From Leucosporidium creatinivorum (taxonomy: Eukaryota > Basidiomycota > Microbotryomycetes > Leucosporidiales > Leucosporidiaceae), in the NCBI GenBank assembly GCA_001600635.1, contig BCKL01000010.1:681573-745572 (forward strand): 64,000 nucleotides of DNA, written 5' to 3'. Under the pieces are notes generated by a model. The model had not been told where the DNA came from. It saw only the letters and a list, made by a program, of their open reading frames with translations, and did not search any database. The translations under genes were made by a program, and so were the position numbers. Positions 1 through 64,000 of this stretch are shown here, piece by piece. How positions within the stretch are numbered: the stretch's first letter is position 1; every line of letters starts with the position of its first letter.

Positions 1-1218
1 CATTTTGAGCGAGGAAGGCGTTGGGCAAGGCGAGGGTCGGGGGTAGCGGGAGGGCGGTCGAGATGGTGTAGTAGGGCGTTTTGAGAGGAGAGTTGGCGGT
101 TGGGGTCGATTTGGGAAGGTGTGTAGTGGCGTTGGAAGTGGGATTGGGTGAGAGAGAGAGCGGTGGTGAGGTCAGTAGTAGGTGGGAGGGCGTGGTCGGG
201 GTGTCGGATGGAGGAGAAGGTGTCGGATTTTAGGCGGGTCTTGATCTTGATGGAGGCGGCGGTGGCGGTTTCGTTGGCGGAGTCGAGGTCGGGGATGTGG
301 GCGCGGGTGTTGAGGAGTCGGGTGTTGGTGAGGGCGAGTTGTCGTAGGCGGGCGGTGTTGTCGATCCATTGAGCTTGTTCTGTGGAAGAGAGGGGAGAGG
401 GGAGGGTTTCAAGGAGCATCAGCGAGGTCGAGAGGGAGCGCTGCTTGGCAAGTCGCTCCAAATGCAGCCGTCGTGAGAGCTTTCGAGTGAAGTGAACAAG
501 CTTCCCTTTTTCTGATTCCCAGCGGTTGGCAGCTCCGTTGCCCGTTCCTACTCGGACGAGTGCTCGGCCGAGCTCTTGCTGGAAGTCGTCCGTGGCAAAG
601 GTGAGAGGGTTGAGGCAATGTTGGAGGGCTGAGGTGGTTGGAAGGGTGTTGGGAGTGTCGGTGGTGTTGTAGGTGAGCGCGAGGGAGATGGAGATGGGGC
701 GGTGGTTGGAGGAGGGAGCGTCGAAGTGGGTGTTGGCGGCGAGGAGGGAAGCGCGAGCTGTTGGTGGGATCAGGATGTAGTCAATGCGCAACCACGAGAT
801 CACCTCCTTCTCAGCGTTCCGGTGGGGGTGAGTGAAGTGGGACTTAGCTGGGTGAGCATGGCGTATCGCATCGACGAAGGGAAAGCGAGCCGAGCCGAGA
901 GCGGTAACCAGAGCGGGCCAGTGGGTGACAGGGTGAGCTTGATTCTTGCGGTCGGAGTGGATGTCGGGGCAGTCGTTGAGGTCGCCTCCAAGTATCNTGA
1001 GCGTGTTGGGTGGGGCTTGAGGCATGGTGAAGTTGGTGAAGAAGGGGAGGCGAGATTGGGCGTNGACGGGGGCGTAGACGTTGATGAGTTGGACGGGGTT
1101 GCTGGTGTGTTGAAAGGTGGTGGTGAGGGTGCGGCTGTTGTTGGTGATGACTGTGGTGGTGGGGAGATGATTCAGTATCGAAGTCTCGGGGATCAGCGTA
1201 GCGCAGTGCTGAGTTAGC
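1..1218 (-). mobile_element. LINE (non-LTR retrotransposon) fragment, APE-type endonuclease and linker
   Basis: Read on the minus strand, one frame is open without a stop from about 1265 to the left edge. It shows the APE-type endonuclease layout of LINEs: INVYAP, then GGDLND, then RIDYIL, then SSNHRPIS. The last motif has Asn where most family members have Asp (SDH). After it comes a basic, helical linker of about 220 residues, the usual spacer before reverse transcriptase, which would lie beyond the window. The N-terminal part of the endonuclease, with its first catalytic Asn and Glu, is not visible: recognisable coding begins abruptly next to the repeat at 1219. The copy therefore looks 5'-truncated or rearranged. 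Two ambiguous bases (n at 997 and 1064) fall inside it, as expected where repeat copies are merged in an assembly. The clade (Tad-like or other) cannot be fixed without the reverse transcriptase. Confidence 0.85.
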
Positions 1219-1503
1219 AGTTGTTCCCCTGGGTCTGCACCATCCTGCTTGGCTACGCTCGAGCGAATTCAGAGGGAGTTTCGACGCGACTCCGAGAGAG
1301 GATCGGGAGGAGGAGAGGAAGGGCGAGGGAGGGGATGGACGGAGGGCGGAGAGGGGTGGATGGGGGGCGGCTGCTATGCTGTAGCTATAGGGAGAGAGAG
1401 ATAGTCTATCTCACCCTCAGCAACCGTCCCATGTCGCTCTGGCCAGCCCTGGCTCTCACTGCCCGCCCTCTCGGCGCTCCCCTCAGCTTGTGCTCGGCGC
1501 CGA
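1219..1503 (-). repeat. Dispersed repeat, single-monomer copy beside the LINE
   Basis: The reverse complement of this stretch matches 35395-35829 along its length. Shared blocks are GGCGCCGAGC, AGCTGAGGGGAGCGCCGAGA, GGCTGGCCAGAGC, ACATGGGACG, a palindrome, a pyrimidine-rich stretch, and a terminal block ending GGGGAACAACT. The palindrome GAGATAG-T-CTATCTC lies at 1398-1412 and is kept as AGATAG-G-CTATCT at 35487-35499. Homology ends at 1219, exactly where the LINE coding frame becomes recognisable. It could be a 5' promoter monomer of the LINE family or an unrelated repeat into which a LINE fragment was inserted. Confidence 0.75.
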
Positions 1504-1919
1504 CGAGAGACAAGCCTGGCCTCACTTATAGCGGCAATCGGTGAAGCTAGCGCTGAGTCACCAATCTATGGTGGCCGGTCTTCTGTACCTCAGCAGGAGC
1601 CTCGCGACATGTTCCAATTCTTGGCGCTGCCCAATGCTCTCCTGCTGCTCGGCGCCGGAGTCGGGCTAGCCCTCATTGAGGAGCTCTTTGGTTCTACTCA
1701 CTACCTGCCACTTGGTATGCAGTTGAACCAGTTGCATACCCCCTCTCACTGGTCATGGCTCGCAAGCTCTTTTTCGACCCCGTTGCTGCCCGGCTCGGTG
1801 TCGACCATCTCGCCCGCTCTTCTGCCCTCGACCCGTTACAAACGGCTGTACATTACTAAGCATACTCTCCAAGAATACCCCAGGCATCTACCATGCAACT
1901 GATGGCAAGCAAGCAACCC
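1504..1919. other. Intergenic, no supported gene
   Basis: This lies between the repeat and the 3' end of the next gene. A plus-strand open frame at 1609-1902 has no recognisable domain, start context or intron signals. Nothing else is seen. Confidence 0.5.
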
Positions 1920-4427
1920 TCACTCCGACTCGTCCTCGGGCCCGTCCTCGCCCTCGCTACTCGAACTCCACTCCAGCTCGCTCATCTCCGGCCCAACCCT
2001 CCTCGGCCGATGACTCGCCACCGCTCTCCTACTCTCTACCCTACCTTCCGTCTCGCCAAACACCCAGACCTGCGAGGAGGGCAGCACCAACGGCACCGCG
2101 GGTGGACGACGAGAGGCAGGAAGCGAGCCCTTGACGGTGGGGACGAAGAGCGGGTGAGGAGAGGGCTCGCGAACGTAGTACCATCCTCCTCGCTGACGTC
2201 GGCGTCGAGGACCCGAGGCGGTGTAAGCGGAGGATGAGGTCGAAGAGGGGGTGGGAGAGTCGGCGCGGGGAGAAGCGGGCGACACCTCGGTGGCTGTGCT
2301 GGTCTTGCGGCGCTTGAAGGGAGGCTCGGTGGGGAGAGGCGGCGGAGCGAAGGGGACTGGAATGCGCGCGCCTTTGGTGTAGGAGGAGGAGGAGCGTGCG
2401 CGACGAGCGGACTCGGAGAGAGGAGGAGGGCGAGGAGCGTTGAGGCCGGGAAGGTCGCTGTCGAGAAGTAAGGATCAGCTTCGACTGCACAGCTGCGCCT
2501 CTGCAGGAAGACAACCACTCACCCCCAAAGATCCTTCATGATTCCCATCCTCCACTCTCCCCACTGCTCCATCTCGAAGTCGGTCACCTTCTCCGGCCCA
2601 TCGCCTCGGCTGACCACCTGAATCAACTCTAAATCGTCCGAGGCATGCGTGATCTCCTCCTTCAACAGTCGAGGGTACACCCTCTTCTTGGCAAACGCGA
2701 CCGTACCCTCGGCCTTGTCAAACAGCTCGACGTGCGAAGTCTCGGGCGAGTGAGCGAGGGCGAATAGGGCGAGCTTGATGGGGGTGATGGGGAAGGGAGG
2801 GAAGGGCACGAGATGCGCGAGGTGGGTGTAAAGGACGGCAACATCTCGGACTCGAGCGGCGCGGGGATGAGGGTGCTGTTGGAATAGGTGAAGACGGTGG
2901 GCGTGGCTTTGGCCGAGAAGGTCGGGATCTGCGAGGGAGAGGTCAGCGCGGCAGCTTGAGGGAGACAGCTCCACCCTTACCGGTCACACCGAGAATAGAC
3001 AGCTTGAGAACAATCGTCGCAAAGTCTAGAAGCAGATGCTGGTAGGACACCGGCGAGAGATCTGCGACGCGCGAGGGTCAGCGTCGTCTCAGTTGACTCG
3101 GGCGAGTAGCGAGGAGCTCACCTTGACCATGATACTTCCTCAGCTTGGTCACCTCGTCTTCAGTGAGCTGGCGTCCTGTATATGTCTTCCGCGGTTGCAG
3201 GAGCGGGCGCTGGGGAGGTCCGACGACCGCATGAGGAAAAGGCCGAGTTGACGCTGGCGCTGGCGAGGGTCGCGAAGGTCGCCTGCGAGGGCGGGAAGGT
3301 CAGCATCTCATCGTCAGAGAGCAAGAATAGACTCACTCGATGGGAGCTGGAGAGCCACCGACGGTGACCTTGAGGCGAGCGAGCTCGGGACGGGCGCGGA
3401 GGAGCTCGGCGAGCGCGTCAGAGTTCGTTGGCGCCTTTTCGGGGCTGCAGAGCGGAGAAGTGGTCAACTACAGCTCAGCTAGTAAAAATTACGACACTCA
3501 CCTAGCACCTTGACTCCTTGCTGCATCCACAATCTCGTGAAAGAGGACATATCGCGCCGGCTCCTCGACGAAGCCTGCCGTCACGTGCTTCCAGATGTCG
3601 CTGGTCGTCTGAGCCGCTCGTCGCAGCGTCATGAGAGCGATCTCCACCTTCTCGGGCGATAGGGAGTCCATGTCTTGGGCCATCAGGCGCAGTTGGGATG
3701 AGACGGGAAGGTCGACGTATCGGGTGATGCAGAGAGCGGCCTGTAAGAGGTCGTAAGAGTCAGCGTGTTCCTCGCGCGCCGGGCGACAGTAAGCACGAAC
3801 CTTAACGGGAGTGACAGGGAACGGAGCAAAATCGAGCTTGCTGCAGAACCGAGCATAGTCGTTCCACTCGGCCCACAACGCCGAACGGAGGTGCGCTGGG
3901 TCATCGCCTTGGTTGAAATCGTATCCAATCGCTACATCAGAGTCGCGATGCCGTTGCTCGTCTGTGTGTAGGTCAATATGTCAGCCCGTCGCTCGCTTGA
4001 CCCCGAGAAGGAGATCCGCTCGGCTCGGCGACTCACCTGTGCCCGCCTCCTTGCGAATAGCCTGCAGCGTCTGCTGTATCGAGTTGAAGAGCTGAGTCGT
4101 ATGATACAGCTGCCTCGAACCGTTATGAGTCCTCTCCGATGGCATCGCAGAAGGCCGAGTCCTGCTGCTCTCCTCCGTCCTCCTGGCGATCCCTGTGGCG
4201 AGCGAAGGGCGGTTCTGCTGCACTCTACTACTACTCTCCGTCGCTGTAGTCGACTCTGCCTCTCTAAAAGACGAGGTGGACGACGTGTTCATCTTCTCCC
4301 AGGAGCGCACGGACGGAAGTTTGAGCCTCGGAGTGGGGATGAGGGAAGGAGAGGGAGGGAGGCCGGAGGGAGGGGAGGAGGGTACAGAGGCGGTACGGCC
4401 CGGGTTGAGGAGGGTCTGGAAGTCCAT
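1920..4427 (-). CDS. Hypothetical protein with two related Trp/Phe-Pro modules
   Basis: This is a multi-exon minus-strand gene, not recognised as a named family. The start MDFQTLLNPG at 4427 opens a Ser/Pro-rich N-terminus; exon 1 ends at 4037 before gtgagt. Two related modules follow. One reads WNDYARFCSKLDFAPFPVTP, then VKAALCITRYVDLP. The other reads AVLYTHLAHLVPFPPFPITP, then IKLALFALAHSPET. Aligning them shows that the 60 nt after VTPVK are a spliced intron, because they have a gt start, gctgac and cag end and interrupt the shared pattern. A short exon ending KTYTGRQLTEDEVTKLRKYH links the modules. The C-terminal exon is Ser/Pro/Arg-rich with a basic RRRRQR patch and an acidic end (SEGEDGPEDESE). 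The module pattern (aromatic, Y/F, FC, then P-FP-TP, then hydrophobic) resembles the core-binding domain of tyrosine recombinases, but no catalytic domain is seen. That resemblance is inference. Confidence 0.7.
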
Positions 4428-5229
4428 CTCTGGTGAGCTGCAGACGAATCGAGCGGGAGCAGGAGAAGCAGAAGAGAAAAAGAGGCGACGAGGGCAGGGC
4501 AAGAGAGGAGAGCGAGCGAGAAAGCTGCGCTCGGTCCTCAGGGGTGACTTCCCCCGGATTCTGTGCAGTCAGGTGCAGAGCTTTCGTAGAGCTTCAGAGA
4601 GCTGAACAGGGCTAGCTCGACCAGCGGAGCACCTTCCAGCTCGCGCATCCCTCCCGCCGAGCAGCTCTCACCGCTCCAGCTGTTTCAAACTAGTAGATCG
4701 GCTCCTGAATTTGAGACCCCGCCTTTTCGATGGACGCTTTCGTGAGATATTTGTCACCACTGGGAAGCTGTAGATGAGTAACAGCAGCGGCACGATGACC
4801 TCGAAGCAGGCTATTGGTCAAGCTGTTCGCCGAGCTCTCGCTTCAAGCAGCTCATTCAGGCGGCTGTGTTCCTCGCAGAAGGCAAGCGAAGCTCTTTATG
4901 TACGCTCTGGCACTTGGCGACTCGCTGTCTAGTAGCTCCGAAACGTCCACTCGCATCAACTCACTCGCTCATCAGCTTGGCGCTTCGCAAGGCCCACAAA
5001 CGGTATCCGAGCCGCCCAGCATCGCTCGACTCGCGGCGCTCGTTCAAGAAGCTACATGGACAGTAAAAGTCGACAGAGTAGAGGGAGCGAGACCAGCGAT
5101 CCAGCATGGCAGAGGAAACCGGCTCTCAAACGCTCGGCGCTAGCCGCCTTTTCTTCGCTCAGCCGCTCTCTACCCAGCGCTGCAGGGCGCCGGGATAGCT
5201 CAGTCAATTCCATCTCACTCGTCCGTACT
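4428..5229. other. Intergenic: upstream of 1920-4427 gene, downstream of CLP1
   Basis: This is about 800 nt of 5' flank for the gene ending at 1920 and 3' flank for CLP1. Short open frames are present on both strands, but none carries a recognisable domain or consistent splice signals. A tRNA-like start near 5190 is not completed by a T-arm. Confidence 0.5.
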
Positions 5230-7589
5230 CTAAGCGTCCTGCCAATCCAAGCTGCCCAGGATCAAAGTCTTGCGAGGCAGCCGACCGGGGAGGGGCGAAA
5301 GGAGGGTGACCTTCTTCTTGGTCTGGTCGATGGCGGAGCTGCGACGAGGGATAGAGCAGAGCGGGAAGGGAAGGTATGGTAGGACGAGTGGAACGGGGAG
5401 AAGGAGAGATCAGCATCGGCGAGCATCGCAATCCGAAGCTCGGCGCCGAGAAGCTCATGCACCGACGCAGGCAAAAGAAAGGCAACAACTCACACATACA
5501 CCCATCCAAGAACAGGTCCCATTCCCCTATCTTCATCACTATCCTCGTCGCCCGCTTGCGGGATGGCCAAGACCTTGTTGACCAGCTCGCTCGGCGTGCG
5601 CGAAGCGGTGAGGTTCATGGGAACGAGGTCGGTGTCGCCTACGATACGACCGGCGCCGAGGGGGAGTGCTGAATCGGGGACGACGGTGTCGGCGGCTGTG
5701 AAGATGAAGCAGAGGGGTGAGACGATGAGGGGACGGAGAGGGAAGGAGCGGGAGAGGAGAGACGCAGAGTCAACGCGTGGTCGCATCACCACACAGGTCC
5801 AAAAACAGCGCACATTCTCCCACAGACACGATCCTCAGATCCTCGAACTTGACGATGATGGAGAAGGGGCTGAGAACGCCCTGGGTGAAAGCCGGTCCGC
5901 CGTAGAAGTAGGAGCGAATCTGAGCATCCTTGACGCGACCATGGTACGCCGAGTCGTCCTCTGCTGCCTGTTGGAGGGGAAAGGGGAAGGAAAAGGGAGC
6001 AGCGAGAGTCGGAGTTGGAGGAGACCGGCGAGAAAGAGAGCGAGGGAGGGCAAGAAGACCGTGAGCGGTGGTGCACAATATCACGCAAAGTAGAGAAACG
6101 TACTCCTTGACTCGCAGGTACCCTGACCACCGTGACCGTCTTGTTCGTCTCGAGCAGCTTGCGAACCTGTCCCTCGAGGCGCTCGTTGCCAACGACGAGG
6201 ACGATGTTGACTATTGAGAGAGATGAAGAAAGGTGTCAGCATCTGACTCGAGATGTACACTGCTGCGGACGTTCTGTGCGGCTCGTCCCGAGCAGCGAAA
6301 ACGAAAGCGGAACTCACTCTCCAGCGCCCTCACCGCCTTGCTAACGTTGCCCATCGCCTTCTTCTCCGCCCACTCTCCCGGCGTATCAACCACACACCCC
6401 GCCTTCCAACCCTCCACTCCTCCCTCATCCAACTTCCTCTTCAACGCTTTTCCAACCCGTTTCAGCAACTGCTCGTACACCGGCACATGCTCGTTGGGCG
6501 ACGTGTGCCCGTGCCAGAAGACGAGAGGGTTGACTGGCGGGGCGTAGGCGTCGATTGAGGAGGAGGGATACCAGTCGGAGGAGGAGGGTGCAGGGAAGGG
6601 AACGGGAGGGCCGGAGGAGGTGGCTGTGCCGAGAGGGGAGATGGGAGTGGTGGTCGGTAGGAGGGAGTTGACGGAGACGAGGCTCATCGTCCCTGGCATG
6701 GTGCATCCTCCTTCTCCCACATCCAGATTGACGACGACCACCCCTCCGCCATTGGCGGCTCCTCCCCTTCCTCCCGCCTTGGCCCAAATCTCCCTCGTCC
6801 GCCAATTGACCAACGTCTTCACCAAGGTCGTCTTGCCTGCTCCTCGTTCGCCGACTAGCATCATCCGAGGTCCGGGGACTTCATCGTCGGGGAGGGAGAG
6901 GTCGGCGTTGGGATTTGAGGCGAAGGTGGATGGCCGAGCGAGGAGCCGAAGGCGGGCGAGGGCGAGGTGTAAAGAGAGGTAGGAGGGGAGAGGGGACTCG
7001 GAGGATTCGTAGGAGGTTTCTAACCGGCCTGCGACGTAAAGGCAGAAGGGTTAGTTCACGAGCGCCGAAGGAGTCGAGCTGTGCGGCCTCCGTCGACCGT
7101 CGCCTTCGCCGGACATGTCGAGGAGTGGTGCAGGAGGAGCAGATACGAAGACGACCTCGAGGGATGTACGAGCCTGCAATCTCCGCCCACCGCGCCCACA
7201 GGAGGAAGGCATGTCATTGCACAGCGACCTCGTGAGCTGCTCCAGACGGTCAGTAGCCCTCGCTGAGCTTCGGTCGAGCATAAAAGCAGCTCCCCGTGCT
7301 CCTCTGTAGCCCAGCGATCCGCCCCATTCCCGTTTCGTCTACTCCTGCTTCCGTCGAGTGCAGCGAAAGGACTCATCTCTAGTTCCGCTCCCTCGCTCGT
7401 CCAAACAGCAGCTCGTACTTCGTCGCCAAATGGATGGGGTTGTCCTGGTACTAGCTCGCAGCCGAACACCTCGGCAGTACCCTGCAATAGGGTGATGGCG
7501 ATGGCCTCTTTGGGCTCCAGCTCGAATCGAAACTCGTGCAGCGGTGGGAGCGAGACTCGGCGAAGTGGCGGTGGGTTGGATGAGGACAT
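5230..7589 (-). CDS. CLP1: CLP1, mRNA cleavage and polyadenylation factor subunit
   Basis: CLP1 belongs to cleavage factor IA (CPF/CF) and helps form mRNA 3' ends in the nucleus. It is related to the polynucleotide 5'-hydroxyl kinases. The first exon encodes the N-terminal beta domain (LHEFRFELEPKEAIAITLLQ, then FGCELVPG). The ATPase exon carries the P-loop GERGAGKTTLVKTLVNWRTR and the Walker-B-like region NLDVGEGG with TMPGTMSLVSV. Later exons give VVDTPGEW, YFYGG, FEDLRIVSVGE and the conserved tail GWVYV joined to AIDQTKKKVTLLSPLPGRLP, ending at 5230. Splicing between the first exon and the P-loop exon (about 7030-7390) is uncertain: the family expects a short conserved stretch there, and the acceptor at about 7030, before GRLETSYESSESP, is the only clear one. 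A Gly/Ala-rich insert follows the P-loop region. Confidence 0.93.
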
Positions 7590-8199
7590 GCTGATAGCTT
7601 ATAGTTGGTGTGGTCGTGAGGTGGGCGTAGGAAGGGAACGAAGGGAGGAGCGCCTGCTGAGACGAGAGCCAGTCAGCTTGCTGCTTCTTAGGGCTTCAGG
7701 ACGAGCTGTACGGTAGCAAAAGCAGTCTAGACAGGCCTGATCTGCTACAGCTGTCTGCCACTGCTGCTCAAGGCCCTATCCCCGCTCCCTTCGACCGCGA
7801 GCCACGCCTGAGCTGAGCTGTTGTGCTCGCCTGCTCCTCATCAGATGCGAGACGACACTGACCTGAGTAAATGCTACAGACTTCTGGAGTTGTACCAGAA
7901 TACGGAGGATCCAAGCGAGTCGAGACGAGAGAACGAAATTACCTAGAAGAGGAAGAGGCGAGCCAAGCGCAACTAAAGAGAAGCGGTTTCGACCTGTTTG
8001 CAAGGCTACAGCGGCTTCGGAGCTTGTCTCAAGCCACATAAACGCTTCGGCTCTCACTCTACGATGTCACTAAGACCGCGCAGGCTCAAGCGCCCTCTCG
8101 GTCCTCCTCGGCGCTCCCTTCCCTCGCTGCTGCTGGCAAATACCCTCCATTGGCTCAATAAGCTAACAATGAAGATACCGTATCCCCCTCCATACCTCC
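7590..8199. other. Intergenic between CLP1 start and the TPR gene end
   Basis: About 600 nt upstream of CLP1. No supported gene is seen, and there is no clear TATA or CCAAT box at a useful distance. Confidence 0.5.
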
Positions 8200-11100
8200 T
8201 CACTTCACCACCGGCTTTGCCTTAACAGCCTCCTTGGTCGTCTTCCCTCCTGCAGCGTTGATAGCAGCCTTCTTGATCGCCGTCTCGAGAGCGTTCTTGG
8301 AGAGCTGGTCCTCGGGACAGAGCTTGACGAGGGCGGTGAGGTCTGTAGTTGAGCGAGAAAGGTTAGCGTGAGCACGAAGGCGAGAGAGGAGGGCAGACGA
8401 GGCTCGGCTCACCTTTGACGCTATCGGCCCATCTGCCCATCATGGCGAGCGCTGTCCCACGTCGATAGAGCGCTTTGACGCACACAGGATCAAGTGCGAG
8501 TGCCATGCTGCAGTCTGAGATGGCCTCGCGGTATCTAGTGAGGCCGAAAGTCAGCCGAGGTCCGAAACGATGGGAACGACAATCCAACTCACTGCACGAA
8601 TCCGCCGATCTTGATCCTCGCTGCTGCAGCGTTTGACCAGTAGACAGGGTTCTGGGGGTCGATCATCGAGGCAGTGGCGAAGGCGTTGATGGAGTGAAGG
8701 TAAGCCTCGGGCGTGTGGTCGCCGAAGTGAGCGTTACCCTGCGAATGCGAGAAAACCTGATCAGCGAGCGTACACCGAGGGCTAAGAAGCCAAGACTCAC
8801 ATTCCTCTTCTCCCGCTCCGCCACCTCGCCGTTCCAGTCCTCCCCATTCGCCCTCGCCACCGTCGCCAAATCCAACAACCTCCCCCAATGCGCCAAAGCC
8901 CTCCCCGCCCTCTCCTCCACCGTCCCCAACTCCCTCATCCCACCCACCTGTGTCTCCAAGCTTCCTCTCCCACCCGTCCCTCCGCAAAGCCTCATCGCCT
9001 CGTCAAAGATCCGAACGCCGCCTTGCCATTCCATGAGCGCGAGAAGGTCCTCGGCGAGGATGTAGGGGTCGCGAGCGATCATGCGGTCGATGGCGCCGTC
9101 GAAGGCGTCGGCGAAGGAGAGGAGGAAGTCGGCGAGGCGGTAGGAGCGGTCGACGCCGGTCCATTCGGGTCCGCCGATAGCCTGCGAGCGAGATGGAGGG
9201 CTCAGCGAGGGCGCGGATTGGAAGCAAATAATCACCACGCACATTCTCCCTCAGCTTCACGTGCGCCCACTTCATGAAAGCTTGCTGATCCATCGCGGGG
9301 AGGTCGATGGGGATCTTGCGGTCGGCGAGCTCGCATTGCGAGAGGCGATGGTGGGTGTTGGCGAGGATCTCAGGGTGGTTTGAGAGACGACAGATACAGA
9401 CGGGGCCGAGTTGAGCGGACTAGGGGAGGCGAATCGGTCAGCGCCGAGTCAAGATGTGGAGGGAGCGAGACGTTTACGTACGAAGACTTCCATCAACTTC
9501 ATCAACGCCACAGCGAGAGTCCTCTGAGTAAAGTCCTGCACCTCGAGCTGAGTAACGGCGCTCCACATGCCCTTCTCCGCCAGTCGAACGAATCCGGTCA
9601 TGTCCTTCGGTTCGCCGCCTTCGACGGTCATGAGTCCTCCCATCGAGAGGTAAGACTTGGCAAGTTGGTCGCGGATGAAGATGAGAGGGTCGGCGAGGTT
9701 GCCGATGAGCTCGTCTGTGTGTCGACGAACGAAATCAGCGATAGCTTTTCGGCGAGCGGGCAGAGGGAACTCACACTTGAACGCAGCGGCGCAAGTCTCG
9801 TACAGTAGTCCATCGAGCTGAGGCCAGATAGCATGGTTGGCTCGATCCCCCGTGCAGCGATCCGGCGGGCAGCAAATCGGCGCCGGCGGCCTCGCCACCG
9901 CCCTCGGGATCCATCCCTTCGCCCCTCGATGGGCCACATACGCCGACTCGTGATCCTGCTGATCAAAGCCATACATCATCCCGCCGTCGTCCATTGGAGG
10001 AGCAAGCGATACGCCTGCTCCGTCTCCCCCTCCTCCGCCTCCATCTCGCAGCGCCGATTTGCCCTTCTTTTTCTTCTTGCCCTTCTTCTTGACCGGTCGT
10101 TCGCCTCCATCAATACTACCGGCCCTATCGCTCGAAGCGTCCCTTGTGCTAGCCGACATGGACCTCTGCGCGAGGATCGGCGCCATGGTCGACTGCAGCA
10201 TCTCGCCAGCGCAGGCGGTGCAGCAGGCGTCGTCGGTACAGTGGTCGATGGGGGCTTCGGAAGCGGGAGGGCGACGGGCGGGAGAGCGACTGGGAGAGGC
10301 GGATGGATTGAGGTGCGAGCGAGGAAGTTTGGTAGAGCGCCGAGGAGGGGAAGGTGGAGGAGTGTAGTCGGGAGGGGGGGCCGAGTAGGAAGAAGGAGCG
10401 GGAGAGGAAGAGCGTGAAGACGGTCGAGAGAGGGATGGCGAGAGAGCGCGAGGTGGTAGAGCGTTGCGAATGGGTCCGTATCGAGCGGGAGAGCGACCCT
10501 GCGCAGAGTTCAAGGATCAGTGAGGCTCGAGGTGGCAGGAGATAGCGAAGCCGATAAACTCACTGCTCCGTTGTTGGGGATGTGAGCGCGGCCCTTGCCC
10601 TTGGCCGACTGGGGCGAAGGCGAGACTGCTCGAGGTGCGTTGGCCGAGAATGGGTCGGTCGAAGGTAGCGGAGCAGCGAGCAGGTCTTTCGACGACCCCT
10701 GCTTGAACATCTCCTCATCTTCCCTCTCCTTCTCCGCCTTGGCCGCACCCAACGCTGCCGTCCTCGCCTCCTTCTCCTTCGCCTTCTCCAACTCGGCCTC
10801 CAACTCCTTCATCTCCTCATCCAGCACCTCGCGCTCCAACTGCTGCCGCTCCGTCACCAACGCCGTATAGCGAGCGACTACAGCACCGAACTCCGGCAAT
10901 GCCTGGGCGCTGGCGTCTTGCAGCTCGCGAAGCCGAGTTGCGAGAATCGTCTCCTGCTCCTGAATGTTGGCGACGAGCTCCTTCTTGCGTTCGAAGGCGG
11001 CCTTGATCTTCTCCCGTAGTTGCTTCTCGGCGACACGAGTCTTGACTCGAGCAAGCAGCTCGCTGGGTCGTTTGGCGGCGCAGAAGTCCTAACAAAGCGA

Positions 11101-12253
11101 GAGATTAGTGACGCCGAGGGGAGAGGGGCGACTGTCGAGGCGTACCATGATCTGAATAAGGTTCTGCCCACCAACCTCGCCTACTCCAAGCAGCCCTTTG
11201 CACGCGCCTGGTCCAAATTCGGCCTCAAAGTCGTCCGAGATGAGCTGAAGGAGCTGGATAGGCTGCGAAATCGAGTCGAGGAAGATCTGGTACTCGGTCG
11301 AGAAGGCGGCGTCGCAAACGACCTCCTCTGCGACCTCCTTGACGAGAGCATGGTACGCTGCAAATGCTCTGCGAATCTGAGGGCGCCAGACTGAAGCTTG
11401 CTTCCATTCGGGGCCGGTGAGGGCGCCCGAGGCGAGGAGGGAGCGGATAGAGGTGAGGAGGGCTTGGGGTGAAGGAGGGTTGCGAGGCGGGCAGATGGGG
11501 AAGGCGTGCTTGAGGGGTGCGGATTTGAGCATGGCGAGTCCCGAGGGCGTGATGAGGGTGTGAAGGCAGGGGAGAGGGGAGGTCTTGGTGTGCTTGAGCT
11601 GCGAGACCTGTTGATGTACAAGGGTCAGCTTGTGCGCAAAGCTAAGAGCTCAATGATTATGCAACAGAGCAGCCCGAGGCTGCAGTAGAACAGCTACTCG
11701 GACGCGGCGGCGGTAGCTCACAATTCCCTCGAAGGCCATCGACAATCCGCTGGAGAAGCCAACCTCTCGTAGCGAAGTAGCCCATGCTTCGTCATCCTGA
11801 TCCAAAGCAGCTTTGATGACCTGCTTGATGGCGCTTCTTCCGACCTCGAGGTTCTTGTCCGAAGCGACGTCCAGAGGCGAACGACCTTGTTCGATGCCGG
11901 TGCAGAGCCATGCTTCGATGGTGCGGTTGGCTTCCACCCAGTCTAAGATCTCGCTCACGCCGAGATAGCGTAGTGAGGTGGCGTAGAAGGTCGAGTACAG
12001 GCTCTGCAGCAGAAGGAAGCGATGAGGAGGAGGGGGATTTATTAGCGATGCGCGCCTTAACGGCTTTGCTGTAGCTGTGAAGCCAGCACGAAGCGGAAGC
12101 TGTAGGAAGATAGCTTACAGACAGTGCATGCGCGACCTGATCCGATAATGGTGTGTTCAAAGGGAGGGGAACGCCTGGCTGAAGACACCGCGCGCCGCAG
12201 GAGGGACTTGTACCGAGGCCGAAGGGCAGCGGCGGAGCCCTTGCCTGCGCCAT
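8200..12253 (-). CDS. Large coiled-coil and TPR protein, function unknown
   Basis: A gene of many exons encodes a protein of about 1000 residues. From the start MAQARAPPLPFG at 12253 the order is: a helical region (SEILDWVEANRTIEAWLCTG, with ankyrin-like RSPLDVASDKN); a long charged coiled coil (about 10600-11080, rich in KELEAELEKAKEKEAR); a Pro/Ser-rich segment; a Lys-rich run (VKKKGKKKKKGKSALR); a Cys cluster (CTDDACCTACAGEM, later CCPPDRCTGD); and C-terminal helical repeats. The last exons read like tetratricopeptide repeats: NAHFGDHTPEAYLHSINAF, YWSNAAAARIKIGGF, then YREAISDCSMALALDPVCVK and ALYRRGTALAMMGRWADSV. The C-terminal TPR resembles co-chaperone TPRs, but the whole architecture is not one I recognise. 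Introns are about 60-120 nt. The gene could in principle be two neighbours, but the frame continues through compatible splice sites. Confidence 0.72.
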
Positions 12254-12553
12254 GTTGAAGCAGTTCGAGCTGTACCGAGAGCGCGGACAAGTCGAGGATA
12301 GAAGACGAGATGAATTGGAGGAGAGAGAGCCGCGCTTCCGACTCCGCGCTGCTCGAAATGCGCTCGGTCAGGAGGAGAGTGTTCTCACGAGTACGGCTTC
12401 CGCTGATGTAGTGCAAAGCTTCTGTATAGCTAGAATAATGTCTCTGCCTCTCCGAACTCGCGACGTCGCTGCTAGCCCTGCCTGACGCTAAGGTCGACCG
12501 AGGTGCTCTGCCGACTCTTCGAGCTCTTACTTCATTCGCCAACGAGTAGCACG
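12254..12553. other. Short intergenic region
   Basis: 300 nt separate two genes of the same orientation. No separate signal is seen. Confidence 0.5.
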
Positions 12554-15228
12554 CTACCAATACTGGTCTGGAATAAAGAGCGGATCTCCTCGTCTCTCCT
12601 TGCCCTGCCGTACGATCAGAGCCGTTAGCTACTGCCTCCCTGCTTCCGCGCCGAGCACCGAACTCGAACTCACCAGCTCCTCCCAGCTCACACAAGCCTC
12701 CAGCGAGCTCTTGCCGACGTAGATGAGAAGCTAATAGTGTGACCAAGGGTCAGCTACAGCGCTCGTCCGCTGAAACGAGCTCGGCAGACTCACCTTCAAG
12801 TCGAGCTGAGCCCACTGCTTCCCCTCCTCAGTCCCCCTCACCGGCGAGACGGCGACGAGGGACGCCAGATCGGCAGTAGCGGTGCCAATAACGTGATAGG
12901 TCGAATGCGGGATCCCTGCGCAGCCGAGAGGACCGTCAGCTCCATTCGTAGCGCCAAGCTGCTCCTCGCCGAAAGACCGCTCACCCTTCGAATCAGTCAT
13001 CCAGTCATCGGTAGCCGGTTCGGAATCAAGGTCATGCGCAAAGAGCTCAACGGAGAAGGTTGTGTCGGTAGAAGAGAGGTCGTGCTTGACGTTATAGACC
13101 TTCCCGACCGGCTCGGAGGGGTCGAGGGTCATTCCCTGTGCTCGTCAAGTCAGCTCTACGGTCCTTCTGCCGACGAGAAAGGTTACCCACCTTCTTCACT
13201 ACCGCGGTCCACTTGCCCAAGATATACCTCGCCCCACTAACACTAGTAAACACCTCCCTCTCCATCCCCATCTCCCAATTCTCGCTCCATCCAACAGCAC
13301 TCCCAATCCCCAGATCCCACGCACACGTCCTCTTCTTGACCGTCTCGGACAAATAGAACCTCAATGCTCCCTCAGCTACAGCCGTATGAGAGGGGATCTC
13401 GGGGATGAGGAGCGAGATGCCCGAGGGAGAGAAAGTGGAGGAGAGACGGTGTTGGACGTAGGGGGATTCGCCGAAGCCGCCGGAGAGGAGGATGGAGGTT
13501 GCTGAGCCGCGGGGGAGGATGGAAGAGAGGCGGACGAGCAGGGCGTCGACGGTGGGGCGGAAGAGGGAGTCGATCTCTTGCCTGTGTGCCGAGTGGTGCG
13601 CCGAGCCGAGTGGTCAGCTCGGTCCTCGGCGAGTCGACGACGAGGGGAGAAGCGGAGGAAGCTCACCCACTGAACCTGATACACCCACCAGTGATCCCCG
13701 CGCTCTTATCCTCCCCCTCACTCGCGACTCTTAACCTCACGCCCTCCTCCCCAACATCCTCCGCACAGCGAAACTTTGTCTTGACCTTCCCTTCAAATTC
13801 GTCCATCACACTCTGGACATACACCGGCTTATTGAACTTGGACTTCCCCAGCCTCTTTGTGAGAAGGGAGGAGAAGGCGGAAGTGACGGTCGATGCGCCG
13901 AAAGGGAGTCGGGAAACGGCTTCGTAGGAGCGGAGTTTGAGGGAGGGAGAGTGCGAGGAGACGGTATAGCCAGTAATGGAGGTGCCGTATTCGGCGGCGT
14001 CGCAGATGGCGAAGGAGGAGCCTTCCTGTTGGCGGTGGTGGGAGGAAGGTCAGCTCGGCGGGGCAGAAGGAAGGAGAGGCAGGACTCACTTTGAGCCAGG
14101 TAGAGTCGGCGTTGCGAGTGTGGCGTCGAGCAAAGAAGACAGTGGCGGTAGGCTCCTTGACGAAGACCTATCGGAATGAAGGAGACGGTCAGCGAGACGT
14201 CTCGGCGCTTCAAGAATCGTCCGTTCGCCGACGCTCTCCGCACGCCTCCTCCGCCCTAAACCCTCAACGCCAGGATACCAAGCGAATGATACTCACCAAC
14301 CTCCCCACCTCAAACCCCTTAGGCAACAAGCCCGCCAACTCCATCCCCTCCCTCAACTGCGCCGTCTCGGTCGCTCCCCAATCGGCCGGATGAGTGAGGA
14401 TAAAGATAGCTGATGGCCAGAGACGGACAAAAATCTCTTCTCCGGAAGGCGTCGTCTCGGCGAACCAGGCGTGGGCGCTGATGATGTGGAGGGGGAGGCG
14501 ATCAGCGCCGAGTCGGCAAGAGAGGGGATGGACGGCAGAGCTCACCAGGCAACGAGGTGCTTCAACAACGCAGCGTAGATCTGAGCTAACCGAGGCCCCT
14601 CATAAGCCATCATCTTCTTCCCTCCCTTGACCGGCGTCGAGTTCGAGTCCAACACCTCCCACCCCTCATTCTCCTCCGCCGCATCCACCAGACCCTCCGG
14701 CGTCACGCTCCTCGTCAACGGGCTGCCCAATACTCCAGATCCTCCGAGAAAGCTGGCCGAATCCACCGATAGCGAGGAGGAGGAAGCGGTGACAGAGTTC
14801 GGCGCTGGACTCGGAGGAGGGGGTTTCGACTTCTTAGCGAGTTTATTGACCTCCTTCCCCTCCCTCTTCCCCGTCGCCGTCGTTGCAGGCGGCTTCATCT
14901 GCATCTTGAACTTCTCCACCAGTATCCATCCCTCCCCCTTGGCCCTCTCCCTCGCCGCCGGCGTCGCAACCTCCGCTCCGAAAGCCCTCGGCTGATCCCT
15001 GCGATCATAGTAGATCGCACTGGGATGTCTAGAAGGTAGCGGAGGAGCACAGGTAGAAGTAGGAAAGGAGGGGTAAGAGGCGACGGTGCGGATGTTGGAG
15101 GAGGGGGTAGAGTCGAAGGTGAGGTGCGAGAGGGAGACGGAGGAGAAGGAGTTGCCGATGTCGATGCTGAGTAATAGGCGTTGGGGGCCGTAGTAGGGGA
15201 TGCTGTCGACGCGAGGGGAGGATGCCAT
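12554..15228 (-). CDS. Hsp70-like ATPase (actin-like ATPase fold, HSPA12-type)
   Basis: The protein carries the spaced signatures of the Hsp70/actin ATPase fold in its divergent, HSPA12-like form. These are the N-terminal phosphate-1 loop LLSIDIGNSFSSVSLSHL, ILTHPADWG, the phosphate-2-type segment ICDAAEYGTSITGY, and the adenosine-loop-type LLSGGFGESPYVQHRLSSTF. The usual Hsp70 substrate-binding domain is not evident. The C-terminus is a beta-rich extension ending SWEEL plus GKERRGDPLFIPDQYW. A Ser/Pro/Lys-rich insert follows KFKMQMKPP. I chose MASSPRVDS at 15228 because the ATPase domain begins about 20 residues later. The frame stays open upstream to 15558, but that extension has no conserved content. 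Its partners and role are unknown. It shares a divergent promoter region with the flippase gene. Confidence 0.82.
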
Positions 15229-16018
15229 GTTGGAGGACGTTTCGACGCTCAGGCGAACGGCGCTGGAGGGCTGGGCCGAGGGAGCGGAAGCAAGATGGAG
15301 GGGGCTGTAGTCCAGTAGGGTGAAAGGGCGCTGCTGGCGGCTGCCAAAGATGAGCCTGGGTACTCCTGCAGCTGCTCCGACGAGCGCAAAAGATACAGAG
15401 CAAAGCTGCAACACGACAAGGGCAGGCTGAGAGGAGGTCCGAGGAGAGGGCAGGCCCAAGCGGGGAAGCAGTGAGTAAATGCTGCAGAATGCAGTGACGT
15501 ATCCGTGCAGCAGGAAGAGCGACTGCCGAGCTGTATCGAGGTGCAGATTGGCCGTCACGTTGAGCCCACGGCGCGTCGGCCGGCGCTCAATGAAAGTCGT
15601 GATTGTAGGTCATCAAAGCCGCCGGGAGCCAGGGCTGTAGGCTGAGTAGTCTTCTGTATGTGTTTACAAGCTGTAAGAGCAGCGAGCGCCGAGCAGGAAT
15701 GAAGCGCAAGAGAGCAAACCCAATTTCTCTCGGGAGCTGAGAGCGACGCGCTTCGACTTTACGGCTTTCGCTTCCGCCTACATTCTCTCGTTCACTTCAA
15801 ATCGACTACAGCAGCAAGCAGGAGGGAGCAGTATTCGGAGCTATCGACCTACACCTTCATCCGCCCAGCCAGCGCTCACACCTCCGTTCCGTTCGTTCGG
15901 CCTTCCCGCCCGTCGTCGCTGTTCCCTTTCCGCCTCTCCCTCACAGCAGCGACTCTACTCGGCTACACGATCTCAGTGACCTACAGAATCACCCCAGGCG
16001 CTCTCTCTACGCGCCAGG
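15229..16018. promoter_or_regulatory. Divergent intergenic region (Hsp70-like / flippase)
   Basis: 790 nt separate two diverging starts (15228 minus, 16019 plus) and so must hold both promoters. The flippase side (about 15840-16018) is pyrimidine-rich. No individual factor site can be supported. Confidence 0.5.
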
Positions 16019-19000
16019 ATGGCCTTCCGTCGTCTCCTGCACCCTCATCGACACGCCGACTCTCTCGAGGACCAGTTTGCTCCCGATGGGCGGAACTTGT
16101 CCGACTCAACACACCCGGATTATGACCCTGCTACAGATCCAGAACTTCGTAAGTAGCCCGCTTTACCACCCTACAGCTTACAAAGCGGTTGCTTTAGCCC
16201 CGTTTCTCGCGCGTCGGTTTGCGCGGTGTCGGGTTCGGCCTTGGCGAGGGCTCGAGCTGATGCTGGGGATTCGGCGCGCTTGTACGGAGGTACGGGAAGG
16301 ATGTAGGAGAACGCAGGAGGAGCTACGGCTGCTGTAGGGGAGCTGGGAGCTGTCGGCGGAGGAGGGATTAGCGCGTTGAAGGATGTGGAGGGCCGTGATG
16401 AGGGGGAGGGGAGAGGCGCTGGCTCAAGGTCATTAAGCTCGCGCCTCTCGCAGAGATTCCCTGGTCTTGCTACGCTCTGTGATCCCGCTCGCTAGGCGGA
16501 GCTGCCGTAGCCTTTCCTCGGTGTCGTGCAGCTCGCACCGGTCGAGGAAGATGCGGATTTCGGACGTCAAGGGCTAGCTCTGAAGGGAGCTGGGAGCGTG
16601 CTTCAGATATCTGTACATGTACATCATATCTCCCGGCCCTGCGTGCTTTCCTTCGAGCTCCTCAACTCCTCAGCTCAGCTACCGACGAGCTCTCCGCTGA
16701 CTGAACCTTCGTCGTCTCCCCATCTGCAGGCCTTCGCGTAACCCACACCGCCGCCGAATCTATCCATGAGTCGATCCGAGAAGAAGACCGTCGGCGGATG
16801 AAGCGACTAGCCTCACGGCGCGGCAAGAAGGGCTCCAACGACTCGGACCCTTCACAAGGCGGCGGCGGCAGCTCGCTTAAACCCAAACGCTCCCTCTTCA
16901 CCCGCCGGAAACGCGCCGCCTCGACTCCCCCAGAACCGAATAGTGCCACCGCGCCGACCTTCCTATCGGCGGAGGATGAGAAGGAGTTGGGACCGGAGGA
17001 ACGGGCGCAGTTGGAGAGGCAGAGGACGAGGGCCAATGCGGCGGCGGAGGCGGAGGAGAGTGCGAGGAGGCAGGAGAGGCAGGATGAAAAGAAGGGGAAG
17101 AAGGGCGAGGCGCAGAAGACGAGGAGGGCGGTTTATGTCAATTTGGAGGGACCGCTCACGGATCCGAGAGGGTATGAGCGGAACAAGGTTCGGACGAGCA
17201 AGTATACGCTCTTGAGCTTCATCCCCAAGGTGAGTAGTGATGCTTGCAGCTTTGAAAGGCGCTTCTTCGAACTGAGGCTGACCTCTCTTGCCCCTTCAGA
17301 ACCTGATGGAGCAGTTCCGCCGAGTCGCCAATATCTACTTCCTCGCCCTCGTCATCCTGCAAGGTGAGCTTACCCAAGTTCCGAGAAAAGTCTAGGATGT
17401 TAGTTAACCCCTCCCGCTTCCCCAGTCTTCCCCATCTTCGGCGCCGCCTCACCCCAAATCGGCATGCTCCCTCTCGTCGCCGTCGTCGCCCTCACCGGCA
17501 TCAAGGACGGTATCGAGGACTCTCGTCGTCACTCCCTCGACAACGCCGTCAACAACTCGGCCGTTACCCGCCTCGGCGACTGGAAGAATGTCAACCAGCC
17601 CCTCATCACCTCCAAGTGGTGGCAATTCGGCCTCGGACCCTCGGACAAGGCGCACAAGATCTCGCGGGGAGTTCGCAAGCTCCGCGAGAAGGAAGGATCC
17701 TACGACGCTGCCTTCCTCTACGCCGACACGCTCGACGCCGACCAGACGCAGGAGACGATCGACGAGCGGGCGCTCGAGCAGCAGATCAACAAGAATGGCA
17801 GCTCGTACACCATCGACGCCTACCCTCCCTCTCGTGCTCGCTCCAACACTATCGACTCTTACGGCCCTCCCTCTCTCTCCGGCCACTCGCAGCGCTCGCG
17901 CAAATCCTCCTCCGACGTCGTCTCCTACAACCACGCCACCCCGGGTACCGCCAAATGGGAGCGTACGCTCTGGAAGAAGCTCGAAGTGGGCGACATCGTC
18001 CTATTGCAGGAGGACGACCAAATCCCCGCCGACATTGTCGTCCTCTCGACCTCCGACCCCGAGGGCGTCTGTTACGTCGAGACCAAGAACCTCGACGGGG
18101 AGACGAACCTTAAGCCTCGCAAGAGTTTGAAGGCGACGATGGGCATCGGCAACGAGGAGGATGTCGAGCATGCCCAGTTTTGGATCGACTCGGAGCCGCC
18201 GCATGCCAACCTTTATTCGTACAATGCTGTCCTCAAGTATCGAACGCAAGGGGAGCAGTTGGGGATGGAGCATCCGATTACGGAGGGGAGGAGGAGGGAG
18301 ATGGGCAAGGAGGTGCAGGAGCCGGTGACGATCAATGAGCTGCTCCTGAGGGGATGCGCGCTGAGGAATACCAAGTGGGTCATCGGACTCGTCGTCTTCA
18401 CGGGTGCAGATACCAAGATCATGCTCAATCAGGGTGCGTCCTCTTCTGCTCGCTACTCCCCTTCTCGCTCGAGCTGACCCCTCCCCTCTCCCTCTCCGAC
18501 AGGCGAGACCCCCTCGAAACGCTCCAAGATCGAGAAGGAGACCAACTTCAACGTCCTCGTCAACTTCATCATTCTCATGGGACTCTGCATCGGGTGCGCC
18601 ATCGCCGACGGCGTCTTTGATCAGGTCGACAATCGCTCGGCCAACTTCTTCGAACCGGGAGGAGAAGCTTCGTCCGTCTCGGCGTTGAATGGTCTCGTTA
18701 CGTTTGGGTGAGTAGGAGGCGCAAAGGAGGACCGAGAACGTGAGCTGACCCTCTCTGTCTTCGCGCAGAGCCACCCTCATCCTCTTCCAGAACATCGTCC
18801 CCATCTCGCTCGTCATCACCGTCGAGCTCGTCAAGACGATCCAGGCCTTCTTCATCTACCAGGATCTCGACATGTACTACGAGCCGGTGCGTAGCCTCCC
18901 TCCGTCCCTCTCGAGGACCCGTGCTAACCTCTCCCCTGCTACAGCTCGATCACCCCTGCGTGCCCAAGACTTGGAACATCTCGGACGACCTCGGTCAGAT

Positions 19001-22000
19001 CGAATACGTCTTTTCCGACAAGACGGGAACCCTCACACAGAACGTCATGGAGTTCCAAAAGTGCGCCGTCGCGGGCGTCGCCTACGGAGAAGGCATCACC
19101 GAGGCCATGCTCGGCGCTGCCAAGCGCGAAGGACGGGATACCTCGGCGTTCGACCCCGCGCAGAACGTCGGACACCTCACCGAGCGCAAGGATCTCATGC
19201 TTCAGACCATGAAGGCGTCCTTCAAGAACCGCTACCTCCGCGACGACCGACTCACCCTCATCTCCCCTCCTCTCGCCGAGGATCTCACCGCCCGCTCGGA
19301 CCACCAGCGCCAACTCGTCGACTTCTGGCGCGCCCTCGCCATTTGCCATACCGTCATTGCCGACAGGTTCGACCCCGACAACGAGAACCTCATCGAGTAC
19401 AAGGCCGAGTCGCCCGATGAAGCCGCACTCGTCTCCGCCGCCCGAGACGTCGGGTTCGTCTTCATCAGCCGCACCAACGCCGAGATCGAGATCGAGGTGA
19501 TGGGCCAGCCCGAGCGCTACACTCCTCTCCGTACCCTCGCTTTCAACTCCTCCCGCAAGCGCATGTCTACCCTCGTTCGCACGCCCGACAACCGGATCCT
19601 CCTCATCTGCAAAGGCGCCGACTCGGTCATCTACCAACGCCTGCGCGAGGATCACGATCAAGAGCTCATCGCCTCGACCACTCAGCATCTCGAGGACTTT
19701 GCCAACGCCGGTCTGCGCACGCTGTGCATCTCGAGCAAGTACGTTACCGAGGAGGAGTTCTCGCGCTGGAGCAAGATTTATGATGCGGCGTGTGCGTCGA
19801 TTGAGGATCGCGAGGAGGAGATTGAGAAGGCGTGTGAGATGATCGAGGGAGGGTTGACGATTTTGGGAGCGACAGCGTTGGAGGATAAGCTGCAGGAGGG
19901 AGTGCCCGAGGCGATTGCGCAGCTGCACAAGGCGGGACTGAAGTTGTGGATCTTGACTGGTGTGTATCTCTCTCCCTCCTGATGAGGCGCAGTAGAGCTG
20001 ATCTTCGATCTCTCCCCTCGCAGGCGACAAGCTTCAAACCGCCATCGAGATTGGCTTCTCCTGCAACCTCCTCACCAACAACATGGAGATCGTGAGTCGG
20101 CTCGAGCCCTCCCCCTTCTACTCGACTGACCCTCCTCCACTCGCAGATGATCATCTCGGCCGAATCGGAGGAAGGAGCTCGCGCCCAAATCGAAGCCGCC
20201 CACGACAAGGTCACTCGCGCCGCCGCTGGCCTCGCTCCTCGAGACGAGAAGGTCACCGTCAAGACTGGAGGATTCGCCGTCGTTATCGATGGAGAGACGC
20301 TTCGTTACGCCCTCGACGACTCGCTCAAGCCCATGTTCCTCGACTTGACGACTCAGTGCGATACCGTCGTCTGCTGTCGTGTCTCGCCATCGCAGAAGGC
20401 GTTGACCGTAAAGCTCGTCAAGGATGGCAAGCAGGCGATGACTCTCGCTATCGGTGATGGTGAGTTGTAGCGTCGAGGCCCCCAGCGCCGAAGCTGACCT
20501 CGCTGTTCGCAGGCGCCAACGACGTCGCCATGATCCAGGAGGCGCACATCGGAGTCGGTATCGCTGGTCTCGAGGGAGCTCAGGCTTCCATGTCGGCCGA
20601 CTACGCCGTAGGACAGTTCCGCTTCCTCACCAAGCTGCTGCTCGTTCACGGTCGCTGGTGCTATATCCGAGTCGCCGACATGTAAGCTTGCTCTCTTCCT
20701 CTTGATTTTCACCAGAGCTGACTCGCTCCTTACAGGCACGCCACCTTCTTCTATAAGAACATCGTCTGGACCCTCACCCTCTTCCTCTACCAAATCTTCT
20801 GCAAGTGAGTCGCCGAAATCGCTTGCTTGCTCCTCTCGAATCCTCGCTTACCCCTCCAACCACAGCTTCGACGCCACCTACCTTTACGACTACACCCTGA
20901 TTATGCTCTTCAACCTGGTCTTCACGTCCCTCCCCGTCGCCGTGCTCGGAATTGTGAGTTCGAAGTTTCGCTCGACTTACCAGCTAAGCTAACCTCTCGC
21001 TTCCCAAACCAACAGTTCGATAAGGACGTCAGCGCAGAGACCTCGCTCAACGTCCCTCAACTCTACCGTCGTGGTATCCTCGGGCTCGAATGGACTCGCC
21101 TCAAGTTCTACTTCTTCATGCTGGACGGTCTCTACCAATCGTTCATCTCGTTCTTCGTCCCCTACATGGTCTACTCGCTCGCCACCACCCTCTCCGTCAC
21201 TGGTCATGACTTTAGCGTCTGGGAGTTTGGAACGACCGTCGCCGCCTGCGCCGTCACCTCGGCCAACCTCTTCGTCGGTCTCCACATTCGCTACTGGACA
21301 TGGATGGTGTTCGTCATCATCATTGCCTCGACGCTCGCTTTCCACGTTTGGATCGCCATCTACTCGCAGTTCGAGGTCTTTACGTTCCAGAACGAGCTCA
21401 TTTGTGAGCTGCTCCTCCATCGCCTCGCCGAGAAGCCATCGCTGACCTCCAATTGCCTCTAACACAGACCTCTACTCGACTCTCGGCTTCTGGACGTCCA
21501 TCCTTCTCTCCCAGGTCGCCTCCATCGGTCCCAAGTGAGCTGCTCCCTCGGTGTCTCGTTGTTCTCCCCCGCTAACCGTGTTCCTTCATCAGGTTCGCGT
21601 ACAAGTACATCCAGAGCGCCTACTTCCCTCACGACTCGGACATTGTGCGCGAGATGGAGGTTCTCGGCGACACCAAGTCGTCCACCATCGACCTCGAGGC
21701 TCACGAGGAGCAGGCCCTCTTCCGCGGCAGCGCACCACCCACACCGAGCCACGATCCTCGAGATCGCACCTTCTCCAACGAGTCGTCGGCGCCGAGTACT
21801 CCGTATGAAGATGCCCACCAGGGCTACACCCCTACCGGCTCGCCGCCCCTCACGCCGAATCAGCAGCACTTCCAACAACAGCAACAGCAGCAGTACCAGC
21901 AACAGCAGTATCAACAGCAACAGCATTACGGCGCCAACATCCCCACCATCAACATCCAGGGCACGACGCCACGGGAGAGCTTCGCTTCGCACCACACCAC

Positions 22001-22178
22001 CGGCAGCGATTTCGACGCCTTCGACGACCGATGGAACTACGCCCAAGTCCCCTCGGCTACTACACTGGACCTCAATGGCGTCTCACCGTTGGAGCAGACG
22101 CGGATACAGGCTCGGCGGCAAGCGAGCGACAGCAGTTGGAGGAGCGCCGAGTCCCATCAGTCGGGCTATGCGATGTAG
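16019..22178 (+). CDS. DNF1: P4-ATPase phospholipid flippase, Dnf1/Dnf2-like
   Basis: Type IV P-type ATPases move aminophospholipids to the cytosolic leaflet of plasma and late secretory membranes. Exon 1 (16019-16148, [12 protein letters not shown]) joins, over an unusually long 581-nt intron, to a basic charged N-terminal region. Conserved parts follow in order: [20 protein letters not shown], the actuator motif NLDGETNLK, the phosphorylation site [10 protein letters not shown] (about 19017), the nucleotide-binding domain with [12 protein letters not shown], the hinge [19 protein letters not shown] split by an intron, then the C-terminal membrane helices ([18 protein letters not shown] and following). 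The tail after [12 protein letters not shown] is low-complexity with a polyglutamine run (21861-21926). About 15 exons; roughly 1500 residues, normal for Dnf1. The symbol is by family; whether it is DNF1 or DNF2 cannot be told. Dnf enzymes need a Cdc50/Lem3 partner, not in this window. Confidence 0.95.
21861..21926 (+). repeat. CAG/CAA tract coding polyglutamine in flippase tail
   Basis: Mostly CAG and CAA codons broken by a few TAC/TAT and TTC codons, in frame in the cytosolic tail. The mixed CAG/CAA spelling suggests an old tract rather than a fresh slippage expansion. Confidence 0.9.
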
Positions 22179-22532
22179 ATGACGATTCGACGAACACTTG
22201 ATTGTATCCGGTAGCACCTCTTTACGTTAGTACCCCCCTGCACGTCACTCTTGAATCCTAGTACACTTTGACATGATACCCTTCCCGTTTTTCCAAGGCT
22301 CGTTGGTCGCCGAGAGCAGAGAGCGAGGTGGCCAGGCAGTGAGGACAGCAGACTCGACAGCGCGTGAGCAGGACGGAAGAAGGGATGAGCGTCGACCTAC
22401 TCGACGGGTCGAAGCGCTCAACCAGCAGCTCTCGGCGGTCACGCGCCTCGCTTCTCGCTTCCGAGAGCGCTCTCGCCGGGTTGAATGGTGTCAACGAATT
22501 TGCATCTATCTGCTTCAACAGCTATCCTGCGC
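22179..22532. other. Convergent 3' flank, flippase and CCT5
   Basis: About 350 nt between two converging stop codons. It should hold both 3' UTRs; no other feature is seen. Confidence 0.5.
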
Positions 22533-25001
22533 CTAGTAATCTCCATCTCCACCGGCCGTGATCTGCAGTGGGAAGTGCGAGGGGGCGGTCAGCTCTCGGT
22601 CCTCGGCGAAGTCAAGGAGGCGCAGACATGACGAGGTCTCGCAGGAGGGAGATGATGAGAGAGAAAACGTACGACATCGTCAATTTTGAGGATCGAGCGA
22701 ACAAGCTGGGTGGCGAGGAGGTACTGCTGGCGCTTCGAGATGAGAGGGTCGAAGACGAACTGCTCCTTCATGTCTGCGGTGGCGAGCGGTCGACGTGGGC
22801 GAGACGACGGCGAAGGTGAAGGTTATGGTGATGGAAGATGGTTGAGCAGCAGGATGCAGTGCGAGCCGAGGAGAGGAGGGAAGAAGGAGACGAATAGTCA
22901 GCGTGCCGAACTCGAGGCGACGCCGGGGAGACGAAAGGTGGGAAAGATGGGGAGAGACACGACGACTCACCGTTGTTGCCCCTGTTCGCGCAATCAATAC
23001 CCAACTTCGAGTCACCCTCCGTTACCTGCCTACTCTTCACCTCGGCGAGCGTCTCAATCGGGCTCAATCCACTGTTCTCGGCCAATGCCAGAGGGATGGC
23101 ATCGAGGGCGGTAGCGAAGGCGCGCATGGCGTACTGCTCGATCGAAGCAATGTCGTCGGCGGCCTTGGAGACGGCGATGGAGCAAGCAATCTCGGCGGCT
23201 CCTCCTCCGTAGACGACGCGGTTGTCGGTGACGAGGTTGCGGACGACGCAGAGTGCGTCGTGGAGAGCGCGCTTGGCCTCGTCGATGATCTGTTACGGGG
23301 TAGGTGGAGACGTGAAGGCGAGCGGTCAATGGAGAGCGAGGCGAGGGCAGGGAAGCGAGACGACTCACCATCTTGTTACTTCCCCTCACGAACACGGTGA
23401 CGGCCCTGGTGTTGGCGCAGTCCTCGACGACGAGCATCTTATCCCTGGTGGTTCCGAATGACAGCTCGCGCACGAGTCCAGCCTTTCCGAGCTTCTCGGC
23501 GGTGAGGTCCTCGAAACGAGGGACGATGCGTCCGTTGGTAGCGATGGCGATAAGCTGTAGTGGAGCAGGCGTCAGCTATGTCGGCTAGTTCAGAGTACGA
23601 GAAGCAACTCACCTCGATCTCCGGTCCTCCCACCCACCTCACCGCCGGCAGGTCGTTCTGCATCAGCAAGTGGTTGGCCTCGTCGTCGAATCCCCACTGG
23701 CAGATGACGAGGTTGGCGCCCGTATCCTTGACCCTCTTGATCATCTCCTGGAACTTCTCCGTCTCGTACTCCTGCAGCTTCTTGTACTCCTCGACCGAAG
23801 TGATGTCGAGCTTGTGCTTGGTCTTGGGGCGAGGGGGCTCAAAGGGACAGGTGAGGATGGCAATCTTGGCGTCGTTGAGGGAGCGGGGCATTTGAGGGTG
23901 CGACATGTCCTTGTCGAGGAGGACTCCCTGGATGAGAGTGGTGTCCTCGAGCGAACCTCCGACCTTGCCGGTCACCTTGATGAGGTCGAACGAGACGTCC
24001 TTGCGGTCGAGGTCGGCGACAGAGAGGACAGCATCGACAGCGATCTGGGCGAAGAGGTTGTGCGCCTTGGAAACGCTGTTGAGGTGCGAAGGGTGCGAAG
24101 AGCGAGGAGGGTCAGCTCGTCGCAAGACTCGAAGGCTGAAGTAACGTACATCTTGCTGCCCATACTGGTCTGAGCAACCTTGAGCAACTCGGTGGTGTTG
24201 TCCTTGGAGAACTCGATGACATCTCCTACACGATCCAGCTCCTTGACAGCAACAGCGCACGCGCGTTCGAAACCGTCGGCAATCTTGATGGGGTGGATTC
24301 CGCGGTCGAGGAGGGAAGAGGCGGATTCCAGCAGAGCACCGGCGAGCACTGTAGTTCGGCAGGAGCGTTTGGTCAGCTTGCAAGCCAAAGCCGACGCGAC
24401 AACGCCCTTTCTTCTCGAAGGTCGAGCGGAGCACACGCACCGACAACACCTGTTGTACCATCTCCAATCTCATCGTCCTGCGACTTTGAGAGCTGTACTA
24501 GAAGCTTGGCAATCTCATGGTCGACCTGCAAGTGCAACGGCGTCAGCTCATCTTTCGCTGAGATGGGAGGGCGCAAGGGCTGCTCACCGACATCTGGCCC
24601 AGGATGGTAGCTCCGTCGTTGGTGACGGTGATATCTCCATCGCTGTAGGGCAGTGAGGTTAGCTGTAGTATATCAGGAGCTCATAGCTTTACTTACGGCG
24701 AGATGAGGATCTTGTCGAGTCCTCGAGGGCCGAGCGAAGTGCGAACGATTCCAGCGACGGTGCGGGCAGCCAAGATGTGACCTTTGATAGCTTCCAGACC
24801 ATGCGACCGAGTCTTCTTGCCCTGGTCCCTCACGATGATGAAAGGGCGACCGTTCTGTAGCGAGGCAGCGGCTGGTCAGCTCGAGGAAAGGGCTGCTGAC
24901 GGCTGAGGCCAGCTAGAAAGCTCGTCGGAAAGGCTGGGAGGGTGAGCTGATGAGCTACATACCTCGTCTACTGCATACTGTGCATCAGAGTATTGTGACA
25001 T
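22533..25001 (-). CDS. CCT5: CCT5, epsilon subunit of the TRiC/CCT chaperonin
   Basis: CCT epsilon is one of the eight subunits of the cytosolic group II chaperonin that folds actin and tubulin. The start [13 protein letters not shown] (25001) is separated by an intron from [20 protein letters not shown]. The ATP-binding signatures are all present: [42 protein letters not shown]. Subunit-specific stretches are [19 protein letters not shown] and [17 protein letters not shown]. The C-terminal half continues with [20 protein letters not shown]-like sequence, [16 protein letters not shown] and [20 protein letters not shown]. The last exon adds ITAGGDGDY after KIDDV and ends at 22533. About ten exons give roughly 550 residues, the normal size. 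No key residue appears missing. It shares a divergent promoter with the F-box-like gene at 25406. Confidence 0.97.
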
Positions 25002-25405
25002 GGCGCCGAGACCAATGTCGAGAGATGAAGCGAAAGGGAGAGAGCGGCCGCGTCGTCGCGTCTCGAAGGTCGAGGGCCATCAAAAGCACGGGAGCCGAAT
25101 GTTAGCTCTGATGAGGTGCAGGGCCTACTGAAAGCAAACCGAGCACCTCTAAAGTACTTATAAAGCTGCAGCAAGTCTTCCCGCTCCTTCAGGCCGAGCC
25201 AGCGCCGAACGACCTCCGCCAGCTTCGAGCTTCGCGCTCCCGGCTCTCTCCCTTCTACTTCATCGTGCTCGCTCTCGTCACTTCGCCTCCACCTCATTCG
25301 AGCGAGCTTAGTGGGATCAGCTACAGGATTGCAGGGCTATACTGCCAAGCTACAAAGCCGTCGTTAGCCCTCGCCCACTCTCTCGAAGCTCTCCCCCCTT
25401 AAAGC
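25002..25405. promoter_or_regulatory. Divergent intergenic region (CCT5 / F-box-like)
   Basis: About 400 nt between two diverging starts, so both promoters should lie here. No factor site can be supported. Confidence 0.5.
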
Positions 25406-26733
25406 ATGGTCGTCCCTTCGCTTCCCGTCGAGATCACCGAGCACATCATCAAGCAAGCTCTTCCGCCTCTTCGCTGTGACAGCTTCAAGGAGCGCTACAG
25501 GATCCTCAAGACGTTCTCGCTGGTGGACTCGAGGTGGAGGGCACTCGCTCAAGCGTTGATGTGGAAGCATGTCGAGCTCGGGGACGATCAGATTAGGAGG
25601 CTGTCAAGCTCGGCGGAGCACCTCCCGCCCTTTCTCCAGCATACCAAGTACTTCTGCCGCACATCGCTGGGGGCGCTGGACGTGCTCGGCGCCGCGTGCC
25701 GCGTGCCGCGTGCTTGAGACTCACGCTGGCGTAGAGGAGCTGTATCTCGGTAGGAGGGTATTAGCTCGGGATCCATTCTACTCCGTCGCTCAGCGCGTGT
25801 GATCCTCCTCTCGAGTTCGAGTCTCGCGCTGACTTGATTCTCGGCGTAGACCTCCGTACGCTCACCTGCCAATTCGTCGACTTCGAGCTCGAAGCACATG
25901 TTCCACCGCTTCCCATACTCGCGTCACTCAACCTCGTCGAACCCATCCTGCGCACTGCCGCCTCCGCCTGGTCTCGTCTACTCAATCCCACGACTTTGCC
26001 GTCGCTTCGCCGTCTCAAGCTGCTCCGACTCACCGAGGTTAACTTTATTGGGGACTTCGTGGAAGGTTTAGACGGGGAGCGTGACTTAGCGAGGTGCCTT
26101 CTTGCCCTCGCGCCGCAGCTCAATGTCTTCGCCTTCTACGAGCACGTCGACCCGAGCATCGCCGAGCATTTGTCGGCCGACGACTGGAGGTCTTTCGCCA
26201 ACCTTCAACATCTACCCCTTGTCGACTTCACCACCTTCGCTATCGACCCCAGCTCGATCCCCCGTAAGCTCAAGACGCTTTGCGCCATCGTGCCGGACGG
26301 CACGGTCGAGGACGAGCACTACGACGAGCTTCAGCGAGGTATCGCTGGGTGGGAAGGGGGTAGCGGGAGAAAGATGATCATGAAGCGCGAGGCCGCGGTG
26401 GACGACTACGACGTCGAAGCGGTGGAGCGCGCTAGGCAAGCGATGCTTCGTTCGGCGGAGGAGCGTGGGATTGCTGTGAGCGAGGACATCGTCCCTGGCT
26501 TTGTGGAGGATTGGCAGAACTTCTTTGAGATCTGGCGAGTCGCCTTTTGGCCGTCTGTGCAGGCGCGTGCTGACCTCTCTCGCCCTCTCGCAGAGATCGG
26601 CGCCGAAGTTGAAGCTGGGGGAGATCCGTCGTGGCGTGATGATACTGTGAGCTTGTCACCACAGTCTACAGAGACGAGTTCTGGATTGCTCGCTTTCCCT
26701 GCAGCTGCCGGAGTAGCCCCTCGGCGAGATTGA
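25406..26733 (+). pseudogene. F-box-like/LRR-type protein gene with a 7-bp triplication frameshift
   Basis: From MVVPSLPVEITEHIIKQAL the first exon looks like an F-box-type N-terminus (LKTFSLVDSRWRALAQALMW). The second exon (from about 25850) encodes a long leucine-rich-type protein, DLRTLTCQFVDFELEAHVPP to a C-terminus ending APRRD at 26733. The frame is lost at 25691-25711, where GCCGCGT stands three times in tandem and a stop follows at 25715. With two copies exon 1 would read AACRVLETHAGVEELYL and join the next exon across a normal intron (about 25760-25849, gtagga, ctgac, gtag) in frame. The rest is intact, so the lesion is recent, allelic or a sequence error. F-box proteins usually select substrates for SCF ubiquitin ligases; the substrate here is unknown. 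Confidence 0.6.
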
Positions 26734-26945
26734 GAGCGGACTGCTCGGCGAAAGCTGCTCGGCGCCGACAGCTGCATTCGAGTAGAACTTTTCCAGAGCA
26801 AAGGAGCGAGCAGCGGTCAGCTTTCGTAGCTCTTGTATCTCAAGTCGACTAGAAGGGACTACCCACCGTCAGGGGCTCGGCCTCATCTCGACCCGGGCAG
26901 CCTGCTCGCTGCTCTCCCTCCGGCCGCGACATCTTTGGGGAGAAC

Positions 26946-27565
26946 ATGTCGACCGCTGCGCCCACTCCCGCTCAGACGAGCTTCTACCAGCTGTACCGTC
27001 GCAGCTCGTACGCTATGCTCTGACTACCCCACCGAATGGGCTACAGAGCGTGCTGACTCTGCTGTTGCTGGAAACAGGCTGGGCTCTTCTCTGTTCGAGG
27101 CGCTCGACGAGCTCATCCAGAGTGGACACATCAACCCTCAGCTCGCGCTCAAGATCTTGGCCCAGGTGAGCCCTTCCCCTACAGCTTGAGAGCGCTTGAA
27201 CGAGCTGAGCTGACTCGCGTGCCATCTGCCTCTCCGCCCGCCCGCTGCTACCGTCCTGCAGTTCGACAAATCGGCTTCGCAGACTTTCGCTAGTCAGCTC
27301 AAGACCAAGTCTACCGTCAAGGCTCATCTCTCGACTTACCGCCTCTGCGACGAGGTGCGTTTCGTGTTGCTGGCTCACTCAGCCCGTGGCGTCGTGCTCA
27401 GTCGTCGCCTACCCATGCTGACCTCCGCGTTGGGTCATACTTCAGGTCTGGACTTTCATCCTCCAGAACCCCACCTTCAAGCTCGAGAACAACAGCGAGA
27501 CGATTACGGTGCCCGGCAAGTGCAAGATCGTAGCTTGCAAGGCTGGCTCGGCGGATGCCAAGTAG
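26946..27565 (+). CDS. TOA2: TOA2, TFIIA small (gamma) subunit
   Basis: TFIIA gamma, with the large subunit, stabilises TBP on promoter DNA in RNA polymerase II initiation. Four exons read cleanly: 26946-27007, 27078-27165, 27262-27354 and 27446-27565. They encode a protein of about 120 residues, the normal family size. Landmarks are the N-terminal TSFYQLYRRSS, the four-helix-bundle part LFEALDELIQSGHINPQLAL, FDKSASQTFASQLKTKSTVK, and the beta-barrel VWTFILQNPTFKLENN with VPGKCKIVACKAGSADAK at the end. Each intron has gt, a ctgac-type branch site and ag. The gene follows the broken F-box-like gene by 212 nt on the same strand. Confidence 0.96.
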
Positions 27566-28121
27566 GCGACTGGCGCGCTTGAGGAGCAGGGGGGAGGAGA
27601 TGGGATGGTGGAGCAGCTGCTGGGAGGGGCAGGTGGAGAGAGAGGGAGCAGCGCCGAAATGCTCGACCGAGCGGAGGAGGGGGATGTGGACAACAGTCAC
27701 CAACACCCACCGTCTCGGCCGACGAAACGAACTACACACTTAACGACAACCGAACTACAACATTCTCTTTCTCCGCCGCCCTTTCGCTTACAAGATAGGC
27801 CCTCCACCCTCCCTCGCAACCGCCGAACCCCTCGCTGTACCCTCCGCACCGTCTGTGAAAACTGCAACGACTAGACGTCGCTTTGTGATGTACCCGTACG
27901 CATCGGCGGCGTGACCGGAGAGGAGAGGAAAGGCGAGCTTCGGCGGATCAGGCGACTGAGCGACCACGAATAACGACCTGCGAGGCAGCTGTAGAGGCTC
28001 GTGCTTGCGGATACCAGCTCGTCCATCAAGATCCCTATGCTTGACGATTCTCTGCTTTTCAATGCCTTCGGGCATCTTCAGAGAGCGATTTCGGCGCGAG
28101 AGAGCTTCGGCGCAGACAAGA

Positions 28122-28137
28122 TGCCTCGCGGGCGAGC
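28122..28137. promoter_or_regulatory. 16-bp repeated palindrome, distal copy, catalase upstream
   Basis: GCCTCGCGGGCGAGCG contains the inverted repeat CTCGC-GG-GCGAG. The identical 16-mer recurs at 28501-28516. The distal copy lies 583 nt before the catalase start codon. It is a candidate factor site only. Confidence 0.35.
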
Positions 28138-28500
28138 GTTGATATGGTTCTTAGCTACATCACATATCGGAGGGAGTGGAGGATGTATTGACCTCCGCCC
28201 CCGCTTGTCAATCGTCGTCGGTCACCTGCATTTGGTGTGCAAGAGGCCTGCTCGGCGACGATTTCGGCGATGATTCTCGCTCTTCTCGAGGTCGTTGCCA
28301 AGGCATGACGGAGAACTCGCGTGTGCTGGCTGATACTAGGAAACTTTTCGCTGACTTCTTAGGCTTCTGTAGGTTAGTACAAAAGCTTAGAAATTGCCTC
28401 CGCCGTGGAAGCTCGCTGTAGGAGACTCTACGGTCATAAAAGAAGCAGCAAGCTCATTTCTAAGGCTCTCGATGGGCGAATGGCCGACAGGAGACTGGCC

Positions 28501-28516
28501 GCCTCGCGGGCGAGCG
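28501..28516. promoter_or_regulatory. 16-bp repeated palindrome, proximal copy, catalase upstream
   Basis: This is an exact copy of the 16-mer at 28122-28137, placed 204 nt before the catalase start codon, a plausible distance for an activator or repressor site. Confidence 0.35.
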
Positions 28517-28719
28517 AGACAGAAGGGCAGCCGGCAGTCGCAAGCATCATCGCCTGAGGCCAAAGGAGGAGAAAGCTGAGCTGCTCCTTTCCTTCCTGCC
28601 ACATTCGACTCGCATCAGCAGAAGACAAACAAGCTCGTACTTTCCAGCACACCCTACAGCAGCCCTCACCACAGCGACTTCACCCTTCGCTCTTCTCTCC
28701 CCCACTTCACCGCGTAAAG

Positions 28720-31700
28720 ATGCCTTACGCAGGAGACGGTACGGCTTGGACCGAGCGCCCTTCGACCAGCGGCATGAACGCCAAGATTGCCGATCTTGAC
28801 AAGAACTCTGTACGTCGGTGCTGCCCACATCCCTCCAGCCTCGTCCGAGCTGACCTTCGCTGTTCTTCCTCGCGCCTGCAACAGGTCTATGTCCCCGCCG
28901 ACGGCGACAAGCACACCTCTGTCTTTGGAAACAACCCTGTAGACAACCTCGACACCTCGATGCGCGCTGGAGCCCGTGGACCTACGACGATCGACGATCC
29001 CGTAGCCCGAGAGAGGATTTCGCACTTCGACCACGAGCGGTAGGTCTCCCCAGCTCGGTCCTTGCGGTTTCTGCTGGGTCATAGAGCGCTTCGCTGAGCT
29101 CCCGACTATCTCAGTATCCCCGAGCGTGTCGTTCACGCCCGTGGAGCCGGAGCTCACGGCACTTTCACCCTTCACACTTCGCTCGAGGATGTCACTTGCG
29201 CCAAGGTCCTCACCAAGGTCGGACAAGAGACTCCCACCTTCACCCGTTTCTCGACCGTCCTCGGCTCGAGCGGAGCCGCCGAGACCGCCCGCGAGGGTAA
29301 GCTTGCTTCGGCGCTGGCTATTTTCGACTCACACTGACCTGTTTGCTTCGTTGTGCAGTCCGTGGATTCTCGACCAAGTTCTACACCCAGGAGGGCAACT
29401 GGGACATCGTTGGAAGTGAGTGTTGTCTCTTCTGTCCTCGACGAGAAGCTCGGCGCTCGGCGCTACTTGCCGCTTTCTACTGCCCTCCCTCACTTCACTG
29501 CCGGCGGCTGACTCGTCCTCTCCCTTCCCCTCATTCTCACAGACAACATCCCCGTCTTCTTCATCCAGGACGGCATCAAGTTCGTCGACCTCATCCACGC
29601 CGGCAAGCCTGAGCCCGATGTTGGCCTTCCCCAGGCTCAAACCGCCCACGACTCGTTCTGGGACTTCATGAGCCTCACTCCTGAGACGCTCCACATGGCC
29701 GCCTGGTCGCTCTCCGACTACACCATCCCTCGCTCCTACCGCATGATGAAGGGCTTCGGCGTCAACACTTACGTCCTCGTCTCGGCCGCTGGCAAGAGGA
29801 CCTTCGCCAAGTTCCACTGGAAGCCCCACCTCGGTACCCATGCGCTTGTGTGGGACGAGTGCTTGAAGCTCCAGGGACAGGATCCCGACTACCTTCGCCG
29901 AGATCTCGCCGATGCCATCGCCGGCGGATCCTTCCCCAAGTACGAGTTTGGAGTACAGCTCATCTCTGAGGAGGACGAGGAGTCGTTCGACTTTGATCTG
30001 CTCGACTGCACCAAGGTGAGCTCCGATTCCGTAGCCCTTTCTGTGAGCGAAGCTGATTCTTGTCGGCGCCCTTCAGCTCGTCCCCGAGGAGCTCGTTCCC
30101 ATCAAGTGGGTCGGTACTCTTGAGCTGAACAAGAACCCCACCAACTGTAAGTAGTTCTACGAGCGTCTGTACGTCGCCAGCGGCTGATCTGAGCCCGTCT
30201 ACAGACTTCGCCGAGACGGAGCAGGTCGCCTTCTGCGTTTCGAACATGGTGCCCGGCATCGACTTCTCCAACGACCCCATGCTTCAGCTCCGAGCGTTCT
30301 CGTACTTCGACACCCAGCTGAGTCGACTGGGAGGACCCAACTTTGCATCTCTGCCCATCAACCGAGGAGTTTGCCCCTTCATTTCGACCGCTCGCGACGG
30401 CCACTCGCAGCACAGGATCCAGGCTGGACCCCACTACTACCCCAACCGCTTCCAAACTCCCAACGCTGGCAAGACGCCCCATGGCAAAGGACAGAACTAC
30501 GCTACGAGCGAGGCCGCGGTCGTCGCCGCTGCCAACGCCGACCCCGAGTCGATGACCTTCGCGCCTCACAAGGTGGAGGGAGTCAGGGCTAAGCAGCGCC
30601 CTCCCAAGTTCGACGACGACTACACCCAGGCGCAGCTCTTCTATAACTCGCTCTCCGAGGTCGAGCAGACTCACATGGTCGAGGCGTTCGCTTTCGAGCT
30701 CGGACACGTAAAGCTCTCTTTCCGAGCCTCTCGGTCGAGCTCCGGCACTGACTTTTCCTCTCCTCTGCAGTGCGACAGCCGTCAAGTGCAGGAGACCATG
30801 ATCGACCGCTTCAACGAGATGGACCACGAGTTCGCCGCGAGGTGCGCTTCGAGCTTCGACTACGAGGTTGGAGCTCCCAAGCACCCCAACCACGGCAAGA
30901 AGACCAACGGACAGCAGCCCATCTCGATGCTCGTGAGTCCTCCTTATCTTCAGCTGCCCTAGCCACTCGTTTACAGCGGAAGCTGATCCTCGGCGTTCCC
31001 ATCGCAGGACTCGAACAACACCTTCACCGCCGTCGGTCGCAAGGTCGGCATCATGGTCCTCGACGGCTTCGATGCCACTCAAGTCTCGGCTCTCTCGACT
31101 GGCCTCACAGCCATGGGTTGCGTCGTCCAGTTCATCGGACAGCGCAAGGGACCCGCCTATCCCAGCGGCGTCAAGGTCGGCGACAAGAGCGCCTCGGGCG
31201 TCCAGACCACCGACTTCCCCTTCGAGGGCTGCCGCTCGACCATGTTTGACGCGCTCTTCTTCCCTACCGGAAACGAGGCCTACGCCAAGTCGCTCGAGGC
31301 TGGCCGTATCATCCACTTTGTTCGCGAGGCCTTCGGCCACTTCAAGCCCAGTACGTCTCGTCCTAGCTCGGTACAGATCTTTAGCTGACCTTGCTCCACT
31401 CTCCAGTCGCTGCTGTCGGAGTCGCCGTTCCCTGGATCGCTCACAAGTGCCTTCCCGGCTCCCTCTCGATGAAAGCCGACGCTACCGCTTCCTTCAGCGT
31501 CAAGCACGGTCTTGTTCTCGGACAGAACATCACTGACTCCGAGGCTAGCGCTTGGACCAAGGTGAGTTCGGCTCTCCCTCTCCTTCGAGTACTTCGCCGA
31601 CAGCTCGGCGAGCTCGATCAAAGTGGTCGAGGCTGACCATTTCCTCATTCCCACAGCTCACCAAGGGCGTCAAGGACTCGGCTACCTTCGGAGCTGCTTT

Positions 31701-31823
31701 TGCTGAGGCTTGCGCTGCTCACCGTCACTGGGGTACGTCTCGATCGCTGCCTCGGCTTTCGTCTACTGTGCTGATCCTCTTCGCTCTCCCACAGAGCGCG
31801 ACGTCAGTGGTGTCGCCTTCTAA
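28720..31823 (+). CDS. Large-subunit (clade 2) heme catalase
   Basis: The enzyme breaks hydrogen peroxide into water and oxygen. The start is [16 protein letters not shown]. Conserved parts are the distal heme pocket [17 protein letters not shown] (catalytic His), the catalytic Asn region [17 protein letters not shown] and the proximal heme-ligand segment [19 protein letters not shown] (Tyr ligand), followed by [18 protein letters not shown]. After the catalase core comes the extra C-terminal domain that marks large-subunit catalases, a DJ-1/PfpI-like fold beginning [20 protein letters not shown]. About twelve exons encode roughly 730-740 residues, fitting clade 2. No signal peptide is visible at the N-terminus. 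The C-terminus, RDVSGVAF, is not a PTS1 peroxisome signal, so a cytosolic location is likely. Oxidative-stress regulation is expected from the family but not shown here. Confidence 0.96.
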
Positions 31824-32614
31824 GTAATCACTTTGCTACGGTTTTTTGTGTACATAGCCGCGTACTTGAACTTGGAAAGTCAGATACGAAGTCTCCTCGT
31901 CAGATCGTCGGCCTCGCCGAAGCTCGGCTTTGCTCTCCCTGCTCCACGAATATAGTTTGGACGGCGATTTTTTTGCCGTGCGGGGAGATACACACCTGTC
32001 AATCCTGGTTGTCATTCTGACAGCAGTGCTAGCTTCGAGCGAAGCACTCTCACGGAGGCGGGAGAGCAATGCGCCGCGACGGAAAGGAGCAGAGAGCCGA
32101 GAAGACTCTTAGACTCGTCACATTCGTCTCGCTTCAGCAGCAGACACCATGGCTCCTACTCTCTAGCACACGTCACAGCCGCCGTCGCAAGCTTGCCTTC
32201 TGTGTTTCCTCTCCCCTTCGCTCCTTCTCGGCCGAGCTCTCTCGCCCGGCTCTCCTCTTCCACTGCCAACGTGCAGCGTCCTTCACACCCTCGTTCTGCT
32301 CGGACTCGACAGAGAAGCTGAGATCGTCACCCGCAGAAGCGAGCGCACCCTTACCACTAGTGCACTCGATCGGCCAGCCAATCAAAGCGAGCAGGAGCAG
32401 GCCACGGTCCTCCTTCTTCGCAGCCCAACTTGGGGACGAAGTGAGAGTGGGTCGCTTTGAGCGGGTGAGCAAGCCGGCAGCTTTCAAATTGGCGCGATGT
32501 GAGACGAGGAGCGAGCGAGCCCTCGACGGCTCTTGTTCTCCTCCCTCTCGTTTCTCTCGTCGCCGCCCTCTCTCATTCCGTCGAGTTCTCCGCGCTACGA
32601 GGTACACTCGAAGG
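31824..32614. promoter_or_regulatory. Intergenic region, phosphatase promoter with a CCAAT box
   Basis: About 790 nt between catalase and the acid phosphatase. A CCAAT pentamer in the context AGCCAATCAAAG at 32378-32382 lies about 235 nt before the phosphatase start. The last 100 nt are pyrimidine-rich. No CACGTG (Pho4-type) site was seen. Confidence 0.4.
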
Positions 32615-35176
32615 ATGCTCTCTCTACTAAAACTCGCCGCTATCAGCTTGGCTAGCGTCGTCGCTGCTCAAACGTGCTCTACCGACCTCGGAAACGGGCA
32701 GCATATCGGAGGCGCCATCCCCGCCAACCTCTACGAGCCTCTCCAGCACAGGCTCGCCTTCGCTGGAGTCGATGGAATGACTGTTTCGTGGTCGTCGTTT
32801 ACGAAGCTCAAGCAGCCTCAGGTCGCCTGTGAGTGCTGCCATTGACGATGCTGGCCATGCTCGGCGCTGACGTTTTCCTTCGCAGATGGAGAGCATCCTG
32901 GACGTCTCGACATGATCGCCAACTCTACTCTTTCGACCACCTACAACACCTCCCGCACTTGGAACAACCAGTGAGTCTGCGCCCTGCGCCTACGCCGACG
33001 ATCGCTGACCGACGACTTCGTCAACAGCGTCAAGCTTACCAACCTCAAGCCAGCGACCAAGTACTGGTACAAAGTGTCATACACAAACGCGGCCTACGCT
33101 ACCTACCGCCCGTGGGTCGTCTTCTATGACCGTGTTAAGGAGCGCAAAGCTGACCTCTCAATTGGCTGCGCCGGCTCTCGCAGTCTCTACACCTTCACCA
33201 CTGCTCGTGCTCCCGGAGATATGACTCCTTTCTCGATTGCGTCGTTTGCCGAGTGAGCTTGACCTCTGCTCCTGTTTCACCTCGACGTGGCTGGCTCGCT
33301 CAGTTGTTCGGCGACAGCTGACACGGTTTCTAATCCGCCAGTCTCGGTCTCAGTGGGTCACCACTCGCATAGTGTGACATTAAGCCTCGGCACTGACCCT
33401 GTTTGCCTTCTACAGTGGGTCACGACGGCCTCAGCACGAGGACTGGCCCTCTCGGCGGGCCCACGACCTTCCTCGGCGCCAACGAGACCAACACCATCCA
33501 GTCTCTGCTGCAGATGAAAGACACCTATGAGTTCATTGGTCACTACGGAGACATTGGATACGCCGACTACGTACGTTCCCTGCCATCATCTCTGCCTTCG
33601 CAAAGCTGACTCAGCTTCGGCGTCGTCAGTTCCTCAAGGAGTCCATCCAAGGCCTTTTCGGAACCGACAACAAGTCTGTGTGAGTGGCACGAGTTTCCAA
33701 AAGCTCGTCTCTATCTGCTCTCTGACGCCTTCTCCTCTTCGAACAGCCTCCCCGACCGCGAGACCGTCGCCACCCGCTACGAGTCGCTCTCCGAGCAGTT
33801 CTTCGACCAGATGAGCCTCATCACCGCCGAGAAGCCGTGGATGGTCAGCCCTGGTAACCACGAGGGTGAGTCTACCCCTCTGTAGTCTACCGCTGGTGGC
33901 AGCGGCGCAGCTCGGCGATGGCTAATCGTCACTCTTCTCCCTCAGCCAACTGCGACAACGGAGGATACTCGTCCAAGACGGCTCCCAACAACATCACCGC
34001 AGACTACTGCTTCGAGGGACAGACCAACTTTGTGAGTTTGCAACCTTTCTGGCACTCGCCGCGCGGAGCTCGGCGCTCGCTCGGCTCTAACGCGACTCTC
34101 TCGGCAGACATTCTTCATCGAGCACTTCAGGATGCCCTCCTACGAGAGTGGAGGTCGCAACAACTTCTGGTGTGAGTCTGGTGGAGCTCTCAAGCTGCGC
34201 CCAGCGAGCTGACCCTACATTTTGCTAGTTTCGTACGATTACGGGATGACCCACTTCATCTCCCTCGACACCGAAACGGATCTGGGGCATGGACTGGTCG
34301 GTCCCATCGAGAACAAGACCGGAAATTCCAACGGTCCCTTCGGGTTAATGGACGAGCAGCTTCGATGGCTGGTAGCCGACCTCGAAAAGGTCGACCGCGA
34401 GAAAACGCCATGGGTAGTGGTTGGCTTGCACCGTCCTTGGTACGTGAGCGTTGAACCGCCTACATGGCCCGCCTGGCAGGAGGCGTTCGAGAAGATTTTC
34501 TACGACTACGGTAAGCGCAGCGTTCGACGAGGGTCGACGGATACGTCGATCGGACCTGATCATGCTCCTTGCCACCTGCAGAGGTCGATCTGTATACTCA
34601 AGGACACGTGCATGTCTACGAGCGGTGAGTTGTGCTCTTCTGTCCCTCGACAAGCATTGACGAAGCCTTCGCCGAACCTCGGCTGATCCTCCTTCCTCTC
34701 CAGATTCAACCCCAGTTCGTCATCTTCTCACCTACATACTCTGAATGTTTTACTGATACTCTCGCACATTCCTCCCCTGCTCCGCTTCATCTCCTCGCCC
34801 CGCCCTTCCCCGCTCCGCTCTTTGCCACCTCGCTTCCCCTCTCGCCAGTGTTCAACGGTACCGTAGACCCGAACGGCCTGGAGAACCCTCGCGCGCCTTG
34901 GCCCATCATCAACGGCGCTGCTGGACACTACGACGGTCTCGATACGTTCGACGACGTTCGCGCCAACGGCTCGGCGTTCGGAATTGACGAGTGAGTATCG
35001 GCTTGCTTAGCTCGAGCAGCACGGGGGCTGACTTACTGGTGTGCAGCACCTACGGATGGGGTCGCATGACCTTTCACAACCGCACGCACGTCACCTACGA
35101 GTACGTCGCAAGCGGAAACTCGTCGGTCGTCGACTCGGCGACCCTTTACAAGGAACACAAGTTCCACAAGAAGTAG
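32615..35176 (+). CDS. Secreted purple acid phosphatase (metallophosphoesterase)
   Basis: This is an extracellular or wall phosphomonoesterase with a two-metal centre. The N-terminus MLSLLKLAAISLASVVAAQ is a signal peptide. The fibronectin-like N-terminal domain includes LTNLKPATKYWYKV. The metal-binding motifs in order are: DLGLMGHDG, created only when an 11-nt micro-exon (33342-33352) is included; GDIGYADY; GNHEANCDN; VVVGLHRPWYVS; and GHVHVYERF. A second 11-nt exon (34704-34714) joins YERFNP to MFNGTVDPNG. The gene ends GSSVVDSATLYKEHKFHKK... with a Lys-rich C-terminus at 35176. Several NxT/NxS sites (NNIT, NGT, NRT) fit glycosylation. There are about twelve exons and roughly 500-540 residues. 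Phosphate-starvation control is usual for the family but no site was seen. Confidence 0.93.
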
Positions 35177-35394
35177 AAAATTGTTCTCTGAGAGCTTTCA
35201 TATCAATTCATAGCCCTAGACCGAGAGCCTGAATCCCGGATTGCCCCTTCTCACCGAGCATCTGCACTCGAGAGCTCCGACTGGCGAGGTCTGCTTGGTT
35301 TGAGTGCATGGTAGGCCCTGCGTGAGCAGGCACGTCACTCTAAAGGATCCTCCCAGCCCTCATCGGGGCGAATGAGGCGGTGTTCGGACCTTCC

Positions 35395-35829
35395 TCGGCG
35401 CCGAGCTCAAGCTGAGGGGAGCGCCGAGAGGGCGGCCAGTGAGAGCGGAGGCTGGCCAGAGCAACATGGGACGCTTGTAGAGCGTAAGATAGGCTATCTC
35501 CCTACAGCTACAGCCCAGCAGCCATCCTCCCTGCACTAAGAACCCCCTCTGACCATCCCCTCCCTCCCCTTCCTCTCCTCCTTCCGGCCCTCTCTCACCG
35601 ACAGTCCCTCTGGATTTGCTCGGATGTAGCCATGCATGCCGGTACAGACCTAGGCCAACAACTCTTTGCAGGGCATGTAGTATAGCTACAGCCCGGCAGC
35701 AGCAACCTGCACCAGCCTTCTCTCTCCATCTCCTCGTCGCCCTTCTCGCTCCTCTCCTTCTGCGCCGAGGTCCCTCCAAATTCGCTCGAGCGTAGCCAAG
35801 CAGAATGGTACAGACCTAGGGGAACAACT
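35395..35829 (+). repeat. Dispersed repeat, copy with two tandem monomers
   Basis: This copy matches 1219-1503 in opposite orientation but carries the 3' monomer twice. The first ends in the block GTACAGACCTAGGCCAACAACT near 35660. The second runs from about 35678 (TATAGCTACAGCCCGGCAGC) to GGGGAACAACT at 35829. The palindrome AGATAG-G-CTATCT lies at 35487-35499. Between the blocks is C/T-rich sequence. All three monomer ends stop being alike after AACAACT, which marks the unit's edge. No coding frame of the LINE follows here. Confidence 0.75.
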
Positions 35830-36107
35830 TGCACTGAGGAGCCCCTGCCCCACAATTTTCGACTTTTATCGCTCCACCAATCGCTCCAACCCCCCTTCCC
35901 CACCCGCCACCCTCACCCATGCACCTCCACCGCATGATGGATTATGGACAACCAGTTGGGCAAGCAACACGCCTGTCGGCCGGATCCAATTCGCCACCCT
36001 TACCGGTGTAGTCGGCTTATGAGCCAATTCGTCTAGTTGGAGTTATCGGTAGATTTGCTTTAATCAGTCTGTCAATCCACACCCTGCAAAAAAAAAAAAA
36101 CTTCGCA
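35830..36107. other. Unique sequence ending in a poly(A) tract next to the tRNA-like gene
   Basis: About 260 nt with no gene, ending in a run of 13 A at 36088-36100, seven bases before the tRNA-like sequence. Together with the upstream monomers this could be the tail of a retroposed element; see findings. Confidence 0.4.
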
Positions 36108-36197
36108 GGGGATGTAGCTCAGGGGTAGAGCGCTTGCTTAGCATCTCATTCGAGACTCGCTTGCATGAGGTCCCGGGTTCGATTCCCTGCCTCTCCA
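36108..36197 (+). tRNA. Split tRNA-Ala(AGC), possibly decayed
   Basis: The sequence has an acceptor GGGGATG, a D-arm GCTC/GAGC, the anticodon loop TTAGCAT (anticodon AGC), an apparent 18-nt intron just after the anticodon (CTCATTCGAGACTCGCTT), a T-loop GGTTCGATTCC and a 3' end CCTCTCC plus discriminator A. The acceptor contains the G3-U70 pair that identifies tRNA-Ala. Three stem mismatches are visible: T6-C67, T28-T42 and C50-T64. These make a decayed or atypical copy possible. A T6 run at 36216-36221 would serve as a polymerase III terminator. Confidence 0.62.
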
Positions 36198-36205
36198 TCA
36201 CGCAC

Positions 36206-36535
36206 GGTCAGGCCATTTTTTGCCATCTTACTCGTTTTTTGGTACCTTGCTACAGCTCTAGAGGCTACAGGACATCCCAGTTTGCCACTGGAGACGCCGA
36301 GTGGGCTCTCGCTGCACTTGAACAGGCTCAGCAGCCCTCTTCTCTCAGCACTCCCTCCCACTCGGTCATGCCACTTTTTGCCATTTGACTCGTTTTTTGT
36401 ACCTTTCTACAGCTCCAGAGGGTGCAGGACATCCCAGTTTGCCACTGGAGACGCCGAGTGGGCTCTCGCTGCACCGGTACAGCCCTGCTCTCAGCTCCCT
36501 CTTTTCGGGCATGCCAAATCTTGCCATTCAACATG
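36206..36535. repeat. 158-bp tandem repeat, two full units and a partial third
   Basis: Unit 1 starts at GGTCA (36206) and unit 2 at GGTCA (36364). Both contain a T-rich start, TACAGCTC, and the block GACATCCCAG (36271 and 36428) that runs on through GCCACTGGAGACGCCGAGTG. The third unit begins near 36507 (GGGCATGCCAAATCTTGCCA) and fades by about 36535. The array starts nine bases after the tRNA-like gene. Confidence 0.85.
36216..36221 (+). terminator. T6 run, candidate RNA polymerase III terminator
   Basis: Six T residues lie 19 nt after the 3' end of the tRNA-like gene. The position suits pol III termination, though the run is also part of the first 158-bp unit. Confidence 0.45.
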
Positions 36536-37038
36536 CTGCAGAACGCCTTTCTTAAACACTCCCTCACACTCATCTCGGAAGCAGAGCCGGAACTGAGAGC
36601 GGGTCGGCGGGAGGAGCCGACGCCCCTCTTCTTCGGTACTCAAGAGCTGTAGCTTACTCTCCGACCCTCCAAGATCGCGATTACACTAAAACGCCATATG
36701 CTCGTACTTCTGCACCCTCATCGCCGAAAGCGACTCAAGTCGGAGCTTCGCCGATCAGGCCTTTGTGGGCTCAACGGCTGCGACTTGTATCGAGATCCTC
36801 CCTTCCCGAACGCCCGCTTTTGGTAAGAGCCGCTGGGGCAAGAACTCTTCGCTCATTGCCCATCGAGGAGCTCCTTGAGTACTTGAGTCGGGGGCCGACC
36901 TCAGAGGCAAATGGTTGTCGGAAATGATGATGTGATGCTATGCAACAATGCTATGAGACTACAAACCAATGGGATACTGCTTGACAACGAGGATGGATGG
37001 TGATGCTATGCTACAGATGCAACGTGAGGGGATGAGGC
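36536..37038. other. Intergenic, 3' flank of the kinase gene
   Basis: No gene is seen. Two imperfect copies of GTGATGCTATGC appear near 36931 and 36990, close to the kinase stop codon. Confidence 0.45.
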
Positions 37039-38307
37039 TCAAAACTTCGGCGACATCCACGGGTGCGCTCGAATCTCCTCCAGGGTGATGCGCTCCTTGG
37101 GGTCAACCAAGAAGCACGAGTCCAAGAGCTGCTCCACCTCTGGGCTAAGCCTGCCCTTCGTTGGCACACGCTGACCCCGCTTTGCCGCCTCGCGAGTTGG
37201 GAAGGGCGCCGAGCCGGTCAAGAGGATGGAGAGGAGGACACCGAGGGACCAGACCTCGGCGGGGAAGAGTTGGAAGGGCTGCGAGCGAAGCACCTCGGCA
37301 GGAGCGGCGTTGGTGGTGCCGGCGAAACCTGCGAAGAGAGACAAAAGTCAGCCCCGAGCTCGGCGGCGTTCGGGGTAGGGCTGACTCACGATCAAAGAGA
37401 GGGAGAGGGAGAGAAGGATCAAAGAGGATGGCAGAGCCAAAGTCGATGAGTTTTACCTGTAGCAGTAGGGGAGTCAGCGAATTTGAGACAAGCAGAGAAA
37501 GCGAAAGCCGACTCACGATGCCGTTGGCGTCGACGAGGAGATTCTCGTCCTTGATGTCGCGGTGAGAGATGCCACGAAGGCGAAGGTCGTAGACGACGTT
37601 GACGACCTGTTGGAAGAGGCCGCGAGCGATTGGCTCGGTGAAGCTGCAGTGCGCCTCGATACATTCGAACAGATCCGACGAGCTGGAACGTCGCATGAGG
37701 GGAGCGGAGACAGGTGAGGGGGGACCGCTGAGGGTGGTGAATCCGAGAGATTTGAGTGAAGGTGAACGACGATAGGCAGGGCGAGTGAGGGTGTCGGGGT
37801 GGAGAGGGAAGCTCGGCGAGGGAGGAGTGAGTGGAGGGGTAGGGGGCAGGCGGACGACTTGGGGCTGAGAGTCAGGCTTCCTCCAGGATGCTCCGTGGTG
37901 CTCCATAACCTGGTTGAAAGCCTCCGTCAGTTCCCGAGTTTCACGCAAGCGACGACGAGGAGACTCACGAGGTAGAAGTAGTTCTCATCGCCGAAGAGGT
38001 CGACAAACCCGACGACAGACTCGTGCTTGGCCTTCCTCATGACATACGCCTCCAATGGCACTACCAGGGTACCGTCGCTCCACTGCTCGAGTCCCGGGGC
38101 GGCCTCCCAGCGCGTGCGAATGAGCGAGGCCTTCGACATTCGGTCCTTCAGGATCAGCTTTACAGCCATCTCTGCGCCGTCCTCCCGTCTTGCCACCTTG
38201 AGCACGAAACCGAATCCGCCTGCGCCAACCAACTCTAGCGTCTCGTAATGGAGGTGGAAGTATTGTCCTGGCGGAGGGCACGATGAAGGGTTGACGGATC
38301 CAGACAT
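37039..38307 (-). CDS. Serine/threonine protein kinase, PAS-kinase catalytic domain-like
   Basis: A compact kinase almost entirely made of the catalytic domain. In order: glycine loop GAGGFGFVLKV, MAVKLILKDR with the ATP-binding Lys, hinge NYFYLVMEHHG, catalytic loop HRDIKDENLLVD, metal loop VKLIDFGSAILF, then GTTNAAPAEVL and EVWSLGVLLSILLTGSAPFP, ending ERITLEEIRAHPWMSPKF. DFGSA in place of DFGLA and the DLFECIEAH segment point to the PAS-kinase (PASK/Psk1) group. No PAS domain is present. A Pro/Ser-rich insert of about 80 residues splits the hinge from DLFECIE. The activation segment has APAE where APE is normal. The start MSGSVNPSS at 38307 is preferred, but the frame is open to another Met at 38427. 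Active-site residues are kept, so it is probably active. Confidence 0.88.
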
Positions 38308-39529
38308 CGTGGGGAGTAGCGCCGAAGCAGGAGACGGGGGAGGGCTAGTCGGGAGAGGGGTGGAGAGGGAAGCGTAAGAGAGAGGGAGACCAGGAGGATT
38401 GCAACAGCTGGGAGCCGCAAGGAGCATGCGATAGCCTCGAAGGGTTCGACTGAGCCCAGAGCTCTAGATACGATCGACGACGCGCTTGTGGGCTGATTAG
38501 GCGAAGTTCCGGCGCGTCTTTAAGCGAAGACACGGGTGAGACTTGTTCGACCTACGAAAAAGCAAGCTGCTCCTTTCGCAAAGCTCGGACCTCTCCTCTT
38601 CGCCGAGCTAGCTTCTGATGCATCTGTGCAGTCTTGTGGAGTGTGTTGAGGTGCAGAGCTTTGATCAGCAATGCGACCGAGGCTTCGAAGCCCTCTCTGC
38701 TACCAAGCAGCCGACCCGGCCGGCTGCACGCTCTAACGCGCTCGAGAAAAGGGGCAGCTGGAACCAGCTCGGCGGATCTCCTGCTGGAACCTCGTACTCT
38801 GCCTGACCTTCGTCGGATGTAGTCTATACCGACCCCACGGTAGATCGAGGGCCCCGCGCGTGCAAGATCCAGTCCACCTTCTTCCTCGCCCAAGTCGGCG
38901 CAATCACATCACACCCAAGGTCTCTCCCCGCCTATTTCATTCTCGTAGAGCGTCAAGGGGGCGGGAAAGCATGCAACAAAACGTAATCGGCAGGCGTCAA
39001 AAGTCTGGGTCGGGAAGGAAGCGATCCTTTCTCACGCCGAAGCGAGAGAAACCGCCAATCGAACCCTTTTACGAGCTACAAGAGGCTGAACGTGCGTCGA
39101 CCGTAAGGCGCGAAATCGAAGACGGACTCCGTGGTAGTATGGTGTAATTATGGTAAGCGGCGACTTTGGGGATCTTGGAGAGGTAGCGACGACTTTTTCT
39201 CGCGCTCGGCGCCGAGGTCGCTGTACCGTCGGTCTTCGCCTGCTCTCCTCGAGATCCTCGATGGTTCTGAGAAAAGCTTGCTCGCCGAGGACCTCACCTC
39301 CAATCTGGCTCGACGGGTAAAGGCGCCGAGAAGAGCCTGAGCGCCATTCGCTCGCAACCGACTAAGCATCGCGCCGTCCGTTACAGGTTAGTCACGATAC
39401 TGCCATTACAAGGAGGCCGTCTCGCCTCCTTTGTATTCTAACAAGCAAGCGCTACGACTACACTCCACCTGCCCCTACCCCTGCATTATCGAACTCTCCC
39501 GAAAGCTGCGACAACGATCGCCGACGACC
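38308..39529. other. Intergenic, about 1.2 kb
   Basis: Upstream of the kinase and downstream of the RING/RRM gene. A plus-strand open frame (38860-39147) is basic and lacks any domain or splice support. No gene is supported. Confidence 0.45.
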
Positions 39530-42500
39530 TTACGCCGAAGGGTCGACATCCTCGGCCGTCGCGCCTACGAGGCTGTCGTGGTGGATGGGCCAGAGAGTGT
39601 TGGCGACCGGGAGACCTCGCCTGGACGGCAAGTTTTGGGTTTGAGAGAGGGGAGGGAAGGGGAGAGGGGGAGGTGTCGTAGGAGGTGTCGAGGGGAGACG
39701 GGGCGAATAGAAGAGGTCAGGCTCTGTGTGCACGAGAAGGCGTCAGAGACAAGTCGCTGGGATCCTCTAGCAAGAGAGTAACAGTCGGGAGAAGGCGACT
39801 CACGACCGAGGAGCCCACTCGACGGGAGCGAAGGGTCGGGGCCGAGCGAGCCTTGCGAAACGCGACGGCTGTGGCGCTGAGTTGGCGGCGAGGGTGGTAG
39901 CGAGGGGCCGAGGTCGAGTCCCAAAGCGCTCTCACTCCAGAGGTGCGGCGAAGGCTGTAAGGGCAAGCGGTCAGCTCAGAGTCGCCGTTCGAATCGCCGA
40001 GCACCGAGACCTGCCTCGTCGATGAGCTTCTCACGGACGATGGAGCGCATTGCGCCCTTCTGCAGGTCGGTGAAGCCTGTGAAAGAGTGAATATCAGCCC
40101 AGGTCTTCGTGAGAGACCTCGAGCTTGCTCACCCGTGCACTCGAGGACGATGGAGCGAAGCTTGGTGAAGAGCGAGGCGTAGGTCTTGGGATCGGCGAGG
40201 CTGTTCTTCGCAGCGATTTGGGCGGCGACTGTAGAGCAGGGATACGTTAGCGATGAGAAGGGAGCAGCCGGCGAGCAACGTACGGAAAGCACAATCAAAG
40301 ATGGCGTCGCGAGTCGCTTCGGTCCAGAGCTCCTTCTCGGCCCAGGGGAACTGCAGGGGCGCAGAGGTCAGCTTCGAGGCCTTAAGCCTCTGGTATCAAA
40401 GCTCACCTTTCCGATGATGCTGGCAATGTTGAGGAAGGCTCGTTCAGGCGGCCTCTCCTTGTAGGGCACGAGCTGCGAGAAGGAGCGAGAGCAAGGTCAG
40501 CTTCGGCGAAGGGTGAGAGCGAGCTGAGTCGGGCACTCACCGAGCGCTGACAGTAGCCAACGAGCTGCTGGAGGTCGGTCGTGGTGATGATAGTCTGAGG
40601 AAGAACGAATTTGGTGGGAACTGGAGGAAGAGGAGCCGCGGCAGGCGAAGGCGCCGGCAAGGCGAAGTAGCCCTCTTGCGAGAAGAGCTGTGGGTTCAGA
40701 GGGGGTTAGCATCGCGCTCCAGACTCGAAAAGTGACTAGAAGCGACATACATCGCGCATCAACTCGCCGCGCCTCTCCCACTTGATCCTGACGGTGCGGT
40801 CGCCGAGCTGCTTGCGATCCATGGCGAGGATGACGTCGTTGGCGATCTGAAGAGAGGCCATCTCAAGGTAGCAGTGAGGAAGCGTGCGTCCAGTAGCTCT
40901 GCGAGTGTCGAGCAGGGGAAACGAGAGAGCCAGCAGGTCAGCCTCAAGTCGCCGAGAAGTAAGCTCAAGTCGAGCAGGAACTTACCGGTGCAGGATGAGG
41001 TGGATCGACGAGGTGACGTTCTTCTCGTGCGGTAGGCAGCCTTTGGGGAGCCAGGTCTCCATGTCCGAGACGGTCGTCGGGAAGGGGATCTGCGCCGAGG
41101 GGAAAGGTTTGTCAGCTCGCGCGCCCCAAGCCTCGAACCGACCGAGTCGACAGCTCTACTCACGTTCTCCACCTTGATGACCGGCCAAAGCGGCTTCTGC
41201 AGCTGATAAGGTTCACTAGGATCCGTCTTTGGACCTCGAGGATCCTGCCACCTCATGCTCGCGCTGTCGAGTCCACTCGCGCCTGCTCCTCTACCACCAC
41301 CGCCTCCTGCGCCAACACCGACACCGACAGCAAAGTCGGCGCTCCTCTGCTGCAGCCTCCTCATCGAGTTCTTGGGCGACGAGCCAGGCGTCCATCTTCC
41401 GGCGCCGCCATCGACCCTCGTAGCATTAGCTCCCGTCGCCGCGCGAGGAGGCGACGCTCGAGGGCGAGGAGGAAGAGACGAGGGCTGGGGCACCGAGAAG
41501 GCGCGAGCGCGACGGTCGGGGTGAGTGCGAGGACCGGGAGGGAGGTCGAGCCCGTCGAACGAAGGCTCGGCGAAGGAGGGAGGAGCTTGAGGGAGGGGTT
41601 GAGGGCGTTGCTGGGGTGGCGAGGCGTCGAAGCGAGGCGGAAGAGGAGGAGGAATGTACCCCTGCTGCTGGTGAGGAGGGAGGTCGCGAGCCATGGGCTG
41701 CGAGTCGGCGTAGGGCTGAGGATGGAACTGGCCTTGAGGGGGCGGAGGCGGCATGGAAAGCTGGTACTGAGGCTGGTGAAGCTGTGCTTGAGGCTGAGGC
41801 TGAAGTTGGAGCGCTTGATGAGGCTGAGGGATGGAAGCTTGCTGCAGGAGGATTTGCTCCTGCTGGGCGGGGAGAGGCATCTCGGCACGCTGCTCGGCGA
41901 TGGGCCGAGCGGTCGTCTCGGCGCCAGCGAACGAGGCGTGAGGCGTAGGCGTAGGAGGAGTAGCGTTGATAGCCGGCTGGATGTGGAGGTAGCTGATCTT
42001 GAACTTCTCGAGCGTCTCCTCCTTGACCTCCGGCGCCGCGACCTTGGAGGAAGGGCTCGGCGTGTCGGCCCTCACCGGCCCCGACGTGATCGACTTGGCC
42101 TGGCAGGCGACGCACACAAAGTACTTCTTCCTCCCCCTCTTGCTCGCCTCGTCTCCGTCGACGATCTCCTCGTGCACGGCGCCTCGAATGACCGAGCCGA
42201 GATGCTCCCTGCAGATCCTGCAGCCGCAGGGAGCGAGCTCGCAGAAGGTGGGTCGGAAGCACGTCCAGACGTCGCATGGTTTGGGCTGATCCTTGGTGGG
42301 TGAAGCACGTTGCTTCTGAGGAGCGTCGGGAGCTGGAGGTGGCGAGGTGCTCGACGAGGGAGGGAGCGTCTGCTTCGGCGGCGTCGAGTAGGCGTCTCGA
42401 GGGGTGCTGACGGGAGGTGGAGTCGACGAGTGGACCTGATCATGGGGTTCAGGGCAGGAAGGAGGAGCGCCGAGCTGGTGAGGAGTGGGGATCGGGGTAG

Positions 42501-43378
42501 CTGGATGCTGGGGCGGCGAAGGGTGCGGCGAAGCGACGCTGTAGTGCTGCTCCATGGGCGCTGAGTGAGCTTGCGAGTAGTGCGCTTGCGAGTACTGAGG
42601 CTGAGAGTGCGCCGGAAGAGGCTGGTGCATCGACGACGGCGAGTAGGCGAACGAGCCGAGTTGAGGAGGAGAGATGGGTCCGCCAAATCCAGGGTAGTGG
42701 TGCGCTCCAAAGGGAAGAGGGAGGGGTGTGAAGACCATGACGGGAGTGAGAACCTGTCCCGAGCTCGAGGTCATCGCCGAGGCTTCCATGTAGGGCGGAG
42801 GAGGAGGAGGCGGGAGAGGATGCTCCGAGGCTGGGAAGGGAGGGAGCGCGTAGGTCGCCGTGCCGTCGAAAGTGATGCCGAAAGCGTTGGGCGAGGTGAA
42901 GGAAGAGTCGAGCTGTACCATCGAGTTGACGGAGAAGCGGCGAGCTGTTGGTTGTTGAGTCAGCTTGCGTCGCTCGGAGATGGGCGTGAAAGGCTGTATC
43001 GGGCGAGTGAGAGGGTACTGTACCCCTTCACGCGTATGGGAGGGGTGATACGGGTGCAGAAAGCTTCTCGCGCTCTGCTGTACCCCACCGACCCCTTCCT
43101 GCACCTCAATCGGGTCCGCCTTCCCAAGTCACCGCCTCGCACGTCGCTGAGAGAGACTCACCTTGCTCCATCTGCTGGCTGTGCTGCTGTCCACCGACTC
43201 CCATCTCCCTCATACTCTGCTGCACACCCTCCACGCTCTGGCCAAAGTCGCTGCTGTGCATGCTCTGGCTGGTGAGAGGGCGCTCGCTGCCGAGGGGGGA
43301 GCTGATGCGCGACGAGGGCTGCGATCCTGTAGCTGTACTCGATCCTACTCGCTTCTTGCCGCCATGTCCTTTGGGCAT
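39530..43378 (-). CDS. RING-like zinc finger and RRM protein, probable RNA-binding regulator
   Basis: The start MPKGHGGKKRVGSS (43378) is followed by a Gln/Ser-rich exon, an intron of about 215 nt, and a very long Pro/Gln-rich exon. In it lies a cysteine cluster CDVWTC, CELAPCGCRICREHLG and, after a basic stretch, YFVCVACQAKS: a RING-like or treble-clef pattern. Further on is an RNA recognition motif: VENIPFPTTVSDMETWLP, then TGRTLPHCYLEMASLQIAND with AILAMDR-type continuation, then RTVRIKWERRGELMRD. Several short helical exons follow (VLPQTIITTTDLQQLVGYCQ, ERAFLNIASIIGKFPWAEKE, FTDLQKGAMRSIVREKLIDE). A Pro/Ser-rich tail ends at 39530. The combination suggests an RNA-binding protein with possible ubiquitin-ligase or protein-interaction activity. 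No named orthologue is claimed. Exon joins in the last third are approximate. Confidence 0.8.
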
Positions 43379-44258
43379 CGTTCTGAGTGCAGAGGCGAGT
43401 GGCGAGAAGTCAAGAGATGAGAGCCGATTCGAGTTGAAAGTCGAGTTGCTCGAAGGCGAGAGAAATGTAGCTCGATATGCTCGGCTCGGCTGTAGCGGTG
43501 TGGAACTGAGACTATCCGAGTGATCAAATGTGGTAAGAAGGCAAGGTTGCTTCATCACATTCGCCTCCTCTTGCCGCTCGCTCCCATCGCCCCGCCAAGC
43601 TGCGGTGTAGTGTTGTGGAGTCTCGGCGGGGTTACGCTCATCATCGTGACGCTATCTGACGATTTGCGAGCTACTACAGAGTACTCTGAGATTCTTCATG
43701 AGCCTGCAATGGCGTGAAGCTCGCTCGGCGTCGAGGGGAGCAAGCTTGAGGATGAGCTGCAGACGGATATGAAGCTCTGAGAACGCCCCAGGATGGTCTC
43801 GACTTGCTCTTAATGGACTGTCAAGGGCTCAAAAGCACCTTTAGGCCGTCTGCACGCTCGGCGAAGTGGTCGAAGCTGTTCGGTCGATGCTCAGTGGGAT
43901 CTCCGAAAGTCGTCTATCGGATGCAGCGAGGGTTTTAGTCGGCTCATACCTGCCTCAAACTCCTCCTGCGAGCAAGTCGAGGCTGTAGCGCAACATGCAA
44001 GAGCTCAAATGCAACCCGCCGAGGCAGGAAAGGGGGCCAGCGCCGAGAAGGGGTTCAAAGCTTGCCGTCGGACTCCGCTGCAGGAAGGCAGAACAACAAG
44101 GTACATTCTGAGAGCTCTGTCACCCTCGCTCGCTGTGCTCAGAGCCTGCTTCGAGGTAGAAAATTGGCAGGCGCCGGCGCACGACTTGGCCGCAACTCGG
44201 CTCTCTCTTCTTCCGCTTCGTCCCTCTACCTTCGAAACCACCCCTACACCACACAGCG
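43379..44258. promoter_or_regulatory. Divergent intergenic region (RING/RRM gene / RPS19)
   Basis: About 880 nt between diverging starts. The last 80 nt before RPS19 are pyrimidine-rich (CTCTCTCTTCTTCC), usual for ribosomal protein genes. No other gene is supported. Confidence 0.5.
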
Positions 44259-45609
44259 ATGCCCGGAGGTACTTTACATCTCTCTTATCCTCAGCCTCAG
44301 CACAGTCCTTCAGCGATTACTTTGGTGGACTTTGGAGGGCTGGATGAGGGCGCCGGCAGAATGCGAAGCTAACGATTTTGCTCCCTTGCCCCCCCTCCTG
44401 TACCACACCCCCCTACGTCAAACCCGCTCGCGCATTCATCTCTACACCTCCAAACTATACTTCTATCGTCCGCCCGCTCCATTTGCAACTTTCCTCGACC
44501 TCCTCGACCTCCCACGACCCTACAACCCTCCGCCGCACCTACGCCGCCTTTCCTGCACATCTCTGCATGTTTAAAAAGTCCGAGACGTTTCCCCCGAGGC
44601 ATTTGTCAGCGCTTATTCGTCGCACTTGAAGCGTTCGGGTACGTACAGCTCGTCAAATCGCGTTGGGAGGGACTTCGGGGCGAGAACGGCGTGTTCGGCG
44701 AGGCCGGGGCCCGATTGAGCGGGACGGGACTGGGCGGGAGCACGGCGATGAGGTGCATGAGACGGCTGTCGAGGTGTACACGCTGATAGTTACTTGGTTT
44801 TAGCGCCTTAGGCGGCCCGCAAGGGCATGGTACCTCCGCCGAGCAGTGGCCTTGGGCTCTCTCACGCGTGTGGACTCCATCTAGGACCTCGTAACTTGAT
44901 GCTGTACATTTAGACAGGCGCAATGTACCCTACCATGCCCTTCAAACCGACTCACGAAACGAGCAACTCATGCCGAACGAATCGCCGAAACTGATCCTCT
45001 CCATATCACAGGTAAGCTCGAGGTCCCCACCTGGGTTGATATCGTGAAGACCGCCCCCTCCAAGGAGCTCGCCCCTTACTCCCAGGACTGGTACTACATC
45101 CGTGCCGGTGAGTCTTGTGGTGCTTCGCCGAACCTTCGCCGAGCCTTCGCCGGGCCTTCGCCGGGCCTTCGCCGGGCCTTCGCCGCCGAACTTTGAGCTG
45201 ACCTATCGACCTACAGCTGCCGTCGCACGCCACATCTACCTTCGCAAGCACGTCGGTGTCGGCGCTCTTCGCAAGCTCCACGGTGGCGCCATCAACCGCG
45301 GCAACCGCCCCTCCCACCACGCCGACGCCTCCGGCTCGGTGCGTTCACTCTCCACTCGGTCCTATACACGAAATTAATGTACTGACATATCCTACACCCC
45401 TTCCTGCCCCATTTCCGCCCGTTTTGGTCCCAAAAATCAAGGTTGAGCGCAAGATCTTGCAATCCCTTGAGAAGATTGGTGTTTTGGAGAAGGATCCTCG
45501 TGGAGGACGCCGCATCTCCCAGGACGGACAGCGTGACCTTGACCGCATCGCGTCGGCCATCGTTGAGGCTGCCCGCGAGGATGAGGAGGAGGAGGAGGAT
45601 GACGAGTAA
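44259..45609 (+). CDS. RPS19: Ribosomal protein eS19 (RPS19)
   Basis: eS19 is a small-subunit protein needed for 18S rRNA maturation. Five exons are supported: 44259-44268 (only ten bases, ATGCCCGGAG), 44579-44638, 45012-45107, 45217-45338 and 45442-45609. Joined they start [20 protein letters not shown] and continue [57 protein letters not shown] and [20 protein letters not shown]. The end is an acidic tail of Glu and Asp. The length of about 150 residues is normal. Introns 1 and 2 are long (310 and 373 nt) for this window, a common trait of ribosomal protein genes. Intron 3 carries a minisatellite. Whether intron 2 hosts a snoRNA could not be decided by eye. Confidence 0.96.
45123..45187 (+). 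repeat. 11-bp minisatellite in RPS19 intron 3
   Basis: Six tandem units of CCTTCGCCGGG or close variants (the first lacks one base). They sit between the 5' splice site at 45108 and the gagctgac branch-site region near 45197. Confidence 0.9.
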
Positions 45610-47683
45610 ACCTTGTTAGCTCTCGCCCTGCACTTTCACCCCTGGCGTTGCCACCCCAATACGCTACATCGAGTCCGTAGTGAGAGCGAGATCCTCGAGT
45701 CTTTAAGGGAATGAGAGCTGCAGCCCGACCCGAGCTGGAGGGCTGGGAAGGAGCGCCGAGCGCCGAGCGAGTATTGCGGCTGGCAGGTTGATGAGCACCA
45801 CTAAACGCGAGATCGAGTTTACTACAGCATAAACGTTCACACATCTGAACCTCACTACAAGTCTCTGCTACGGCGCAAGAGCTCGAGAGCTCGTCGGCGA
45901 GTTGTGAGACGTTTGCCGAGCGCCGACCTTCCCCTTCGCTGCAAGACCACTGGTCGAGTCTGCTCGACATCTACTACAACTCAAGTACGACATCAACGAC
46001 TCAGCTACCACTTCAGCCTGTAGCTCAGCCTCTGCAGCCCTCACAAAGCTCCTTTCCGCAAACTCTTTCCCATCGCCGAAAACTCGAGTTCCGAAACTGC
46101 CGACGTCCCTACGCCACGGTCCACCGGCATTCAACGAGTCAATCTTCCTCCCAACGCTCCATTGACTCCATTCCTCGCCTGACTCACGCTCTCTCCAGTC
46201 TTTCTCGCTGGCGACCTCGCTGGCCGGCCTGCCGAGGCGAAGGGTGTGCTCGAACTTCGACGTGGTGAGATGAACAAGAGGATGGGGACCCAGATGAGGT
46301 CAGCAAGAGAGCATGCTGATGAGCGTGAGAGAGGCGTGATGGGAGAAGGAGAATGAGGGGAAATGAAGCAGAGGAGCGTGGCGGGGTTCGGCGTTGGCTT
46401 GGGTTGACGTGGAGCCGGAGACGAGCCTGAGGAGCAGCATGAGGATGCGGAAGGAAAGATCATTGTCCGTGGAAGCCCAGAGATGGCAGCGAGGTCGCCC
46501 AGGCGACTCCAGGCAAGTCATGCTGCCGCCGAGATTCGAGAGCCGGTTCGGCTTGGGATTCTCATCTTCTCGAAACGGCGGTTCGGGTCGCCAGCAAGCT
46601 CGAGAAGCTCGCCAATCAGATTGAGATGTTTTTTTTTTTGTCTCGCCCAGATCACTGAGCACTTCGCACGCCAGCGAGACGTCGTTCATGGCCGCCGAGC
46701 TGCTCTCGTCCTTCGGCGACGCTTCCACCACTTCGGACGCCTCGCATCGGCTTCTCGTCCTCGGCAGTGGACAGAAACGTAACTGAAGCCGAGCTTGTCA
46801 CGGAATCGATGTCACTGCAAGAGTCCGAAGCTGGTCAAGTCCGCCGCACAGAATCGTTCGGCGCTCGTCTTTGTTCCGTCTCCCCCGGATCCTCGCTTGG
46901 CCAAGTCGTTGGTCAGGCAGCTCCAAGTCGTTTGCGACGAGCAATGTGATGTTCGAGCTTGGTACAGCGACGACGCCGTCAGCGAGATATGTTGGGCGTC
47001 AACTCTCCGTCGCCAGATTTGGAGAGGCCGAGGTTGCAGGAAAGGGAACCGGCGAGGCTGATGCCGTGCATCGCGGTATTTTGTAGCAAAAGGGTCACGC
47101 TCGTAAGAGGCGGTGCTCCCGAGAGCAGAATTTGCTTCCCCAGAGTGAGCTGCAGAGATGGCCAGGCTTCGAGCCGGAAGCTCGGTCGAGCTCTGAGACG
47201 AGAGCGGGCAAGTTTATGTAGCTCGGCAGGCTCGGCCGAGGTGGCTGGTAATACTCGAAGAATTGGGAGATGCACCACAACAGCCCACGACGTCAGAAGA
47301 GCCTGCAGGGCCGCCGAGAGAGCAGGATCGCTCGGTTTCAAGGGTCGGAGGCTTTGAGCCGTTGAGAGGTCGGCGTTTTGAAGGGGTCGACCTGAATCAT
47401 GACGCTGCCAGAGGGACCTTGTTTGTTGGACGCGCCTTGAGCATTGCTGTAGGTCGATAGCAAGGCTGGGAGAGCTCCGAGCAGCGCCGAACATGCTGCA
47501 ACTTGGGAACTAGCTACCGAGAAGCGAGCACCGAAGCGAGACGTACAGGAGAGCAGCTCGAGCCCTCTCTCTGACTCTGAGACGGCAGCTGTGTCCCTGG
47601 AAGCGGCGGTGTCAAACCGATTTTGAGCTCCAACTCTTCTCCCTCTGCCATCTCTTGGTCTACGTCGACTCGCACCTACTCAC
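45610..47683. other. About 2.1 kb with no identified gene
   Basis: Several sizeable open stretches occur on the minus strand (45868-46290, 46300-46731, 46979-47494). GCTGAC-type branch sites are present on that strand near 46298 and 46978, so an intron-bearing minus-strand gene is possible. No domain was recognised in any frame and no consistent chain of exons could be built. A 12-base T run lies near 46630. Part of the region must be the promoter of the C2H2 gene at 47684. Confidence 0.35.
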
Positions 47684-49092
47684 ATGTCCAACCTCCAACC
47701 GCTCAGCGTCGACTTCGCCCCTTACAGCTCCGTTGACTTTGCGCTGCTCCCTTCGCCCAACTCGTTCTTCTCCGCCCAGTCAGCCTTTAACCAGCTGCCG
47801 CCCACCGCTGCCTACGCCGCTTCGCCTCCTGCGGAACAGCATTACCACTCGGACAGCAATTCTGCACCTTCCCCAGCCGACTCGTTCGACTTCAGCAGCC
47901 TCTCGCAATCGTCCCGCTCCACCTCTCCCGCGGTATCGCACAAAGAATCGCCCGCGCTGGCCAACTCGGTCCTCCCGTGCAACTCGCACACCCTCGAGTC
48001 TGTAGCCGAGTACCGCCTCCAACAGCACCATAACCAGCCCCTTGCACCCTTGTCGCTCGTCGACGCCAGCGCTGCTATTCTCGCCGCCTCTGCTGCGCAC
48101 AAGCCTGCGGTGAGTTCCTCTCCCGAAATGGGATCGCCTCGAACCTGGTCGCTAATGCCATGCTTGGCTGCACTACAGTACGAGGCCTACGACTACCCTC
48201 AGCAGCACCGTCAACAAAGCTCGGCGATCCAGGCGCCCGTCGCCCGCTACCCCTCGGCGTACTCGTCTCAGGCTCCCTTGAGCCTGCCCGTCGCCTACCA
48301 GCAGGTCCCTCAGCCCGGATACAACAACGTTCAGGCGGCGTACCAGCACCAGCAGTCGAACGCTCGTACTCAGGACTACGGCCAAGCCCAGCAGCACTCC
48401 TTGGCGCCTTACTACCAAGTCGCGCCCGAGCCTCAGTATCAACAGCAGCCACAGCAGCACTTCGTCGCCGCTCCTGCTCCCTCCCCCTTCATGGCGACTC
48501 CCTCCTTCGAGACGCCCCAGGGCACCTTCTACTTCGTTCCCAACACCTCGGTCCAGCAGCCATCGACGACGATCCCCGTTCCCTCGGGAGTCACCATGCC
48601 GATGCCGATGAGCATGACCCACTCGAGGAGCCAGAGCTCGTCTTCCTATGATGGCGTCGACGAGTCGAAGCCCAAGATTGCCGTCAAGAAGGCTCCCAAG
48701 AAGAGCGGCAAGAACCAGACCAAGCGCTTCGTGAGCGATTCTCTCCCTTATCGCTCGTCTCAACGACACCCATAGCTGACCATCTCGCTCGCCTACAGAT
48801 CTGCCCTCATGAAGGATGCGGTCGTGGCTTCGCTCGCAACTTCAACATGCAATCGCACCTCAAGAGCCACCTCGGCATTCGCGACTGTGAGTCGCGGACC
48901 AGCCTTCTTCCATCTCGAAGCTCATCGCTGACCTCTCCTCATATAACAGTCGACTGCCCTCACTGCCCCAAGAAGTTCTCTCGTCGCCACGACCGAGCTC
49001 GTCACTGCGCTGCCGTCCACGACTCGCACATCCCCAACGACCACGCTCGCTCGGCTCACCACGACGAGGACGAGGAGCAGTTCGAAGGCTAA
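47684..49092 (+). CDS. C2H2 zinc-finger transcription factor
   Basis: From MSNLQPLSVDFAPYSSVDF the protein is Ser/Pro/Gln/Tyr-rich and disordered for about 330 residues (YEAYDYPQQHRQQSSAIQ, later QPEYQQQPQQ-like runs), typical of an activation region. A basic segment (KPKIAVKKAPKKSGKNQTKR) leads into two C-terminal C2H2 fingers split over the last exons. Finger 1 is CPHEGCGRGFARNFNMQSHL ending in H-x3-H. Finger 2 is CPHCPKKFSRRHDRARH ending CAAVH. This paired-finger end is like Ace2/Swi5/Crz1-type regulators, but the target genes are unknown. An acidic EDEEQFEG tail ends at 49092. The 69 nt from 48112 could be an in-frame intron or coding; splice signals are present, but the branch site is weak. 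An intron appears to follow the stop codon. Confidence 0.88.
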
Positions 49093-49130
49093 TCGCAGCC
49101 ATCGCTCTTACGTTCAAACGAGGTCGTCAG

Positions 49131-49195
49131 GTGAGCTTTTTTCCCCCGTCCTCCGATCGAGAGCGCCGAGCTGACCTTCGCCGTGGCCTCCACAG
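49131..49195 (+). other. Probable 3' UTR intron of the C2H2 gene
   Basis: Starting 38 nt after the stop codon, this 65-nt stretch has GTGAGC at its start, GAGCTGACC about 25 nt before the end, and CACAG at the end, exactly like the coding introns nearby. Confidence 0.55.
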
Positions 49196-50056
49196 ATCAT
49201 CACCGACGACACTCACTCACAACAACCACTCACCCATCACCACACCAACCCACTACTGCTACAGCGCCTTGGCCCTACTCTACGACTTCTCTCCACCCTT
49301 TCCCTTCTTCCTTCCCCTGCTTGACGAAACCCCTTCCCCACTCCTCTCCTCACCCGCCCTTCGTCGAGCTACCTCCCATTCTTCATCCTCTCCATCGCCC
49401 CCATCTCCCCCCCGTCTAGAGTCGCCGGCCGGCCCCCCAACTCCCCATTCGAAGCACCTCTCTACTGGTCTCCTCTCACTTTAAGCCTCTCGCTCATTAG
49501 CAGCATGGGTGGAGGGAGCACCAAGCAGTGTAGATTGTTCATGCGTTTCTGTCTCTTCCTCTCCGTAGGAAGGGGAGCAACCATGATTGTGCGGGGCGCC
49601 GTTCTTCTTCGTCGTGTATTCGCTCCCATCCTCTGTTCGCTCTCCCCGAGTCCTCTTCATTGAGGATGAAGGTTTGGCGCAACATCATAGAGGTGGGAAT
49701 CAAGCGTCGCGAGGGTCGAAGAACCGCGTGGATCGTAGGAAGCCCTTGTATTCTCTCGTTCATTCCCCCTCGTCTCCTCCCTTCTTTTCGATGGAGTCCG
49801 AGCGCGCGGTCGTCGAGATACATCCCATTCCTCTCCTGTTGGACAGCCATTTCTCCTTTTACCCCTTTCTTCGGTAGCAGGCGTTCGCTCGCCTTGCTCG
49901 CCCTTCCCCTTTTGATCATTCCCCCCCTTTTGAGCTTCGCAATGGACAGACTCGTATCGGCAATCTCGAGACGACGAGATTGAGGAGAGAGAAAGGCGAA
50001 CAGTACGACATAACTTCAACGACACATCAGCTCTACAGCGACGTGACTAGATCTGC
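49196..50056. other. Convergent 3' flank
   Basis: Pyrimidine-rich 3' flank of the C2H2 gene and 3' flank of the flavoprotein gene. The open frames there are low-complexity and unsupported. Confidence 0.5.
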
Positions 50057-51253
50057 TCAGACTGACATCGACAACCCCGCTTTGAACTTCTCGGCGAAGG
50101 AGGCTTGGAAGTTCTTGACGTGCTCGGGCGTGTCCTTGGCGGAGAGGGTGTTGTACTCGGAAGGAACAGGGTCAAGGGCGACGGTGGCGATGGGGCTGTA
50201 GGCGAGAAGATGGGTGAGCGAGAGCACACAGGAGGGGTAAGGAAAACGAACAGCACGCCGGTCCAAGTCCGAGCTTTGAGATCCTCGTCGGCCATGTCCT
50301 GTTCGAGGGGAGTGCGTCAGCAAGCGCTTAAGACGGTGGCATATTCTTCAAGCGAGTACGGTCGACACGAGTTGCGGCAGCTGCGCCGAAAGACGAGCTC
50401 GGCGATGGCAAGCGAAGTTCGGGCTCACCGTAGCATTGTCGCTCGCGCCAGCGTTATTAATCTTGGCGCTCGCGCTCTCGATACGAAAGCGTAGCACTCC
50501 AGTACTCTTCAGCTCGGCTTGCGTAGGCGGTACCCTTGTGTGCTCGTAACGGTCGGGGCAGACGGCGTTGGTGATTCGGATGACGGCGGCCAGCCTGGCG
50601 GCTTCCACGTCGCCGTCATATTCCTCCGAGAAAGGGAAGGTCTGACCGTGTAGTACAGCACAGCGGAATTGGCAGTCGTGCGAGTAGGGAGTTAGGCTCA
50701 GGATGTAGCTGCGAGCGCCGAGAAAGGGTCAGCCGAGATCTGGCAATGGACGATGGCGCCGAGGAGTCTGACCCGTCGACGATAGTAGCAGTGATACACA
50801 TCGGGGCTTCCTGGTTGGTCTTGATGAAGCGAGAGACGCTTGCGCCATGTAGGTAGACGTAATCTTCTCCGTCGGCCGTTTGCTCGAGCGCTCCGACCAT
50901 GGGGATGCACTCTATGGGCGGGACAGGAAGCAACATTAGCCCTTTAGATATGAATTCATCTGCTCCTCTGCTCAACCTGCAGCAAAGTAGCCTTGCAACT
51001 TCGTCACGGCTCGGGGAGGGGTTCGGCGAGGGGTCAACTCACGAGGAAGCCCTTCTGGATCGACGAAAGCTACATGCAGGACAGTAGCAGCTTTGACAAT
51101 CCCGTAGATCGTTTCCTTGTCGTATGCAGCTCGATGCCGATAGCTGGGAGACGGAGAGCGATAAGCTGAGCTGTTCTACTGCTCCTGTAGCAGTACAGCT
51201 CACCGCTTGACCGTGTTCAGATCGCTCTTGTCGAAGTGAGTCTCTTCTGCCAT
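50057..51253 (-). CDS. FMN-binding protein, pyridoxamine 5'-phosphate oxidase-like fold
   Basis: A small split-barrel flavin-nucleotide-binding protein. The start [17 protein letters not shown] is followed by the family pattern [20 protein letters not shown], then [40 protein letters not shown] and TATIVDG. The next exon adds [20 protein letters not shown]. Later exons carry [19 protein letters not shown] and end KAGLSMSV at 50057. Proteins of this group bind FMN or F420-like cofactors and are often called pyridoxamine-phosphate oxidase-related; the true substrate is usually unknown, as here. There are about six exons, including a roughly 140-nt intron before ECIPM. The fold is confident; the reaction is not. 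Confidence 0.85.
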
Positions 51254-51623
51254 GCTGTAGCGAGCGAGCAAAGGAGGAGCAAGGCGTAGAAGCCACAGAA
51301 GAGTGGGGAGAAGCGAGAGCAGGAACCCGCCAATACGCGTCCAAGTGCGACTGCAGTCGCTGTGATTCGTGGGAGGAAGAGCGGATCAGGATCGACTCGA
51401 TACGATGTACGCGGGAGATGAGACGGTGAGCGACCTATCGCAGGCGGAGCGAGAGAGGTCCCCCGAACTGCTCGGCAGGCGCTCGTTGAGGCTGCTCATT
51501 AGTTGCGTTACATGCGAAGAAAGAGCTATCTACAGGTTGCTGATGCTATGCGACTCTAATCCCTATATACACTAGTGTCCGACGCCCTCCTTCTACCTTG
51601 CGAATCAAGTCCGAAACCCCTCC
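51254..51623. other. Intergenic between flavoprotein start and deacetylase end
   Basis: 370 nt, upstream of 50057-51253 and downstream of the chitin deacetylase. No signal could be supported. Confidence 0.5.
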
Positions 51624-54142
51624 TCAGACGAGAATGGAGCTCATCATGCCCAAGGCCATTGCTCCAACGCTCAGCGTGACCTTCGTCGAGCCACTCGAAG
51701 GTGTGGAGGTCGACTTGGCTGCAGTTTGCGCGTCCGAGGCGGCGGAGGCGGGGATGGAGGATCGCGAGTTTGGCGCCGAGCTGCTTGAGCTGCTGGAGGG
51801 TGAGGAGCCGGGCGATGACGAGGCCGCGCTGGCCGAGGTGGCAGAGGAAGAGTCCTCAGTGGTGGTGCTGGATTGGGACCTGGTCGTGGGCTTGCTGGCG
51901 GAGGAGGCGGCGGTGAGGGTGAGGGATTGGCTGGTGCTCAAAGCGGTGGGAGCGAGGAGGGAAACAGTGGTCGTTCCGGCCATCCATTGGGCGTAGTCGG
52001 GGTAGACGTACTGCCCACCTTGCTCGACGTAGGGTTGAGTATTGTTCATGCAGACGGCGACCTGCGAAGGAGGGAAGTCAGCGAGCAGCCTCGGTCGAGA
52101 GAAGCAGACGACTCACAGGCATGACTCCGCCGGTAAAGGTCTGCTGGATCTTGGGAAGGAATTCCTGCGAAAGCTCCATCGTTCCGGCGTTGATCTCGTG
52201 GGAGAGGACGATGGTTCCGTGCGGGCGCTTGGGCGCGTCGGCGATGATCTCCTCGTAGTTGGCCTCGATCTTGGCCTTGCCTTGGTTGACCCAGTTCCAG
52301 TCGTCCGTATCATCAGCCCAGCTGTAGCGGGGCGAGCGAAGAGACGAACGAGGTAGAAGAGACATGCAAGGGAGGGGAGAAGATGAGAGTCAGCTCTCGG
52401 GATCGGCGAGGACGAGACGAGGACCACACGTACATGACAGTGCGCATACCGAGCTGCTCAGCAATCCAGCGGATGCGGTCGTCCGTGTCTCTGTAGGTCG
52501 CGAAGCTGGCAGTGTCAGCCAAGGGGGCGACGATGAAGGCGCTCGGCGAAACTGACCCGAAGGGTGGGCGCCAGCACTGCACGGTCACTCCGACGACGTC
52601 CTTGATAGCCTTCTTGGTGTAGTAGAGCTGTTAAGAAGTAAAGGCGGTCAGCTCAAGCTCACTTGACCTCTTCGAAGGCGAGTCAACTCACCTCGGCGAA
52701 AGCCTGCTCGTCGGTGAGGGCGGTCATGTCTGCGCGAAAGGCAGCAGTTAGCGGAGAGCAGCACTAGGAAAGAGTTTAGAAATGCTACAGTTATGACTCC
52801 ATCTGTGAGCGGAAGGAAGGAGAGAGAAGGGTTAGCGAGCGAGCAAGGGTGCAGGCGACGGAACGGCTCTTACGTGTGAGCGCAGATCTCGTGACCGTCA
52901 GCCAGTCCACGTTGCGCCTCGAGAGGCCAGTCGACGACATTCGATCCGATGTCTATGTGAGGCGAGAGAAGGGGTCGAGGGGAGGACAGGAGGACGAGGA
53001 AAAGTGAGGTTAGCGGAAGGATCGAGAGTCAGCAACGACTGAGCATGCCATGGTTAGCTGAACGACGTACAGAATAGAGTAGCTTTCTGGTTGATGGACT
53101 CGAGGTAGTCATAGTACTGTGGAAGAGCGTGGAAGGTGTCAGCTCAACGCTCGGCGACTCCGATCGAGACGCGAGCGCGCGACTGACCTCGTTGTGGGTG
53201 CAGTTGGGGCCGTCATCTGTCAAAAAAGCGATGAGACGAGCTAAAGAACAGTGTTGGGGGACAGCACCCACCCAAAGTAAATCCCCAACTCTTCTCAGGA
53301 TTGCACTCGGTGATGTCGATTGGTAGGCCTTCGAGCTTGGGCGTGGTGCAGCCCGTGTTAGTCCACTGGAGTAGAAGAAAAAACAGCACGATGAAGAGGA
53401 CAAGATTGACCGGGAAGGGAGAGGAGGAGGATGAAGAGGGCAGGAGAGAACGGTAATGTGGGCGGGAGAGGAGGAAGGAAGATCCGAAGGTCAGCTTCTT
53501 GCTCATAAGGCGCCGAAGTCACTGCAGAGGCTCGAGCTGAAGTGCAGTAACGTTCATTGAGCTCAGACATCTCCACTCGCCCGACTTGGAGTCGGCATGC
53601 TAGCCCTACTCGCTCTCCGATACCAGCGCCGAACTCTACTCACCCAGCAATCAGGATCCGCGCCATTGTCGTAGGTCACTCCCGTCCAGTCGCCATTAAT
53701 AGTACCGCGAGGAGCAATCTTGGGGATGTTGGGCTGCAGCTGAGCGTAGAGATCCTTGACGTCCTGAGCGATGCCGCTGTGGGGTCGGGGCGCGTGAGCT
53801 TTCTCGTAACTCGGAGGTGCCGAGGTCGAAAGCGTAGGCGCTTGAACGCAGAAGAGCGACAGACTTACCTGCCTTGTAGGTCTGCTACATCCCAGATGGA
53901 AGGGTAGCTCCCGATCTGTACGAGAACGAGCGGAGGTCAGGGTTCGGCGCTTAGGCTCGGCCTTAGCAGGCGCGAGGCTCGAGGCCGCAAAGCTGGCTCA
54001 CCAGTTGCTGCAAAGGCTCAAAATCATAGTAGGTGCACTCTTGGGTCGCGTCCTTGATCTTGGCTTGCTGCTGCCAGTCCCGTCCAGGATGAGCGAAGGC
54101 TGTCGAGGTGAGGGCAAGTAGACCCAGTGTTGTGGCGAGCAT
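51624..54142 (-). CDS. CDA: Chitin deacetylase, secreted and GPI-anchored
   Basis: The enzyme removes acetyl groups from chitin to make chitosan in the cell wall. The signal peptide is MLATTLGLLALTSTAFA. The NodB-type catalytic motifs are present: WGFTLDDGPNCTHNEYYDYL (catalytic and metal Asp); HTWSHNYMTALTDEQ, where the second metal His comes from a 14-nt micro-exon (52789-52802); CWRPPFG; and later DTDDWNW and HGTIVLSHEINAGTMEL. The C-terminus is a long Ser/Thr-rich stalk followed by a hydrophobic end (VTLSVGAMALGMMSSILV), a GPI-anchor signal. About twelve exons give roughly 470-500 residues, the usual size. The N-terminal region (IGSYPSIWDVADLQG, DPDCWWTNTGCTTPKLEGLP) also matches basidiomycete chitin deacetylases. 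The symbol is a family label. Confidence 0.94.
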
Positions 54143-54833
54143 GTTGGTCGAAGCTGTGGGAGCGAAGGAGAAGGGAAGAGAGAGGCGCCGCTTGATGGGC
54201 TAGCAGGGGTGCAGCGCTTGAAGCTAAGTTGACGAGTCGGAGGTGCCGAGAGCGAGGATTGGAGGAGGCGAAGAGGAGGAAGCGCGAAAGCAATCTTTCG
54301 AAGGGGGAGATGGGCGGTGTTGTTGCTGATGATCTTCTGCCCTCCAAGCTCCTCGCCCGAACTTCCGAGCCTACAGAAAAAGAACAAGTCGGGGCAAGAA
54401 TGCGGAGAGGCAGGGCTCGGCGACCGAGGCAGCCTTCTGCTGCCTTGCCTGAGCATCTCGAAGGCCTGCAGTCGTCTGTGGCGGTACAGAGCTTCCGCCG
54501 GAGACCTCCAGCAGTCTTGACGAGTCCACCGTGCAGCCTAAGCGACGCTGAAGAGCTGGAGAAGGCGCGGAGAGCTCGCGCGATGGATTCGGTTCCGCCG
54601 AAGTTGCTGCTGGTGGTCGGAGGAAATGCTGAGAAGCAACCCGCAATTCCGAGCGAGGTCTGTAGCCGATTGGCCGGCCTCGTCGAGAGGTGCAGCGAGC
54701 GGAATAGAGGCAAGGAGCGATTGCCTTTGGAAGCTTCAATGGCTTGAATTCGCGTCTAATTGACTTCTAATCGCCTTTTCGAGACTTCAAAGAAATTGGG
54801 AGTCGCCGCTAGGCCTCTCTCTCCGACTCAATC
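54143..54833. promoter_or_regulatory. Divergent intergenic region (chitin deacetylase / eIF1A)
   Basis: 690 nt between diverging starts, so both promoters lie here. Overlapping open frames on both strands lack domains. Confidence 0.5.
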
Positions 54834-56247
54834 ATGCCGAAGGCGAGTTGCACCTCATTAGCCTGCAGGAGCGACCCCGAGCACAGCCTGCACCTCTCGT
54901 ACACCTTCCCCCTACACTCCCACCGCAAGCTTTTCGCTGCTTGGACGTCAACCTCGCTCGCCACCGCTTTCAGACCATTGCAAGGCTCGCTCGGGGTGCA
55001 GTCGATACTCGAGGGCATAGAACTAACCTTTTGCTTTCATTCTACGGCTACAGAACAAGGGAAAGGTGAGTCCGGCGCTCCAGAACCGAGTCACGCGAAT
55101 GGGAGATGCGTCGTCGGCGGCCCTTTTGAGGGTTGTTCAGTGCGTGGGAGGTTGAGGGAAGCTGACCATTAGGCTCTGTACCTCGTTACGCTACATAGGG
55201 AGGCAAGAACCGCCGCCGCGGAAAGAACGAGAACGAGGCCGACAAGCGCGAGCTCGTCTTTAAGGAGGATGGGCAGGGTGCATCTCTGCCGACGGAGTAG
55301 CTCTCGGCATTGCCAGCGCTGACCGCCTACATCTTCCGTAGAATACGCCCAGGTCCTCAAGATGCTCGGAAACGGTCGTGTCGAGGCCATGTGCTTCGAC
55401 GGAGAGAAGCGTCTCGCTCACATTCGTGGAAAGATGCGCAAAAAGGTGCGTGGGAGCGTCTACTACAGCTCTGGGCAGGGTGGGAGGAGTCGAGGGAGTG
55501 TATCGCGATGAGCTTGAAGCTGGGGGAGCAGCGGAGGGTGCGCCGAGGTGTGTCGGCGGAGGGAGGTGGAGCTGTTGGGCCGCCGAGCTACGACGGTCGG
55601 CGCTGGTTCGGTCGTATCGAATCAGCGCCTGCCGCCGTACGGGAGGTCCGAAAGCCTACGTTGGTGGAGCTCTCCTCGCGCCGTTGAGGGCATGGCGAGA
55701 AGAGTGCTTCGGAGAGGATCGCCGAGTGACGGCGCTGGGAGGTCCTGCTCGTCGCGCTGGTTTTCGGCAGGCTCGGAGCTTATCTGCAGATCTGCCTCTG
55801 CTCTTTGAAGGCTGACCCTCCGCTCGCCTGCAGGTCTGGATCAACCAGGGAGACATCATTCTCCTCTCGCTCCGTGACTTCCAGGACGACAAGGCCGACG
55901 TGATTCAGAAGTACACCGTACGTCTCACCTATCTCACCTCGGATGTGTGCTACGCGATATCCCTCCGAGTACAACTCGGCCGACTCGACAAGCTTTTTGC
56001 TGACCCCATCTCGCTCGCAGACCGACGAGGCGAGGAACTTGAAGGCCTACGGCGAGCTGCCAGAGACGGCAAAGATCAACGAGACCGATACGTTTGGTCC
56101 CGGAGAGGTGCGTTTGCTGGTCTTAAGGAGCTGCTTTGACGAACCTATCTCGGCGATGCTGACCCTCCCCTTTTCGCTTCGCAGGACGACGACAATGTCG
56201 AGTTCGACGATGTGGACGACGAGGAGGTGGACATCGACGACATCTAG
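54834..56247 (+). CDS. TIF11: Translation initiation factor eIF1A
   Basis: eIF1A binds the A-site of the 40S subunit and promotes scanning and start-codon selection. Seven exons fit: 54834-54842 (9 nt), 55055-55066 (12 nt), 55199-55277, 55342-55445, 55834-55917, 56021-56107 and 56185-56247. They join to [77 protein letters not shown] and an acidic end EVDIDDI. This is the basic N-terminal tail, OB fold and acidic tail of the family, about 145 residues. Intron 1 starts with GC, not GT (AAG/GCGAGT), the typical strong context of GC-AG introns. Without the two tiny exons the conserved N-terminal tail would be lost. Confidence 0.95.
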
Positions 56248-56787
56248 ATTTCGATTTTCGGTTTCCTAGCCCACAACGAGTCGAGAAAATCTAGCCGAGC
56301 GCCAGAGAGCGAGAGCTATCGCGGCATCTGCCTCGCCTCAGCGTCAGCTCCCCTCTCTCTGCTGCCGTACAGCCTACTTCGCTTTCTCCTAGCTCTCTCC
56401 CTCTCGTCACCTGCGTTTCAAGACGTATGTCAAACAAGTGTTGTGAGGCTTCGCCGAGGGGGCTCTCGCGAAGTCAGAGAGGGAGCTGCGAGACATCGGG
56501 ATTCGGCGGAAGAGAGCGCATGCAGTACGTTCGTAAGAGGGTCAGGCTTTCCGAAGTTGTACGAGAGTCGCCCTTCAGAGATGCGGAACTGAACAGGCTC
56601 GCGCTCGCGCGCTCCTTCTCCTCCGCTGCTCACCTCGCTTCCACCTCACCTCGACTCGGACCTCGCCAAGCTACCGGGAAACAACTCTCGACTAAACAGG
56701 GGCGCCCGGGCTTATTGCACCTCGTCTGAGCTCCCTGGAGAGGCTGGGAGAGCCGCGTTACCGACCGCCCTCGACGCTCGTCTCGCC
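56248..56787. promoter_or_regulatory. Intergenic, promoter of MTC5/WDR59
   Basis: 540 nt, the eIF1A 3' flank and the upstream region of the next gene. No site could be supported. Confidence 0.45.
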
Positions 56788-59700
56788 ATGTCGTTCTCCA
56801 GCGGACAGCTAGCGCCCGAGGACAGCGTATCACCTACAAGCATCGCCAACGTGTCGCCCAATACGGCTCGCAAGTCGATTCGCTCCAGCTCGGACTCTGC
56901 GCCTCCTCCGCTTGACATGGACGATGATACATTCCACCAGCTGCTGTCAATTCATGTGGACCAGCCTGTAGGATCGATGAGCATCAGTGAGTGCTATCAG
57001 TCTTCCTATACTAGCCTGCAGAAGCTTGCCGCTGACCGGTTTACGCGCTCCCAGGTCCATCGAATCGCGATGTCGCTCTGTAGGTCGACCGCGCCGCCTG
57101 AATAGGTCAGAGCACCACTGACAGCTTATCCTCTGCAGTGGTGCACGAAAAGGTCTCTTCATCGTAGACCTGCAGAACCCTTATGACCCTCCTCGCTTCC
57201 TGCCCCACCACTCGCCTTGGGACGTCGCCGACGTGCAGTGGAATCCTTTCCCAGCTCGGAGTGAATGGGTTGCATCTACTGTGAGTCGTCCTGCTGCCTG
57301 ACAACCTCCGTTGTCGCCCTCGCTGACATACCGCTCGTCAACTCCCCAGTCGGCGAAGCAAGCCGTCGTCTACAACTTGAGCTTCTCCCCTTCCTTCTCG
57401 AGCTCTCACATTGAGCACACCCTCAACGCTCATACACGAGCCGTGACCGACATCAACTGGTCTCCTGCGTCGCCCGAGGTCCTCGCAACCTGTGCGCTCG
57501 ACGGCTGGGTGTGGAGCTGGGATCTGAGGACGGGTTACGGTAGCAAGAGTGGTGCTGGAGGTGGAAGACGGCCTGTATGGGGCGTTTGTAGCTGGGGGTG
57601 TGCGTATCCCCCTCTTTCTCGCCTCCCCTCGGCGACTCGGCTGACCTCGCTTTCACTTCGCAGCCGGCGCTACTCAAGTCAAGTGGAATCGGCGGGAACC
57701 GCATGTCATCGCTTCGGCCCACGATAACAAGGTCCTCATCTGGGATGATCGAGTGAGTTTCGGGATGGTAGCATCGCCTCCGTTCGATCCGCTGACTTGA
57801 GCTCTCTCGGCCAAAGATGGGCGCCGCTCCCGTCACCGAGATTCACGGCCACGACGCCAAGATCTGTGAGCTTCGATGCGCTCTGAGTCTCGCTCTGCGC
57901 TGACACTCGAGTGCCGTGCAGACGGCATCGATTGGTCTCGGCGGGATTCGAAGAAGCTCGTGACCTGCAGTCTCGACAAGTCGTTCAAGGTGGGTTCTGC
58001 AGCTCTGAGCTCGAGTCCACGACCTGATCACTCCTCTCCACAGTCCTGGAACCTCAACAACCCCTCAACCTCCCTCCTCACCGTCCAAACGTCTTCCCCC
58101 GTCTGGCGCGCTCGCTTCTTGCCCTTCGGCGAGGGAGTCCTTACCCTTCCTCAGCGAAGCGATCACGGCCTCAGCATTTGGGGAAGAGAAAAGGTGGAGC
58201 GTGGAGATACTGCCGAGCCAGTGGCGAGGTTCGAAGGAGCTCGCGAGGGTGTCAAGGAGTTTGTATGGCGGACGCGAGGCGGCAAGGATATGGATTGCGG
58301 TGAGCTTCCTCTCTGTAGTTCGGAACTCATTCCCGATACTGACGACCCTCACTGTAGACGACCGCTCTTTCCAGCTCGTCACTTGGGCCAAGGACCGTCG
58401 CTTACGGTTGTGGCCCATCTCGGAGGAGATCCTCAAGGTTCGGCTTTCGCGCCTCTCAACTTGGCCTCACAGTACTGAACCTTCCCTTCTCTGTACAGGA
58501 GGTCGGTCACAAGAAGGGCAGCCGCATCGATATCCCCATGACTCGCCGAGGCGGGCCCGACATCTCCTACCGCACCTTTCAAGAATCTCCTGCTCCAGTC
58601 CTCCCCTTCGCCCTCGTCTCTTCACCACCAACAGTTCCTCGACACCTCGCACCCGGCTCATCCCTCCTCTCCGCCTCCCTCACCGCCAGCCCACCTACCA
58701 CTTCTCTCCTCACTTCCTCCCTCCTCGCCGCCAGCTTCTCCAACGGCCCTTCTCCCCTCTCACATGCCCCACCACCACGAGAGCCCTCTCGGACAGCAGC
58801 TACCATGACCACCACTTCAGCAGCTCGCAATCGACGCCAAAAAGCGCACGACCGACTCGCGTGGATGGAAGGCGTCAAGGTCATCAAGCCGGCCGTGGCT
58901 GTCGAAGGCGATGGAGCGGACGCTGCGAGCAAAGCTTCGAACGCTGGAGGCGTCGAGTCTAGCACGCATACGAGGTCGAGCTCGCTGGTGAGGGGTACGG
59001 ATGGAGGTACGGCGCGCGAGGGAGGAGAGACCGAACGAGCGGAGAGTGCTCTTTCGCCTGGGTCAGCCAAGACGGGAACAGCAGTGGGCAAGGAGATGCA
59101 GCATGCGACGCTCGGCGAGGAGATCACGAGCGTGGTGAGGAGGTTCCCGAGGGTCAACTTTGAGAAGGTGAGGCTCTCGGTCGCTGCTCAGCTCCTTCGC
59201 CTCGCTGACCCCTTCAATCTACAGGTCCATGTCGCAGGTCGAACCTGCACGGTCTCGCTTTACAGCCCTCTCTTCCTTCGCGCGACCTTCACATTCCCCA
59301 AGAATTACCCTCACTCCGCGGCACCTACCATCGAACTCGAGCGCAACGCCGACATCACCCTCAAGAGCCGCGCCTTTCTCCTGCAGAGCATCCGGAAGCT
59401 CATGGCGTCTCGGACGCAGCGTGGCCTACCCTCACTCGACATGGCTCTTCGCTTCCTGCTCGGCGATCGCACCTCTTTGGACAACAAGCCGCAGGAGGAG
59501 GACGACGATGACGATGACGATGACGACGCCGACGAGGCGATGGAGGGTCAGGGACTAGGCGCTGTTGCTGCTGAGATATTGAGGAACAACTTCAACGTCC
59601 CTCCTCCACGGCGAGGAGGAGCGGTCTTCGGCCCTCAAGGTGAGCCGAGCTGCTCGCCCTTTTAACACGCATCCGCTGACTCGCTTCTTGCGCTCGACAG

Positions 59701-61998
59701 GTCAACTCGTCGTCTTCTTCCCCACGAACGTCTTCACCTCGGTCGGCCACGACAAGGAGGACTCGACAGGCCACGGCGCCGAGCCGTCGACTACGAGCAC
59801 CAAACCCCCTCTGCGCCTGTCCGAGGCTTTCGGCAACCTCCACACGGCCGCAATCGATAGTATGCAGGATGGAGATTACCTCGAAACAGACGAGGCTTTG
59901 CAGATGGCTACTGCTCAGTCGCTTCGTACAGTGAGTCGGTTTCGCGCTCGAAGCAGGCCCTCCCTAATCTCGCTACCATTCCCAGTCGGCTTTCTACCGC
60001 TCCAAGTCGGTCCCCGCGGTCACGCCGCCATCTCAAACGCCCACCTTCAGCAGCATCGTGCACTTCAAGGACGTCTCGCACCTCACGCTCGCCTCCCCGG
60101 ATCGCATCATGGCTTCGCTCGGAGGCACACCACTCGACGTCGCTCGCGACGCCGTCTTGCGCGCGACGGAGACCAAGGATCTCTTCCTCGCCAAGGTCTG
60201 GACGACGCTGGTCGGCTTCCTCGAGTGTGGACCGAGCGTGGCAGCGGGAACGGCGAGGCCGCTGGAGACGATGTTCGTCGAGCGATTGCTACCCGAGTTG
60301 TGAGTTGATCGCCTTCGCTTTCTCAGCTCACGCTGACTGTCTCCATTCGCAGGCTCTCTTACCTCGTCCAGCTCAAGGACATCCAGACCCTCGGCGTCAT
60401 CGCCTGCTTGCTGGAGTCTTACAGTCGAAGTACGTGTAACAGCGTCTTCAATCTGCTCCGTGCTGATCCTCTTAAACCAACAGCCGTCACTGGAGAGGCT
60501 GGTCGACCGAGGCCGCCGTCGCGTTCGCCGACCGACGACTACTTCAGTCATCGCGTCTCCTCCTCCACCGGCCACTCGAGTGGATCAGGGCTCGAATCAG
60601 CTCGAACGCCGCTTGCTCATGCTAGCGCTGGCTACCGCTCGAATCCTCGCACCGCTGGCGACTCGTCTCATTCGCCGAAGCCCTCGTGGGCGAACCTTTC
60701 TGGCTTCTTCAACAACTCGGTCCTCTCCCTCCGCACCGGCACTCCATCCACCCCCGGCAGTCCCGATCGTCCTCACTACCACACTCGCAACTCCTCCGCC
60801 GCCAACAGCTCCGGCGTTCCTCCCTACTCGCCCTCCGACGGCCATCCTTCCCCTCTCCCGCTCAAGTCGCCCATGCGCAACCTCCAGCAGCAGGCTCAAT
60901 ATCGCTCGAGCGACTCACTCAATAGCCAGAGCGGCATGACCGAGAAGCCGTCGATGCCTCCTGCAGCGGTTCGTGGGCAGTCGAGGGGCAGGACCAGAGG
61001 CTCGCCGAACGTCACATTCGGGACGACGAGCGTCGCCCTCATCAGCGGGAAGGGCACGGTCACTACGCCCGGATCGATGAGTCCGAGAACAGCTGGAGCC
61101 AAGAAGAAGGTCGCGATCAAGTTTCCCGATGCCTACGGACTTCAGTGAGCTGTCTCGTCGCTGGTCGCTCAAAAAACCGTTCTGACCCTGGCCCCCTTCA
61201 GGAAACCGCTTCCGTGGTGGCTCAGCGAGAGCGCTCAACTCGAGCTCGAGCTCATCCGACTGGCCTACGCCGAGCTCCTCTACCGTTGGGGACTGCACCA
61301 CGAGCGTCTCCGAGTCCTTAAGATGTGCCGCTCGTCGCCGAGCGCCGACTCGAAGGACTTTGGCGTCGAGATTGTACGGACCGGCAATGGGCTGACGAGG
61401 GATACTACGATCGGTAAGCGACTCTCTCTTGACGTGAGAGACGCCCGAGCTGATCCTCTCCCTCTCGCAGAGCTCGGTCGAGTCTGCGGCCACTGCGGAG
61501 CGACGACAAAAGACTCCCACGCTCCCTGCCAAATCTGCCATCGTCGCCAACGCGCCGTGCTCTGCTCCCTCTGCCATCTACCCGTCGAGAGTGAGCTTCC
61601 CTACACCCTCTTTCCCCACGCTCCGTCGCTGACCGTCCTCTTCTGCCAGCCCTCTCGCAGAACTGCACCATCTGCTGTCATGTCGGTCATCTCGACTGTC
61701 TTGCCGAGTGGTACAAGACGGAGGATGCCTGTCCAACAGGCTGTGGATGTCGGTGAGTTCTCGTTCGCCTGCTCGCTCCCTTGCCCTCGCTCGGTCGTTT
61801 CCCCGCTCCCCTCCCATGCTCCTCTCATCGACCGCCTACTCCTCGAAGCGATAGCTGACTCTACTTTTCTATCATAGATGCCCCGCCGAGAACGGCTCTG
61901 CTGGAGTCTTCGTCGTCGCCGCGCCACAAGTCTCGTCGCCGCCGATTCGAACGCCGAAGTGGTCGAGCCTGCGGACTTCGTTGCCCTTCTTTGCATAG
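56788..61998 (+). CDS. MTC5: Mtc5/Sea3 (WDR59), SEA/GATOR2 complex subunit
   Basis: A vacuole-associated subunit of the SEA complex (GATOR2), which controls TORC1 in response to amino acids. The protein begins MSFSSGQLAPEDSVSPTS. WD40 repeats follow: LSFSPSFSSSHIEHTLNAH then TRAVTDINWSPASPEVLATC; VKWNRREPHVIASAHDNKVL then IWDDR; IDWSRRDSKKLVTCSLDKSF; and LVTWAKDRRLRLWPIS. In the middle is an RWD domain (HVAGRTCTVSLYSPLFLRAT, FTFPKNYPHSAAPTIELERN). An acidic run and long Ser/Pro-rich linkers come next, then a helical region (WWLSESAQLELELIRLAYAE). The C-terminal zinc-binding RING-like domain reads CGHCGATTKDSHAPCQICHR, CSLCHLPV, CTICCHVGHLDCLAEWY, CPTGCGCRCPAENG. This order is exactly that of WDR59/Sea3. 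About fourteen exons give roughly 1400 residues. It ends at 61998 and converges on CRC1. Confidence 0.93.
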
Positions 61999-62223
61999 AT
62001 CTCGAGAGTCTGAGTATAGTGCATGTGCAGTCTAGTCTTGTTGTACTCGATCATGAGCTCATCGAGCGGGAGAGGAGGACTCAGAGAGCCAATCACGAGC
62101 GGAGGTCGTTTCTCGCTCGCATGCTTATGAACAGCTCTCGACGCGTCCAACATCTGAAGAGAATGAACGAGGGTACATCTTTTGGTATATCAAGTCGTGT
62201 AGTTGGTGCTCGAAGCTCTAGTT

Positions 62224-63772
62224 TTAGAAGACCTTGTTCATCGCCTGCAGCGAAAGCTCTACGCCGAGCTGTGAAGGAGGAAGGCAGGTCAGCGTGGGTC
62301 TTCAGCTGACGAGGCGCAGTGAAAGCGACCTACGAAGCAGGCAGCGTTGGCGGGGAAAGCGCGAGCCATGGCGGGTCCGAATCCTGCGCCGAGCGAAAAG
62401 GTCAGCTTTCTTGAGCGCCGAGGTGGAAGCATCCCGTTCGACTCACCCTTGAAGAGAGCTCCAGCTCCATCAGCCTTGACAGTCTTAGCCGCGCAGTCGA
62501 AGAAGCCCTTGTAGGTGCCTTCGGGCGCTCCCTGGAGACGAGACTTGATGACCTGTCGTCGGTGAAGAGAAGGGTCAGCTGAGCTCAGGGGGTCCGGAAC
62601 ATCTAGCCTGAACGTACATCGGGAGGAATAGCGAAAGTCCACATCGTGACTCCTGCGAATCCACCCGCAAGAACGACCGCCGAGAGCGAAAGGCTCGCGG
62701 GATCCTGTCCAGCGGGGGTAAGCTGCTTCTTGATGGCCTCGTAGGCGAGGAAGTAGGCAGCCGATCCGGGTCCATCACGAGCGAGGGTAGCGCCGGTACC
62801 GCGGTAGATGGAGCGGAGTCCTCCTTGCTGGTAGAGCTTCTTGACGGCGTCGAGAGGGCCCTTGTACAGCTGCTCGCCTCCTTGTCCTTGCATCTGGTGG
62901 AGCAGAGTCGCGAGTCAGCAGGGAGCGACCGAGATGTATCTAATGAGGTCTTGAACGCACCTGGAGGAGGACCTTGACGCGCTCAACGGGTGCGGCGACG
63001 AGGGTAGTGGGCACGGCACTGAAGAAGCCGGCGAAAGCGAGCTCGGCGTTGGTCAAGTTGGGCGATTCGCGCTCGGGGGTGAAGCTGTAGACAATCTTCT
63101 TGCCCATGGCGTATCCCTAGAACGCGAGAAAGGCCGAGGAAAGGGTCAGTTCGGGTCAACAAGGTGGGGAGGGAGCGGCTGCAACTCACCCAGAAGGAGA
63201 CGGCAAACATGGGAGTGACACCTGCCAGTGGTGGTCCCATTCCACGGTAGAACCTGTTGCAAGCAGCTCGGCGGTTAGCTCCAGCTCCGGTCGGCCCCTC
63301 CTGCCCAACGCCAAGCGTCGCTGTCAGGTAGCTTCAGGCTGCACTCACCCTTTGATACCATCCCTTGCCAGCGTCTGCTTGACTACATCCAATCCACCTT
63401 TGTATTGACCCGGTGCAGCAGTCTGCAGCCTCGTCTTTGTCAGGTCAAACGGCTGGCCTGAATTCACGCGAGACTCGAGGTCAGCTGGTAGCTTCCCACA
63501 GCTGCTAGAGAGCTCGCACGTACCGACAAGGACACTAGCGACACCTCCAAAGCCTCCCGAAAGGAATGATTTGATGCCCGCAGTGCTCGACTTGGCCTCT
63601 TCTGCCACGGCTTTGGTGGTGGGGGGTTTGGGAGCAGCAGGAGCAGGCGAGGAAGTCTGAGGGGTGTTGGGGTTGGCTGGAGTACCAGCGGTGGTCTGTA
63701 GGATGGTACGTTAGCTGGGACAGCTCGGCCTTTCGAAGCTCGAGAGGCAGAGCAGCTCACAGAGGTGGCCAT
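62224..63772 (-). CDS. CRC1: Mitochondrial carnitine/acylcarnitine carrier
   Basis: An SLC25-family carrier exchanging acylcarnitine for carnitine across the inner mitochondrial membrane, for fatty-acid oxidation. Three repeats are visible with their signature P-x-D/E-x-x-K/R motifs. Repeat 1 is GQPFDLTKTRLQTAAPGQYK, repeat 2 PVERVKVLLQMQGQG and repeat 3 PPDVIKSRLQGAPEGTYKGF. Carrier-type features specific to the group include GTGATLARDGPGSAAYFLAY and ARAFPANAACF. A Pro/Ala/Thr-rich N-terminal tail precedes the first repeat. Exon 1 is only 12 nt (63761-63772, ATGGCCACCTCT). The last exon starts after a cacag acceptor and ends ELSLQAMNKVF at 62224. Roughly 315 residues is the usual length. Six to seven introns are typical of this window. 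Confidence 0.95.
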
Positions 63773-64000
63773 TGCCGGTGGTGGGAGCTGTAGTAGAGTT
63801 GAAGTGCTGCTGTGGTGCTGTAGGCTAGACTAGGCTCGATTTCTGTAGGCTATACGAGCTGTTTTTGAGTCGACGAGATGCGCGAGAAGTGGAGGTCGGA
63901 AGCCAACCTGCTCGCTCCGGCTTAGGCCAAGTAGTCCCCGCCGGAACAAGTCGATCCCGCGCAGAAATACTCGAACTTGAGGTGTACAGCAATCCAGGTC
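63773..64000. promoter_or_regulatory. CRC1 upstream region, to window edge
   Basis: 228 nt of 5' flank. Nothing specific can be seen. Confidence 0.4.

Follow-up and report, generated by a model that had tools for sequence, protein, structure and literature searches.

Within the window (the whole stretch of 64,000 nucleotides analysed here, from Leucosporidium creatinivorum contig BCKL01000010.1), the 14 nucleotides ATGGAGTCATAACT at positions 52789-52802 of the minus strand are most probably a constitutively used micro-exon, at a place where two short introns lie 14 nt apart, in a CE4 chitin deacetylase gene that is intact and rich in introns. We put the probability of this reading at roughly nine in ten. 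The exon is supported by its sequence, its frame, its match to the family, its recovery when outside queries were aligned, the paralogs that have a counterpart of it and the base rate of short exons in the genome. Its splicing in vivo and its constitutive use we infer from the sequence.

The coding region was modelled on the minus strand (51624-54142) as 13 exons separated by 12 GT-AG introns and yields, once spliced, a protein of 463 aa. This protein matched PF01522 (NodB) with an E value of 8.4e-34 and 116.6 bits, above the cut-off of 23.1. It also matched CE4 enzymes in the PDB, the best being 7y51 (1.6e-21), and its TLDDGP and HTWSH segments align with the PDB CE4 rows. With the PF01522 CE4/NodB deacetylases (PDB 7y51, 5lfz, 2y8u, 2iw0) it has in common the NodB domain, DDGP, H[ST]xx[HD] and RPP[FY]G; only the layout of the gene differs, motif 2 being divided among three exons. 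We call the gene a CE4 chitin deacetylase, a name that rests on family and sequence; the protein would be an active deacetylase, presumably with chitin as substrate. According to the PDB alignment and the gene model, the metal triad, which we take to be D140 (motif 1) with H189 and H193 (motif 2), is distributed over exons 5, 7 and 8 (29, 79 and 14 nt).

When the genome was searched in six frames with PF01522, no piece of this gene was among the hits listed at E <= 0.001. The spliced protein nevertheless scores 116.6 bits, which illustrates the problem of searching exon by exon; a gene finder that discards very short exons would predict the enzyme minus its metal site. A scan of viral contigs confirmed no relatives. 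In the part of the literature on chitin deacetylase (CDA) gene structure and residues that was covered, we found no basidiomycete CDA with described exons, though one may still be in print; the one exon count met with for a CDA is six, in the ascomycete P. xanthii, according to the accessible part of its description (PMC8706340).

Exon 8, the 14-nt exon, comprises the end of T190, W191, S192, H193, N194 and the first base of Y195, and its sequence occurs a single time in the window. It is entered in phase 2 and left in phase 1. As the preliminary description had proposed, it is framed by cacag and gtagca, which belong to intron 7 (52803-52873, minus strand, 71 nt, GTAAGA...CACAG) and intron 8 (52730-52788, minus strand, 59 nt, GTAGCA...CGCAG). 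Both introns carry a CTAAC branch-like site, 28 nt before the end of intron 7 and 17 nt before that of intron 8; the GTAGCA donor of intron 8 is weaker than the donors of the gene's other introns. Upstream, exon 7 (52874-52952, minus strand, 79 nt) ends with ...GCT CAC AC and encodes H189, the first His of motif 2; downstream, exon 9 (52692-52729, minus strand, 38 nt) starts with AC ATG ACC. Exon 5 (53188-53216, minus strand, 29 nt) carries D140 of motif 1 (TLDD), and the intron that precedes it splits the D139 codon. In the spliced model the 14-nt exon sits between CACAC and ACATGACC, and CAC AC, ATGGAGTCATAACT and AC ATG read in succession as H189-T-W-S-H193-N-Y-M. Taking a micro-exon to be an internal coding exon of under about 30 nt, in frame between canonical introns, exon 8 is one: 14 nt, GT-AG on both sides, with an open frame. 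As had been claimed, the second His of H[ST]xx[HD], the CE4 motif, lies on it. The accompanying statement that motif 2 reads HTWSH holds for the window gene and is too narrow for the family, since PDB relatives have HSYSH or HTFDH and the paralog C14 has HTWAH.

All routes from exon 7 to exon 9 were enumerated by brute force, with introns of at least 35 nt and GT or GC donors. No route with zero or one intron gave H[ST]xx[HD] (155 routes, 12 of them in frame and open); with two introns, 1872 routes were found, 259 in frame and open and 7 bearing the motif. Among these seven, the motif region HTWSHNYMTA (H189 to A198) comes from the 14-nt exon alone. In the other six the middle exon measures 17 to 43 nt and its donor is GC (five routes) or a later GT (one route); these routes gain or lose residues after HTWSHN. 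The enumeration agrees with the earlier claim that only the 14-nt exon yields the family-matching motif, as it is the sole route that leaves HTWSHNYMTA intact. The same exon was recovered with a custom protein-to-genome spliced aligner run at four intron penalties, in 8/8 runs with the bacterial CE4 queries 5lfz and 7y51, which hold no fungal intron information, and in 4/4 runs with the paralog C13 as query. Small exons placed by this aligner are not all right: near motif 1 of the same gene these runs misread the region, with a first exon of 63 or 45 nt, or with a 15-nt plus a 72-nt exon.

A search of the genome (27.7 Mb, 63 contigs) gave at least six genes in which both DDGP and H[ST]xx[HD] occur, a lower bound because only the best candidates are scored. 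Six CDA genes were modelled, all partially: the window gene, C4, C13, C14 and the tandem pair C26a/C26b; PF01522 fragments on C2 and C21 were left out of the CDA counts. The window protein is 61% identical to C4 and 33-40% identical to the other four. In four of the six models the second His of motif 2 lies on a micro-exon, of 14 nt in the window gene, 8 nt in C4 and 16 nt in both C26a and C26b, and each of the three paralog exons was recovered in 12/12 runs with queries that lack them. In C13, motif 2 lies within one exon and an intron follows shortly after; C14 has no intron at its HTWAH motif. Measured by alignment from the point where the codon of the first His begins, the upstream intron falls at 5 nt in the window gene, C26a and C26b alike and at 11 nt, two codons on, in C4. 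The downstream intron falls at 19 nt in both the window gene and C4, at 21 nt (a shift of 2 nt) in the C26 pair and at 23 nt (a shift of 4 nt) in C13. C4 uses the position of a second in-frame acceptor of the window gene (described below), with its donor six bases later. On contig C26 (L032, minus strand) the two tandem CDA genes are 65% identical, and each has, in addition to its 16-nt motif-2 exon, a 7-nt exon, GTGTTCG.

The flanking intron pair is probably old within the CDA family, and we favour inheritance with border shifts over parallel intron gain. On the latter explanation the paralog micro-exons arose separately, through introns gained in parallel at favoured motif-2 sites, and the window exon was not inherited; we consider this unlikely, though a serious contender. 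The window gene has just one exact intron position in common with the C26 pair, and 10% of random trials produce one shared position or more. Moreover, the micro-exon borders differ as listed above, and a tree of the six CDAs with two bacterial rows does not fix how the three gene pairs are ordered. Against separate origins, an exact upstream position combined with a downstream position within 2 nt has P = 0.0008 under random placement, for a pattern chosen post hoc. In addition, the window gene's motif-1 intron, the one preceding exon 5, occupies the same position in the distant paralog C14 and is absent from the close paralog C4; its presence in both the window gene and C14 indicates that old introns persist.

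A stronger form of the inheritance we favour, in which the motif-2 micro-exon is ancient in the CDA clan and its borders truly slid along the active-site codons, is doubtful. It would involve a shift of the upstream border by 6 nt in C4, giving the 8-nt exon with an acceptor where the window gene has only a cryptic GAG, and a shift of the downstream border by 2 nt in the C26 pair, from phase 1 to phase 0. In the part of the text available, a survey of 28,256 Cryptococcus introns reports no clear case of true sliding (PMC2740785), and a study of basidiomycete alpha-amylases, likewise available in part, gives a few possible cases (PMC3584928). The 6-nt and 2-nt border offsets seen among the paralogs form a small natural series in which intron sliding can be set against loss and regain, and it is in them that the residual interest of the locus lies.

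As to how the exon would be spliced, two short introns placed 14 nt apart within the codons of the active-site motif would each, most likely, be recognised as a unit by intron definition, and on this mechanism the 14-nt exon needs no length of its own. Intron definition has reportedly been treated in a S. pombe paper that PMC11121469 cites. The exon would be a required piece rather than a switch. As 14 nt cannot be divided into whole codons, a transcript that skips the exon or retains a flanking intron codes for a protein that stops at the motif or beyond it, with predicted products of 236 aa (exon 8 skipped), 190 aa (intron 7 kept) and 207 aa (intron 8 kept); the prediction that loss of the exon breaks the frame was therefore sound. 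When the exon-skipped form was compared with the PDB, using an approximate query with one H missing, the matches ended near the first His. A second in-frame acceptor six bases into the exon (ATGGAG/TCATAACT; 52797-52802, minus strand) would give HTHNY, so splicing may to some extent be mixed. This possible tandem acceptor is the GAG that closes the first six bases of exon 8, and it coincides with the border used by C4.

Regulation of the 14-nt exon is possible. That it is a regulated switch, with skipping or the second acceptor disabling the enzyme under some condition, appears very unlikely, even though skipping truncates the protein, the second acceptor would delete W-S in frame and Trichoderma Xlr2 has a known micro-exon switch (PMC11121469, available in part): the length of the exon is not a multiple of three, and many short exons occur in housekeeping genes of the same genome. 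Going by the accessible text on Xlr2, what it has in common with the window gene is a micro-exon, in a fungus, on which the function of a metal-binding domain depends; Xlr2 differs in being an ascomycete transcription factor with glucose-dependent inclusion, the window exon being probably constitutive.

To evaluate a chance origin of the motif, the 144-nt gap was dinucleotide-shuffled 20,000 times and each shuffle scored for an in-frame GT-AG internal exon giving the motif. H[ST][WFY]xH arose in 75/20,000 shuffles; the loose motif H[ST]xx[HD], which arose in 851/20,000 (4%), is by itself weak evidence, and the exact motif is strong evidence, HTW[SA]H arising in 0/20,000. That the 14 bases match by chance and the true mRNA is spliced by another route is thus highly improbable, the loose motif's frequency in shuffles notwithstanding, given the zero count for HTW[SA]H, the failure of every other route to keep the motif region intact, the independent recovery of the exon by spliced alignment and the paralogs with micro-exons at the same motif. 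For HTW[SA]H we reject a chance fit on the route enumeration and the shuffles.

The base rate of short exons was estimated on 12 conserved genes, whose models were built from actin, tubulin, EF-1-alpha and GAPDH queries, further candidate places being left out. In this sample 16/106 internal exons measure 30 nt or less, in 7/12 genes, and five measure 16 nt or less, in 3/12 genes, all tubulins (exons of 5, 12, 15, 5 and 11 nt). In the six partial CDA models the corresponding figures are 10/43 and 6/43. Few of the short exons are multiples of three (3/16 in the 12 genes, 1/10 in the CDA models), in which they are unlike cassette exons. When 12 introns were placed uniformly at random in 1392 nt, 75% of trials contained an internal exon no longer than 14 nt, so that most genes with as many introns for their length would be expected to have one. 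The density of introns agrees with a basidiomycete origin. The genome has many very short exons, and the 14-nt exon is more ordinary than first supposed. The best reading is that dense introns produce the micro-exon, which would be another instance of an already known phenomenon.

These rates bear on a second gene. The preliminary description had regarded as a notable coincidence that two secreted metal enzymes in one window each place a metal ligand on a micro-exon. The other enzyme, encoded on the plus strand, is purple acid phosphatase-like; it was located by a motif scan and confirmed by Pfam matches of its spliced model (PF14008, E 1.3e-17; PF00149, E 1.2e-11). Neither the PF00149 or PF00245 searches of the genome itself nor a Pfam comparison of 30 of the 85 window ORFs (>= 170 aa) had shown it. 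Its 11-nt exon TCTCGGTCTCA (33342-33352, plus strand) gives FADLGLMGHDG at the first metal motif, and the first base of this exon completes the Asp codon of FADLG; in this gene, too, a metal ligand depends on a micro-exon, as had been stated. A second 11-nt exon, ATTCAACCCCA (34704-34714, plus strand), gives ERFNPMFNG, away from the first metal motif. With short exons this frequent, no special cause is needed for one window to hold two metal enzymes whose genes have micro-exons. A metal-site coincidence was rejected on the short exons in tubulins, the 75% obtained by random placement and the second phosphatase 11-nt exon elsewhere in the gene; the base rate takes away what had seemed notable.

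Micro-exons proven by cDNA in basidiomycete yeasts are already published. In the available part of a study of four bglA genes, exons under 30 bp number 3, 2, 10 and 0 and the shortest exons are of 18, 5, 6 and 64 bp, as set by cDNA comparison (PMC9142197). Like the window gene, the bglA genes code for secreted or cell-bound enzymes and contain numerous short introns as well as exons shorter than 30 bp; they differ in belonging to the GH1 family, and that part of the study points out no active-site ligand on their micro-exons. Other basidiomycete examples, from different gene families and again from sources available in part, are the Phanerochaete P450 genes, which have micro-exons down to 6 bp and for which alternative splicing was proposed (PMC1184071), and Cryptococcus, with very short exons down to 1 bp (PMC3990503). 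In the L. creatinivorum genome, one beta-tubulin gene (L051) has three micro-exons in a row, of 5, 12 and 15 nt, with a GC donor after the 5-nt exon; this donor can be likened to the GC-AG introns described beside micro-exons of the bglA genes in the accessible text (PMC9142197).
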